In this document: piece after piece, positions 1 through 37,478 of the stretch
Layout: every line of letters begins with the position of its first letter
How positions within the stretch are numbered: position 1 is the stretch's first letter
IMG/VR virus record: IMGVR_UViG_3300037258_000773
Coordinates: 1 to 37,478 of that record
DNA: 37,478 bases
Direction: 5' to 3' (one strand)
From: a virus
Translations under genes and position numbers: made by a program
The notes under the pieces: generated by a model
Told to the model about the DNA's origin: nothing
Seen by the model: the letters and a program-made list of their open reading frames with translations, nothing else
Databases searched by the model: none

Positions 1-127
1 AATGTTTATCAAACCATGGAAGAATTGGCTTCCAATGTGCCCATAAAAAATAAGGAGCCTGTCAAAAAAGCGGTTCAAGGTGCCATTGATTATCTGGAGA
101 AATTTCCTCTCTTGGATGAGCAAAAAA
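1..127. repeat. Terminal overlap, copy 1 (circular contig)
   Basis: Bases 1-127 are identical to bases 37352-37478. One open frame reads through both copies without interruption, so the simplest reading is that a circular assembly was cut open with one k-mer-sized overlap left on. The true circle is then 37,351 bp. An exact length of 127 fits a common assembler k-mer size better than a physical phage terminal repeat, which would also be unusual in the middle of a virion gene. Confidence 0.93.
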
Positions 128-846
128 AGTTTATCGAGTTCATGAAGGACGGTCTCACAAAACTTGATAAGGCAGACACGGCTGACTTCTTTACTGGCTT
201 CTATCGCAATCTAGGAAAGGCAGGTAATTGGGGTGATCCTAAACAGAAAGAACATTTGCTCGGTCTTGTGAAAGAAGGGATTAAAAAGACATTTGCTGAA
301 TCGGGTCCAGAAGCGGCGAAATTTGGCAAATACTTCGATAAAACAAATGAGGTGTGGAAACATTGGCTAAATACGCGTGACCTCATGGAAACGATCGAAA
401 AGGCTTCTACAGTTGAAGGAATGAATTTCAAGAAGATGGCTCACATTCTCAATGATCCTAAAAATCATGAACTAGCTAAGAAAGTCTTAGGCCCAGAACA
501 GTTAGAGAACATAAAAACAATCACGAAAGGTGCAGACGCTATAGAATCTCTATTGAAACAGATTAAACCTGCCGATAAGACTTCTAAAGCCATCAAAACT
601 TTGGAAGGTATTCGAGCTTTTGTTACCGGTGATTGGAAAACTCTCGGAGTTCTCATGGGACTCGGAGCAGCTAAAAGTCTTTCTACAAAACTTTTAACTG
701 ACCCTAAATCACAAAATATCATGAAAAAACTAATTATTGCTGCGAAGAATAACTCTGCTCAACAGGCGGCTATTTTAGCTCAGGAATTAGTTGAAGAAAT
801 CGACCTCGAGCCACAGAAAAACAGTAGCTCCCAAAATAAACCATAA
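1..846 (+). CDS. Candidate ejection protein, C-terminal part (gene continues from 36398)
   Basis: This is the end of a 599-aa protein that begins at 36398 and crosses the join of the circle. The frame at base 1 continues exactly the frame at 37352. The ATG at 16 is internal and has no ribosome binding site, so it is not the real start. The part shown here is mostly charged, helical-looking sequence rich in Lys, Glu and Leu, with a short Gly/Ala/Leu-rich segment (GVLMGLGAAKSL) that could touch a membrane, and a polar Gln/Asn/Ser tail. It closes the tail and ejection block and converges on the SPFH gene, leaving only about 12 bases between stops. An internal virion protein delivered with the DNA is the best guess from position and composition. 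No catalytic domain was recognised. Confidence 0.8.
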   Translation, partial: NVYQTMEELASNVPIKNKEPVKKAVQGAIDYLEKFPLLDEQKKFIEFMKDGLTKLDKADTADFFTGFYRNLGKAGNWGDPKQKEHLLGLVKEGIKKTFAESGPEAAKFGKYFDKTNEVWKHWLNTRDLMETIEKASTVEGMNFKKMAHILNDPKNHELAKKVLGPEQLENIKTITKGADAIESLLKQIKPADKTSKAIKTLEGIRAFVTGDWKTLGVLMGLGAAKSLSTKLLTDPKSQNIMKKLIIAAKNNSAQQAAILAQELVEEIDLEPQKNSSSQNKP

Positions 847-858
847 AATAATCATTTT

Positions 859-1707
859 TTATTTCACCTGAATGAATGGCGTTACTCCACTGGTGACAGA
901 AGGTAATTTTCCATCCCATTTCTGTACTGCTTGCCATTGAATCAATTCAGCTGTGACAGATTGGGATAAAAGAGTATTGGCCTTCGATTCAGATTCAGCC
1001 TGAACAATGGCACAACGAGCTTGACCCTCTGCCTTAGCAATCTGCTTTTTAGCCTCAGCTTCTGCCTCTCTCAACTCATTCTCTCTTTGTTGAGCTCTTT
1101 GATTGGCTTCGATTTTCGAGTTCAAAGCAGCGATAACATTCTGAGGAAAGTGAAATCTTCTTATTAGATAGATTCTGCTCATTTCAATGCCAATAGGCGC
1201 TAAGTCTTCTCTGACGTGTTTTTCGACATCTTCGAAGAAGGATTCTTTTCCGGAATATAAGTCTTCTATTCGAGTCTTCGAAGCAGATTTATTAACAGCG
1301 TCCCGAATGAAATTCCGAATGAAAACATGAGTAATCTCATCCATGCCTCTTCTGTAGCGTTGGAATATAAGAGGAATAGACTCAGGACGAAGATGGTAGG
1401 TGATACCAATATCAGCTGAAACAGCCATGCCTTCAGAAGTTTGAAAATTGAATCCTTCACTTTCACCTTCCCATGTATCATTTTGTTCGAATATTGGAAA
1501 TTCATACACAGAGCGCCAAGGAGCAATCCAGTGCATGCCGACGTGTAATTCTTTTGATTCCACTCCTTTATTGTCTCCCAAAAGATCTACAACTACGCCT
1601 ACGTAGCCAGGAGATATCATTTTGAAGCAAAAGCCCCATAGTAAAAACAATGGAAGTCCAATAATTGCTGCCCACGCGTAATAGAAACTATTTGGTTTTT
1701 TCTTCAT
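859..1707 (-). CDS. SPFH/Band 7 (prohibitin-like) membrane protein
   Basis: This 282-aa protein has one N-terminal membrane segment (about residues 10-30), followed by an SPFH-type domain: a GYVGVVVDLLG strand near residue 34, GMHWIAPWRSVYEFPIF, and an MAVSADIGITYHLRP strand. The C-terminal part is a long Ala/Glu/Lys/Gln-rich coiled coil (about 195-240) typical of prohibitins and stomatins. Family knowledge: such proteins form ring-shaped scaffolds on membranes and regulate membrane proteases or organise lipid domains. It is the last gene of a minus-strand operon behind three tiny membrane proteins, 9 bases after the 60-aa gene and with an AGGCGG-like Shine-Dalgarno (SD). A job on the host membrane during lysis control, superinfection exclusion or protection from host proteases is inference. 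The family call is firm; the phage role is unknown. Confidence 0.88.
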   Translation of the reverse strand: MKKKPNSFYYAWAAIIGLPLFLLWGFCFKMISPGYVGVVVDLLGDNKGVESKELHVGMHWIAPWRSVYEFPIFEQNDTWEGESEGFNFQTSEGMAVSADIGITYHLRPESIPLIFQRYRRGMDEITHVFIRNFIRDAVNKSASKTRIEDLYSGKESFFEDVEKHVREDLAPIGIEMSRIYLIRRFHFPQNVIAALNSKIEANQRAQQRENELREAEAEAKKQIAKAEGQARCAIVQAESESKANTLLSQSVTAELIQWQAVQKWDGKLPSVTSGVTPFIQVK

Positions 1708-1716
1708 ATTGCCGCC

Positions 1717-1899
1717 TTACTTTTCCTTTGATTTTTTAGCTTCCATCATGGCTTCTTTGAGGGTTTTTCCTGTGGCTAAGTAGAAAATCCTTTCATCCAT
1801 GGTGTCGATACGTTTTTCAAGTTCACTTGTTTTGTAAGATACAATTGCCCATACACCTCCAAGAACAGAAAGTACTGTGCATATAGCTGTCCAATCCAT
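1717..1899 (-). CDS. Small one-helix membrane protein, holin-like (60 aa)
   Basis: Not recognised as a named family. The peptide starts MDW and has a single hydrophobic segment (about residues 5-22, with VLSVLGGVWAIV), followed by a charged amphipathic helix (ELEKRIDTMDERIFYL) and a very basic tail. This plan, a short N-terminal membrane anchor plus a cytoplasmic coiled coil, fits small phage holin-like or antiholin-like proteins. It sits between a 59-aa gene of the same plan and the SPFH gene, in one tight minus-strand operon with an AGGAGACA ribosome binding site. Lysis timing is a guess; a membrane partner for the SPFH protein is equally possible. Confidence 0.65.
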   Translation of the reverse strand: MDWTAICTVLSVLGGVWAIVSYKTSELEKRIDTMDERIFYLATGKTLKEAMMEAKKSKEK

Positions 1900-1907
1900 A
1901 TTGTCTC

Positions 1908-2087
1908 CTATTTTTCTACGTTGTTCGAGGCTAATTCTGCTGGCATAATTTGCTTCATGACCAATACGGCTTTAATTACCGCCACGTCTTTTTCTATTTC
2001 ATTGAATTTTCCATTCATCCAAACCATTGAACTGACTATGCCACCTAGTATTACCGCAGTATCCGTGTGCCTTTTAAACCAATCCAT
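1908..2087 (-). CDS. Small one-helix membrane protein (59 aa)
   Basis: This short gene encodes a peptide starting MDWFKRHTDTAVILGG and ending ASNNVEK. It has one hydrophobic stretch (about residues 9-24) and then an Asn/Glu/Lys/Ile-rich helix (GKFNEIEKDVAVIKAVL). It matches both neighbours in size, order of parts and even the MDW start, which suggests ancient duplication or repeated recruitment of the same design. The gap to the next gene is 8 bases, and the stop codon sits inside the next gene's SD region (AATAGGAGACA). The function is unknown; a holin-like or membrane-anchored accessory role is possible. Confidence 0.62.
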   Translation of the reverse strand: MDWFKRHTDTAVILGGIVSSMVWMNGKFNEIEKDVAVIKAVLVMKQIMPAELASNNVEK

Positions 2088-2088
2088 A

Positions 2089-2286
2089 TTATTTTCTATT
2101 CCTTTCTTCTATAGCGCATAATCTTCCGTGGAAATCTTTCATCTCCATTTGAATTGCTTCTAGTAATCTGACTGTTTCTTTTCTATTTTCTTCCGAGCGA
2201 TTTGTTGCCCACATAAATAATGTGATCGTCGTGCCTATGTTCGCAACTGCTACGCCGATAACTGTTAAAACTTGAATCATGTCCAT
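2089..2286 (-). CDS. Small one-helix membrane protein with coiled coil (65 aa)
   Basis: The N-terminal half is hydrophobic (MDMIQVLTVIGVAVANIGTT up to about residue 26). The rest is a charged helix rich in Glu, Arg and Lys (EENRKETVRLLEAIQMEMK) with heptad-like spacing. It is the first of three consecutive mini-membrane proteins and lies 12 bases after the HTH gene, preceded by AGGAGAAAAATATC. It resembles many unnamed small phage membrane proteins encoded near lysis or tail genes. I cannot assign a function; holin is one option, and an anchor recruiting the SPFH protein is another. Confidence 0.65.
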   Translation of the reverse strand: MDMIQVLTVIGVAVANIGTTITLFMWATNRSEENRKETVRLLEAIQMEMKDFHGRLCAIEERNRK

Positions 2287-2298
2287 GATATTTTTCTC

Positions 2299-2496
2299 CT
2301 ATCTTTTCTTGTTCTCGCACATGCCTTGTAGTTGCAAGCGTTCTAATTCTGATTCGGCAATTCTATAGGGAGCCTTCTTTCCAGGACTCGGTCGACTGGC
2401 AAATATTTTTCCTTGCTTAATCGATCTTCTAACTGTCGATGGATGCATCTTAATGCGCTTGGAGAATTCTTCTACTGTAAGAAAATTTACGTTCAT
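2299..2496 (-). CDS. Helix-turn-helix DNA-binding protein (excisionase/MerR-like, 65 aa)
   Basis: The sequence FLTVEEFSKRIKMHPSTVRR followed by SIKQGKIFASRPSPGKKAPYRIAESELERL is the classic layout of the HTH_17/excisionase-like winged-helix fold: a recognition helix, a glycine wing, then the YRI..SELERL closing helix. Such proteins bind DNA as excisionases or small transcription regulators. No integrase gene exists in this genome, so a regulator is more likely than an excisionase. It is the first gene of the minus-strand operon that includes the three mini-membrane proteins and the SPFH gene, with SD AGGAGTAACT. It may regulate its own promoter, or the divergent fibre genes across the 140-bp gap. 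Confidence 0.82.
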   Translation of the reverse strand: MNVNFLTVEEFSKRIKMHPSTVRRSIKQGKIFASRPSPGKKAPYRIAESELERLQLQGMCENKKR

Positions 2497-2519
2497 AGTT
2501 ACTCCTGCTTTAGGCGCAC

Positions 2520-2548
2520 AGTATCACATATTGCTCAATAGACGTCAA
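2520..2548 (-). promoter_or_regulatory. Predicted sigma70-type promoter of the HTH/SPFH operon
   Basis: On the minus strand a TTGACG -35 box (2543-2548) and a GATACT -10 box (2520-2525) stand 17 bases apart, just upstream of the HTH gene start at 2496. The neighbouring 2550-2580 stretch is very AT-rich (TATATATATT) and lies between divergent genes, so operator sites or the opposite promoter may be there. I found no convincing plus-strand promoter for the fibre genes. Confidence 0.5.
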
Positions 2549-2636
2549 CATTCATGTATTCAATAAATATATATATTGACCAGTAAGAAATTTATGCAGC
2601 AATTTTCAATTTTGAGCCCTTAATAGGAGTATTTTT

Positions 2637-3539
2637 ATGGCCAAGATGTTTCAAGTTTATGGTATCGGGCAGGCTCTTATACCTGTATTACCACCACCAC
2701 TTCCGTTTGCAAACCCTCCAAATAGCAACCAAACCAATTATGAGATTGGTCAGATAGCGTATTCGCCAGCCCCAATACCAACAGCTTTTTATATCTATGG
2801 AGGTGCTGGCAATTGGGTTGAGCTTGCAACCAGTGCTGGAGGTGTTCTTTCAGTAACTGGAACAGCGAATCAGATTCTAGCTTCTCCCACAACTGGAAGT
2901 GTAGTCCTTTCCTTAATAGGCCCTTATACTCCTTCTACATATACGGCCCACGGTGTATTACTTGGAGAAGGAACCAGTTCGATAGTTGCTACAGCTGTCG
3001 GTACTACGGGTCAGGTTTTGACCGGCTCTACGGCCGCTAATCCTGCCTTCTCGGCCATTGGAACAAACTCCGGCCTGACAGCTCACGGGGTATTAATAGC
3101 AGAAGGAACGGGAGCTTTTGTAGCGACAGCTGCGGGTTCTGCGGGTCAATTCTTAGTCTCCGGAGGAGCGTCGGCTGATCCGACTTGGCAAACAGCTACA
3201 CCGCAATTGACAGCTACACCTGTTGCTGGAACTTCTCAAGCCATGACGTCTAATCATTCATACGTGGCTAATAATAGCGCATTAACGACATTCACTTTAC
3301 CCACTACTTCTGCGGTAGGGGACATCTTACAGATTGTAGGTAGCGCCTTGAATACAGGTGGTTGGACGATCACATATACAACGGGTCAGATTATTTGGGG
3401 TCCAGCGGGCAGTTCCACTATAACTACAGGTAATGCAGCTTCGGCAACAGCTGCGGCTCAGTCGGTAACTTTATCATGTGTCGTCGCAAATACAACTTGG
3501 GTAATCACTGCTAATAGCGGAACAATAACTCTAACGTAA
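2637..3539 (+). CDS. Tail fibre or adhesin-type protein with AHGVL repeats (300 aa)
   Basis: The protein is rich in Gly, Ala, Ser and Thr and almost free of charge, as expected for beta-structured fibre proteins. It holds two copies of a motif starting AHGVL (near residues 102 and 149), each followed by GEGT or AEGT, a VATA strand and a GQ(V/F)L turn. This repeat type is frequent in phage fibre and baseplate-like proteins. The C-terminal half (TLPTTSAVGDILQIVG, then GGWTITYTTGQII) resembles a beta-sandwich or beta-helix cap. It is the first gene of the four-gene fibre block, with a TAATAGGAG ribosome binding site, and the next gene follows after 10 bases. Function in host recognition is inferred. 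Confidence 0.7.
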   Translation: MAKMFQVYGIGQALIPVLPPPLPFANPPNSNQTNYEIGQIAYSPAPIPTAFYIYGGAGNWVELATSAGGVLSVTGTANQILASPTTGSVVLSLIGPYTPSTYTAHGVLLGEGTSSIVATAVGTTGQVLTGSTAANPAFSAIGTNSGLTAHGVLIAEGTGAFVATAAGSAGQFLVSGGASADPTWQTATPQLTATPVAGTSQAMTSNHSYVANNSALTTFTLPTTSAVGDILQIVGSALNTGGWTITYTTGQIIWGPAGSSTITTGNAASATAAAQSVTLSCVVANTTWVITANSGTITLT

Positions 3540-3549
3540 TAGGAGTGTT

Positions 3550-3873
3550 ATGTCATCAAACCAAAGTATATCGGCACGATGCGCACCAGAATTAGCAGCT
3601 ACCATGACAGGAAGTTTCGCTACTATTGGAACGCTTCTTTATAATCCGGTTCAAATAATATTTGATAATCAAGGAACGGTTCCAGTCGCCATTTCAGCCG
3701 ATGGTGGAACGACAACTTGGAGAACTTTTCCAGCTGGTGAAGCTTTGGTTCTTGATATGCGAGGCAATCATGGAATAGCGGCGAATTTCACCTTCGATGT
3801 AGGCACAACATTTTCAGGCAATGGAGCCTCGGGAACTTTCTCTATTTCCTACACGTATGCTAACCCTTATTAG
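3550..3873 (+). CDS. Small virion surface-type protein (107 aa)
   Basis: A compact, nearly all-beta protein with few charged residues (IIFDNQGTVPVAISADGG, then TFPAGEALVLDMRGN and GTTFSGNGASGTFSISYTYA). This looks like a single beta-sandwich of the kind used for capsid decoration or fibre attachment. It is translationally linked to the fibre genes on both sides (10-base gap before, 8 after; SD AGGAGTGTT). No family was recognised; a fibre-associated or head-surface role is inferred from company and composition. Confidence 0.6.
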   Translation: MSSNQSISARCAPELAATMTGSFATIGTLLYNPVQIIFDNQGTVPVAISADGGTTTWRTFPAGEALVLDMRGNHGIAANFTFDVGTTFSGNGASGTFSISYTYANPY

Positions 3874-3881
3874 GAGGCTTT

Positions 3882-4436
3882 GTGAGTCAAATTTATAAAG
3901 CTGCCACTTCGAATCCTCCTCCTCCCGGATTTGTTGTATCTCTAACTCCAGATTTAGGAGCCGCTGTCGTGCCTAACGGCAGTGGGACAATTAATCTCAC
4001 TGGACTTCCTACTGGGACGGCGCAATCTACTGCCGATAGCAACTTTGAAACTTTCAATGCTGGCACTAGCACAATGCAAATTGCTCATCGATATCAAGGA
4101 GGTGCAACTACCACCGATGGTACAACTCCGGTTACAATTCTTACCATCCCCGTAACTGTTGCATCTACTATGAATATTACTGCTCAACTATCTGGTATTA
4201 ATTCAGCTCCAGCAGGTGTTGGAGGAGAAATTTCCGGAACAGTATTTAGAGGGGGAGCAGGAGCAACACTATTGGGAGTGCCGGACAAGGTGGTTAGGTC
4301 ATCTGTTGCTTTATCAGCGGCTACTTTTGATGTTAATGCTTCAGGAAATAATTTAATAGTTACAGTAACAGGGGTAGCAGCAACTAATATTGAATGGTAT
4401 ATCATTGCTCAAATCGTAAACCAATCTTTTATTTAG
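3882..4436 (+). CDS. Fibre-block beta-rich protein (184 aa), GTG start
   Basis: Translation most likely starts at GTG 3882, eight bases behind the previous stop and directly after a strong TAGGAGG SD. The N-terminal third contains a short linker like those of phage fibre proteins (PDLGAAVVPNGSGTINLTG); the rest is Thr/Ile/Val-rich beta sequence with almost no charge. The order of a linker followed by a compact domain suggests a tail-fibre-tip or receptor-binding module, but there is no recognisable fold signature. It lies between a 107-aa beta protein and the giant YadA-like fibre. Confidence 0.6.
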   Translation: MSQIYKAATSNPPPPGFVVSLTPDLGAAVVPNGSGTINLTGLPTGTAQSTADSNFETFNAGTSTMQIAHRYQGGATTTDGTTPVTILTIPVTVASTMNITAQLSGINSAPAGVGGEISGTVFRGGAGATLLGVPDKVVRSSVALSAATFDVNASGNNLIVTVTGVAATNIEWYIIAQIVNQSFI

Positions 4437-4461
4437 GAATAATAGGAAAAATAGGAAAAAT

Positions 4462-7332
4462 ATGCCGGGTTTTAATCGAGATACCACAGGTGCAACGAAT
4501 CAAAACGTAGTCTACGCAGATAACGTCGATTTTTCAGGTAGTACTGCACCAACGCCGACAGTAACTACTGACGGACAGCTTTTAATAGGATCTTCAGTTG
4601 TTCCGAATATTCGAGTAGGATCGCTTACCTCTACTGGAGGAAGCATCACAATTACTCCCGGTCATGGAACGATCAATCTTGAAACTGCTAGTGGCAGTGG
4701 AATAATTATCATTGATGGAAATACCGGTTCCGTTACAGGATCGACAGTCACAATTGAGACTCCAGCATCTACAGGCACATTGAATTTTAGTGGTTCTGGA
4801 ACTGTACTGACATTGAATTTATTGGATGGAAGCAACGATCTAGCGATAGGTTCTTCTTCTATATCCACAGGTGGAAATGCAATAGCGTTAGGAACTAGCG
4901 CAAACGCTACTGGTAGTTCTTCAATAGTCATTGGAAATGATCCCACAGACGTCGGCCAGGCAAATTCCATTGTAATTGGAAACACCGCAGTAATCTCTGG
5001 AACAGCTTCGGATAATATATGCATTGGTACTTCTGCGAATTCCCAAGGAGGAAGTTCCATTTCCATAGGAAAATCATCAATTACAGCTTTTGGAGGCATT
5101 GCGATAGGAGATTCAAGTGGCGCTGCTCAAGCGGGGTCTATTTCTTTAGGAAATAATGCAACTGCGGGATCAACAGGTTCCAATCAAGCTATTGGAAGCA
5201 GTGCTGCAGCCTTGGCAGGAGATTCTACGGTGATAGGAACATCAGCAACTGATAGTGCTGGAATAGGGAACATCGTAATAGGCAAAACTGCCGTGGGAGG
5301 ATCCGGAGGCTCTAGTATTATTGTTGGTATTTCTTCAGGAAATGCAAATGCAACAGGCAGCAGTAATATAACTATTGGAAATGCTGGTGTATCAGCAGAA
5401 ACAAATACAATCAGAATAGGAACACAGGGATCAGGATCTTTCGAGCAAGATGCATGTTATATATCTGGAATTGCTGGAGTAACTGTTTCTAATACCAATG
5501 TTGTCACCATTGATACTGTCACAGGTCAACTTGGATCACAAGCGGCCGGAGGAGGAGGAATAACTACCATTAATGGAGACACAGGATCGGTAACAGGATC
5601 AACTATTTCGATTATTTCGAATGTAGCGGCGCTGGGAGCAGGTTCCACAGTTCAATTTACAGGAAGTGGAACGACTTTGACCTATTCAAATACGGATGGC
5701 TCCGGAAATATGGCCATAGGGCTTCTATCTGGAAATCCTGCCACTACAGGAAGCAGAAATAATGCTTTTGGCTTCCAGGCTCAGACTTCTGTGACCACTG
5801 GAACTAATAACGTAGCTGTTGGGCCGTTTAGTTCATTTTCTATAGCTGATGGGGTTGGGAACGTTTCTGTTGGAGATGGATCACTAATATTCACTTCTTC
5901 TGGAAATCACAACACTGTGGTGGGCGCAAGTGCTGCACAAGGAAACCCAGGCGGTTCTTCAAATACTGCTATAGGATATGAAGCGCTCCAACAATGTAAT
6001 ACTGGGAACAACAATACTGCGTTAGGATTCCAGGCGGCTCACGCTTACACAGGAGCTGAATCTTCTAATATTATGATTTCAAATATCGGTGTAAATGGTG
6101 AATCCAATGTCATAAGAATTGGAAGCCAAGGGACGGGAGGAGGACAGCAAGCAAGTTGTTACATTGCTGGTATTAACAATACTAATTCTTCTGGTTTCAC
6201 TTCGCCTCTGGGTGTATTCGTTGACTCTTCCACGGGACAACTCGGTTACGGATCTGGCGGAGGAAGTGGTATAACTACAATTAACGGAGATACGGGTTCT
6301 GCCACTGGATCAACAGTCACTTTGAATGCCAATTCAAATAGCGGTTCATCGGTGAATTTTTCTGCTTCTGGGGCCACTGTGGATCTAAATGTTACTGATG
6401 CTAATTTCAATACAATAATAGGAACTGGGGCAGGGAATGGGTCTATAACTGGCACAGGTAATGTGATGTTGGGATATCAAGCTTTTGCTGCCGCTGGAGG
6501 GGATACCAATAATATAGGTATTGGATATCAAGCATTAAATGGTGCAAACGGATCTGTAAATAATGTTGCAATTGGACTTTTAGCCGCATCTACTAGTAAC
6601 TTTCAAGGTATTCGTAACGTACTCATTGGAAATAACGCCGGACAAGCATTTACACTCGCATCAAATAATACAGGATGTGGTTACGCTTCATTATCGACTG
6701 TTAATTCTGGAGGTCACAATACGGCTTTGGGACAATATTCTTTGGCTTCATTGACAAGCGGAAGTAATAATATCGCTATTGGTATAAGTAACACTAATGG
6801 TGGCACTGCTTATACTTCTTCTGAATCAAATAATATTGTCATCGGAAATTCTGGAACTGTCGGAGAGTCTAGCATCATAAGAATTGGTACGCAAGGAACT
6901 GGAACCGGACAGCAAAATAAATGTTACATTGCGGGCATTGAGAGTGCGACTTATTCAGCAGGTTCACCTACTCCAGCTCTAACTTATTGCGATACTTCCG
7001 ATGGTCAACTCGTATCTACTCGAGCCATTGCATCAGCCACAGCAACTAGTACATTCGGCTCTTTAGTAGTCGGTACGGGACGTCAAAATACCGCCAATTA
7101 CGCCATTCTGGTCAACGTTAGTATGGCCATCACATCCGCAACGGGAGCTACGATTGTCATGGGGGTCGGATCAACTAGCACGCCTACTACTAACACGATA
7201 GTAGCTTCTTTTTCTGTGGCAGAAACGATCTCCTTCAGCGCCTTCGTTCCAGCAGGTTACTACATGCTGGTTAACACAACAGGAACTATAGTGGTCGGGT
7301 CAATAACCACTCAAGCTTGCGCAGTGGGATGA
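4462..7332 (+). CDS. Giant fibre protein with YadA-like head repeats (956 aa)
   Basis: Three similar modules follow each other. Each begins with a GITTINGDTGS-type linker (nt about 4705, 5555 and 6267), then a short beta domain, then a ladder of strands ending in (A/V/C)IG, such as SSIVIG, NSIVIG, DNICIG, SSISIG and GGIAIG. Each closes with a conserved block containing IRIG(T/S)QG and CYI(A/S)GI. Ladders of SxAIG strands are the hallmark of trimeric autotransporter (YadA) heads, so a trimeric left-handed beta-roll fibre is expected. The last 100 residues form a distinct hydrophobic beta domain (YAILVNVSMAI, FVPAGYYMLVN), perhaps the receptor-binding tip. It is the last gene of the fibre block, with an AATAGG ribosome binding site. 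Adhesion to the host is inferred. Confidence 0.82.
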   Translation: MPGFNRDTTGATNQNVVYADNVDFSGSTAPTPTVTTDGQLLIGSSVVPNIRVGSLTSTGGSITITPGHGTINLETASGSGIIIIDGNTGSVTGSTVTIETPASTGTLNFSGSGTVLTLNLLDGSNDLAIGSSSISTGGNAIALGTSANATGSSSIVIGNDPTDVGQANSIVIGNTAVISGTASDNICIGTSANSQGGSSISIGKSSITAFGGIAIGDSSGAAQAGSISLGNNATAGSTGSNQAIGSSAAALAGDSTVIGTSATDSAGIGNIVIGKTAVGGSGGSSIIVGISSGNANATGSSNITIGNAGVSAETNTIRIGTQGSGSFEQDACYISGIAGVTVSNTNVVTIDTVTGQLGSQAAGGGGITTINGDTGSVTGSTISIISNVAALGAGSTVQFTGSGTTLTYSNTDGSGNMAIGLLSGNPATTGSRNNAFGFQAQTSVTTGTNNVAVGPFSSFSIADGVGNVSVGDGSLIFTSSGNHNTVVGASAAQGNPGGSSNTAIGYEALQQCNTGNNNTALGFQAAHAYTGAESSNIMISNIGVNGESNVIRIGSQGTGGGQQASCYIAGINNTNSSGFTSPLGVFVDSSTGQLGYGSGGGSGITTINGDTGSATGSTVTLNANSNSGSSVNFSASGATVDLNVTDANFNTIIGTGAGNGSITGTGNVMLGYQAFAAAGGDTNNIGIGYQALNGANGSVNNVAIGLLAASTSNFQGIRNVLIGNNAGQAFTLASNNTGCGYASLSTVNSGGHNTALGQYSLASLTSGSNNIAIGISNTNGGTAYTSSESNNIVIGNSGTVGESSIIRIGTQGTGTGQQNKCYIAGIESATYSAGSPTPALTYCDTSDGQLVSTRAIASATATSTFGSLVVGTGRQNTANYAILVNVSMAITSATGATIVMGVGSTSTPTTNTIVASFSVAETISFSAFVPAGYYMLVNTTGTIVVGSITTQACAVG

Positions 7333-7376
7333 TCTATTTTATCCTTTGCGGGGTCCCAGAAAAAACCCTCGAAATC

Positions 7377-7712
7377 CTAGAATGCCAAGAATTCGTCGTA
7401 TACCCATTCAAACGTCTCGTCATCTATGTCCAAGCTGCCTTGAGTCAACTTTTCTCTGATAGCGGTTAAAAACACGGTTAAATTCGCAAATTGAAGACCT
7501 TCGGTGTCGCACAGAATTTTTAATTCCTTCAATAGATCAACCATGGTTTGAAGATCAGTTTCAGCCTCCATGCGGTCCTTCAAATCGAGGAATTGATTAA
7601 CACTGGAGTCAGTTCTGTGAAGGTACGGCACATGAGATTGTGGACTTATTCCCCAAGCACATGCGCAAGCATACACAAACCAAAAACAAATAAACTGACG
7701 TATGTCCAACAT
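7377..7712 (-). CDS. Exported helical protein (111 aa)
   Basis: The start at 7712 has an AGGAAAAATAGC ribosome binding site and gives a peptide with a signal-like N-terminus (MLDIRQFICFWFVYACACAWG). A mature helical part follows, rich in Leu, Asp and Glu (about 85 residues). The gene overlaps the end of the upstream 71-aa membrane protein gene by 67 bases in another frame, a large but tolerable overlap because both have their own start signals. No family was recognised. A periplasmic or membrane-associated lysis accessory, or an envelope protein, is possible given its partner. Confidence 0.55.
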   Translation of the reverse strand: MLDIRQFICFWFVYACACAWGISPQSHVPYLHRTDSSVNQFLDLKDRMEAETDLQTMVDLLKELKILCDTEGLQFANLTVFLTAIREKLTQGSLDIDDETFEWVYDEFLAF

Positions 7713-7861
7713 GCTATTTTTCCTAGTTTTTTGTTGTTGTGATCGACCCCAAGAGCTTCCAAAATTCCATAGAGGCTAATAGTCATAGTTATTCCAATGC
7801 CCATGGATAGTACTATGCACAGAATCAGATTCCATAAAAACTCATATAATTGTTCGAACAT
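7646..7861 (-). CDS. Two-helix membrane protein, holin candidate (71 aa)
   Basis: The peptide has two clear membrane segments (about residues 8-32 with LILCIVLSMGIGITMTISL, and 47-68 with ACWTYVSLFVFGLCMLAHVLG), joined by a short polar loop (DHNNKKLG). This size and topology are typical of class II phage holins, which open the inner membrane at lysis. It is followed by an overlapping exported protein and preceded by two further exported proteins, so the block 7377-8371 looks like an envelope or lysis cassette. No recognisable endolysin stands beside it, which keeps the holin call tentative. Confidence 0.6.
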   Translation of the reverse strand: MFEQLYEFLWNLILCIVLSMGIGITMTISLYGILEALGVDHNNKKLGKIACWTYVSLFVFGLCMLAHVLGE

Positions 7862-7866
7862 AATAA

Positions 7867-8112
7867 TTACTTATCTCTATCTGGAGGCCCGCAGGTTCCT
7901 CTTTCTTCTCTTGCTTCTGATTTTGTATCATAATTTACTCCCGGCTCTGGGGTCCAAGATTCTCTTGGAGCATGTCTTTCATATTCTCTAGCTCCCGTTT
8001 CTCTTTGGCAATCATTATATCTTCTATCTTGGTCTCTATGATCTATTGATCTTTCATCCGAAGAGGCATACAAAATATTAACTGGTAGGAAAAGGACTAG
8101 TAGAATCTTCAT
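7867..8112 (-). CDS. Small exported, highly charged protein (81 aa)
   Basis: The frame is open further upstream, but six ATG codons in a row (8110-8127) precede MKILLVLFLPVNILYASSDE, a clean signal peptide with likely cleavage after YAS. I therefore place the start at the last of the six, 8112. The mature part is unusually rich in Arg, Asp and Glu (DHRDQDRRYND, YERHAPRESW) with two cysteines, and is probably unstructured or a small periplasmic binder. Its 5' end overlaps the 3' end of the 97-aa gene. The same GAT/ATG triplet run encodes an Asp stretch in one frame and the Met stretch in the other. Function unknown. Confidence 0.55.
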   Translation of the reverse strand: MKILLVLFLPVNILYASSDERSIDHRDQDRRYNDCQRETGAREYERHAPRESWTPEPGVNYDTKSEAREERGTCGPPDRDK

Positions 8113-8371
8113 CATCATCATCATCATCTTCTTCAAGAACATGCTGTCTCTCTTTATTCTGTTTTTTGAATTTGTCTCTTCTAGAAAGATACCGAGTGCT
8201 AGTTTCTTTTTGCATAATTTCCAAAAGATTTTGCTCATGTTTATCAGCTTTAAATATTTTTTGACAATGCTTAAAAATGCGATCTTGTTCTTTAAATTCA
8301 TCCTCGGGCCTCTCTGCCATAAGAGCCATAATGTATGTAACCAAAAATGTGCATAAAATTCCTATCTTCAT
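8078..8371 (-). CDS. Small exported protein with acidic tail (97 aa)
   Basis: The first gene of this minus-strand block starts at 8371 behind a good GAGGAG SD. Its N-terminus, MKIGILCTFLVTYIMALMA, is a signal-type hydrophobic segment. The mature part is a charged helix (EDEFKEQDRIFKHCQKIFKA) ending in a run of aspartates (EEDDDDDDED) encoded by a GAT repeat. It overlaps the following exported-protein gene by 35 bases or more. No family was recognised. Exported helical proteins of this size beside a holin-like gene recall spanin components, but no spanin signature is visible. Confidence 0.58.
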   Translation of the reverse strand: MKIGILCTFLVTYIMALMAERPEDEFKEQDRIFKHCQKIFKADKHEQNLLEIMQKETSTRYLSRRDKFKKQNKERQHVLEEDDDDDDEDSTSPFPTS

Positions 8372-8422
8372 AATTTCTCCTCACGTGTTAGCATGTAAAT
8401 TTATTTAATCAAAGGAAAAGAT

Positions 8423-8599
8423 ATGACATTTGTAGGTATATTTTCTATAGTGACAGTAGTTATATTTTTATCATCATGCATGACAAATAAAGGTTCAAAT
8501 GCTATTGAAGAATTAGGCGAAGAAGTGATAAAGAAAAAAGAAGGTATTGATATTCGATTAATACCCATACAAGAAGAGAAAAAAGAAAATAAGCAATAA
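8423..8599 (+). CDS. Tiny lipoprotein (58 aa)
   Basis: The frame starts ATG 8423 behind AAAGGAAAAGAT. The N-terminus MTFVGIFSIVTVVIFLSSC is a short hydrophobic signal ending in a lipobox (LSSC), so Cys19 should be lipidated and anchor the peptide to the envelope. The remaining 40 residues are charged (Glu/Lys-rich, EELGEEVIKKKEG). Small phage lipoproteins act as outer-membrane spanins (Rz1-like) or as receptor-blocking exclusion proteins. Position opposite the exported-protein block suits either. The lipobox is seen directly; the role is inference. Confidence 0.62.
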   Translation: MTFVGIFSIVTVVIFLSSCMTNKGSNAIEELGEEVIKKKEGIDIRLIPIQEEKKENKQ

Positions 8600-8613
8600 A
8601 GGATTGATTTCGC

Positions 8614-8838
8614 ATGCTAGATAGATTAAAAGATCTTTTCAAAGAAGGATTAGAATACACACATACAGCTGGTATTTTGCAACAAGTAGCTAATATTGTT
8701 AACATCGTTCACGTGCAATATATGAAAGAAGGGGCGGCGAAGAACGAAGCTATTGATGCTATATGTTCATTGCTCCAAAGCCACAAAGAAGTAATAGTAC
8801 CAATAACTGCTGCAGAGGTTCAAGATGCCCCTAAATAA
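8614..8838 (+). CDS. Small helical phage protein (74 aa)
   Basis: Not recognised. A helical, soluble peptide (LDRLKDLFKEGLEYTHTAG, then NEAIDAICSLLQSHK) lies between the lipoprotein gene and a string of tiny basic genes. It overlaps the next gene by 14 bases, and the TAAAGGATTG stretch before it offers an SD. The tidy gene spacing supports that it is expressed. It has no signal peptide, membrane segment or metal-binding motif. Confidence 0.58.
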   Translation: MLDRLKDLFKEGLEYTHTAGILQQVANIVNIVHVQYMKEGAAKNEAIDAICSLLQSHKEVIVPITAAEVQDAPK

Positions 8839-8980
8839 GAGCGGCTCGAAAAAAGCCATAGGTGAAAATATAAAGGCAGAAAAAGAAGCGGGGAAGCCGC
8901 AAAAACAAGCAGTGGCTATTGCACTAAACGTAGCGCGAAAAGCCGGAGCTAAAATCCCAAGAAAAGGAAAGAAATCATGA
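8825..8980 (+). CDS. Small basic phage protein, GKPQKQAVAIAL type (51 aa)
   Basis: The peptide carries the motif GENIKAEKEAGKPQKQAVAIA followed by a short basic tail (ARKAGAKIPRKGKK). This pattern is very common among small proteins of phages and prophage islands and is usually annotated only as hypothetical. Its basic nature suggests nucleic-acid contact. It overlaps the previous gene by 14 bases and the next by four (ATGA), which points to coupled translation. Confidence 0.65.
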   Translation: MPLNKSGSKKAIGENIKAEKEAGKPQKQAVAIALNVARKAGAKIPRKGKKS

Positions 8981-9138
8981 AGAATAAATTAACAGAAAAA
9001 GATGAAGCAAAAGGTGGAAAAGATAGCCACATGCATCATAAAAAAATGCACGACCATCATCTTAAAGAAGCAAAAAAACATGCACATCAAATGATGAAAA
9101 CAGCTATGCATCATAATAAGATGAAAAAGGAAAAATAA
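8977..9138 (+). CDS. His/Met/Lys-rich mini-protein (53 aa)
   Basis: This start overlaps the previous stop (ATGA). The peptide is extremely skewed: many His and Met residues in clusters (SHMHHKKMHDHHLKEAKKHA, then HQMMKTAMHHNKMKKEK) and otherwise mostly Lys. Clusters of His and Met can bind copper or other soft metals, but low-complexity basic peptides of this kind may also bind DNA. The regular frame and operon spacing favour a real gene. The function is unknown. Confidence 0.55.
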   Translation: MKNKLTEKDEAKGGKDSHMHHKKMHDHHLKEAKKHAHQMMKTAMHHNKMKKEK

Positions 9139-9143
9139 TCATT

Positions 9144-9278
9144 ATGGACAAAGAAATCAAAAAAGAAAAGAAAGCTATAGATAAAGGCATGGACAAACTT
9201 GTCAAAAAAGACAAAAAGAATGACAAGATGCATGAAAAAAAAGGCATGAAAAAAGCCATGAATAACAAGCACTGTTAA
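9144..9278 (+). CDS. Lys/Met-rich mini-protein (44 aa)
   Basis: The last gene of the small plus-strand operon begins five bases after the previous stop. It is almost entirely Lys, Asp, Glu and Met (MDKEIKKEKKAIDKGMDKLV) and ends NNKHC. It resembles the preceding His/Met-rich peptide in composition (KKGMKKAMNNKH against MKTAMHHNKMKK), hinting at duplication. It ends 31 bases before the convergent exonuclease gene; a T-run (9299-9306) lies between them. No function can be assigned. Confidence 0.5.
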   Translation: MDKEIKKEKKAIDKGMDKLVKKDKKNDKMHEKKGMKKAMNNKHC

Positions 9279-9309
9279 TCAGAGCCAATCTTCACGGCCT
9301 TTTTTTTCT

Positions 9310-10170
9310 CTAGGCAACGAATACTTTCCATATCGCCGTTGATTGTTTTCGATACTTATCTAGATCGATACTTTTTATCTCTGGAATAGCATCGTAATCA
9401 ATACGACCGCGAGTAATGGTTTTTAGCACGCGCACACCATGTGCTAGACAATTTCTATCGCCACAGAGGGAAAGAAGGCCTTTTCGATAGTCTGCTTTTA
9501 GCTCTTCTAGACAGTCTATTTGAGCGCATATATCCTTGTATCTTTCTGCAAGCACTTTCCATGATTCATTATGCGACATGTCCTCGTAGTCTTTATCCTG
9601 CAAAGGGGGCGAATCCCCTAAAGCTACACAGCGCCAGAATTCGCGAGCCTTTGGCATGAAATTGACCTTGTATTCTGGATCAGGTAAAACTTCTATGCAT
9701 ATGCCATCGGAACCATTGTAGCTGTAATAAAAACACTTCTCTGCCCCAGTGACAAGCAATTGATGCTGCATTTGGTCACGATAATATGCGGGAATTTCAC
9801 CTCGAGAGGCCGTGTCATGAAGTTTAGATCCTCCGCATTTGACTTCCAAAATGTGATTTCCTGAAGAAGAAATACCATCGAGAGAAGCTCCTAGAAAGTC
9901 AAATTCCGTACTTTCTACAACAACGGGAACCATGTCAATGCCATGAGTTTCGATAAAGAGGGATCTCGCTTCGGGTTCTAATCTTTTACCTCTTTCCATG
10001 GCTTCGTTAGACGCCTTTTCCTCAATAAGTCCCAGCTTTCTTTGCCAGCATTTGTACGGCGTTTCCCAGGGATTATTTCCCATGATTATTGAGGCATCGG
10101 TTGCTGTAATGACTGTCTTTCTCCAAGACAGCCATTCTTGTGATCCTTGTTCTACTTTAATTATCTTCAT
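9310..10170 (-). CDS. YqaJ-type phage exonuclease (lambda Exo-like recombinase nuclease)
   Basis: This 286-aa protein begins with the family start EQGSQEWLSWRKTVITATDA and then GNNPWETPYKCW. It shows the PD-(D/E)XK core: E65 in GKRLEPEA, D98 in GASLDGI, then E109 and K111 in ILEVKC, and the helix YYRDQMQHQLLVTG. Family knowledge: such enzymes are toroidal 5'-3' double-strand exonucleases that expose single strands for a partner annealing protein. The partner gene (ERF-type) lies directly upstream with a one-base overlap (TAATG), giving a complete two-component recombination pair like Exo/Beta. The C-terminal 90 residues are a helical extension. Confidence 0.93.
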   Translation of the reverse strand: MKIIKVEQGSQEWLSWRKTVITATDASIIMGNNPWETPYKCWQRKLGLIEEKASNEAMERGKRLEPEARSLFIETHGIDMVPVVVESTEFDFLGASLDGISSSGNHILEVKCGGSKLHDTASRGEIPAYYRDQMQHQLLVTGAEKCFYYSYNGSDGICIEVLPDPEYKVNFMPKAREFWRCVALGDSPPLQDKDYEDMSHNESWKVLAERYKDICAQIDCLEELKADYRKGLLSLCGDRNCLAHGVRVLKTITRGRIDYDAIPEIKSIDLDKYRKQSTAIWKVFVA

Positions 10171-10859
10171 TATGCCACCGCTATGGAATTTTCTTTGTTT
10201 TTGTCATTCAGGTATTTAATTTTAGCATTAAGAGAAATCATGCATTTTTCGAAGCAAAACATAGGAATATCCTGAAGGTTGGTCGCATTGAAGCTCTTCT
10301 TGATCCACTCGAGAAAGTTTTTGCTACTCTCTTCATCTAATTTTTGGATTAAGGTGCCTAAGGCAATTACTTCTTTGTTTCCGACTTTTTCATGTGGAGA
10401 AGAAAAATCTAAAGATGATTTTTCTTCTTTAGAATTTTGTTTATTCTCCTGTGTTTTACCACGACCAACGGCCGTTTCTCCATCGTCATCATCGTCACAA
10501 ACGACTCCTACAATGGCAGAGAGTGAATACCTGCGTAGGTAGGTAATAGCGGCTCCTATGCCCTGGCTATCGTTTTTAGCTGGATTCAGTGGTAAGTATG
10601 ACTTCATCCACTGACCGGACGTATGAGCAAGCGTTGTTACCATGACAATTTTAGTGCCATCGGCAACCATTTCCGTTGTCTGCATGACGCAAAGACCATG
10701 TTTGCTGAGAACTGGGCGTGCAGCATCCCAAACGCTTCCTAAATCCGCATAGGAGCTCTTGAAGAAGGGATTTATCTTGTCCTTAATGGCTGCTTGCATT
10801 TCTCCTTGAGCCTTAGACAGGGCGGCAGCTAACTCGTTTATTACTTCTGAATGTGCCAT
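10170..10859 (-). CDS. ERF-family single-strand annealing protein
   Basis: The protein opens with INELAAALSKAQGEMQAAIK and NPFFKSSYADLGSVW, continues with the block RPVLSKHGLCVMQ, and ends its core with GIGAAITYLRRYSLSAIVGV and an acidic DDDDDGE stretch. These are the hallmarks of the ERF family (phage P22 Erf relatives). It anneals complementary single strands and works with the exonuclease downstream. I start it at ATG 10859 (MAHSEV) because an AAGGAA SD lies before it; the earlier in-frame ATG at 10877 lacks one. The C-terminal third (after residue 150) is polar and helical. Length is 229 aa. Confidence 0.9.
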   Translation of the reverse strand: MAHSEVINELAAALSKAQGEMQAAIKDKINPFFKSSYADLGSVWDAARPVLSKHGLCVMQTTEMVADGTKIVMVTTLAHTSGQWMKSYLPLNPAKNDSQGIGAAITYLRRYSLSAIVGVVCDDDDDGETAVGRGKTQENKQNSKEEKSSLDFSSPHEKVGNKEVIALGTLIQKLDEESSKNFLEWIKKSFNATNLQDIPMFCFEKCMISLNAKIKYLNDKNKENSIAVA

Positions 10860-10917
10860 GTGATAATTTTCCTTCATTTAAATTTTTGTTTTGATGATAT
10901 TTGGCGTCATAAAATCG

Positions 10918-11103
10918 TTACATGAAATCTTTCCAAGAAAGACCCAATGTTTCCATACAGTCCGAGGAGGAAAAACATTTATCCTCCTCGGCCTCCCTAT
11001 CATTATTATGATCGGTATTTTCTTCATGATAGTCACTCAATTCTATGCCCTGCATCGACATGATCTCTTCGTGATCCCATTGGGACCAATATGCGGTGCT
11101 CAT
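10918..11103 (-). CDS. Small acidic protein (61 aa)
   Basis: Unrecognised acidic, Ser/Asp/Glu-rich peptide (HEENTDHNNDREAEEDKCFS). It has no SD of its own, but its ATG follows the upstream gene's stop after two bases (TAGTCATG), so it is probably translated by coupling. It lies in the minus-strand early operon between a 63-aa gene and the annealing protein. An opposite-strand frame covers the same DNA, but gene order and the coupled start favour this strand. Small acidic early phage proteins are often host inhibitors or DNA mimics; nothing here proves it. Confidence 0.45.
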   Translation of the reverse strand: MSTAYWSQWDHEEIMSMQGIELSDYHEENTDHNNDREAEEDKCFSSSDCMETLGLSWKDFM

Positions 11104-11105
11104 GA

Positions 11106-11297
11106 CTACGATACATAGAGATAGTTTATCTCTTCCAGTTCTTCAGCCTGCTTATGTAATTCCCAAGACATGCGCTCTAGTAAACTGGCAGCGTAAGGAC
11201 TGCAAGTGCTGTTAGGATCATTGCAATATTTTTCTATAGCTTGTGATGTAGAAGCTATATTGGCGATAGCTTCTTGTATTACTTGCTGATGATTCAT
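11106..11297 (-). CDS. Small helical early protein (63 aa)
   Basis: The first gene of the minus-strand recombination operon has an ATAGGAGACTAG ribosome binding site. The peptide is helical (VIQEAIANIASTSQAIEKY, then LLERMSWELHKQAEELEEI) with two cysteines and no membrane segment. No family was recognised. Being first behind the early promoter, it may be a regulator or a host-takeover factor; this is inference only. Confidence 0.6.
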   Translation of the reverse strand: MNHQQVIQEAIANIASTSQAIEKYCNDPNSTCSPYAASLLERMSWELHKQAEELEEINYLYVS

Positions 11298-11338
11298 AGT
11301 CTAGTCTCCTATTTTAGTTTTGTGCTACATATGTTGAC

Positions 11339-11367
11339 ATTGTTACATGTTGTGTTATGAAAGTCAA
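11339..11367 (-). promoter_or_regulatory. Predicted promoter of the minus-strand early operon
   Basis: Reading the minus strand, a TTGACT -35 box (11362-11367) is followed 17 bases later by AACAAT (11339-11344). The start of transcription would lie about 35 bases upstream of the gene at 11297. The interval contains short inverted sequences (TTGAC...GTCAA; ATGT-TG-ACAT) that could be operators for the divergent HTH protein. Confidence 0.45.
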
Positions 11368-11404
11368 TTGTTTTTGGCTGTCCCTCGAAAAAAAATGAAA
11401 CGGG

Positions 11405-11433
11405 TTGCCGTTAACTGTTTTTTTTGTTATGCT
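11405..11433 (+). promoter_or_regulatory. Predicted promoter of the HTH gene and replication operon
   Basis: A TTGCCG -35 box (11405-11410) and a TATGCT -10 box (11428-11433) are 17 bases apart. The -35 boxes of this and the minus-strand promoter are only about 37 bases apart and face away from each other, the usual shape of a phage genetic switch region. Confidence 0.45.
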
Positions 11434-11493
11434 GACAAATGTATCGGAATGCCGGATTTTAGTCCATAAAAAGAACCATAAAAGAGGTATAAG

Positions 11494-11739
11494 TTGAACA
11501 AATTTGCAGAATGGGTGAGGAACAATGATAAAAAACAGCGTGGAGTAGCCGACAAACTCGGAATCAGCACTTCTACTCTGCATGACATTCTCAGAAAAGG
11601 GCATATGCCAAGCTTGAAAGTGGCCTATGAGATTGAAAAGTACACCAATGGCGCCATCACACTCTATGACTGGGTAGACGAGAGCCAAAAGGAAAAAAAA
11701 AGCATCACCAAGACTATAACCAAACGAATCAAAAAGTAA
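11494..11739 (+). CDS. Cro/CI-like helix-turn-helix regulator (81 aa), TTG start
   Basis: The protein reads FAEWVRNNDKKQRGVADKLG followed by ISTSTLHDILRKGHMPSLKV, a standard lambda-repressor-type HTH with the recognition helix around residues 24-36, then an AITLYDWV closing segment and a Lys-rich tail. With 81 aa it is the size of Cro or of a short repressor without a cleavage domain. The start is TTG at 11494 with AGAGGT eight bases upstream. It is the first gene of the rightward replication block, divergent from the recombination operon, so control of both early promoters is likely. With no integrase, a Cro-like role is more likely than lysogeny control. Confidence 0.82.
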   Translation: MNKFAEWVRNNDKKQRGVADKLGISTSTLHDILRKGHMPSLKVAYEIEKYTNGAITLYDWVDESQKEKKSITKTITKRIKK

Positions 11740-12067
11740 CGAAAGCCGGGCATACATTTTAATGCCTGTCCGATTTCGTGGAAAACTTTTTTCATACATA
11801 GCTCCCCTCATTGAGTGAAACGCTCAAAAGGGAAAATACTCTATAAATAAATGTCTTTGCAAATAATTTTTGCAAATATTATGAAAACGAGTGCGACCAA
11901 CGCCAATTAGCCGCACTTAAAGACTAGATTATCATCAAAACGCCAATTTAACTCGTAGGTCTGCAAACGACAAAAAATTCGAGGAAAACTGTCATTTCTG
12001 CGGACAAGACTACTTTTTCCTCGATAAAAAAACAACAAATTTTATTTTTTATTGAGGAGAGAAACTT
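11740..12067 (+). other. Structured non-coding region before the replication genes
   Basis: No convincing gene lies in these 328 bases. Directly after the HTH stop comes an imperfect hairpin (11740-11778: CGAAA/TTTCG outer, GGGCAT/ATGCCT inner) followed by a T-run at 11786-11791, perhaps a weak terminator. Two copies of palindromic TTTGCAAATA follow (11856-11865, 11869-11878). Two copies of AACGCCAATT lie exactly 40 bases apart (11899-11908, 11939-11948), the first in the loop of an AGTGCG/CGCACT hairpin (11890-11917). A 10-bp inverted repeat closes the region. Candidate roles are a regulatory RNA, operator cluster or part of an origin. Confidence 0.55.
11979..12024. repeat. 10-bp perfect inverted repeat with structured loop
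   Basis: TCGAGGAAAA (11979-11988) and TTTTCCTCGA (12015-12024) pair perfectly over ten bases around a 26-base loop, and a nested TGTC/GACA pair stands in the loop. An A-run and then a T-rich stretch follow before the next gene's SD (12055). It could be an attenuator for the downstream operon or an initiation structure. Confidence 0.6.
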
Positions 12068-12403
12068 TTGGAAAAAACACAATCATCATCATCATCTATA
12101 TCTTCTTCTTCACTTACCAAGACTCCTATGATGAAGGTAGGTAGTGTCAAAGAATATGTTCACATTGGCCAAACAAGGCAAAAAGCCGTTTTTTATACAT
12201 ATCAAGACGTTGATTATGACCTGGACGGATGGGCAGATGCTAAAAAATGCCTTCCAGAGGATTTTGATCTAGTTTACATGAGACTAAAAAGAGAGAGGAC
12301 GATTCCAGGCTGGGTTAATGGAACCAAATGGCACGGATTACGATTGAAATCCGATGATGAAGTCGTTCTTTGGAAGAGGAAATTGGAGGAAAAGGACACA
12401 TGA
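12068..12403 (+). CDS. Early protein with Ser-rich N-terminus (111 aa), TTG start
   Basis: The start is TTG at 12068 behind TTGAGGAGAG. The first 20 residues are a low-complexity serine stretch (SSSSSISSSSL) made by TCA/TCT triplet runs. A compact folded part follows, rich in Lys, Asp and aromatic residues (AVFYTYQDVDYDLDGWADAK, then YMRLKRERTIPGWVNG). No family was recognised. It overlaps the next gene by four bases (ATGA) in a replication-side operon, so a DNA-metabolism or host-takeover accessory is plausible. Confidence 0.65.
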   Translation: MEKTQSSSSSISSSSLTKTPMMKVGSVKEYVHIGQTRQKAVFYTYQDVDYDLDGWADAKKCLPEDFDLVYMRLKRERTIPGWVNGTKWHGLRLKSDDEVVLWKRKLEEKDT

Positions 12404-12675
12404 AAGATTACAATGAGTTTCCTCCGTTTAGATATTTTACTCGAGTCTTAAAAAGTTGCCCAAAATCGGCTCTTCTTTATGCGCAAATCTGGAAAAATAA
12501 AGGTGAGCACATGAACCTCGTTACGTGCAAAATAGATGTTCGAAAGGACTACCTTATATCACCAACGATGTTTAGGAATTTACTGGCGCCCTTGATGTTT
12601 CTGAATTTGATTCACTTCATAGAATGTGATGATAAATTTCAGATTGACATGCAAGGACCGCATGTTAATGAGTAA
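12400..12675 (+). CDS. Small protein, possible winged-helix (91 aa)
   Basis: The start at 12400 overlaps the previous stop. The layout RYFTRVLKSCPKSALLYAQI, WKNKGEHMNL, KIDVRKDYLISPTMFRNLLA, PLMFLNLIHFIECDDKFQID resembles the helix-helix-recognition helix-wing order of winged-helix DNA-binding domains, such as those at the front of plasmid and phage replication proteins. This is a fold guess, not a family match. It ends just before a strong terminator, so it closes a short two-gene unit. Confidence 0.6.
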   Translation: MKDYNEFPPFRYFTRVLKSCPKSALLYAQIWKNKGEHMNLVTCKIDVRKDYLISPTMFRNLLAPLMFLNLIHFIECDDKFQIDMQGPHVNE

Positions 12676-12722
12676 TGTAAAACATTATTGCATCACAGAA
12701 AAGGAATGTGTTAACGTAGTGA

Positions 12723-12757
12723 AAAAAAAAGCCTCGATTGGATGTCGAGGCTTTTTT
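12723..12757 (+). terminator. Strong Rho-independent terminator
   Basis: An A-run, GCCTCGA, a 7-base loop and TCGAGGC followed by a T-run (12752-12757) form a near-perfect symmetric hairpin; with the A/T arms the stem is 12 bp or more. The symmetry means it could also work on the minus strand. It ends the 12068-12675 unit and separates it from the replication initiator. Confidence 0.9.
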
Positions 12758-12778
12758 CGCTTGTCATGGAGACAAACA

Positions 12779-12851
12779 AATAGGATCGGTAAAGATGATC
12801 CTATTCTAACACTCCATGCCAAAGCATGCAATACTTTTATGGAGTGTTATG
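12779..12851 (+). promoter_or_regulatory. Leader with two hairpins, the second burying the initiator's ribosome binding site
   Basis: AATAGGATC (12779-12787) pairs with GATCCTATT (12797-12805), nine perfect base pairs. Two bases later AACACTCCAT (12808-12817) pairs with ATGGAGTGTT (12839-12848), ten perfect base pairs, whose right arm contains the GGAG ribosome binding site and ends directly at the ATG (12849). Inside its loop a third short hairpin, CATGC/GCATG (12815-12828), competes with the left arm. This layout could switch translation of the replication initiator, or serve as a protein-binding operator on DNA. Confidence 0.65.
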
Positions 12852-13703
12852 TCTGAAAGATTTCTCAAACTGAATACAGAAGATGAAAAAAACCATCCAG
12901 GAGACTGGCTTGCCACAAAATATCCCAATGCTTTCATCCTTCTATATTTTATTGCTCGTAGAGCGCGCCGAAATAACGGTCATCTCGATGGATTGATTAT
13001 CGGAGATGCCTTAATTAGTAGCACCGATTTTGAACCTGGAATGACTCGCCAAAACTTCCGAACAGCGATCGAAAAACTTGTCGAATTTGGATATATAAAA
13101 ATCGTCTCAAACGGTAAAAAATTATTACTTGATAGAAAATCAACCATCAAAGTAACCATCACCGGAATGCTTGTAAACCTATCAGATACAAGTATTTGGG
13201 ATATAAATTCTGATGACGATAACCACCGATCCAACCAACGACCAACCAACGACCAACCAACGACCAACCATAAACAAGATAGAATAAGAAAGAAGAAGAA
13301 GGAAAAAGAAGTACTACCCCAAACCCCTCCTTTGCCCATTTTGTCAAAAATTAAATTTAGGGAATTCGTTGAACTTACTCAAGTCGAATACGACTCTCTC
13401 TTAGCCAAGAATGGCCAGGAGTTTCTAAATCTCATGCTAGACGCATTGGATTCCTACAAGGGAAGCTCGGGGAAGAAGTACGACTCAGATTTTCACACGA
13501 TGAAGCAGGGTGGCTGGGTAGTTAGTCGAGTCAAAAAAGATCTAGAAAATCAGGAGAAGAACGCCAATGAAAAACATTTCAAAACTTCTCCAGGGAGCAA
13601 ACCTATCGGGAATACTCAACCCTCCACGGCGAAATTCCAGCCCAGCAGAGTGCTTCGAGGGGGCAATGAAGGATCAGTCGTTGAAGGAGGGGGGAATGAA
13701 TGA
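12849..13703 (+). CDS. Phage replication initiator (O-like), contains iterons
   Basis: I start the 284-aa protein at ATG 12849, after GGAGTGTT; an earlier ATG at 12816 has no SD. The N-terminal 120 residues look like a winged-helix domain (FILLYFIARRARRNNGHLDG, MTRQNFRTAIEKLVEFGYIK). A polar linker rich in Asn, Thr, Lys and Glu comes next (about 120-165), then a second helical domain. Lambda O and relatives have the same plan: DNA-binding N-terminus, linker, and helicase-loader-binding C-terminus. The linker DNA carries 3.6 copies of an 11-bp direct repeat, and a DnaC-like ATPase follows with an eight-base overlap. Initiation at an internal origin is therefore likely. Confidence 0.78.
   Translation: MSERFLKLNTEDEKNHPGDWLATKYPNAFILLYFIARRARRNNGHLDGLIIGDALISSTDFEPGMTRQNFRTAIEKLVEFGYIKIVSNGKKLLLDRKSTIKVTITGMLVNLSDTSIWDINSDDDNHRSNQRPTNDQPTTNHKQDRIRKKKKEKEVLPQTPPLPILSKIKFREFVELTQVEYDSLLAKNGQEFLNLMLDALDSYKGSSGKKYDSDFHTMKQGGWVVSRVKKDLENQEKNANEKHFKTSPGSKPIGNTQPSTAKFQPSRVLRGGNEGSVVEGGGNE
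13231..13270 (+). repeat. 11-bp iterons inside the initiator gene: likely origin
   Basis: The unit CCAACCAACGA occurs three times head to tail (13231, 13242, 13253), plus a partial copy (13264-13270). Eleven bases is about one helical turn, so binding sites would fall on one face of the DNA. A strongly purine-rich stretch follows (13272-13311, AAG-rich), as in lambda, where O-gene iterons precede an AT-rich unwinding element. The unit is not a multiple of three, so protein repeat selection does not explain it. Confidence 0.72.
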
Positions 13704-14253
13704 AAAATTCTTTTTTGACAAATGCGCTCCTAAGAAATTCTCTCACGTGACTCTAGAGCATTGCGAGAAGCAACCTTCGAGCTTTCACGAATATGCCAAG
13801 GTATGGGGGGCAAAACCCGAATCTGTGATACTTCTCGGCGATGTGGGCAGAGGCAAAACTCAGTTCGCCTTTGCCATGATTCGCGAAATGTTTCGCAGGA
13901 GCCCGCATCGCATCTGGCCCAGGTATTACACGAGTCCGGAATTGGACTCTCTTTTGCTAGAGGCCTCTAGAGCAGAAACAGGGGATAAATTCAAAATCGG
14001 ACAAATTGGCTCCGAGGACTTGCTTTTCATTGACGATTTTGGAAGAGAAATTGATTCTCCACGAGCTAAAAGGCAATATTTCGAAGTCTTGAACTTGCGG
14101 TATGCCAATTTGTTACCGACCATGATTTCGACGAATCTGACTTTTGAACAAATAAGCCACCACATGAACGATGCAATAGCCTCGAGATTTCAGGAATTTC
14201 AGGTAGTAGAATTTTTAGGCCCAGATTTGAGGGTGAAGGGGAAAATTTGTTGA
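13696..14253 (+). CDS. DnaC/IstB-like AAA+ ATPase, helicase loader
   Basis: This 185-aa protein carries a Walker A motif (GDVGRGKT, residues 48-55), Walker B (LLFIDD, 109-114), a sensor 1 strand (MISTNL, 143-148) and an ASRF arginine-finger region (162-165). This is the DnaC/DnaI/IstB helicase-loader pattern. The start at 13696 follows GGAGGGGGG and overlaps the initiator's stop by eight bases. It is shorter than host DnaC (about 245 aa) because the N-terminal helicase-binding region is reduced to about 40 residues. It probably loads the host DnaB helicase at the phage origin; no phage helicase was found. Confidence 0.9.
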   Translation: MNEKFFFDKCAPKKFSHVTLEHCEKQPSSFHEYAKVWGAKPESVILLGDVGRGKTQFAFAMIREMFRRSPHRIWPRYYTSPELDSLLLEASRAETGDKFKIGQIGSEDLLFIDDFGREIDSPRAKRQYFEVLNLRYANLLPTMISTNLTFEQISHHMNDAIASRFQEFQVVEFLGPDLRVKGKIC

Positions 14254-14302
14254 ATTGTTGAAGCATATCGCTTAAACAAAAAATAAGAGGAGGAGAATAC
14301 TT

Positions 14303-14638
14303 ATGAGCAGTTTTGATTTTGTTAGTCACGAGAGTTACCCAGAGGACGAATACACGAAGGAAAGTGTTGTTTTGTGCATAGAGAAAAAGCATAGAGTGAC
14401 TTATGTGAGAAAAAAAATGCAGAATGGCGGCATGTTTTGGGATGTCATAAGCGCAGCCGTGAAGCAAAACGGTGAAAAGAAATATTTGAGATCGTATTCG
14501 CAGGATAGCAACTTTTTGCAGGAGGATATTAAACACTTTCTCGAAAGCCGAGCGTGGGAAAAAAATGTAAGTACGTCTGGATACCAGGGGGGTAATGTTG
14601 CGCAAAATAGTAAAAGCGACGACGAAGTGCCTTTTTGA
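14303..14638 (+). CDS. SSB-like early protein with acidic C-terminal tip (111 aa)
   Basis: The last residues are SDDEVPF, nearly identical to the DDDIPF tip by which single-stranded-DNA-binding proteins hold their partners. The body is a compact beta-rich domain with aromatic and basic residues (HRVTYVRKKMQNGGMFWDVI, then GEKKYLRSYSQDSNFL) and a Gly/Ser/Gln/Asn linker before the tip. The body does not resemble a textbook OB-fold SSB, so SSB-like is my reading of tail, size and place between helicase loader and resolvase. SD is AGAGGAGGAG. It overlaps the next gene by 44 bases. Confidence 0.65.
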   Translation: MSSFDFVSHESYPEDEYTKESVVLCIEKKHRVTYVRKKMQNGGMFWDVISAAVKQNGEKKYLRSYSQDSNFLQEDIKHFLESRAWEKNVSTSGYQGGNVAQNSKSDDEVPF

Positions 14639-15140
14639 AGTTGAAATTGGAAACCACAATGGGCCTATTTCGCGTTCTAAGGTATATAGAAAGACCTATC
14701 GGGGTAAGAGGAATACGGACATAGCCATTAAGAAAAAGACTCGAAAATACAGCCTAATAAGTGGCAAGACAGAGATTCACGAGAGAAAGCTAGTGCTGGA
14801 CTTGCCAATACGCACGGTTAGCGAGGCAAATTGTTTTGAGCCCTGGCAAGTGAAGCATGGGAGGCACAAGGAGCAGAAGCGTCTTGTAGCTCTAGGGCTA
14901 AATCCCTTGAAGGGAAAGGTTCGGCTGCCGTGCACCATCATGCTGACAAGATTTGCTCCTGACGAACTTGACGCCTTTGACAATTTGCCGGTTAGTTTTA
15001 AATATATCGTGGATGCGGTATGCGCAATAATCACCGGAAACTACGTCGCGGGACGAGCTGACAGCGATAAGAGAATAAGCATAACCTGTGATCAGGTCAA
15101 GAGTGATGCCTATGGAATAAGAATAGAAATTTTATGGTAG
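14595..15140 (+). CDS. RusA-like Holliday junction resolvase (181 aa)
   Basis: The C-terminal half has the RusA-like pattern VRLPCTIMLTRFAP followed by DELDAFDNLPVSFKYIVDAV, with acidic residues D126, D129 and D140 as metal ligands, and a final YGIRIEI strand. RusA enzymes cut four-way junctions made by recombination or replication. The N-terminal 70 residues are basic and may be a DNA-contact extension. The start at 14595 follows CAGGGGGG and lies inside the SSB-like gene. With the ERF/exonuclease pair it completes a recombination set. Confidence 0.82.
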   Translation: MLRKIVKATTKCLFEVEIGNHNGPISRSKVYRKTYRGKRNTDIAIKKKTRKYSLISGKTEIHERKLVLDLPIRTVSEANCFEPWQVKHGRHKEQKRLVALGLNPLKGKVRLPCTIMLTRFAPDELDAFDNLPVSFKYIVDAVCAIITGNYVAGRADSDKRISITCDQVKSDAYGIRIEILW

Positions 15141-15141
15141 T

Positions 15142-15342
15142 TTAACTACGGCATATATTGCGCTCTATAATTTGCATGCGTTCATGGAGTTCAGAGTATT
15201 TGCGTGCTAAGTCGCCGTGCCTTGCGAAAAGGCTTTTGCGCACTTTTTCACTACTCTCTTTTACTTCTTTAACTTCATCTCGTAGAAAATCCATGTCTGT
15301 CTTTTCTGGAGAGAAAAATTCTAATTGACATGCTAAGGACAT
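15142..15342 (-). CDS. Small coiled-coil protein (66 aa)
   Basis: The peptide is mostly one charged helix (LRDEVKEVKESSEKVRKSLF, then YSELHERMQIIERNI), probably a coiled coil, with no signal or membrane segment. It converges on the resolvase gene with only one base between stops, and an AAGG precedes its start. A possible promoter (TTGTTG, 16 bases, TAAAAT on the minus strand) lies 30-80 bases upstream. No function assigned. Confidence 0.55.
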   Translation of the reverse strand: MSLACQLEFFSPEKTDMDFLRDEVKEVKESSEKVRKSLFARHGDLARKYSELHERMQIIERNICRS

Positions 15343-15437
15343 AGAGCAATTACCTTATGATATATTCGGCAGAATGATATTTTACTCTTGATTTTATTCT
15401 CAACAATAAATTAATTTTTGTTAAAAGCAGGCCATTT

Positions 15438-15833
15438 ATGGAAAAACAAACGGGAAATTGTGGACAAATATTTACAGGTTGTCCCGTCGTTGATCCATTG
15501 CAGGAAATTAATGACAAATGCGATAATATAATAGATTTCATGCAGTCAAGGTATTTCTCTTGGCAGGAAAAGGTAAACGAGGAATGTTCAATGATGCTAA
15601 CACCAGTGGGAAAACGCCTACTCATTAAGCCCGTGGAAGTCAAACAGGGAAGTTTGCTAATTACCAATCAGAAGCCTACGCAATTTACAGTAATTGCCAT
15701 TGGGGATGAAGTTACCAAGGTTGAGGCTGGAAATGTCATCTATCTAGAGAAACATTATGGTGTTGAAATCGACTACGAGAGTGATAAGTTTCTCGTAATC
15801 GATGAGAGTAGCATACTAGCTAAAATAGAATGA
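15438..15833 (+). CDS. GroES-like co-chaperonin (131 aa, possible internal 80-aa product)
   Basis: Residues 52-131 match the Cpn10 fold: LTPVGKRLLIKPVEVKQGS, a short mobile-loop region, FTVIAIGDEVTKVEAGNVIY, GVEIDYESDKFLVIDESSIL and AKIE, the typical GroES ending. Family knowledge: GroES caps GroEL; phage versions (T4 gp31, CocO) help fold capsid protein. About 50 residues with three cysteines precede the domain. A second start at 15591 (MMLTPVG) has its own GAGGA seven bases upstream and would give an 80-aa Cpn10 alone, close to the usual GroES size. The first start has only a weak SD. The mobile loop is shortened, which may tune the fit to host GroEL. Confidence 0.86.
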   Translation: MEKQTGNCGQIFTGCPVVDPLQEINDKCDNIIDFMQSRYFSWQEKVNEECSMMLTPVGKRLLIKPVEVKQGSLLITNQKPTQFTVIAIGDEVTKVEAGNVIYLEKHYGVEIDYESDKFLVIDESSILAKIE

Positions 15834-15843
15834 GTTTCCTTTA

Positions 15844-16095
15844 TTAGACTGCGAGATAGTCGCCTTCAAAAACAGGTAAACAAGTGTTCAGAGCTTTGTG
15901 GCTCATGATGCTATGCCCTGGTGGGATCACGACTAGCTTCCAATGCGAACCCCAGTCGTCTTTTCCATTGGTTCGGGCCTTGATGCGTTTCCATACAGTC
16001 GATAGCATAATGTCAAAAGTCTCCTCGCTCAGTTGTAGAACCTTTTCATTTTTGGGATCTTTTAGAATGTTGCTGATATTCACTGTTTCTTTCAT
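15844..16095 (-). CDS. Small early protein (83 aa)
   Basis: Unrecognised soluble protein. It has a helical N-terminus (ISNILKDPKNEKVLQLSEET) and a conserved-looking core (WKRIKARTNGKDDWGSHWKL followed by VVIPPGHS). It is the second gene of a two-gene minus-strand unit with SD GGAGACGG, converging on the co-chaperonin gene with about ten bases between stops. Nothing in it points to an enzyme. Confidence 0.58.
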   Translation of the reverse strand: MKETVNISNILKDPKNEKVLQLSEETFDIMLSTVWKRIKARTNGKDDWGSHWKLVVIPPGHSIMSHKALNTCLPVFEGDYLAV

Positions 16096-16107
16096 TTTCC
16101 GTCTCCT

Positions 16108-16374
16108 TTAGATTAGTTTTTCATTGCAATCAAATACGTAGTTGCCCTTCTTGTCATATTCCCATGAACTAACAATTCCACCAGCTTTGTTCAATTCCAT
16201 AATTAACACTTCCCGCGAATCAGCAACGAAAGAGCGTGCTAGTTTAGTGCAGGATTCAAACGAACGCCAATTTCGGTGACGAAAGAAGGAACCATTTTTT
16301 AATATTCTATATTTGCCCACTGCGATGCCATCTACGTACATGATATATTTTCTGTTAGAGTCTTGATTTTTCAT
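16108..16374 (-). CDS. Small early protein (88 aa)
   Basis: Unrecognised. A mixed, fairly basic small protein (YIMYVDGIAVGKYRILKNGS, then NWRSFESCTKLARSF), ending in a Trp/Tyr/Asp-rich strand. The SD is AAAGGAGATAG. It leads a two-gene minus-strand unit opposite the terminase operon. Location between replication and packaging genes suggests an early accessory. Confidence 0.58.
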   Translation of the reverse strand: MKNQDSNRKYIMYVDGIAVGKYRILKNGSFFRHRNWRSFESCTKLARSFVADSREVLIMELNKAGGIVSSWEYDKKGNYVFDCNEKLI

Positions 16375-16468
16375 TTTCTATCTCCTTTCTTTGATCTTTT
16401 TGATGTTATATTGAACAGTATGACACATGCGTTCATTTTCACACAAGAAAAGAAAATTAAAAAAGCTT

Positions 16469-16496
16469 TTGACTATAAAGTTTTTTATTATACATT
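16469..16496 (+). promoter_or_regulatory. Predicted late promoter before the terminase operon
   Basis: A TTGACT box (16469-16474) and a TACATT box (16491-16496) are 16 bases apart in an AT-rich stretch. The expected start is about 16503, only two bases before the ATG at 16505, so the first message could be leaderless. Confidence 0.5.
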
Positions 16497-16504
16497 TTGA
16501 ATTC

Positions 16505-16690
16505 ATGAGCAAACTTACTGTTATACTAAAAGATAGCGAGAGAACGTATAGACACAATTTTGTGATCTATAAGCAATACTCAGTTTCGGATGATGACCCC
16601 GTAATACTTGCGTGCATAGAAGAGGCGAAGAAGAGCTTTGAAGGTGAGCCGGAATCTGTGCAGGTTAAGATACATATGGAGATGCGATAA
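16505..16690 (+). CDS. Small protein at head of packaging operon (61 aa)
   Basis: I start at ATG 16505 (MSKLTVILKDSERTY), because the upstream extension is a hydrophobic AT-rich run lying over the promoter. There is no SD before this ATG, which fits a leaderless transcript from the promoter at 16469-16496. The peptide is a small mixed alpha/beta unit (NFVIYKQYSVSDDDPVILAC, IEEAKKSF, VQVKIHMEM). It overlaps the small terminase gene by one base (TAATG). Function unknown. Confidence 0.6.
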   Translation: MSKLTVILKDSERTYRHNFVIYKQYSVSDDDPVILACIEEAKKSFEGEPESVQVKIHMEMR

Positions 16691-17124
16691 TGGTTGCTGG
16701 TAGGCCAAGAACTTCAGTTCCAGAAAAGCAAGAACTTATTGCCTTAGGAGAAGATCTTTTAGCCTGGGCGTCAGAGAAGAAAAAGGGTGAGTTGCGCTGT
16801 CGTTGGTGCGAATGGTATGCGAGGAAACATTTCTTCATCCGTAAGCAGTGGAAACGCATGCTAGATACTGAGGAATTTCGACCATATTATGAGGCAGCGC
16901 AGGCGTTTTTAGGAGAGAAATGGATAGACGGAACCATTAATCATTCAATAGCACAGAGGTACTTGAGGCTATATGACCCAGAGCTTAGAGAGCAAGAAGA
17001 TAGCGACGAAAATGATAAAGAGCTTCGCAAAGCTGCCGCCCTTAAAGGGGAAGCTAGAGCCATTGAGACAGAAAGGCTCAAAGTCCTCGAAGAAGTCCAA
17101 AGGAACAAAAGGACTTTGAAATGA
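16690..17124 (+). CDS. terS: Terminase small subunit (likely)
   Basis: This 144-aa protein begins VAGRPRTSVPEKQELIALGE, the usual GRP-type opening of many phage small terminases. It has a helical DNA-binding region (RWCEWYARKHFFIRKQWKRM), the segment INHSIAQRYLRLYDPELR, and a long charged C-terminal coiled coil (RKAAALKGEARAIETERLKV). Small terminases recognise packaging sites and form rings that guide the large subunit. The large subunit follows about 530 bases downstream with only tiny genes between. Position and architecture make the assignment good but not certain. Confidence 0.75.
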   Translation: MVAGRPRTSVPEKQELIALGEDLLAWASEKKKGELRCRWCEWYARKHFFIRKQWKRMLDTEEFRPYYEAAQAFLGEKWIDGTINHSIAQRYLRLYDPELREQEDSDENDKELRKAAALKGEARAIETERLKVLEEVQRNKRTLK

Positions 17125-17291
17125 GTAAATGGTTTGGAACATCTGTAATTATAGACGAAAATGTTATATGCATAGAACCACTACCTAAATACGCTCAAGA
17201 TTTTTTTAAAGCTTATGCCAAGGCATTAAAAGAAGTTTACCATGGCAAAAGAGCCAGACCCGCTAAGAAGCGCAAAAAGATGCACAGGTAG
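17121..17291 (+). CDS. Small basic protein (56 aa)
   Basis: ATG 17121 overlaps the small terminase stop by four bases (ATGA). The peptide has a mixed front part (VIIDENVICIEPLPKYAQDF) and a very basic end (GKRARPAKKRKKMHR) resembling a nucleic-acid-binding tail. It is tightly packed in the packaging operon, nine bases before the next gene. No family recognised. Confidence 0.55.
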   Translation: MSKWFGTSVIIDENVICIEPLPKYAQDFFKAYAKALKEVYHGKRARPAKKRKKMHR

Positions 17292-17299
17292 GCGAATTC

Positions 17300-17485
17300 A
17301 TGAAACAACAATTTGTGCATTTGACTTGCTACCACGTTAACGATCTTGTTGATAAGATCGCAAATGAAATAGAATCGAGAAACGAGGAAGATTTAATTCT
17401 TGTAGACTTAAAATTCTCCAATATCGAAGAGAATGATAGCGACTGTCATGCCTATCTATTATTCAATGAGGTGACCAATGGCTAA
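17300..17485 (+). CDS. Small acidic protein (61 aa)
   Basis: Unrecognised small alpha/beta protein (VNDLVDKIANEIESRNEEDL, ILVDLKFSNIEEN, CHAYLLFNEV), with overall negative charge. It overlaps the next gene by eight bases in the packaging operon; GTAGGCG precedes the start. No motif suggests a function. Confidence 0.58.
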   Translation: MKQQFVHLTCYHVNDLVDKIANEIESRNEEDLILVDLKFSNIEENDSDCHAYLLFNEVTNG

Positions 17486-17657
17486 GAAATGGATACAGAA
17501 AGCAATTAAACATCCTGGTGCCCTTAGGGAAACTTTGCATGTGAAAAAAGGAGAAAAGATTCCTGCTGCAAAGCTTAAGAAAGCAGAGCACAGTAAGAAT
17601 CCGACTACAGCTAAGAGAGCGCATTTAGCCGAAACCCTCAAAAAGCTTCATAAGTAA
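17478..17657 (+). CDS. Small basic phage protein, KWIQKAIKHPGAL type (59 aa)
   Basis: The motif KKWIQKAIKHPGALRETLHV followed by KKGEKIPAAKL and the ending KNPTTAKRAHLAETLKKL is a very common small phage protein, usually annotated only as hypothetical. It is strongly basic and helical, and it commonly sits near head and packaging genes, as here, where its stop touches the large terminase start (TAAATG). A DNA-binding structural or head-associated role is possible. The family is familiar; the function is not. Confidence 0.72.
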   Translation: MAKKWIQKAIKHPGALRETLHVKKGEKIPAAKLKKAEHSKNPTTAKRAHLAETLKKLHK

Positions 17658-19169
17658 ATGCTGCATGAATATATTCCAACGCAAGAAGAATTGAGCGACA
17701 AGCTCTGGCGTCTAACGCATCTCTACTACATAACTAATAAGTCCGGGGATGAAGTCCTCTTCAATCTCAATTGGGCTCAACAGGAGCTCTATCACAAAGA
17801 ATGGCACCAAATGCTAGTCCTTAAGGCTCGGCAGCTCGGTGTCACAACGTACTTTTCAATTAATTTCTTGGATGATTGCTTCTGGCATGGTAATACTCAT
17901 GCAGGAATTATAGCACATAGGAAAGAAGATGCCGAAGATATCTTCAAAAAAAAGGTCAAATATGCCTACGACAGAATGCCACAATGGACAAGGACTTTCA
18001 ACAGTGCCACTAACGACAGGTCTGGTGAGCTTGCTTTTCAGAATGGGTCAAGTTATCGAGTTAGTACAGGATTCCGGAGTGGAACGTATCAACGGCTTTT
18101 GGTTTCTGAATTTGGAAAAATATGTGCAAAGTCGCCCGATGTTGCAAAGGAAATCGTTACGGGAAGTCTTAATACGGTCTCCACTGATCAGGTCATTGCA
18201 ATCGAATCTACAGCTGAAGGACGAGAAGGATACTTCTACGAGTTCAGCAAAGATGCAGAGTCTCTGTGGTTGCTGGATGCCCCTTTGTCTCCAATGCAGC
18301 AAAGATTTTTCTTCTTTCCATGGTATGAAGAACCAGGATATAGAGAAGCATCCGAGGCAATCACAGTGAGCAAAGAGACGCAAGAATATCTCGATAAGAT
18401 CGAATTAGAAAGGCAAAGAAAAATTGACGAAGAACAACGCCGATGGTATGAAATGAAGCAACGCATGCTCGGCGATTCTATAAAGCAAGAATACCCCTCA
18501 ACGCCAAAGGAAGCATTCGAGAGTGCTAATGAAGGTCTTTACTACGGAATGCAACTCGCTAAACTCAGATCGACAGGGTCTCTATGTCGCGTGCCTTATG
18601 ACGACGCTTTTCATGTGCATACAGCATGGGATATTGGCTTGGACGATTTTACAAGTATATGGTGTTTTCAAGTGGGGCGCGGGGGACAAGTTTCAATTAT
18701 AAACTATTATGAAAACTGGGATGAAGGAGCAGCGCATTATTGTGATTGGCTTAATAAACAAAAATACCGCTTTGGAAGGCATATCTTTCCGCATGATGCT
18801 AGAAAAAGAGATATCGGCTCTAAGACGCAGTATCTCGACTACGTTACACCCGTGCTCGATGGAAAATTCATCGTCTTGGACCTTAAAGAATGCGATAAAC
18901 TTGAAGGTATCCAAACAGTTAGAAGTATCCTGTCGCGTTGTGTCTTTGATGAGGAAAAGACGATCGTTGGGTTTAAGCATTTAGAAGCATACAAAAAGGG
19001 ATGGGATGATAGACTGGGATGCTACAAAAATACACCATTGCATGATGAACATTCTCACGCGGCTGATGCCTTTCGTTACTTGGCAGTAGGTCTTAAAGGC
19101 CTGGAACGCAAAGATAGTGGCAGCGCAGACAATGATTTAAAGGCAGTAAATAGGTATTACGGCGGATGA
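17658..19169 (+). CDS. terL: Terminase large subunit
   Basis: This 503-aa packaging motor shows an ATPase domain with a Walker A variant KARQLGVTT (residues 56-64), a Walker B-like strand LLVSEFG (147-153) and AIESTAEGR (181-189). The RNase H-like nuclease follows, with its first aspartate in HTAWDIGLDD (D325) and a final acidic/histidine motif DEHSHAADAFRYL near residue 470. It cuts concatemers and pumps DNA into the prohead through the portal. The start abuts the upstream stop (TAAATG) and has no strong SD, so translation is probably coupled. Length is normal for the KARQxG group. Confidence 0.95.
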   Translation: MLHEYIPTQEELSDKLWRLTHLYYITNKSGDEVLFNLNWAQQELYHKEWHQMLVLKARQLGVTTYFSINFLDDCFWHGNTHAGIIAHRKEDAEDIFKKKVKYAYDRMPQWTRTFNSATNDRSGELAFQNGSSYRVSTGFRSGTYQRLLVSEFGKICAKSPDVAKEIVTGSLNTVSTDQVIAIESTAEGREGYFYEFSKDAESLWLLDAPLSPMQQRFFFFPWYEEPGYREASEAITVSKETQEYLDKIELERQRKIDEEQRRWYEMKQRMLGDSIKQEYPSTPKEAFESANEGLYYGMQLAKLRSTGSLCRVPYDDAFHVHTAWDIGLDDFTSIWCFQVGRGGQVSIINYYENWDEGAAHYCDWLNKQKYRFGRHIFPHDARKRDIGSKTQYLDYVTPVLDGKFIVLDLKECDKLEGIQTVRSILSRCVFDEEKTIVGFKHLEAYKKGWDDRLGCYKNTPLHDEHSHAADAFRYLAVGLKGLERKDSGSADNDLKAVNRYYGG

Positions 19170-19173
19170 CAAT

Positions 19174-19551
19174 ATGCTGGGGCTTAGTGATCGAGAATTT
19201 CAAGAACAACAGTATGAATATAATAAGAGGAAAATGGAAACATTACCAAATAAACGCCTATCTATTCATGCAATAGACGGTTATGAAACTTACATGGTAG
19301 ACGATTATACCATTGGAGTTCGTCACATATGGTTTGATGCAATAAAACAACCTCCTATAGCCTGTGTGGATGTTCTTCTATATGCAGACGATCGAATTGT
19401 TGTGGGATGGAATGAGTCAACGCAGCCCGAGGAAGATCCGGTTTATTGTGTCTCCCTAGCGTATTCTAGAAGTGCCACACGTTTAGATGACGTGACTCAT
19501 TGGATGCATATTCCTATGAAGCCGGAAAACAAGGAAAATAATGTCAAATAA
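19174..19551 (+). CDS. Packaging-region protein (125 aa)
   Basis: Unrecognised soluble protein, helical at the front (FQEQQYEYNKRKMETLPNKR) and then beta-rich (ACVDVLLYADDRIVVGWN, PVYCVSLAYSRSATRLDDVT). It follows the large terminase stop after four bases, which suggests translational coupling. Its neighbours are small genes between terminase and portal, where phages often keep non-essential accessory genes. Confidence 0.62.
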   Translation: MLGLSDREFQEQQYEYNKRKMETLPNKRLSIHAIDGYETYMVDDYTIGVRHIWFDAIKQPPIACVDVLLYADDRIVVGWNESTQPEEDPVYCVSLAYSRSATRLDDVTHWMHIPMKPENKENNVK

Positions 19552-19562
19552 GGAAATATGAA

Positions 19563-19763
19563 ATGGAACCAATCAACCAGAAAAGAAAACTATATAGAAA
19601 GATCAAAACACTAATGGAAGAGACCACTGAGGAAAAATCGGAATTTCCATGCTCTTTTACTTACTGCGAAGGCACCGGAAAACCAATGTATACTTTCAAC
19701 ATAGATCGGAAGCAATTAGATCATTTCATTGATGAAAATGGACAGAAATGGATTAAAGCATAA
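19563..19763 (+). CDS. Small protein (66 aa)
   Basis: Unrecognised basic-then-mixed peptide (NQKRKLYRKIKTLMEETTEE, then FPCSFTYCEGTGKPMYTFNI) with two cysteines. The start is preceded by AAGGAAAT, and its stop overlaps the next ATG (TAATG). No domain seen. Confidence 0.58.
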   Translation: MEPINQKRKLYRKIKTLMEETTEEKSEFPCSFTYCEGTGKPMYTFNIDRKQLDHFIDENGQKWIKA

Positions 19764-19951
19764 TGGCTTGGTGTCCTTACTGTGATCCAAAACATTTTAC
19801 TATTTATGGCTTTTGTAAGAACTGCAAGCGTAGATGCGAGTGTCCCTTGTGGGAACCTAAAAGCGGGATAAGTCCTTTGGATCACAGGGCATTTAGAGCG
19901 GCATGGGACAAGGAACGATCGGATTTAGTGATAGATCAAATGCGTAGATAA
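19763..19951 (+). CDS. Small zinc-ribbon protein (62 aa)
   Basis: The pattern CPYC...C..CKRRCEC (Cys4, Cys7, Cys20, Cys23, Cys27, Cys29 approximately) within MAWCPYCDPKHFTIYGFCK is a compact zinc-binding knuckle. A charged helix follows (HRAFRAAWDKERSDLVIDQM). Such mini zinc proteins bind DNA or proteins and are common in phage accessory regions. The start overlaps the previous stop by one base. Confidence 0.6.
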   Translation: MAWCPYCDPKHFTIYGFCKNCKRRCECPLWEPKSGISPLDHRAFRAAWDKERSDLVIDQMRR

Positions 19952-19980
19952 GGTAATGAATAAATGAAAGAGGATTAAAA

Positions 19981-20256
19981 ATGACAATAGAACGAGAAGT
20001 AGTAGAATCATCAAAAGTTGATCAAGTTGAATTAACAAAGCAGATAAAAAATTCAAAAAGAAACATTGTTCTTTTTACAAGTGAAAATCCCATTGCTGTA
20101 AATCTGGATCATGTTTCTATCATTCGCCGTGAGGGAAAGACACTTTATTTTGATTTCCATGCTAAAACACAACCGGTAGATTTAGTAGACGAAGATGCCG
20201 CCAAATCTCTTTTACAAACGTTACTAAATATATGGTCTGGCGATGTTTTGGAATAA
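19981..20256 (+). CDS. Small protein (91 aa)
   Basis: Unrecognised. The layout, a charged helix (EVVESSKVDQVELTKQIKNS), two strands (NIVLFTSENPIAVNLDHVSI, then KTLYFDFHAKTQPVDLVDED) and a final helix (AAKSLLQTLLNIWSG), looks like a small alpha/beta domain. The gene has an AGAGGA SD and converges with the minus-strand gene at 20262, with about five bases between stops. Confidence 0.6.
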   Translation: MTIEREVVESSKVDQVELTKQIKNSKRNIVLFTSENPIAVNLDHVSIIRREGKTLYFDFHAKTQPVDLVDEDAAKSLLQTLLNIWSGDVLE

Positions 20257-20261
20257 AAGTA

Positions 20262-20522
20262 TTAAGAAGTCGTCTCGTGGCCTTTAATTTGAATATGTCT
20301 AATTGAATTATCTAGTATTTGAATAAAAATATTTCTATAGAATATAACTTCATCAAGAGTTTTGCAGTTCTCTAGCATGCAATTTATGCTCGCGCTCATT
20401 AGTGCAGATATAGACAGTTGGCGGTCATTATCTGATAGCACGGTAGAAATATACTCTTCCATTTTCCTTGTCATTTCTAAGACATCCATTAAGTCATCCT
20501 GTGAAATGTCAGGTAATTCCAT
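20262..20522 (-). CDS. Small helical protein (86 aa)
   Basis: An isolated minus-strand gene inside the packaging region. The peptide is almost entirely helical and acidic (DDLMDVLEMTRKMEEYISTV, then LMSASINCMLENCKTLDEVI). AAGGAACTAAATC gives an SD. Isolated opposite-strand genes in late regions are often 'moron' insertions expressed on their own, but I see no strong promoter. Function unknown. Confidence 0.58.
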   Translation of the reverse strand: MELPDISQDDLMDVLEMTRKMEEYISTVLSDNDRQLSISALMSASINCMLENCKTLDEVIFYRNIFIQILDNSIRHIQIKGHETTS

Positions 20523-20620
20523 GATTTAGTTCCTTGCCTATAATAAATTTTATCTTACAGCATGAACTTAATAAAGATCTAACGTAATTTTGTCCTAGAA
20601 AATAGAGAGGGAATTTTAGT

Positions 20621-22642
20621 TTGAGGAACAGCGATCCCATTTTTTGGCCAGAAGATTCATTAAACCTATCCCTTCGCCAGGGCATGGAGAAGAACTATTC
20701 GGATAGCATTAATATATTACAAACACAATGGTATCAAGCAGACTTAAATCAAAGATTTACTATTAATGATCAAGAAGTCTGGGGACTAATTTTCCCTGGT
20801 GTTGCGACATATAGACGCAAGATATGGAATTTTAACATTATGAATCCCATATCAGAAGCGATATCTGGCCAGCAAAGGCAAACTCGCAAAAGTTCAGCAG
20901 TTATACCAGTCCGTAATGGCACGCAAAAGACGGCGGATCAGCTTACAAAATGCCTCTATCACAATCACAAAGAGGGCTTTCATACCACATTCAGTGATGC
21001 ATTTCAGCTAGGAGCCATAATCCAGGGTCTAGGATTCATGTACATGTATGGGGATAGTACAAAAGATCCCTTAAGCCCAGATCCACGATGGCGCTATATT
21101 GACATGAAATCGTGCCTTTTTGATCCATATTTCCGCAAGCACGACATGAGCGATGCCCGTTTCTGGTGGGTAAGAACCTTTTTCGATGCTCAAGAAGCTG
21201 CCCTTATGTATCCGCAATTTGGAGATGAAATCCTATCTCTTCCTAAAGGCACATATCGCGATGACAAATTTTACTACATGCCAGAAGTTTATCAAATCCA
21301 ATTCCCGAACCTCATTGCTTTCGACGAGTACTGGTATCTAACAAGTAGAGAAGCTACGTTTCTAGTCGATAAGAAGACAGAGGAATGTCAAGAATTTCAG
21401 GGGACTAAAGATCAGCTTAAAGAAATCATGATGGCTTTCAAGGGAAAACTAGCTACCCTCAAGAAGCAAGTACCTACGGTGCGTAGAAGTATTATATTAA
21501 ACGATAGAGTCATTGTCGATGAGCCGAACCCATATGGCATGGATCGTTACCCTGTCGTGCCTATGCTGGCTTTCTTCACAGCAGACACGCCCTACTACGC
21601 GTATAAATTCAATTCACCTATGACAATGCTTCGCGATTGTCAGTATCTTTTAAACCGCCTCAAGGTTTCCAACTTGGAAATACTTGATGCTCAGCAGCAG
21701 GGATTGAAGGTCAAGAAAGGCGCCTTGGTCACTCCGGAAGATGCTCTAAATTCAGGGCATGGGCGAGTCCTCTCAATCGACCCAGAATTTCAAATGGATG
21801 ATGTTCAGGCAATGCCTATTGTCCCTCCTTCTCCGGTCATGCTGCAAATGGAAGAGATGCTAAAGGGCATCTTCTTCAATATCGCCGGTATTGATCCTAG
21901 CGCTATGGGCATGGATATCGACGATAAGGCTGGCATCATAACCATGATGCGGCAGGCGGCAACCGCTAGGAACTTACAAAGACTATTTGATCAGGCTGAT
22001 GAGTCACAGAGACTATGTGCCGATATTGAGATTGAATACATTCAGAAAAATTGGACTTTTGGGAAAGTACGACAGGTTATCGGTGAAGAACCTACAGCTG
22101 AATTTGATAGTAAAATATTCTTTAAATATGGCTGTAAGGTCGTTCAAGCGGCTCTTACGGAATCCCAACAACAATTAGAATTAGCTCAGATTCTTCATTT
22201 TCAGCAGCTGTATCCTGATCTACTACCCCCCGATGAGGTGCTAGAGTGCATGACAGTACAAAATAAAGACCGTATCATTGAAAAGGTCATGGCTAGGCAG
22301 AAAGCGCAGCAAGAGCAGCAACAGAAAATGGAAGAGTTACAAATGCAACAAATGCAAGTCGACAACATGACTAAAGTAGCTTATGCCCATAGTCAAGAAG
22401 GACTAGCAAAAGAACGGGTAGCAAAAATCCAGACTGATTCAGCCGTAGCGCAAGATAAGTTACGTCGGGCTCATCAAGAAGATACTGCTAGCTTACTCAA
22501 CGTCGTAAAAGCTCTAAAAGAATTGAGGGGGATGGATTTAGATCATTTAATGCAGCAAGTCGAAATACTTAATGCCTTAAGTCCTTCTGCTAATCCTGAA
22601 AAAGAAGTAGTTGCGAATAACCAAAATGTTGCAGGACAATAA
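20621..22642 (+). CDS. Portal protein, P22-like (673 aa), TTG start
   Basis: The order of motifs fits P22-type portals of podoviruses: NIMNPISEAISGQQRQTRKS, GLGFMYMYGDSTKDP, RWRYIDMKSCLFDPYFRKHD, a middle domain with MDRYPVVPMLAFF, and the long crown helix GIDPSAMGMDIDDKAGIITM. A Gln-rich coiled barrel follows (KAQQEQQQKMEELQMQQMQV), which in P22 forms the long barrel inside the head. Twelve copies form the DNA entry ring at one vertex. The start appears to be TTG 20621 with GAGAGGG about 12 bases upstream, so translation may be weak by design. It lies between terminase and scaffold, as expected. Confidence 0.92.
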   Translation: MRNSDPIFWPEDSLNLSLRQGMEKNYSDSINILQTQWYQADLNQRFTINDQEVWGLIFPGVATYRRKIWNFNIMNPISEAISGQQRQTRKSSAVIPVRNGTQKTADQLTKCLYHNHKEGFHTTFSDAFQLGAIIQGLGFMYMYGDSTKDPLSPDPRWRYIDMKSCLFDPYFRKHDMSDARFWWVRTFFDAQEAALMYPQFGDEILSLPKGTYRDDKFYYMPEVYQIQFPNLIAFDEYWYLTSREATFLVDKKTEECQEFQGTKDQLKEIMMAFKGKLATLKKQVPTVRRSIILNDRVIVDEPNPYGMDRYPVVPMLAFFTADTPYYAYKFNSPMTMLRDCQYLLNRLKVSNLEILDAQQQGLKVKKGALVTPEDALNSGHGRVLSIDPEFQMDDVQAMPIVPPSPVMLQMEEMLKGIFFNIAGIDPSAMGMDIDDKAGIITMMRQAATARNLQRLFDQADESQRLCADIEIEYIQKNWTFGKVRQVIGEEPTAEFDSKIFFKYGCKVVQAALTESQQQLELAQILHFQQLYPDLLPPDEVLECMTVQNKDRIIEKVMARQKAQQEQQQKMEELQMQQMQVDNMTKVAYAHSQEGLAKERVAKIQTDSAVAQDKLRRAHQEDTASLLNVVKALKELRGMDLDHLMQQVEILNALSPSANPEKEVVANNQNVAGQ

Positions 22643-22651
22643 AAATATGAA

Positions 22652-22663
22652 TAAACCGGTTTA
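22652..22663. repeat. 12-bp perfect palindrome after the portal gene
   Basis: TAAACCGGTTTA reads the same on both strands and lies 10 bases after the portal stop. It could be a regulator binding site or a short hairpin. The next gene begins 15 bases later. Confidence 0.45.
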
Positions 22664-22677
22664 AACAAGGTATCATT

Positions 22678-22875
22678 ATGAAAGAGAAAATGTCAAAAAG
22701 GGGCTACGAACAGGGAGACATGAAACCCACTGTTGAAAGCTATCAAAAACCTGAAAAAGCTTTTTCCCAAAAAGATGAGAATAAGACGACGGAATATATC
22801 GAAAGACAAGATAGACGTCAGGACGAAATGGGCAAAGACGTCGATAAACAAGCATATCGTGGCAGATATTCTTAA
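22678..22875 (+). CDS. Small charged protein (65 aa)
   Basis: A very hydrophilic, probably disordered peptide (MSKRGYEQGDMKPTVESYQK, then ERQDRRQDEMGKDVDKQAYR) with no hydrophobic core. The start follows AAGGTATCATT. It lies between portal and scaffold, followed by a 59-aa protein of similar character. Possibly a minor virion or assembly factor, but nothing recognisable. Confidence 0.5.
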   Translation: MKEKMSKRGYEQGDMKPTVESYQKPEKAFSQKDENKTTEYIERQDRRQDEMGKDVDKQAYRGRYS

Positions 22876-22887
22876 TAGGAGAAAAAA

Positions 22888-23067
22888 ATGCCTAAACGAG
22901 AAAATTCTAAGCGTAATGAGGTAGAAGTTCAAAAGGGACCCATTAGTATGGAGGAGCAATACTCGCTCAATTTTCGTCGGGAACCTGAACACACTGCGCG
23001 CGATTTGGAAGACAACAAGATGCGTCAAGATAAAATGACTCTGACCTTGCATGTTCCAAAGCAGTAA
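22888..23067 (+). CDS. Small charged protein (59 aa)
   Basis: Behind a good TAGGAGAAAAAA ribosome binding site the frame encodes a polar peptide (VEVQKGPISMEEQYSLNFRR followed by EPEHTARDLEDNKMRQDKMT). It ends the plus-strand transcript just before a terminator-like hairpin. It resembles the preceding small protein in composition. Unknown function. Confidence 0.55.
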   Translation: MPKRENSKRNEVEVQKGPISMEEQYSLNFRREPEHTARDLEDNKMRQDKMTLTLHVPKQ

Positions 23068-23088
23068 TTGCATACTTTCTTTATTCGG

Positions 23089-23118
23089 GTTAAGAAATCG
23101 CGTTCTTAACTCACTTTC
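23089..23118 (+). terminator. Likely terminator after the portal operon
   Basis: GTTAAGAA (23089-23096) and TTCTTAAC (23103-23110) form an eight-base perfect stem with a six-base loop, followed by a T-rich stretch (TCACTTTCTTTTT, 23111-23123). The stem is AT-rich, so strength is moderate. Confidence 0.6.
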
Positions 23119-23184
23119 TTTTTAAATATATTTGACACGTATATTATCCCTATTTGTGTTATATCAAAAATGTATAGGAGATAT

Positions 23185-23418
23185 ATGTCTGTCAAAAAAA
23201 AAATAACACATTCCGAAAAAATGTTCGTAGAGCAACACGCCACGGTGAAAGCAGGTAGATATTCGGACTTTAGAAATATTTTAATCCGTATTCCTATCGG
23301 CATTTTAAATGAAATAGACCAGGAAATTCAAAAGAAACCGTGGATAAATAGAACGCAATGGATTGTAGAAGCCATACATGAAAAATTAACGGATCAATCC
23401 GATGCCGACTGTATGTAG
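23185..23418 (+). CDS. Ribbon-helix-helix DNA-binding protein (77 aa)
   Basis: The segment RNILIRIPIGILNEIDQEIQ followed by KKPWINRTQWIVEAIHEKL is a standard Arc/CopG ribbon-helix-helix unit: one strand, helix A, a turn with N-R-T-Q, and helix B. It would bind DNA as a dimer of dimers. I start it at ATG 23185, after ATAGGAG; a further ATG at 23170 adds only MYRRY and lies over the SD. A perfect TTGACA box stands upstream (23132-23137), but without a clear -10 box at proper spacing. It may regulate late genes or its own promoter. Confidence 0.82.
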   Translation: MSVKKKITHSEKMFVEQHATVKAGRYSDFRNILIRIPIGILNEIDQEIQKKPWINRTQWIVEAIHEKLTDQSDADCM

Positions 23419-23725
23419 TCATTGCAGACAGGATGTCTTGGAATGCGCATGCCTTGGGAGATATACTCTCCAAAAGGTGTGCGGTTCCGGGTGTCCCTAC
23501 AAATTTAATCACGTTTACACGCACTTAAACCTTGTGAGAAAACCTATGACAGAAGCTATCGATCCTACAGCTAATAAGCCAGAAGTAAAATGGATAAATA
23601 TTCGAGGGCGAGAAGAACACGAGGCAATAATCAAAGATGCTGCCTGGTGTGAAGAACTGGGATTAGATCAAACGTACGAGATTATGGTATATCTCAAACG
23701 GTGGGGAACGTGGCTAAGCAAGTAA
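23402..23725 (+). CDS. Zinc-finger-type small protein (107 aa)
   Basis: The N-terminus has two Cys pairs (CSHC near residue 5 and CAC...CGSGC from about 15 to 31), suggesting one zinc site. The C-terminal part is mixed alpha/beta (VKWINIRGREEHEAIIKDAA, then WCEELGLDQTYEIMVYLKRW). It overlaps the RHH gene by 17 bases and the opposite-strand gene by 12. No enzyme signature is visible; its role with the RHH regulator is unknown. Confidence 0.55.
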   Translation: MPTVCSHCRQDVLECACLGRYTLQKVCGSGCPYKFNHVYTHLNLVRKPMTEAIDPTANKPEVKWINIRGREEHEAIIKDAAWCEELGLDQTYEIMVYLKRWGTWLSK

Positions 23726-24265
23726 AATTATAGGCTTTTTTTCCACTTGAGGAGATCCAAGAAGATAATCCCCTCGATAAAGTTCGTTTTCTATCCAGTT
23801 ACCTTCTTCATCTTTTTTGAAACCAAAGTATTCTAACTGGATATTTTCCCAGCGCTTAATCATTTGGATGTAATCATGATCATAAAAATCGGGATTCATT
23901 AAAATGTTCATCATTTGTGTTCTGTGAGGTAATTCCCAACAAAAATAGACCGTTCCTCCCGGATAAACATGGAAAACCATGCTATCTTGCTCAGGATAGG
24001 GTCTATATTTGGTGATTTTGCGTATTCGAACAAGTCCGCGTTTAAGCATGAGGTCATATTTTTCATATATGGCCAAGTAGAAAGGTTTCCCATTCATTTC
24101 TTTTTCGCCAACTTCGATGGCTTCATTAATGTCTTTTACTAAATCTTTTTTGATTTCGTGATTGACATCTCCGATTATGACTCCTTTTTCACCGTTAATC
24201 TGCGCATCGCGGTATATTTTCCCCGCAGTTTCTCTATTTGGATCAAATGTCGATTCGAATTCCAT
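23714..24265 (-). CDS. Phage protein of unknown function (183 aa)
   Basis: A well-formed protein on the opposite strand. The first half is charged (GEKGVIIGDVNHEIKKDLVK, then KPFYLAIYEKYDLMLKRGLV) and the second carries the aromatic block TKYRPYPEQDSMVFHVYPGG followed by TVYFCWELPHRTQMMNILMN. The last block, PEQDSMVFxV...xxCWELPH, is familiar from uncharacterised phage proteins. The start at 24265 follows GAAGGTAA. Together with the next minus-strand zinc gene it forms an inverted pair between portal and scaffold. Confidence 0.68.
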   Translation of the reverse strand: MEFESTFDPNRETAGKIYRDAQINGEKGVIIGDVNHEIKKDLVKDINEAIEVGEKEMNGKPFYLAIYEKYDLMLKRGLVRIRKITKYRPYPEQDSMVFHVYPGGTVYFCWELPHRTQMMNILMNPDFYDHDYIQMIKRWENIQLEYFGFKKDEEGNWIENELYRGDYLLGSPQVEKKPIILLA

Positions 24266-24294
24266 TTACCTTCTCCCTTTTTTGAAGCACCTTC

Positions 24295-24567
24295 TTATGT
24301 TCTAACTTTCCTAGTCCAATGGTTGTGGATTTGTTTTTTGTGGCCTTTTTCAGCACATTCACAGCAACAAAAGACCGTTCTCTGTCTTTTTTTATTACCT
24401 TCAAGTTGGATGATTTTCTTGTCGCAAGTACGACAAAACATGCCTGGTTTGGATCGCTTTTCCGTTGATTTCGTTAGTTTTATCCTATAAACACAGCGAT
24501 AACAAAATTTCTGATTATTTATATAATCACTAACTAATCTTTCAACTTTGCAATTATCGCAAATCAT
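24295..24567 (-). CDS. Cys-rich zinc-ribbon protein (90 aa)
   Basis: Eleven cysteines lie in CxxC or near-CxxC pairs: CDNC and CYRC (an N-terminal ribbon), then CRTC and CCCEC (a second ribbon), followed by a basic HKKQIHNHW tail. The spacing is that of zinc ribbons found in HNH nucleases and recombination-associated proteins, but no HNH catalytic triad is visible. An AAGG SD and a good minus-strand promoter (24588-24616) precede it. DNA-binding is likely; the precise role is unknown. Confidence 0.68.
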   Translation of the reverse strand: MICDNCKVERLVSDYINNQKFCYRCVYRIKLTKSTEKRSKPGMFCRTCDKKIIQLEGNKKRQRTVFCCCECAEKGHKKQIHNHWTRKVRT

Positions 24568-24587
24568 ATAACCTTAATTTATTTTGA

Positions 24588-24616
24588 CTTATATTATTTT
24601 TATTAAACAAAGTCAA
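24588..24616 (-). promoter_or_regulatory. Predicted promoter for the minus-strand pair 24567-23714
   Basis: On the minus strand TTGACT (24611-24616) and TATAAG (24588-24593) are 17 bases apart, a strong sigma70-type match, about 20 bases before the gene start at 24567. TTGACTT on the plus strand (24584-24590) mirrors AAGTCAA (24610-24616), a 7-bp inverted repeat, so a dimeric regulator could bind here. Confidence 0.6.
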
Positions 24617-24703
24617 TGTAAGGCGCAAATAAGACGGAGTAGCCTTCTGTCACGGCGTAATTTATGTGTGGGACTAGCCGACCACCGAACAAAGAGGAAA
24701 TTC

Positions 24704-25471
24704 ATGACTGAAATGGAAAACCAAAACAGCGCAGTTCAAGAGATAGCAACTCAGGTTGAAAACCAAGTCAATGAAGTGAAAGAGACACAGCAGCCAGTTC
24801 AGGAACCGGTCACAAACCAGCACTTGAAGGCTATGCGTCTTAAGAATGCCGAACTCGAAAGAGAACTGAGACAGCTTCGAGAAAATCAGATGGCCATTAT
24901 GCAAGCCCAGCTTTCAAGTGCGCCAGCTGCCAAACAAGAAGTAGATGAGTTCGATAAGATCGGTGATGAAGAGTTCATTCCTTTAGGTAAGGTGAAGAAA
25001 CTAGCTGAGAGAAATACTCAGAAAGCCCTCAAAAATACCGAGGAACTTGTGCGTCAAGAGGTTCAAAAAGCCCTCAAGAAGCAAGAGGATACTCAATTCA
25101 TGGATCGCTTGAATCGTCAGTACTCAGATTTCTCCGAGATCGTCAATCCGGAAACTTTATCAATTTTGGAAGAAAAGGAACCAGAATTGGCGGCGACGAT
25201 AGCGGATCTGAAAGACCCGTATAAAATCGGAGTTCAAAGCTACAAATACATCAAAGCGATGGGACTTTCCCAGGCAGCAAATGAAAGTAGGAGAGATAAG
25301 GAAGTAGATAAGGCGATTATAAAGTCAGAAAAGGCGGTGACGTCTCCTATGGCATATGATAAGCGTCCTATTGCCCAGGCTTTCAAACTTACTGATGCTA
25401 TGAAGAAAGATTTATATCGCGAAATGCATGGATATGCAGCTCTCGCCAGTTCGGTTCCCGAAATGACCTAG
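24704..25471 (+). CDS. Scaffold-type head assembly protein (255 aa)
   Basis: The start ATG 24704 follows AGAGGAAATTC; an open frame further upstream is not used. The protein is acidic to neutral, helical and rich in Gln, Glu and Lys (EIATQVENQVNEVKETQQPV, then LKNAELERELRQLRENQMAI), with a coiled coil and a C-terminal region ending KKDLYREMHGYAALASSVPE. This composition and a place directly before the capsid gene are typical of scaffold proteins, which guide capsid assembly and then leave. It has no protease motif. It ends 21 bases before the capsid start. Confidence 0.82.
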   Translation: MTEMENQNSAVQEIATQVENQVNEVKETQQPVQEPVTNQHLKAMRLKNAELERELRQLRENQMAIMQAQLSSAPAAKQEVDEFDKIGDEEFIPLGKVKKLAERNTQKALKNTEELVRQEVQKALKKQEDTQFMDRLNRQYSDFSEIVNPETLSILEEKEPELAATIADLKDPYKIGVQSYKYIKAMGLSQAANESRRDKEVDKAIIKSEKAVTSPMAYDKRPIAQAFKLTDAMKKDLYREMHGYAALASSVPEMT

Positions 25472-25492
25472 TAGGTCAAGGGAACAAAAACT

Positions 25493-25771
25493 ATGACAGT
25501 ATCAATCGCATCGTTGCCACCGCAAATTCAACAGCGGTACAACGCAAAATTACTGTCCACTCCAGAGCACAACCTGATTCATCAGTTATTTGCCACACCC
25601 GTGGAATTGCCTGATAATCAAGGTTTCATCGACAGACAGTCTCGTTATGACAGACTGGACCTGTTTGAAGTGCCTTTGGACGATGGACAAAACAACCCAC
25701 CTCCTCAGCAGCTTAACCGCGTTGACGTGGATAATGACCTGTGGTCCACATGGGATGAATACGCGGCATAA
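25493..25771 (+). CDS. Major capsid protein, exon 1 (intron-split gene)
   Basis: This is the N-terminal part of an N4-gp56/P22-like major capsid protein: IASLPPQIQQRYNAKLLSTP, a loop FIDRQSRYDRLDLFEVPLDD, then PPPQQLNRVDVDNDLWSTWD. The frame stops at TAA 25769 in the middle of a conserved strand (WDEYAA), and the rest of the protein resumes 770 bases later in exon 2. The exon is expected to end at T25760 or T25769; in the first case U56-U60 pairs with GUUCG at 25781-25785 as a group I P1 helix with the required U-G pair. The SD is AGGGAAC. Without splicing, only a useless 92-aa peptide would be made. Confidence 0.88.
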   Translation: MTVSIASLPPQIQQRYNAKLLSTPEHNLIHQLFATPVELPDNQGFIDRQSRYDRLDLFEVPLDDGQNNPPPQQLNRVDVDNDLWSTWDEYAA

Positions 25772-26524
25772 ATGTGCAGGGTTCGCGTATACGCCACTTA
25801 TATCGTTTTAACGAGACAAGTGACGATAACCAACGAGGATAGAATTGTGTCCTCGGTAAATCTACTCTGATTGACTTGGAACCCCTAACGGATAAGACGA
25901 GGGCGACAGGGCGGAAGGATTTATAAGTTTGTGAATATTGATAGAGGATAAAAGACGATGACATTCGCAGCGAGCATAAAATTGTTCGGCAGTGAGTTTG
26001 GATCTAATTACCCCTTTTTCTGGGAGAAAATAGGTCTTTCTCATTCTCAACATGATTTCGCAATGATGTTTTTTTATTCTCAAATAAGGAAGAAGGCTAG
26101 GAAGCAATTTATCCAAGCACTCTCCAGTTACATTAGCTTCGTAAACTGTTCGGCGATTGAGGTGTTTTCTTTTTTTAGAAACTACTTTTTCCCAATAATG
26201 GATGCCCAAAAATTCTTGAAGCCATTTCATAATGGATTCATCAACCGAGGCAAATTTAAGAACTGTTCTATGTACGACAGGATAAAAACCTGTTTTAGCT
26301 TTGACGGTATCGATGTAAAAGCACCCATCTCCGTCGATGTAACCAGCGAGATAAGCAAAGTTAAATTCTTCCATAATAACTCCTTTACTACAGTATACAT
26401 AGATGTAGAATATAGATCTACCGTAAACGACTAAGTGAGTGGACTCCGGAAGGAGATGCGATAGTCTGATCTCATGGGAGACTATGAGAGGGAGATCCGA
26501 AGAGGTTTCCCCGCCTAGAAATAG
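25761..26524 (+). mobile_element. Group I intron in the major capsid gene
   Basis: The core can be drawn by hand: P1 (TGAAT/GTTCG), two stem-loops (CACTT..AAGTG at 25795-25823 with TCGTT/AACGA inside; CGAGGA/TCCTCG at about 25833-25855), P3 (CTACTC 25862-25867 with GAGTGG 26437-26442), the GGAACCCCUAACGGA block for P4-P6 (about 25880), P7 (GACTA 26429-26433 with TAGTC 26462-26466), P8 (CTCC-GGAA-GGAG 26444-26455). The S region GATAGTCTG resembles that of the T4 td intron. The last base is probably G26524. A LAGLIDADG gene lies antisense within it. Splice sites are my estimate; the core is well supported. Confidence 0.85.
25862..26374 (-). CDS. LAGLIDADG homing endonuclease, antisense inside the intron
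   Basis: The 170-aa protein starts MEEFNFAYLAGYIDGDGCFY: one LAGLIDADG helix with its catalytic acid (D in GDG), so it should work as a homodimer like I-CreI. Later blocks fit that family: GFYPVVHRTVLKFASVDESI, WLQEFLGIHYWEKV, then LLPSLLPYLRIKKHHCEIML. The start has GTAAAGGAGTTATT on the minus strand, so it is read opposite to the capsid message and independently of splicing. Its last 20 or so codons (NPSALSPSSYPLGVPSQSE) cover P3-P6 of the intron on the other strand, and its stop falls exactly at the P3 strand. It would cut intronless capsid genes and spread the intron. Confidence 0.93.
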   Translation of the reverse strand: MEEFNFAYLAGYIDGDGCFYIDTVKAKTGFYPVVHRTVLKFASVDESIMKWLQEFLGIHYWEKVVSKKRKHLNRRTVYEANVTGECLDKLLPSLLPYLRIKKHHCEIMLRMRKTYFLPEKGVIRSKLTAEQFYARCECHRLLSSINIHKLINPSALSPSSYPLGVPSQSE

Positions 26525-27186
26525 GTCATAAAAGTAACAGTGTGCCAGTTCTTAATAGCGCCGCGGCTCGCCTCGGACAAAGTTTAAGAGAAACTCAGGA
26601 CGCTCTCCAAAGAGACAATTTGGAAAGTTCTGGTTCCATTATCAATTGTGTAGGGGGAACTGATGGCGATATTCCCACTGAGATGACTATCACAGATGTG
26701 GATGACGTCTTCACTGTTCTTCAGAACAATAGCGGTGAGTACATAACAAATATCGTAGAAGCCGAACTGCGTTTCGGAACATCACCAATAGGCGATGCAT
26801 ACGGTTGTATGTTAACTACTCGCATGATTCCTGTTCTGTACAACATGACTGGTTTCATCAAGAAATTCCAATATCCGAACATCTCCCAAACGCTGACTAC
26901 GGAAATTGGCGGAGCTAATAACATCCGCTTCTTTGCTTCTGAACAGGGTTCTGTCTCTCCTAATGCTTCAATGCTTGGAAATGACATTGCTAACTGTTTC
27001 GTATCAGCTAAAGAGGCATACAAAGTTGTTTGGCAAGCAGGTGGTAAAGCTCGCTTTATCTATTTGCCTCCTGGTTACAACAACGATCCCTGCATGCTAC
27101 GGCATACAGCAGGTTGTTCGTTCTACCAAGGTCAATGCATCACAAATGACCTCTGGCTCCAAAATTTACGCTCAACAGGAATATAA
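26525..27186 (+). CDS. Major capsid protein, exon 2
   Basis: The reading resumes with VPVLNSAAARLGQSLRETQD and ALQRDNLESSGSIINCVGG, the conserved central block of N4-gp56-type coat proteins, followed by TDVDDVFTVLQNNSGEYITN, GDAYGCMLTTRMIPVL, GSVSPNASMLGND and the ending YQGQCITNDLWLQNLRS. GTG 26542 has no ribosome binding site and is not a start. The exon probably begins at 26525, adding HKSNS before VPVLN if joined to a T. The spliced protein would be about 310 aa, somewhat short for the family, with the HK97-like fold expected. AGGAGG after its stop starts the next gene. Confidence 0.88.
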
Positions 27187-27198
27187 GGAGGTCATTTT

Positions 27199-28275
27199 AT
27201 GTTGCCATATAGCTTTATTGGAAAATGGAATTATGTAAATCCAGCTACCCCTGTCGCGGTAAATATTCCGATGACAGACAAACCCGATTGGGTTTTTGTA
27301 AAAAATATAACAAATTGGGGAGATACCACAGCTGTAACAAGCATCGAATCCGAATGGTTTAGTGGCATGGCTTCGGGAGCATACCTCTCTGAAGATCAGA
27401 CAGTGACAACCAATGCTTTGGCCAGCAATACGGGAACTTCCGGTGGTTTTACTTTCATTGACCAAACTAATCCTCCAACTTTTACAAAAGTTGTGGTTAG
27501 CGCGGTTAATGGAACAACATTTGTTGTCTCAACAGGAACTACTACAGGTATCAGTGTAGGAGATCTTGTCCGGTTAATTAACATAACTGGAGCGCATCAA
27601 ATCAGTGGACCCAACCTTTACCAAGTAACAGCCGTTTCTCCTGGTGCCAGCATAACACTTGGTTATGCCGCATCGGCTGTTAGCGCTGGTTTGGTAGTTG
27701 CAAACGGAACGACTGGCTTTTACCAAAAAGTCTATCCAAGTCAGTTTCTGCCCAACACATTGCCAGTTGCTTACATCACGCAAGCAACTCAAGCAGTCGT
27801 GTACTTCTTCAGACAAAACCCATACACACCAGGGGAACTGGTAGATTTCCAAATCCCAACGCCTTACGGCATGACTCAGCTGAGCAATTTAACAGCTAAG
27901 TCAGGAAGCGGACCATTTACAAGCGATCCTTCCGGAGCAGCTAGGGTCTTGAGTGTAACTAATTCCGCAACTGTCTCTTCTATCACCATAGATGTCGACA
28001 CGACTGGATTTACTGCATTCCAATATCCAACATCGGCAGCTTTTGTCAATGGAGCTTCTCCTGCGGTATGTATTCCTGCTGGCTCAGGTGTTGTGCCTTT
28101 CAATGGAAGTGCAACAATTCCTGCATCGCCTCCAGGAACAAATCTGGCGGATGCATTTGATAATCGGTCTCAATATGTCATGAACCTTGGACTGTCAGTG
28201 GTAGGACCTGCCAGTGCAAACATGGTTGTAATGGCATTTAAGGCTGATTTCAATAACGGCGTAACTAACGCGTAA
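27199..28275 (+). CDS. Capsid-surface or decoration-type protein (358 aa)
   Basis: It lies 12 bases after the capsid gene with a strong AGGAGG SD. The sequence is beta-rich and low in charge. One part (about residues 92-150, TKVVVSAVNGTTFVVSTGTT, GDLVRLINITGAHQISGPN) resembles the FCCH-like beta domain found in several tail proteins here. The C-terminal region (about 195-310; AYITQATQAVVYFFRQNPYT, PAVCIPAGSGVVPFNGSA, NLADAFDNRSQY) clearly matches the 135-aa protein at 28695. Proteins in this place often decorate the head or form head fibres. The exact role is inferred; the paralogy is visible. Confidence 0.72.
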   Translation: MLPYSFIGKWNYVNPATPVAVNIPMTDKPDWVFVKNITNWGDTTAVTSIESEWFSGMASGAYLSEDQTVTTNALASNTGTSGGFTFIDQTNPPTFTKVVVSAVNGTTFVVSTGTTTGISVGDLVRLINITGAHQISGPNLYQVTAVSPGASITLGYAASAVSAGLVVANGTTGFYQKVYPSQFLPNTLPVAYITQATQAVVYFFRQNPYTPGELVDFQIPTPYGMTQLSNLTAKSGSGPFTSDPSGAARVLSVTNSATVSSITIDVDTTGFTAFQYPTSAAFVNGASPAVCIPAGSGVVPFNGSATIPASPPGTNLADAFDNRSQYVMNLGLSVVGPASANMVVMAFKADFNNGVTNA

Positions 28276-28285
28276 AAAAACCAAT

Positions 28286-28312
28286 GGAGGGGAATATAAA
28301 AGCCCCTCCTTT
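28286..28312 (+). terminator. Likely terminator between capsid and tail genes
   Basis: GGAGGGG (28286-28292) and CCCCTCC (28303-28309) make a GC-only seven-base stem with a 10-base loop, followed by TTTAATT. The short T-tract suggests partial termination, which would give more capsid than tail message. Confidence 0.68.
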
Positions 28313-28332
28313 AATTAAAGGATTTACAATCT

Positions 28333-28695
28333 ATGGAAGTCAGAGAAATAAACAAAAAGATGACGAATACAATGCCTGCCGCAGAAAGGGATGAACTCGT
28401 TAAAAAGATGCGTAAAGAAGACGATAAAATCCGAAAAGGCATGTTTGAATTCGTAGATGCCCAGGGCGGCTGGTATGAATTTACCTACCGAAAATATCCC
28501 GGTGAACCTGTTCAAATCATCAAGTTGATTCATGGAGAAATTTGCGATATGCCCATGGGAATCGTTAAACATTTGAACAATACAAAAAGAAAGATAAGAC
28601 GATATTCCCTTGAAATTAGCGCAGATGGGAAAAAAATGCCTCGTAGCTTTGAAACAGTATCTAGAGTGCGATTTACTCCCATGGATGTTTTATAA
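28333..28695 (+). CDS. Virion-region protein (120 aa)
   Basis: A small soluble protein with a charged helix (MPAAERDELVKKMRKEDDKI) and a beta-rich part (GGWYEFTYRKYPGEPVQIIK, LIHGEICDMPMGIVKHLNNT) ending with RSFETVSRVRFTPMD. The block YPGEP...HGEICDMPMGIVKHLN is familiar from podovirus head-tail regions without a named function. It overlaps the next gene by one base (TAATG), and TAAAGGATTT provides a ribosome binding site. Perhaps a head-completion or adaptor-associated protein. Confidence 0.68.
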   Translation: MEVREINKKMTNTMPAAERDELVKKMRKEDDKIRKGMFEFVDAQGGWYEFTYRKYPGEPVQIIKLIHGEICDMPMGIVKHLNNTKRKIRRYSLEISADGKKMPRSFETVSRVRFTPMDVL

Positions 28696-29102
28696 TGTCG
28701 TCTAATTCAAGTCCGCATGTTGTTCCAGGAGGAGCCAGTAACTATGGACCTCCCTTTGGAGCTGATTTCATTCCTAATCTGCAATACATTACTAATATTA
28801 CGCAGTCCAATCCGGCCATTGTTACCTTTTTAGATGATACTAATTTTACCGTTGCGGAGTGGATATCTTTTCGTATCCCTCCGCCCAATGGAATGATTCA
28901 GTTAAATAACCAAAAGGCGCAGATAATTTCACTTACTCCAAATACAGCAACAATAGCAGTAGACACGACGAATTTTTATCCGTTTATATCTATAGAAGAT
29001 CCGCAAGTACCTTGTGTAGCGGTTCCAGCAGGTTCTGGAATTATCCAAGGTACCACGACGGTTACTTTAGAAGATGCTTTTGATAATAGGCCGGTAATCT
29101 GA
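28695..29102 (+). CDS. Small virion protein, paralogue of the 27199 gene (135 aa)
   Basis: The whole protein corresponds to the C-terminal domain of the 358-aa protein: YITNITQSNPAIVTFLDDTN against YITQATQAVVYFFRQNPYTP; SFRIPPPNGMIQLNNQKAQI against DFQIPTPYGMTQLSNLTAK; PCVAVPAGSGIIQGTT against PAVCIPAGSGVVPFNGS; and LEDAFDNR against LADAFDNR. A free-standing copy of a surface domain beside the adaptor gene suggests a plug or collar decoration. It overlaps neighbours by one base on both sides (TAATG and TGATG). Confidence 0.72.
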   Translation: MSSNSSPHVVPGGASNYGPPFGADFIPNLQYITNITQSNPAIVTFLDDTNFTVAEWISFRIPPPNGMIQLNNQKAQIISLTPNTATIAVDTTNFYPFISIEDPQVPCVAVPAGSGIIQGTTTVTLEDAFDNRPVI

Positions 29103-30469
29103 TGAGCACATTCGTACCAACATATCCCCTTTATCCCACATTGGCTAACGCAGTCACTAAGACGCGTAAACTAACTGGCTCAAGTAACTCCTTTCAGGTT
29201 ACGGATTCATATATAGTGCAGCAAATGCATAGTTTCTACGCTTACGATTTGCCAGCCAAATTCAGATCCCTAAAGTTAAAAGATGTTTATACTTTCACTA
29301 CTAATGTTGGTCAGGATGTTTATGCATTTAATAGCGAACTCTATATCACGGTTAATCAACCTTGTTTTTGTGCGAAAAGAGAAATAAAACTATTTCATAA
29401 TCCCTGGTCTTTTTACGCGGCTAATTTCAATTGGCAAGATTATACAAATTTCGCAACAGGCAATGGAACTACCGGAGCTCAAACTGGTTCCATTACCAAT
29501 ATCACCAACGCAACAAATGCAGTCGTTACTGCACCTAATCACGGACTTGTCACAGGAGAATCTATAATAATCAATGGCGTTGGGGGCATGGTCCAGGTCA
29601 ATGGAAACTCCTATAATATCACAGTTATAGATAATAATAACTTCTCAATAGGAGTTAATTCGACCGGATTTGGCGTTTATACTTCAGGAGGTTCTTGGTA
29701 TTCGTCTCCTTATAATGGATTTACAACAGCTGCGCCTTTCATACCCAGTGTTAATAACGATCCAGGACCACAGGCGAATCGTAATCTTTTCTTTCCTCAG
29801 AGTAGAGTTCAAAATATACTCATCACGGCCAATGTTATAGGTCCCAATGGCATAGGTCAGACACAGAATGTAACCGATGACGGTCAAGGCAATTTAATTC
29901 AGATTTTCCAGACCAGCAACAGTGGAAACCAAGAATATGGATGGACATACTACAGGCAGTATGCCTCTGCAACGCCTACACAGCCAGGAAATGCAACGAT
30001 TAATTACCAGACGGGTCAAATTACCGGTCTTACATTTGCCGAGCCTATTCCACAGGGAACTCCGATTCAGATTCAATATAATCCTAAGCAATTTTCCATT
30101 CCTTTGGCGATCATGTTCTATCAAAATCAGTTCACACTGTGCCCCACACCAGATAAGGGATATACCATAGAATTGACGTGCTATAGACAGCCAATACAGG
30201 CACTTTTAGCTTCCGACATGTCTGGAAATCCCGAACTATCCGAATGGTGGGAAATCCTCGCCGTTGGAGCTGCTAAGAAAATATTCGAAGAAAGATTGGA
30301 TAGCGATGGAGTCATGTTCATCGACAAAATGCTGAAAGAACGCTATGACATCATTGAGACGAGAACGTACGCGCAAATAGGCCAAGAGCGCATATCAACA
30401 CTATATACCGATCAATTGACTGAGAATTATGGCAACAACGGACAAACATCTAGCTTTGGATCAATATGA
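29102..30469 (+). CDS. Head-to-tail adaptor/tail protein (gp4- or gp11-like), 455 aa
   Basis: The N-terminus (YPTLANAVTKTRKLTGSSNS, then VQQMHSFYAYDLPAKFRSLK) and the C-terminus (GNPELSEWWEILAVGAAKKI, FEERLDSDGVMFIDKMLKER, YDIIETRTYAQIGQERIS) are typical of podovirus adaptor rings that sit under the portal. Between them an FCCH-like beta domain is inserted (nt about 29482-29700: ITNATNAVVTAPNHGLVTGE, SIIINGVGGMVQVNGNSYNI). The same domain occurs in the 844-aa tail protein. Translation is coupled to the upstream gene. The adaptor role is inferred from order and ends. Confidence 0.75.
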   Translation: MSTFVPTYPLYPTLANAVTKTRKLTGSSNSFQVTDSYIVQQMHSFYAYDLPAKFRSLKLKDVYTFTTNVGQDVYAFNSELYITVNQPCFCAKREIKLFHNPWSFYAANFNWQDYTNFATGNGTTGAQTGSITNITNATNAVVTAPNHGLVTGESIIINGVGGMVQVNGNSYNITVIDNNNFSIGVNSTGFGVYTSGGSWYSSPYNGFTTAAPFIPSVNNDPGPQANRNLFFPQSRVQNILITANVIGPNGIGQTQNVTDDGQGNLIQIFQTSNSGNQEYGWTYYRQYASATPTQPGNATINYQTGQITGLTFAEPIPQGTPIQIQYNPKQFSIPLAIMFYQNQFTLCPTPDKGYTIELTCYRQPIQALLASDMSGNPELSEWWEILAVGAAKKIFEERLDSDGVMFIDKMLKERYDIIETRTYAQIGQERISTLYTDQLTENYGNNGQTSSFGSI

Positions 30470-30512
30470 GTGTTCATAATTCCCCTTATAGACACAAGGA
30501 CATGTAAAAAGC

Positions 30513-30644
30513 ATGAAAAATAAGAAAAGTAAAAATCAGAAAATGCCAGACGCAAATAAGAAAAAGAAAAAACTTAAATCGTTGCCAAACAAACCTATTC
30601 CTCTGGGCGGAGGACCATTTGTTGGCCGACATACCACAGGGTAA
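30513..30644 (+). CDS. Very basic mini-protein (43 aa)
   Basis: MKNKKSKNQKMPDANKKKKK is followed by KPIPLGGGPFVGRHTTG, so the first half is polylysine-like and the second a Gly/Pro-rich tail. ACAAGGACATG stands 12 bases or so before the start. Such tiny basic proteins are common between tail genes, and this one has the same style as its neighbour. Function unknown; I give moderate trust that it is translated. Confidence 0.48.
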   Translation: MKNKKSKNQKMPDANKKKKKLKSLPNKPIPLGGGPFVGRHTTG

Positions 30645-30652
30645 TTTATTTT

Positions 30653-30790
30653 ATGACTGTTATTAAGGGAAAAGAAAAGGTATTGAAAAAACCGCTCTCT
30701 CCAGCGAAAGCTAAATTGAGCGCAAAGTCTAAGAAGAAACTGCGTGACCCTAGGGCTGTGCAGCCTATTCCAACCGTCTGTGTTAGCTAG
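30653..30790 (+). CDS. Very basic mini-protein (45 aa)
   Basis: MTVIKGKEKVLKKPLSPAKA followed by KLSAKSKKKLRDPRAVQPIP and a short VCVS tail. It begins eight bases after the previous mini-gene and ends eight bases before the fibre-tip gene (GGAGGAAAG). Similar in composition to the upstream mini-protein; both resemble histone-like tails. No function can be assigned. Confidence 0.48.
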   Translation: MTVIKGKEKVLKKPLSPAKAKLSAKSKKKLRDPRAVQPIPTVCVS

Positions 30791-30798
30791 GAGGAAAG

Positions 30799-31407
30799 AT
30801 GCCTATACCAACATACACACCAGGATATCCTCCCGATGGTTCATCGCTAGGACAAACTAAGTCAACGATAAGAAACAACCTAGATGGTACATTTCAAACC
30901 TTGGCTGTTGACCATATTAACAATAATGGCGATCCTGGTTCTAATCCCGCTGGTTATCATAATGTGATTCACTGTGTACCACAAGGCAGTGATCCAGGAG
31001 CCATTGCAGGCTATGGTGAGTTATATTCCAAGTCAATAAATTCCGTTGTAACAGATACGGCCCTCTTCTGGGAAACGGGAACTGGTCTAATAACACAATT
31101 AACAGTGAATTTAACTCCTGTAGCAGCGACCGATGGTTATTCTTTTTTACCCGGTGGGATGATAGTCCAGTGGGGACAAAGTACTTCCTCATCTGGAAAT
31201 CAAACTATAACGTTTCCCTTAGCCTTTCCTAATGCCTGTTTTAATGTGCAAGTGACACTAACTGTTCCTAGTTCAACAGCAAATTCATCCGCTGCCGTAA
31301 CTTATCCAGGAAGCGCTGGCCCTACTCTATTCTCTAAGACTCAATTTAATTTTCGTTATGGTGGATCATCTATTAATGGATTTTTTTGGTTTGCTATAGG
31401 TAATTAA
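30799..31407 (+). CDS. Tail fibre/tip protein with gp53-like C-terminal domain (202 aa)
   Basis: The N-terminal part (PPDGSSLGQTKSTIRNNLDG, then VDHINNNGDPGSNPAGYHN) looks like a tail-attachment segment with a fibre linker. The C-terminal domain, GGMIVQWGQSTSSSGNQTIT followed by FPLAFPNACFNVQVTLTV and the end NGFFWFAIGN, is the widespread receptor-binding fibre cap in which FP..F...C..V motifs form a beta-sandwich. It has a GGAGGAAAG SD, and the next gene begins one base after its stop. It probably sits on the tail and contacts the host surface. Confidence 0.8.
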   Translation: MPIPTYTPGYPPDGSSLGQTKSTIRNNLDGTFQTLAVDHINNNGDPGSNPAGYHNVIHCVPQGSDPGAIAGYGELYSKSINSVVTDTALFWETGTGLITQLTVNLTPVAATDGYSFLPGGMIVQWGQSTSSSGNQTITFPLAFPNACFNVQVTLTVPSSTANSSAAVTYPGSAGPTLFSKTQFNFRYGGSSINGFFWFAIGN

Positions 31408-33942
31408 ATGTCATCAGGATTTCATCAAGTACTTATTGGAGGATATCCTGGCGGTGGTCTTACTCAAGATAAAAAACCGGTTCTACTTGCTAATGAAGCC
31501 TATTCTGAACTAAAAAATGCCTATATTTTCCGCGAAAGAACAAAGAAAAGAGATGGCGAGGTTCCCATGGGTCGTCTATCTCGCGTTTTTACCATTGTTT
31601 CAATAGGAAATAGTTCTGCTTCTCCTTGGACTTTTAATCTCTACACGCTTCTTTCCATTACTCCTGAACCCAATGCTCAGATTGTTCCTGGAAGCGTGGT
31701 AATCGTGATAGGAAGCGGTGGAGGAGCTATAACTTTTACAGATCAAGGCAATGGAACACTTACGAGCCCTACTCCTGGAAACTCTGGGACAATTAACTAC
31801 ATGACAGGTTCAGTAACACTCATAACAACAGCCTCTGCTGGGACGGCAACGACCGCCTCAATGAAATATTACCCAGGTCTTCCTGTTATGGGAATTTTGA
31901 AAAGGGATGTACCCACACTTGGAATCGATGCGACTATCTTTTTTGATACCAAGTATGCTTATCAGTACGTCAATGGATTTCAGGAATTAGTTCCTGGCGA
32001 GACGTGGACAGGAACAAATACAGACTTCTTCTGGGCAGCCAATTATCAGGGAGCGACTCCCGATTTAAGGTATTTCTTCGAAACGAATAACAACATTGAC
32101 ATAGCTGCATTATCCTACGATCCCATTCGCTACTACAATAATTCGACATGGACAGATTTGCAGCCTCTGGTCACAGCCACAAGGACTCTTTGGCAGGCTC
32201 TGATTTTAATCTCATATTATGGTAGATTGCTCGCCCTCAATACATGGGAGGGAGTAACAGGTAATACGTACACGGGAGCACAGAACTTTTTTGCTAGATG
32301 CACCTTTAGCCAGATAGGAGATCCGACAGATCAGACCAATGCGTGGCGTTCCGATAAATTTGGAAAAGGTGGATTTCTAGATGCTCCTACAAATGAAGCT
32401 ATTGTAAGCGCAGCTTACTATAGGAATACGCTTATAGTATTTTTTGAATATTCTACATGGCAATTAAGATACGTAGGTGAATATGGACTTCCATTTATTT
32501 GGGAAAGAATTTCTTCTGACTTTGGGTCTGTCTGTACTTTTAGTCCTATTGTTTTTGATCAAGGAGTAATGGCAGTAAGTGATCGTGGTATCATTCAAGC
32601 GGGTGCCAGTGGAGTTACTCGATTAGATGAGCAAATTCCTGAGCAGGTTTTCAGCTTTGAGATAATAAATAATGCGCCTAACTTTGTTCATGGAATAAGA
32701 GATTTTGAAAAGGAACTAGTATATTGGAACTATTTAGACACTTCTGATTTTTCTATAAATCAGAGTTATCCTAATCAGGTTCTTCTGTTCAATTACCGAA
32801 ATAACACATGGGCAAAGTTGCGAGATACTATAACATGTTTCGGTCCTTCTCAATTCCAATTTGGGATTACTTGGGACAGTTTGACTACATTCTGGGAAAG
32901 TAATGTTTCCTGGGACAATGTCGATGATCAGCAATATGTTGAATATATTACCTATGGAAATCAGCAAGGATTTATCAATATATATCAGAATCCAGATGCA
33001 GAGACACCTGAGCCTGTGACAACACTCTATGCGGTTAGTTTGGCTATAACAGCAGTCAATTTCTCAGATAATCCTACTCAGATAACGATACCGAGCCATA
33101 ATTTGGCTAACGCAGAAATCATTTATATACAGAATACCATTTGGAGCGGTACAGATCCAGGAATCAATAACATTATTTATAATGTAACCGTTGAGGATTC
33201 TGATACTATAACACTTGCTATATGGGATTTTGCCTCTCAGAGTTATAACGCTGTGCATATCACGTCTTCAGCAACGTATCTAGGAGGAGGTGTTGTCACA
33301 CTGTTTCCTAAAATGAATATCCAAGGAAAGGACTTTAATCCATTTCAGAGTGCAGGAAAACAGTTTAAACTCTCCTTTATCGACTTCCAAATGGATGCTA
33401 ACATTGCCTCACCTGCTATAACTGCCACAACAATTCAGCTCTTTGTCAATTCTTACCTAGGGGAACAAGCAAATCTTATCAATACGAACCAAGAGCTAAT
33501 CAACTCGTCTCAAGGTTGTGGCTTCATTACGGGAGCAACGCAAGCGAATCCATGTAAGATCACGAGTCCAGGACATAGCCTCATTACCGGGACTTTGATT
33601 TATATTGCCAATGTTCAGGGAATGACTCAGCTTAACTCGGCCATATATTCCATTACTGTCGTAGATGCAAATAATTTTACCTTAGATAATACCAATTCCA
33701 CAGGATTCAGCACTTATACTACAGGTGGTATATGGAATACTTCTCCAGTAAATGGTCAAACGTACATTCCTGGTTCAGAATATGCCTGGTATCGCTTCTA
33801 TAGTACCCAATTTGGTCAATATTTGCGCATCGGCATGACCTATGACGACAATCTTATGAATCAACTGGCTACACATCAAAATCCCATGGAATTGAATGCC
33901 ATGAATATTTGGTTTAGAGAAGGCGGCAGGCTGATCAACTGA
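31408..33942 (+). CDS. Large podovirus tail hub/nozzle-type protein (844 aa)
   Basis: The opening GYPGGGLTQDKKPVLLANEA followed by SELKNAYIFRERTKKRDG is typical of podovirus tail proteins that seal the portal-tail channel (P22 gp10 / T7 gp12 functional class). The centre carries propeller-like blocks (DAPTNEAIVSAAYYRNTLIV, FFEYSTWQLRYVGEYGLPFI, GVMAVSDRGIIQAGASG). Two FCCH-like beta domains follow: one near nt 33010-33290 (ITIPSHNLANAEIIYIQNTI), one near 33520-33750 (ITSPGHSLITGTLIYIANVQ). It would be a six-copy tail tube or hub through which DNA leaves. Class assignment is by order and style, not a named match. Confidence 0.78.
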   Translation: MSSGFHQVLIGGYPGGGLTQDKKPVLLANEAYSELKNAYIFRERTKKRDGEVPMGRLSRVFTIVSIGNSSASPWTFNLYTLLSITPEPNAQIVPGSVVIVIGSGGGAITFTDQGNGTLTSPTPGNSGTINYMTGSVTLITTASAGTATTASMKYYPGLPVMGILKRDVPTLGIDATIFFDTKYAYQYVNGFQELVPGETWTGTNTDFFWAANYQGATPDLRYFFETNNNIDIAALSYDPIRYYNNSTWTDLQPLVTATRTLWQALILISYYGRLLALNTWEGVTGNTYTGAQNFFARCTFSQIGDPTDQTNAWRSDKFGKGGFLDAPTNEAIVSAAYYRNTLIVFFEYSTWQLRYVGEYGLPFIWERISSDFGSVCTFSPIVFDQGVMAVSDRGIIQAGASGVTRLDEQIPEQVFSFEIINNAPNFVHGIRDFEKELVYWNYLDTSDFSINQSYPNQVLLFNYRNNTWAKLRDTITCFGPSQFQFGITWDSLTTFWESNVSWDNVDDQQYVEYITYGNQQGFINIYQNPDAETPEPVTTLYAVSLAITAVNFSDNPTQITIPSHNLANAEIIYIQNTIWSGTDPGINNIIYNVTVEDSDTITLAIWDFASQSYNAVHITSSATYLGGGVVTLFPKMNIQGKDFNPFQSAGKQFKLSFIDFQMDANIASPAITATTIQLFVNSYLGEQANLINTNQELINSSQGCGFITGATQANPCKITSPGHSLITGTLIYIANVQGMTQLNSAIYSITVVDANNFTLDNTNSTGFSTYTTGGIWNTSPVNGQTYIPGSEYAWYRFYSTQFGQYLRIGMTYDDNLMNQLATHQNPMELNAMNIWFREGGRLIN

Positions 33943-33968
33943 TATTAAACGTATAGGAAATATAGACT

Positions 33969-34472
33969 ATGACACTTTCTAGCAACCAGTCCCTAAATAC
34001 TAACCAGTTACCCATATCTTTGGATGTCAATCCCGAAGATGCCGATTTTCAAAATATCCTATTACTCTATCTTCGTCGGGTAGCAAATGCCATGAATACA
34101 AAAGAAAGCGGTCTTTTCCTACTTCAAGAAAATGCTAGCTTTGAACAATGGTATCAGACTGCGAATCCCCAACAGAATAGGAACGGTTATAGAATAACAG
34201 CCGATTTGGTGCTGCTTAATGGTGGTGATATTCCCACAGGAAGCACGAGCATCGTTTTATCTTCTACAACTCAGCCTATGATTATTACAGGATACCTCTA
34301 TCCGGTACAAGGTTTCGGGGGAGCCGTCGATACGGGTGGCCTTTCTTATTTCTTAAATGATCCTTCTATTTATATCAGATATCAAAGCTCGACAAATACA
34401 ATTATTATTCAAAATAATTCAGGTAATGCTTTGACATGGTGCGTATGGGTCATGGAGTACTTAAAAAACTGA
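33969..34472 (+). CDS. Tail-associated protein (167 aa)
   Basis: The N-terminal half is charged (LPISLDVNPEDADFQNILLL, YLRRVANAMNTKESGLFLLQ), then a beta-rich half (GYRITADLVLLNGGDIPTGS, TSIVLSSTTQPMIITGYLYP, ending WCVWVMEYLKN). It follows the hub gene after 26 bases and precedes the ejection block. It could be a tail-tip plug or fibre connector; no family was recognised. Confidence 0.62.
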   Translation: MTLSSNQSLNTNQLPISLDVNPEDADFQNILLLYLRRVANAMNTKESGLFLLQENASFEQWYQTANPQQNRNGYRITADLVLLNGGDIPTGSTSIVLSSTTQPMIITGYLYPVQGFGGAVDTGGLSYFLNDPSIYIRYQSSTNTIIIQNNSGNALTWCVWVMEYLKN

Positions 34473-34479
34473 GGACGAT

Positions 34480-35115
34480 ATGGATTTTGGAAATATTATA
34501 AAGTTTTTGAGCCCCGTGGCATCAAAGACAGGACGCAACTTTCTTTTCGGTGGGTCTGATCAACTGAAAAAAGTTCCAACGGGAACACAAGGACAAGAAC
34601 AATTACACAATAGCATACTATCTCAAGCCATGGGCATGTCTCAAGGAGGCGGAGGCTATGATCTTGCTAATCAGTACTACAACAATCTCCTTGGAGGAAA
34701 TCAGCAGCAAGCTTTCGATCAATTTTCTCAGCCGTATATGCAGCAATTTCAAGAGCAAACGCTTCCTCAGATAGCCGAAAGATTTGCTGGTGCTGGTGCT
34801 CTTTCTTCCAGTGGTTTTGGTCAAGCTCTTGGAGGTGCAGCTTCTGGTCTTCAATCTCAACTGGCTCAACTCTTCTCGCAACTTCAAAGTCAGGCAGCTG
34901 GTCAACAATATGGCCAATATAATCAATTGGCACAAACAGGGCTAAACCATCAACAATTTGCCTACAACCATGTGCCTGGATCTCAAGGCTTTCTAGGGAC
35001 TGCTCTAGGAGCAGCTGGAACTGCTTTGGGTGGACCCATCGGAGCTGCTCTAGGAGCGGGAATTGGTGGCGGAATCAGCAATCTCTTCAAACCTAAATCT
35101 GGGGGAATAACCTAA
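34480..35115 (+). CDS. Candidate ejection protein 1 (211 aa)
   Basis: The sequence is rich in Gln, Gly, Ala and Ser: MDFGNIIKFLSPVASKTGRN, QQQAFDQFSQPYMQQFQEQT, LAQLFSQLQSQAAGQQYGQY, then a Gly/Ala-rich, membrane-compatible end, GTALGAAGTALGGPIGAALG. Internal virion proteins of podoviruses (P22 gp7, T7 gp14 class) combine polar helices with such Gly-zipper segments that form a channel in the host membrane. It overlaps the next gene by one base (TAATGG). Assigned by composition and place. Confidence 0.72.
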   Translation: MDFGNIIKFLSPVASKTGRNFLFGGSDQLKKVPTGTQGQEQLHNSILSQAMGMSQGGGGYDLANQYYNNLLGGNQQQAFDQFSQPYMQQFQEQTLPQIAERFAGAGALSSSGFGQALGGAASGLQSQLAQLFSQLQSQAAGQQYGQYNQLAQTGLNHQQFAYNHVPGSQGFLGTALGAAGTALGGPIGAALGAGIGGGISNLFKPKSGGIT

Positions 35116-36395
35116 TGGTTCAAGTAATCGAGACGGGAAATCCTCAAGGAAAACTTTCTGAAATGCTTGGCATGAGTCTGGGAAAAGGTATTGGCAATGG
35201 ACTCAATACATATTTTGCTAACAGAAGTTTAGAAAGTGTATTACATGACAAGGCTCTCGAAGGAGCTCCGCAATCCAAGAAATTGGAAGCGTTAAGATCT
35301 GTTTTGAGCCCATATGGTGAAAAAGGTCAAGAAATCTTTCAGCAACGCATGGCCATTGAACAACAAGCTATGAATGAGGCTCAACAAGACGTGCTAGGAC
35401 GCGTTGTAGAGGGCCAAAAGGTACCAGCCAAGGACTTAGCTAAGCTCAGCCCAGAAAATCAACTGAAGGTCATGCAAATACAGAAAAACAGAGAAATCGG
35501 TCGAAGCGTGTACGATTCTCTGATTAAATCTGGTTATCCGGAAGAAACGGCAAAGATTTGGCAAAATCAAATGGAGAACGCGCCCACAGGAGGCCAAAGC
35601 GACGTAATTAGACAGGTAAATGACCTTATTCGTCGATCAAAGGCAGGAAAAGGAATGGGGGGCGAAAATGAAACCAAGGCTGAAGCTAGACCTAACATTG
35701 AAATACCTGGTACAAACTTAGGTGCACTACCTCTTGATTTTCCGGAACTTCCTGAGCCTATTGGAATGACTCCAGCTGATGTCGTAAAACAAAATGAATA
35801 TAGAGAAAAGACAAACATTCCTCTTTACACTGATGCCGTTGACCGTTTGAACGCTCTAGATGATGAATATAGAGAAGTAAAACACTTGCAAGACTTGAAT
35901 GAAATGCCAGGTGCTTTACCTACTGGTGCAGAGAAATGGAACGTGGATTGGGACACGGGAGATTTGCGTGTTAAAGCTCTGGCTACTCCAGAAGCTCAGG
36001 ACTACGCTAAAACCATTGCACGCATGGCAAGGAGAGCCAAAGATTTCTTCCCTGGAAGGGTCACAAACTTCGATTTAGATCAGTTCAAGCAAGGTTTTCC
36101 TACGCTAGCTAACAGTCCTGAAGGTAGACGCGTTATTGCAGAACAGTTGGCGCTCGGCAATAGAATTGCATATCTAAAAGATGAGACATTTAAAGCTGCC
36201 ATGGATCACTATGGTTCAGGAGCTGACCCAGTTCTAGTTAAAAAATACGCAACAGAAAACTATAGAAAATTGAAATCTCAATTAGAAGATCAATTAAAAC
36301 AAGTTAATGCTCAGGCTAGAGCCATGGTTCAACAGGAAAAAGGGAAAGAAGGGCGCCGTTCTCTCGACGAGATAAAACAATCACTTGGAAAATGA
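35115..36395 (+). CDS. Candidate ejection protein 2 (426 aa)
   Basis: A soluble helical protein (GKLSEMLGMSLGKGIGNGLN, EIFQQRMAIEQQAMNEAQQD, then RDGxx-free linkers and a C-terminal helical block TNFDLDQFKQGFPTLANSPE, RRVIAEQLALGNRIAYLKDE). A low-complexity middle (KGMGGENETKAEARPNIEIP) divides two halves. It lies between two other proteins of the same class, with one-base overlap before and two bases after. Podoviruses usually carry three ejection proteins in a row here, and the count fits. Confidence 0.72.
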   Translation: MVQVIETGNPQGKLSEMLGMSLGKGIGNGLNTYFANRSLESVLHDKALEGAPQSKKLEALRSVLSPYGEKGQEIFQQRMAIEQQAMNEAQQDVLGRVVEGQKVPAKDLAKLSPENQLKVMQIQKNREIGRSVYDSLIKSGYPEETAKIWQNQMENAPTGGQSDVIRQVNDLIRRSKAGKGMGGENETKAEARPNIEIPGTNLGALPLDFPELPEPIGMTPADVVKQNEYREKTNIPLYTDAVDRLNALDDEYREVKHLQDLNEMPGALPTGAEKWNVDWDTGDLRVKALATPEAQDYAKTIARMARRAKDFFPGRVTNFDLDQFKQGFPTLANSPEGRRVIAEQLALGNRIAYLKDETFKAAMDHYGSGADPVLVKKYATENYRKLKSQLEDQLKQVNAQARAMVQQEKGKEGRRSLDEIKQSLGK

Positions 36396-36397
36396 CC

Positions 36398-37478
36398 ATG
36401 GATTATCAAAAGTTTTATCAAGAAGCCAAAAGGGATGGTTACTCGGATGAAGAAGTAACCAATTATCTTTTACAGGGCGATCCTTCCTTTGGAGAATTTG
36501 TAAAACAATCTGAACATGAAGGATATTCGCCTCAAGAAGTTCTAGGTTATCTCAATTCAGCTCCTAAACGAAAAGAAGAAGGAGGGTTCGAGAAGTATTC
36601 AAAAGATACTTTGAAACAAGGCGCTCAAGGCTTTGGCATTGGAGCTCTAGGAACCTATGGAGATATTCTTGATTTGTTCGGTTTGCAATCTAAAGAAATC
36701 CTTCCAGGGGAGAAAGCTAAGTATAGACGAGAGTTTGATATCCTTCAGGGATTGGAAGAAGGAAAAAGGCCTTCTGCCGGTGAACTCATGGAACTTTCTG
36801 ATGATGATATTTCTCCTAGATTTTCGCGTCTTCCCTCTTCTCAAGATGTAGAAACATTTGGCAAGTCCCTAGGTGTTATTTCTGAGCCAAAAACAGTTGC
36901 TGGTCGTTATGCCAAAAGGATTGGCAAGATTGGTGGTGGAGGAGCATCTTTGGGTGCAACCGGAATTTTATCTCCAATTGCAGCTGGGATCGCTGGTCAA
37001 ACTCTTGAAGAACTAGGAGCCCCTCCTTGGGCTCAAGCAGCAGCAGAAATCATTGTTGGGCTTAAGTTTGCTCCTAAGACAAATGTCCCGATAACATCTA
37101 AAAGCAAAGAAGTGGAAAAGGTAATTGGAGATTTAAGAAAAGCTGGATATTCCGAGAAAGACATAACTCTCGCGAAAAGTGCTCTTGAAGATAGAAAGAT
37201 TCTTAAGAAATATGCATCTTTAACTCCCAAGGTTGAGAATGAAATTCAACAAGGAATAAAAAATAGTGAAAACTTATTCAAAGAACAAGTCAAAAAAGGA
37301 CTTCCAGGCTATGCCGAGGGAGGTCTACCTTATCTGGAAAAACAAGCTTCTAATGTTTATCAAACCATGGAAGAATTGGCTTCCAATGTGCCCATAAAAA
37401 ATAAGGAGCCTGTCAAAAAAGCGGTTCAAGGTGCCATTGATTATCTGGAGAAATTTCCTCTCTTGGATGAGCAAAAAA
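36398..37478 (+). CDS. Candidate ejection protein 3, N-terminal part (continues at base 1)
   Basis: Translation begins at ATG 36398, two bases after the previous stop. The whole protein is 599 aa across the join. Residues 1-52 contain two copies of a short helical unit: YQEAKRDGYSDEEVTNYLLQ and FVKQSEHEGYSPQEVLGYLN, and a third looser copy lies near nt 37130-37175 (LRKAGYSEKDITLAKSAL). A Gly/Ala-rich membrane-compatible stretch follows (GGGGASLGATGILSPIAAGI, nt about 36935-37000). Such combinations fit internal virion proteins that enter the host with the DNA. No lysozyme domain was recognised. The last 127 bases repeat the start of the window. Confidence 0.78.
   Translation, partial: MDYQKFYQEAKRDGYSDEEVTNYLLQGDPSFGEFVKQSEHEGYSPQEVLGYLNSAPKRKEEGGFEKYSKDTLKQGAQGFGIGALGTYGDILDLFGLQSKEILPGEKAKYRREFDILQGLEEGKRPSAGELMELSDDDISPRFSRLPSSQDVETFGKSLGVISEPKTVAGRYAKRIGKIGGGGASLGATGILSPIAAGIAGQTLEELGAPPWAQAAAEIIVGLKFAPKTNVPITSKSKEVEKVIGDLRKAGYSEKDITLAKSALEDRKILKKYASLTPKVENEIQQGIKNSENLFKEQVKKGLPGYAEGGLPYLEKQASNVYQTMEELASNVPIKNKEPVKKAVQGAIDYLEKFPLLDEQK
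37352..37478. repeat. Terminal overlap, copy 2 (circular contig)
   Basis: Exact copy of bases 1-127 in the same orientation and the same reading frame; see copy 1. Removing one copy gives the closed 37,351-bp genome. Confidence 0.93.

Follow-up and report, generated by a model that had tools for sequence, protein, structure and literature searches.

How can a phage major capsid gene whose reading frame stops early and resumes some 770 bases later still yield a complete coat protein? This question is raised by the window analysed here (the whole of a 37,478-base virus record). According to the best overall explanation, to which we assign a probability of about 0.7, group I splicing would join three exons into the capsid mRNA, with a mini-intron sharing the core of its neighbour and a degron serving as a fail-safe.

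Relatives of the gene were collected by IMG/VR scans with each gene half (162 and 169 confirmed, 80 kept from each) and compared by an ends-free version of spliced alignment, which copes with truncated contigs. These alignments revealed two inserts, of 42 and 704 nt, in the major capsid gene (25493-27186), with an exon of 66 nt between them. The features of the locus are:

25493..25732, + strand: capsid exon 1 (MTVSIA...RVDVD), by spliced alignment to the intronless relative L003
25733..25774, + strand: mini-insert of 42 nt following RVDVD, by spliced alignment (no insert there in 95 distinct sequences, one of 38-48 nt in 18)
25733..25771, + strand: predicted read-in peptide NDLWSTWDEYAA, then stop, with a degron-like tail, by translation in the exon-1 frame
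25775..25840, + strand: exon 2 of 66 nt (CRVRVYATYIVLTRQVTITNED), by the protein of the relatives and spliced alignment
25841..26544, + strand: predicted main group I intron of 704 nt, by spliced alignment, P1, helices and covariation of the class
25862..26374, - strand: LAGLIDADG homing endonuclease ORF of 170 aa, PF00961 (E 3.2e-9, 38 bits, cut-off 23.1)
26545..27186, + strand: capsid exon 3 (PVLNSAA...LRSTGI, including the stop), by phrog_1357 and spliced alignment

Insert-free relatives encode an unbroken coat protein, RVDVD-CRVRVYATYIVLTRQVTITNED-PVLNS (315 residues in L003), and a family protein of the same length is restored when both inserts of the window are left out. The junctions that restore it are U25732/A25733...G25774/U25775 and U25840/A25841...G26544/C26545, all in phase 0. 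The exon 3 frame matches the major head protein profile phrog_1357 (E 3.9e-14), while a Pfam search with the capsid exons gave no match. An earlier, sequence-only reading had correctly located the first stop at 25771 and the resumption of the capsid frame at 26542, and the uninterrupted relatives (95 distinct sequences) do lack the 770 bases as coding sequence. Its single intron, with 25760 or 25769 joined to 26525, was rejected, as 22 residues present in the relatives would stay missing; the 42-nt insert and the 66-nt exon had been overlooked. The WDEY that it took for a conserved capsid strand lies inside the 42-nt insert, and the V (GTG) of its VPVLNS belongs to the second insert.

As regards the rest of the genome, the portal gene of the window matches P22-type portals. 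Genes for an SPFH/Band 7 protein (859-1707, - strand) and for a YqaJ-type exonuclease, the latter beside an ERF-type recombinase gene (9310-10877, - strand), were also recognised. The only host hint comes from two capsid relatives (L235 and L236), whose contigs were binned with one MAG of Verrucomicrobia and one of Acidobacteria; the capsid gene of L236 also holds introns of the class described below.

The longer insert would be a complete group I ribozyme. Its internal guide sequence (IGS) GTCCTC (25849-25854) pairs with GAGGAT (25835-25840) at the 3' end of exon 2, forming P1 with a U.G pair at the 5' splice site. P3 (25861-25867 with 26437-26443, positions read from the sequence), P7 (26429-26433 with 26462-26466) and P8 (26444-26447 with 26452-26455) all pair, and G26544 is the terminal G. 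A P10 pairing also belongs to the features of its class. Among the relatives, 68 full introns were kept (at least 200 nt, preceded by T, ending in G and having AACA or AATAG close to the 3' end, so that the terminal G is not independent evidence there). They occupy 15 sites of the capsid gene in three phases, and in 67 of 68 the best 6-nt P1 pairing scores 5.7 or more out of 5.9 (the best of 28 positions tried within the first 34 nt). The tag counts given below exclude eleven other alignment rows that lacked the 3' motif or were too short; seven of these rows also read to Ala-Ala-stop (two being the same tag in L157). Up to four inserts (the mini-insert and three full introns) were seen per capsid gene, in L149, L154, L156, L158, L124 and L145.

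Covariation of the core was assessed in an alignment of 12 short introns selected by length out of the 68. A structure comprising P3, P4, P5, P6, P7, P8 and P9 leaves 96.2% of 420 cells paired, as opposed to 32 to 47% (maximum 47.1%) with the partners slid; the structure was drawn by hand on that same alignment, which favours it in this measure. Changes on both sides occur in 29 of 35 core pairs, including 7/7 in P3 and 3/5 in P7, and 87 cells are changed on both sides compared with 19.8 in shuffles (0 of 500 shuffles as high). An automatic P3/P7 finder maximises pairing and chose wrong helices in several long introns; it was not used for covariation, and the P7 motif of the site-103 introns was read separately. 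No group I match was obtained with Rfam, at gathering or permissive thresholds, in the window or in four relatives. The sequence-only reading had named the failure of such a covariance-model search beforehand as one half of what would count against it; the missing match is a property of the model library and not of the mechanism. Its central claim, that a group I intron with a pairable core splits the capsid gene, stands on the covariation in the relatives.

Inside this intron, antisense to the capsid gene, lies the LAGLIDADG ORF, which the earlier reading had not mentioned and whose C-terminal part shares its sequence with the 5' half of the core. A relative in L145 is 79% identical. An opposite-strand LAGLIDADG motif was found in 12 of 13 introns of at least 400 nt at site 103 and in 3 of 5 at site 104, and in the introns at sites 97, 265, 280, 286 and 295 it is the sense strand that holds the longest open stretch. 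The antisense gene probably makes the main intron mobile.

The 42-nt insert resembles the guide part of such an intron. The last 6 nt of exon 1, GTGGAT (25727-25732), form the 5' strand of its P1 with the IGS GTCCAC (25744-25749). L1 (25733-25743) holds a P10 strand, CCTGTG (25738-25743), whose partner is the 5' end of exon 2 (TGCAGG), and the insert ends with G25774. In the 18 distinct relatives with the insert P1 is present in all and covaries: GTCCAC faces GTGGAT in 13 and GTCGAC faces GTCGAT in 5, so that position -4 is G-C or C-G, respectively, with at least three changes of this base on the capsid tree (12 carriers placed). Position -7 is T-A in 14, C-G in 3 and, in the window alone, a C-A mismatch. 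Each of the 18 inserts comes after GTGGAT or GTCGAT, and its last base is a G, with TGC or TGT next to it; the pattern scans demanded GGAT or CGAT, which means that for the contigs found in this way the final U carries no independent weight. P10 follows the 3' exon (CCTGTG/TGCAGG in the window, where it begins with two G.U pairs; CTACA/TGTAG in L149; CGGCA/TGCCG in L158), with a score of 63.0, compared with 57.0 when the exons are shuffled among the pairings (p 0.006, 14 unique combinations). No catalytic core of its own was found in the mini-insert, and all 18, at 38-48 nt, are too short to hold one. The mini-insert is thus regarded only as working like a group I intron and is not classed as a complete one. 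The mini-insert might descend from the intron of a P22-type coat gene (L245, with the same P1 letters); judged by eye, the site of that intron is at another place in the protein.

The best reading of the 42-nt insert is that of a core-less group I mini-intron, cut down to a guide whose IGS pairs with the 5' exon (P1, with U.G) and whose P10 strand pairs with the 3' exon, ahead of a terminal G, and which would be removed with the ribozyme of its neighbour. All 18 carriers have an intron at the site between NED and PVL (in L162 the contig is cut off inside it). Within the tree set of 98 genes, both inserts are present in 12, the main intron alone in 2 and neither in 84; on the tree there are 11 changes of the mini-insert and 13 of the main intron, with the same direction in 9.9 of 10 independent pairs. 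The repeated joint gain and loss can be explained by co-conversion during homing as well as by functional dependence, because the two inserts are only 66 nt apart and co-conversion would link them without any dependence. It is conceivable that another core splices the mini-insert, supplied by a host ribozyme or by an intron at some other place in the genome, and that only co-conversion, which predicts the behaviour on the tree, ties the mini-insert to the main intron; many carriers do have further introns in the same gene. Against this, the main intron is the sole full capsid intron in L001, L002 and L014, where the nearest core lies 66 nt from the mini-insert, and a mini-insert without the main intron was seen in 0 of 18. 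We consider splicing by another core unlikely, and removal by the main-intron core 66 nt downstream most likely.

What would happen to a ribosome that arrives before splicing? In the window it would read the exon frame through the mini-insert to ...WDEYAA and a stop, a degron-like tail also missing from the sequence-only reading. When the exon frame was followed into the full introns as far as the first stop, Ala-Ala-stop was found in 46 of 53 (the 68 minus 15 at the NED site behind a mini-insert). The seven others end in VA-stop (4), AV-stop (1) or WN-stop (1) or have no stop inside (1). Tagged introns occur at each of the 15 sites and in all insertion phases (25/31, 9/9 and 12/13 for phases 0, 1 and 2), the phase being offset by the spacer between splice site and P3 in 46 of 53. 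When the 68 introns were read in their other two frames, Ala-Ala-stop came up in 0 of 136 cases, and only 7 of 2423 other stops within introns are preceded by Ala-Ala. The tag is spelled in 19 ways with all three stop codons, which argues for selection on the peptide. Many tails end in YALAA, LLAA or YAIAA. A 204-nt insert of L145 (site 286) has 68 codons without an exon-frame stop and, if unspliced, would give a longer capsid protein.

The mini-introns behave alike. After L124 and L155 had been merged as one contig and L014 (also YAA-stop) added, 17 of 18 distinct contigs proved to be tagged, with L154 as the exception. Behind a mini-intron, 0 of 15 introns are tagged, compared with both introns (L004 and L024, which are alike) at the same site without one; by eye, those of L014 and L160 stop at once and that of L162 reads untagged to RIVSSINLL-stop. 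Once a mini-intron provides a tag ahead of it, the downstream intron would see its own tag decay, a reading that shares the moderate probability given below for the joint claim. From mini-introns of 38 and 41 nt the ribosome would exit out of frame and, within the 66-nt exon, run into TG-T GCC GCG TAA. Of the 9 carriers with inserts of these lengths, 8 have this spelling, as opposed to 0 of the 9 remaining carriers and 1 of 95 relatives without an insert; common descent of the flank may account for it.

Could Ala-Ala-stop be a by-product of RNA structure (the P5 hairpin or J6/7) and not a protein signal? Some tags are overlapped by GCAGCGTGA at J6/7 and by hairpins such as CTGC-TTAA-GCAG in P5, and five of the 46 lie, by eye, on J6/7, a segment prone to Ala-Ala-stop for structural reasons. 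However, the tags are found at varied places (L1, the P4-P6 region, J6/7 and the mini-introns), their spellings and stop codons vary while they always keep to the exon frame in three phases, and the enrichment in other frames that a structural origin predicts was looked for and came to zero. Introns with the same core lack the tag behind a mini-intron, and L004 (...CTCGCAGCATAACTGG, tagged) and L127 (...CTCTGAACATAACTGG, untagged) differ at the tag while most neighbouring letters are equal. A structural by-product is therefore distinctly improbable. In tmRNA (ssrA) tagging, a C-terminal Ala-Ala marks proteins for ClpXP, and since the read-in tail is tmRNA-like, proteases of the ClpXP type should destroy the truncated fragment of the capsid protein before it poisons assembly. 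Such a fail-safe against truncated capsid from unspliced mRNA is suggested by analogy. The tmRNA tags of two MAGs that contain relatives end in MVLVA and FLQAA.

Two other fates of the mini-insert have to be weighed. Its guide might join exon 1 directly to exon 3, so that a second form of the capsid protein, shorter by 22 residues, is made. The phage Twort reportedly shows exon skipping. Such skipping is described for genes with two group I introns in PMC10136302, and the phase-0 junctions would keep the frame. Nevertheless, the P10 strand of the mini-insert pairs with the 66-nt exon, its final G directly precedes that exon, and the peptide of the exon is identical in 17 of 18 carriers, which leaves exon skipping very little probability. 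The weakest candidate is programmed bypassing of the T4 gene 60 type, in which an unspliced insert would be skipped by the ribosome and take-off and landing codons match: the inserts are short (38-48 nt), their length is not a multiple of three in 9 of 18 (38 and 41 nt; 12 of 18 with those of 47 nt added) and in-frame or early stops follow the take-off codon, but the preceding GAT does not match the last bases of the insert (ATG, TTG, GTG or AGG), and P1 and P10 covary with both exons, a feature that bypassing does not need.

Removal of the mini-intron by the neighbouring core and an in-frame degron remain the preferred reading, and the tag was followed beyond the capsid family. A P3-P4 DNA pattern scan found at least 120 stretches, and the 80 listed loci that were used gave 83 hits, 73 of them unique and 56 with a clear exon frame (the longest upstream ORF), which in 43 of the 56 was the one frame able to pass the motif. 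Ala-Ala-stop was found in 31 of 56 (24/37 in capsid relatives and 7/19 in other or unassigned genes), and several more end in VA-stop. In another gene family (L347, L350, L354, L371 and L381) the frame ends in ...FALVA-stop or ...FAMVA-stop upstream of a core of the same class, and L375, in a gene not recognised as capsid, has two motif hits about 440 nt apart that both read to RAQAKAA-stop. In an unrelated P22-type coat gene, one of three introns carries the tag, and 57 of the 60 distinct loci are intronless at that site, and the annotated truncated coat protein of MW202674 ends in LLAA. No tag was found in T4 td (VFLG-stop), T4 nrdB (YVSFA-stop) or an intron of a Desulfovibrio phage (WAR-stop), the last in what is presumably an anaerobic ribonucleotide reductase gene. 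The tag is not universal, as the wider scan, the P22-type coat gene and the two T4 introns demonstrate; its distribution, in small numbers, would fit a role where truncated subunits are harmful.

We consider it moderately probable that both novel parts hold jointly, namely a natural core-less, guide-only intron of 38-48 nt dependent in cis on its neighbour, and virion-gene introns with a tmRNA-like degron. The 42-nt intron-like insert makes the locus new, and the in-frame degron-like tag is the most surprising result. In the literature covered, which does not include most subscription papers and is therefore no proof of absence, neither a degron in a phage intron nor a core-less group I intron was found to be reported. 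If true, a guide-only intron served by the core of its neighbour would be a natural step from self-splicing towards trans splicing and would bear on the old question of how introns lose their own catalysis, and phage introns would bring their own protein quality control.

Among known systems, tmRNA tagging shares the C-terminal Ala-Ala with the read-in tails, whereas the tag of the window is encoded by the intron and would come from ordinary translation that runs on to a stop codon. The td and nrdB introns of T4 are likewise phage group I introns with endonuclease ORFs (by annotation), those of T4 self-splicing; in contrast to the window, they lie in enzyme genes and their read-in peptides lack Ala-Ala. 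In the engineered group I spliceozyme described in PMC4094466, a core removes a separate intron at two base-paired splice sites, but that system is man-made and acts in trans, while the one in the window is natural and would act in cis. Unspliced yeast HAC1 mRNA gives a protein with an intron-encoded degron, as stated in PMC8002603; this is a non-spliceosomal, Ire1-dependent intron of yeast, and both degron and intron are unrelated to those found here. The closest counterparts are the introns of the LittleE capsid gene and a Baka tail gene, whose splicing was demonstrated by RT-PCR (PMC3706429). The passages of that paper on these introns describe one per gene and no mini-intron, and do not mention a read-in peptide. 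Like the window, both introns have U before the intron and G at its end and reach Ala-Ala-stop in the exon frame (AAA-stop in LittleE and AAAAA-stop in Baka), although they share a 156-bp 5' part and are not independent; a LAGLIDADG ORF on the bottom strand of the LittleE capsid-gene intron was already known (PMC3706429). Reading the exon frame to the first stop is a simple test for any phage intron, and it extends already to this experimentally proven capsid intron of a mycobacteriophage.

Follow-up and report, generated by a model that had tools for sequence, protein, structure and literature searches.

How can a phage make one intact major capsid protein from a gene that is interrupted twice, when only one of the two interruptions has a recognizable ribozyme core? 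Here, we describe such a locus in a viral DNA of 37,478 nucleotides (IMG/VR record IMGVR_UViG_3300037258_000773), referred to below as the window. From comparative sequence analysis, we consider it likely that the locus is a major capsid gene interrupted by two introns that are served by one group I ribozyme. It is also fairly likely that the first intron belongs to a class of satellite mini-introns of about 40 nt, which would consist of nothing more than a guide to the splice sites plus a degradation tag, and be removed by the next intron's ribozyme in a fixed order. The argument draws on exon boundaries, P1 and P10 pairings, a single core, obligate co-occurrence, core covariation, and the enrichment and transfer of an Ala-Ala-stop (AA-stop) ending. 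The gene is divided as follows.

25493..25732, plus strand: exon A of the capsid gene, 80 codons ending ...VDVD (GTGGAT up to the splice site), from tblastn and alignment to intronless relatives, mostly at 95-100% amino acid identity.
25733..25774, plus strand: apparent mini-intron, 42 nt, coreless, with an in-frame TAA; missing from 78 distinct intronless exon A/B sequences, with 22 related inserts found.
25775..25840, plus strand: exon B of the capsid gene, CRVRVYATYIVLTRQVTITNED, 22/22 residues the same as in intronless relatives.
25841..26544, plus strand: main group I intron (site A), 704 nt, with boundaries from intronless relatives, P1, P10 and the core, and omega-G at 26544.
26545..27186, plus strand: exon C of the capsid gene, from a match to the phrog_1357 major head protein (3.9e-14) and from relatives.

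Intronless capsid genes of ~95% protein identity read ...VDVD-CRVRVYATYIVLTRQVTITNED-PVLNSAA... without interruption, and both inserts break this conserved reading frame at boundaries that the intronless relatives define exactly. One set of these relatives comprised 59 uninterrupted loci, and another 78 distinct exon A/B sequences. The comparison identifies 25775-25840 as exon and places the start of the main intron at 25841. The first ORF of the capsid region ends at 25771 because it reads into the 42-nt insert; an intron boundary at this ORF end, with P1 options there, was dropped after the same comparison. A weak test of co-conversion of exon B with the intron, based on third-position identity, gave no clear signal. 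For an exon-internal hairpin, overall pairing is the same in mini-intron-bearing and intronless genes (p 0.70), two third positions covary in the mini-intron-bearing genes only (p 0.010 vs 0.73), and these genes have a somewhat more stable exon B (p 0.003).

Among the relatives, the capsid gene is a hot spot that group I introns have entered at about a dozen points (L085 2900-5700 minus, L082 5198-7306, L098 5512-8206), near codons 80, 87, 96, 102, 103, 116, 139, 222, 264, 279-282, 286 and 300-301. Two insertion points are only 3 nt apart, and the L085 gene carries a mini-intron and three full introns. Downstream capsid introns (L085 3823-4440 and 3011-3640, both minus; the 3' introns of L084 and L072) contain ORFs on the sense strand whose CxxC and HHxDYSK...CxxCH patterns resemble those of HNH or zinc-finger endonucleases; a Pfam search of these ORFs gave no usable match.

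By its sequence, the 704-nt element is a conventional mobile group I intron with P1, P10, a P3-P8 core and omega-G, and it presumably splices. Its elements are listed here.

25835..25840 with 25849-25854, plus strand: P1, exon strand GAGGAU and guide strand GUCCUC, from the sequence of related introns.
25841-25847 with 26546-26552, plus strand: P10, 7 bp with exon C, read directly from the sequence.
25861..25867 with 26437-26443, plus strand: P3, 5' and 3' strands, 5/7 pairs compensated over 17 introns.
25875-25878 with 25907-25910, plus strand: P4, from the 17-intron alignment.
25882-25886 with 25900-25904, plus strand: P5, from the 17-intron alignment.
25911-25914 with 26421-26424, plus strand: P6, from the 17-intron alignment.
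26418..26540, plus strand: 3' core, including P7 (26429-26433 with 26462-26466), P8 (26444-26447 with 26452-26455) and P9 helices.

An alignment of 17 site-A introns (A2) supports P1, P3, P4, P5, P6, P7, P8 and the P3/P7 pseudoknot, with 99.2% of cells paired and 14/35 pairs changed on both sides. The core covariation score is 0.413; shuffles gave 0.135 and did not reach it in 500 trials, and slid controls gave 0.081 at most. All 17 introns have U at the 5' exon end paired with G in P1, and the main intron thus combines the features that define group I: U.G in P1, a core of P3/P7, P4-P6 and P8, a final G and a P10. A covariance model of the 3' core (R1) gave a single match in the window, at 135 bits. 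Rfam searches at gathering and relaxed thresholds yielded no group I match for this intron family. The proven intron of mycobacteriophage LittleE scores only 30.7 bits against the general model RF00028, below gathering, and a match to this model is not itself a defining feature of group I introns; evidence for the core was taken from covariation and the family's own covariance model in place of Rfam. RF00028 misses the family even in members of ~200 nt without an insert (L082 6720-7260, L193 5560-6230). The last ~100 nt of the L085 site-A intron contain a tandemly duplicated hairpin unit, GGACCGAAAATAGGAAATATTTTAATCATTTCGG, in the P9 region.

The 42-nt insert, which reads from exon A as NDLWSTWDEYAA-stop, has guide pairings at both of its edges.

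25727..25732, plus strand: mini-intron P1, exon strand GUGGAU, closed by U.G at the splice site; fully paired (6/6) in 20/20 homologues.
25744..25749, plus strand: mini-intron P1, guide strand GUCCAC, from homologue comparison.
25738..25743, plus strand: mini-intron P10, guide strand CCUGUG, pairing with exon B 25775-25780 (UGCAGG).

The P10 strand lies directly 5' of the P1 guide, and the insert ends in G. Across the 20 homologues, P1 occurs in two exon/guide versions (GTGGAT/GTCCAC and GTCGAT/GTCGAC), and P10 has a mean of 4.8 bp vs 1.13 (maximum 2.0) in 2000 loop shuffles. Compared with intronless exons the P10 gain is modest, 4.8 against 4.4 overall, since the conserved protein sequence already determines most of the complement; inserts beside the rare exon codons TGCAGG or TGTAGG form 4-6 bp with the exon they adjoin, against 2.3-3.3 when other exons are substituted. 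U is present at the splice site in 20/20 mini-intron-bearing exons vs 47/78 intronless exons (p 0.0003). A total of 22 mini-introns of 38-59 nt were found at two sites (20 here and 2 at a second site), and since several are not multiples of 3 in length, exact removal would be needed to make the capsid protein. The second site, in two capsid genes (L191, L194) whose protein is ~41% identical to that of the window, is judged from sequence to be independent of site A. Its 39-nt insert lies some codons further on, with a 7-bp P1 (GAUUGGU/GCCAAUC) containing U.G, a P10 to ACGG(U) and a final G, and reads ...RANLLAA-stop in the exon frame. With P1 and its U.G, P10 and a final G present, and no catalytic core of its own detected by model R1, the mini-intron looks like a group I splicing substrate rather than an autonomous group I intron.

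The mini-intron P1 could instead define an alternative 5' splice site, used together with the 3' splice site of the main intron, so that exon B is skipped in frame and a capsid variant results. Exons A and C do share phase, and a single core could accept two P1 hairpins, but we consider this unlikely: the mini-intron P10 pairs with the start of exon B and not with exon C, the insert has its own final G, and an exon B conserved at 22/22 residues would be lost.

Removal of the mini-intron as a separate intron raises the matter of which core acts on it. Each of the 22 mini-introns is followed, on the same transcript, by a complete group I intron. In the window, 66 bases (exon B) lie between the mini-intron 3' end and the main intron, and model R1 finds one core for the two introns. 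A mini-intron is present in 0/78 of the distinct intronless exon A/B sequences. Three site-A introns without a mini-intron (L190, L195, L200) were found by a scan that was independent of the insert, and partner introns free of a homing endonuclease gene (HEG; L085, L086, L110, L193) keep the mini-intron. From this distribution, the core of the downstream neighbor probably removes both introns.

A possible connection between the two is a P2-like helix, formed in most homologues, and in constant register, between the end of exon B and the sequence that follows the mini-intron P1. At both sites, this helix ends beside the P1 of the next intron; the canonical group I order is P1-P2-P2.1-P3. Examples are UUAGUGAUC/GAUCACUAA, UUAGUAAUG/CAUUACUAA and UUUGUGAUG/CAUCACAAA at site A, and UCUUGCAG/CUGCAAGA at the second site. 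The helix has a mean of 8.0 vs 5.1 for shuffled tails, and a modest gain over intronless exons (7.4 against 6.5 of 8). In L193, exon B is split by another intron and the helix would form across it. The helix is 5 bp in L101 and only 3 bp in the window copy, where docking would therefore need another contact, and this short pairing is where the argument for that copy is weakest. A literature search that left most subscription journals outside its scope found nothing relevant on shared cores or coreless introns, and no precedent was found for a single group I core that serves two introns, the first of which has its 3' splice site before the core.

Because docking of a group I P1 is a tertiary interaction that can work in trans, the mini-intron might be spliced by the cores of other transcripts or by another factor, with the neighboring intron acting as a partner in mobility only. 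We find this improbable, as the P2-like helix ends at the next intron's P1 at both sites and the mini-intron occurs obligately with a core on the same transcript.

Removal at the RNA level could also be dispensed with if ribosomes skipped the 42-nt insert by translational bypassing and the main intron alone were spliced. The resemblance is to phage T4 gene 60, where a bypassed insert of ~50 nt interrupts a gene that neighbors a homing endonuclease; the window likewise has a short insert with an in-frame stop, hairpins and a homing endonuclease gene nearby. Bypassing is nevertheless very unlikely, since the take-off and landing codons are unmatched (GAT before the insert; ATG, TTG, GTG or AGG at its end), the inserts are found only beside group I cores, and bypassing requires neither the constant U.G, the final G nor the meeting of P1 and P10 exactly at the exon edges.

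The main intron encodes one further feature on the opposite strand.

25862..26374, minus strand: LAGLIDADG homing endonuclease gene, 170 codons, in the P6 loop; 25937-26374 encodes the part predicted to fold, with a predicted disordered tail lying opposite P6-P3.

A sequence-only reading of this DNA had proposed a LAGLIDADG gene antisense in a capsid group I intron, and the analysis bears this out: the 170-amino-acid ORF matches Pfam LAGLIDADG_1 (3.2e-9), contains the motif YIDGDGCFYI, belongs to a family whose profile matches I-MsoI and I-CreI in the PDB, and gives an AlphaFold2 model that matches the I-CreI/I-MsoI fold. By motif and predicted fold, the product is a single-motif LAGLIDADG endonuclease, predicted to cleave the intronless site. 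The same reading correctly gave the gene its own minus-strand Shine-Dalgarno sequence (AAAGGAG just 5' of the ATG; such a motif occurs in 16/19 related genes) and placed its stop on P3, where plus-strand CTA at 25862-25864 falls within the 5' strand at 25861-25867. Its estimate that the last 20 or so codons are antisense to the core is about right, the overlap being codons 154-170 and the stop (25861-25914). The intron class, antisense gene, P3 stop and P3-P6 tail overlap thus stand, but the idea that the same bases must serve both a folded protein and the ribozyme does not. In the AlphaFold2 model, residues 1-146 (25937-26374) fold and lie entirely inside the P6 loop, while residues 152-170, opposite the core, have pLDDT <50; the C-terminal tail is also missing from related endonucleases that stop earlier (L188, L086, L028). 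Because the tail is disordered and absent from some relatives, its sequence appears to be dictated by the RNA and tolerated by the protein, and from these fold limits and shorter relatives the overlap appears to be a family-wide habit of the antisense frame and not a strong dual constraint.

Antisense LAGLIDADG genes of 142-181 amino acids occur in 16/22 delimited site-A introns, most ending at intron nt 17-55, a recurrence that argues against chance. The intron can persist without the antisense gene, given the four HEG-free versions of the site-A intron named above (L085, L086, L110, L193). In L101/L013, the antisense frame of the site-A intron looks broken (longest ORF 119 amino acids), with the intron and mini-intron seemingly intact. 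A 158-codon sense-strand open frame without a family match lies opposite the endonuclease (25958-26434, plus), and several relatives likewise have long sense frames there.

The sequence-only reading took the antisense endonuclease as the unusual feature and its transcript as a regulator of capsid RNA splicing; it included neither the mini-intron nor the tag. The gene has a Shine-Dalgarno sequence and, in most relatives, a recurring -10-like box (TATAMT/MATACT-like, ~23-33 nt upstream of the start), and the P3-P6 overlap is family-wide. Such a switch is highly doubtful in view of an overlap limited to a disordered, dispensable tail, the existence of HEG-free introns, and a consensus promoter scan of the minus strand that found no promoter.

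The stop codon in the mini-intron is part of a wider pattern. AA-stop in the exon frame is found in 48/65 distinct intron entries, and in 0/130 cases in the other two frames. By class, it occurs in 18/19 mini-introns, with L110 being the mini-intron without it, in 32/35 full introns at other sites, and in 35/38 of all full introns without an upstream mini-intron. Site-A introns scored without a mini-intron have it in 3/4 cases and site-A introns directly downstream of a mini-intron in 0/17 (Fisher 6e-11); the fourth of the 3/4 is L105, a contig that starts inside exon A so that its mini-intron is unscored, and the corrected counts are 3/3 and 0/18. The Ala codons are of 3/4 types at the last position and 4/4 types at the preceding one, a variety that suggests selection on the protein. 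Several tails closely copy tmRNA tags (DYYALAA, DNYAIAA, TYDYALAA), and at the level of protein sequence the C-terminal Ala-Ala at the stop corresponds to an ssrA-like degron. The proven LittleE intron reads ...WNSVATAAA-stop in the exon frame. The T4 td and nrdB introns, taken as controls, have no AA-stop, and the tag is thus not shared by introns in general; the T4 47-54 kb and Twort 1-30 kb regions contained no annotated intron. The ...ATAAA-stop of LittleE (L202, 340-1760) may mean that the tag extends beyond this phage group. Capsid fragments translated before splicing would, we infer, become targets of ClpXP-type proteases, and the mini-intron probably acquired the tag from its partner intron at the time it arose. 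The literature search, again with most subscription journals outside its scope, found no description of an intron-encoded degradation tag.

A split capsid gene, in which ribosomes would terminate at the TAA and reinitiate at the ATG that ends the insert, yielding two polypeptides, has in its favor the window sequence TAAATG followed by TGC and an NTG in frame with exon B at the end of nearly all site-A inserts, but it is the least probable of the alternatives because the second-site NTG (L191, L194) is out of frame with exon B, many inserts have a stop downstream of the NTG within exon B, exons A and B remain intact parts of one conserved protein, and P1, P10 and the link to a core are left unexplained.

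Under the favored reading of satellite mini-introns, both introns would be spliced by the single core in the main intron, with the mini-intron leaving first. Its P1 would dock in the downstream core, connected to it, in most relatives, by the P2-like helix as the equivalent of P2 and by the main P1 hairpin as the equivalent of P2.1. Excision of the mini-intron would remove the P2-like helix, whereupon the main P1 would dock and the main intron be excised. This order would matter because the main intron, if it left first, would strand the mini-intron. Translation of unspliced RNA would run to the stop after the ssrA-like Ala-Ala tail and lead to ClpXP-type destruction of the capsid fragments, sparing capsid assembly from poisoning, and the mini-intron would bear this tag in place of the intron on which it depends. 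The antisense LAGLIDADG endonuclease in the P6 loop would serve mobility by mobilizing the unit.

If true, a coreless group I mini-intron of 38-59 nt would add a dependent kind of intron to those known, and one group I ribozyme could process two introns in order. The intron-encoded tag would be a new answer to the problem that bacterial translation precedes intron splicing, as truncated capsid subunits from unspliced RNA could poison assembly. Small inserts that break the reading frame of other phage genes may likewise be coreless introns, invisible to intron finders that seek a core. In the literature covered, we could not find an earlier description of either the mini-intron/shared-core organization or the intron-encoded tag.

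Among known systems, mycobacteriophage LittleE has a proven group I intron in its major capsid gene with a LAGLIDADG gene on the bottom strand, and its virions contain one full-length capsid protein (PMC3706429). The bottom-strand endonuclease of LittleE (JF937101) is in Pfam family LAGLIDADG_3. LittleE and the window share a capsid gene location, an antisense LAGLIDADG gene, a P1 with U.G and a frame ending ...ATAAA-stop in LittleE, but the phage and host are unrelated, the endonuclease gene is elsewhere in the intron, and the available text of the report (PMC3706429) describes neither a mini-intron nor a tag. An antisense endonuclease gene in a phage capsid intron is therefore an already-known arrangement and not novel by itself. 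Nuclear rDNA group I introns carry antisense His-Cys homing endonuclease genes (PMC9548176). Like the window, these systems have an endonuclease opposite the ribozyme, but in eukaryotic rDNA and from another endonuclease family. I-CreI and I-MsoI resemble the window endonuclease in sequence profile and predicted fold, at ~20% identity, and are encoded on the sense strand in organelle introns. The T4 gene 60 element lacks a group I P1/P10, and the window insert lacks a take-off/landing match. Trans-splicing, split and twin-ribozyme introns are likewise unusual in the arrangement of their parts, but have a core per intron or one core assembled from pieces, whereas the coreless intron of the window would borrow the core of its neighbor. 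Finally, tmRNA (ssrA) tags have the same endings as tails such as DYALAA, NYAIAA and ELAA, and the tmRNA of the Acidobacteria MAG that contains L188 ends FLQAA; unlike these tags, that of the window is encoded in an intron and would be read by normal translation.
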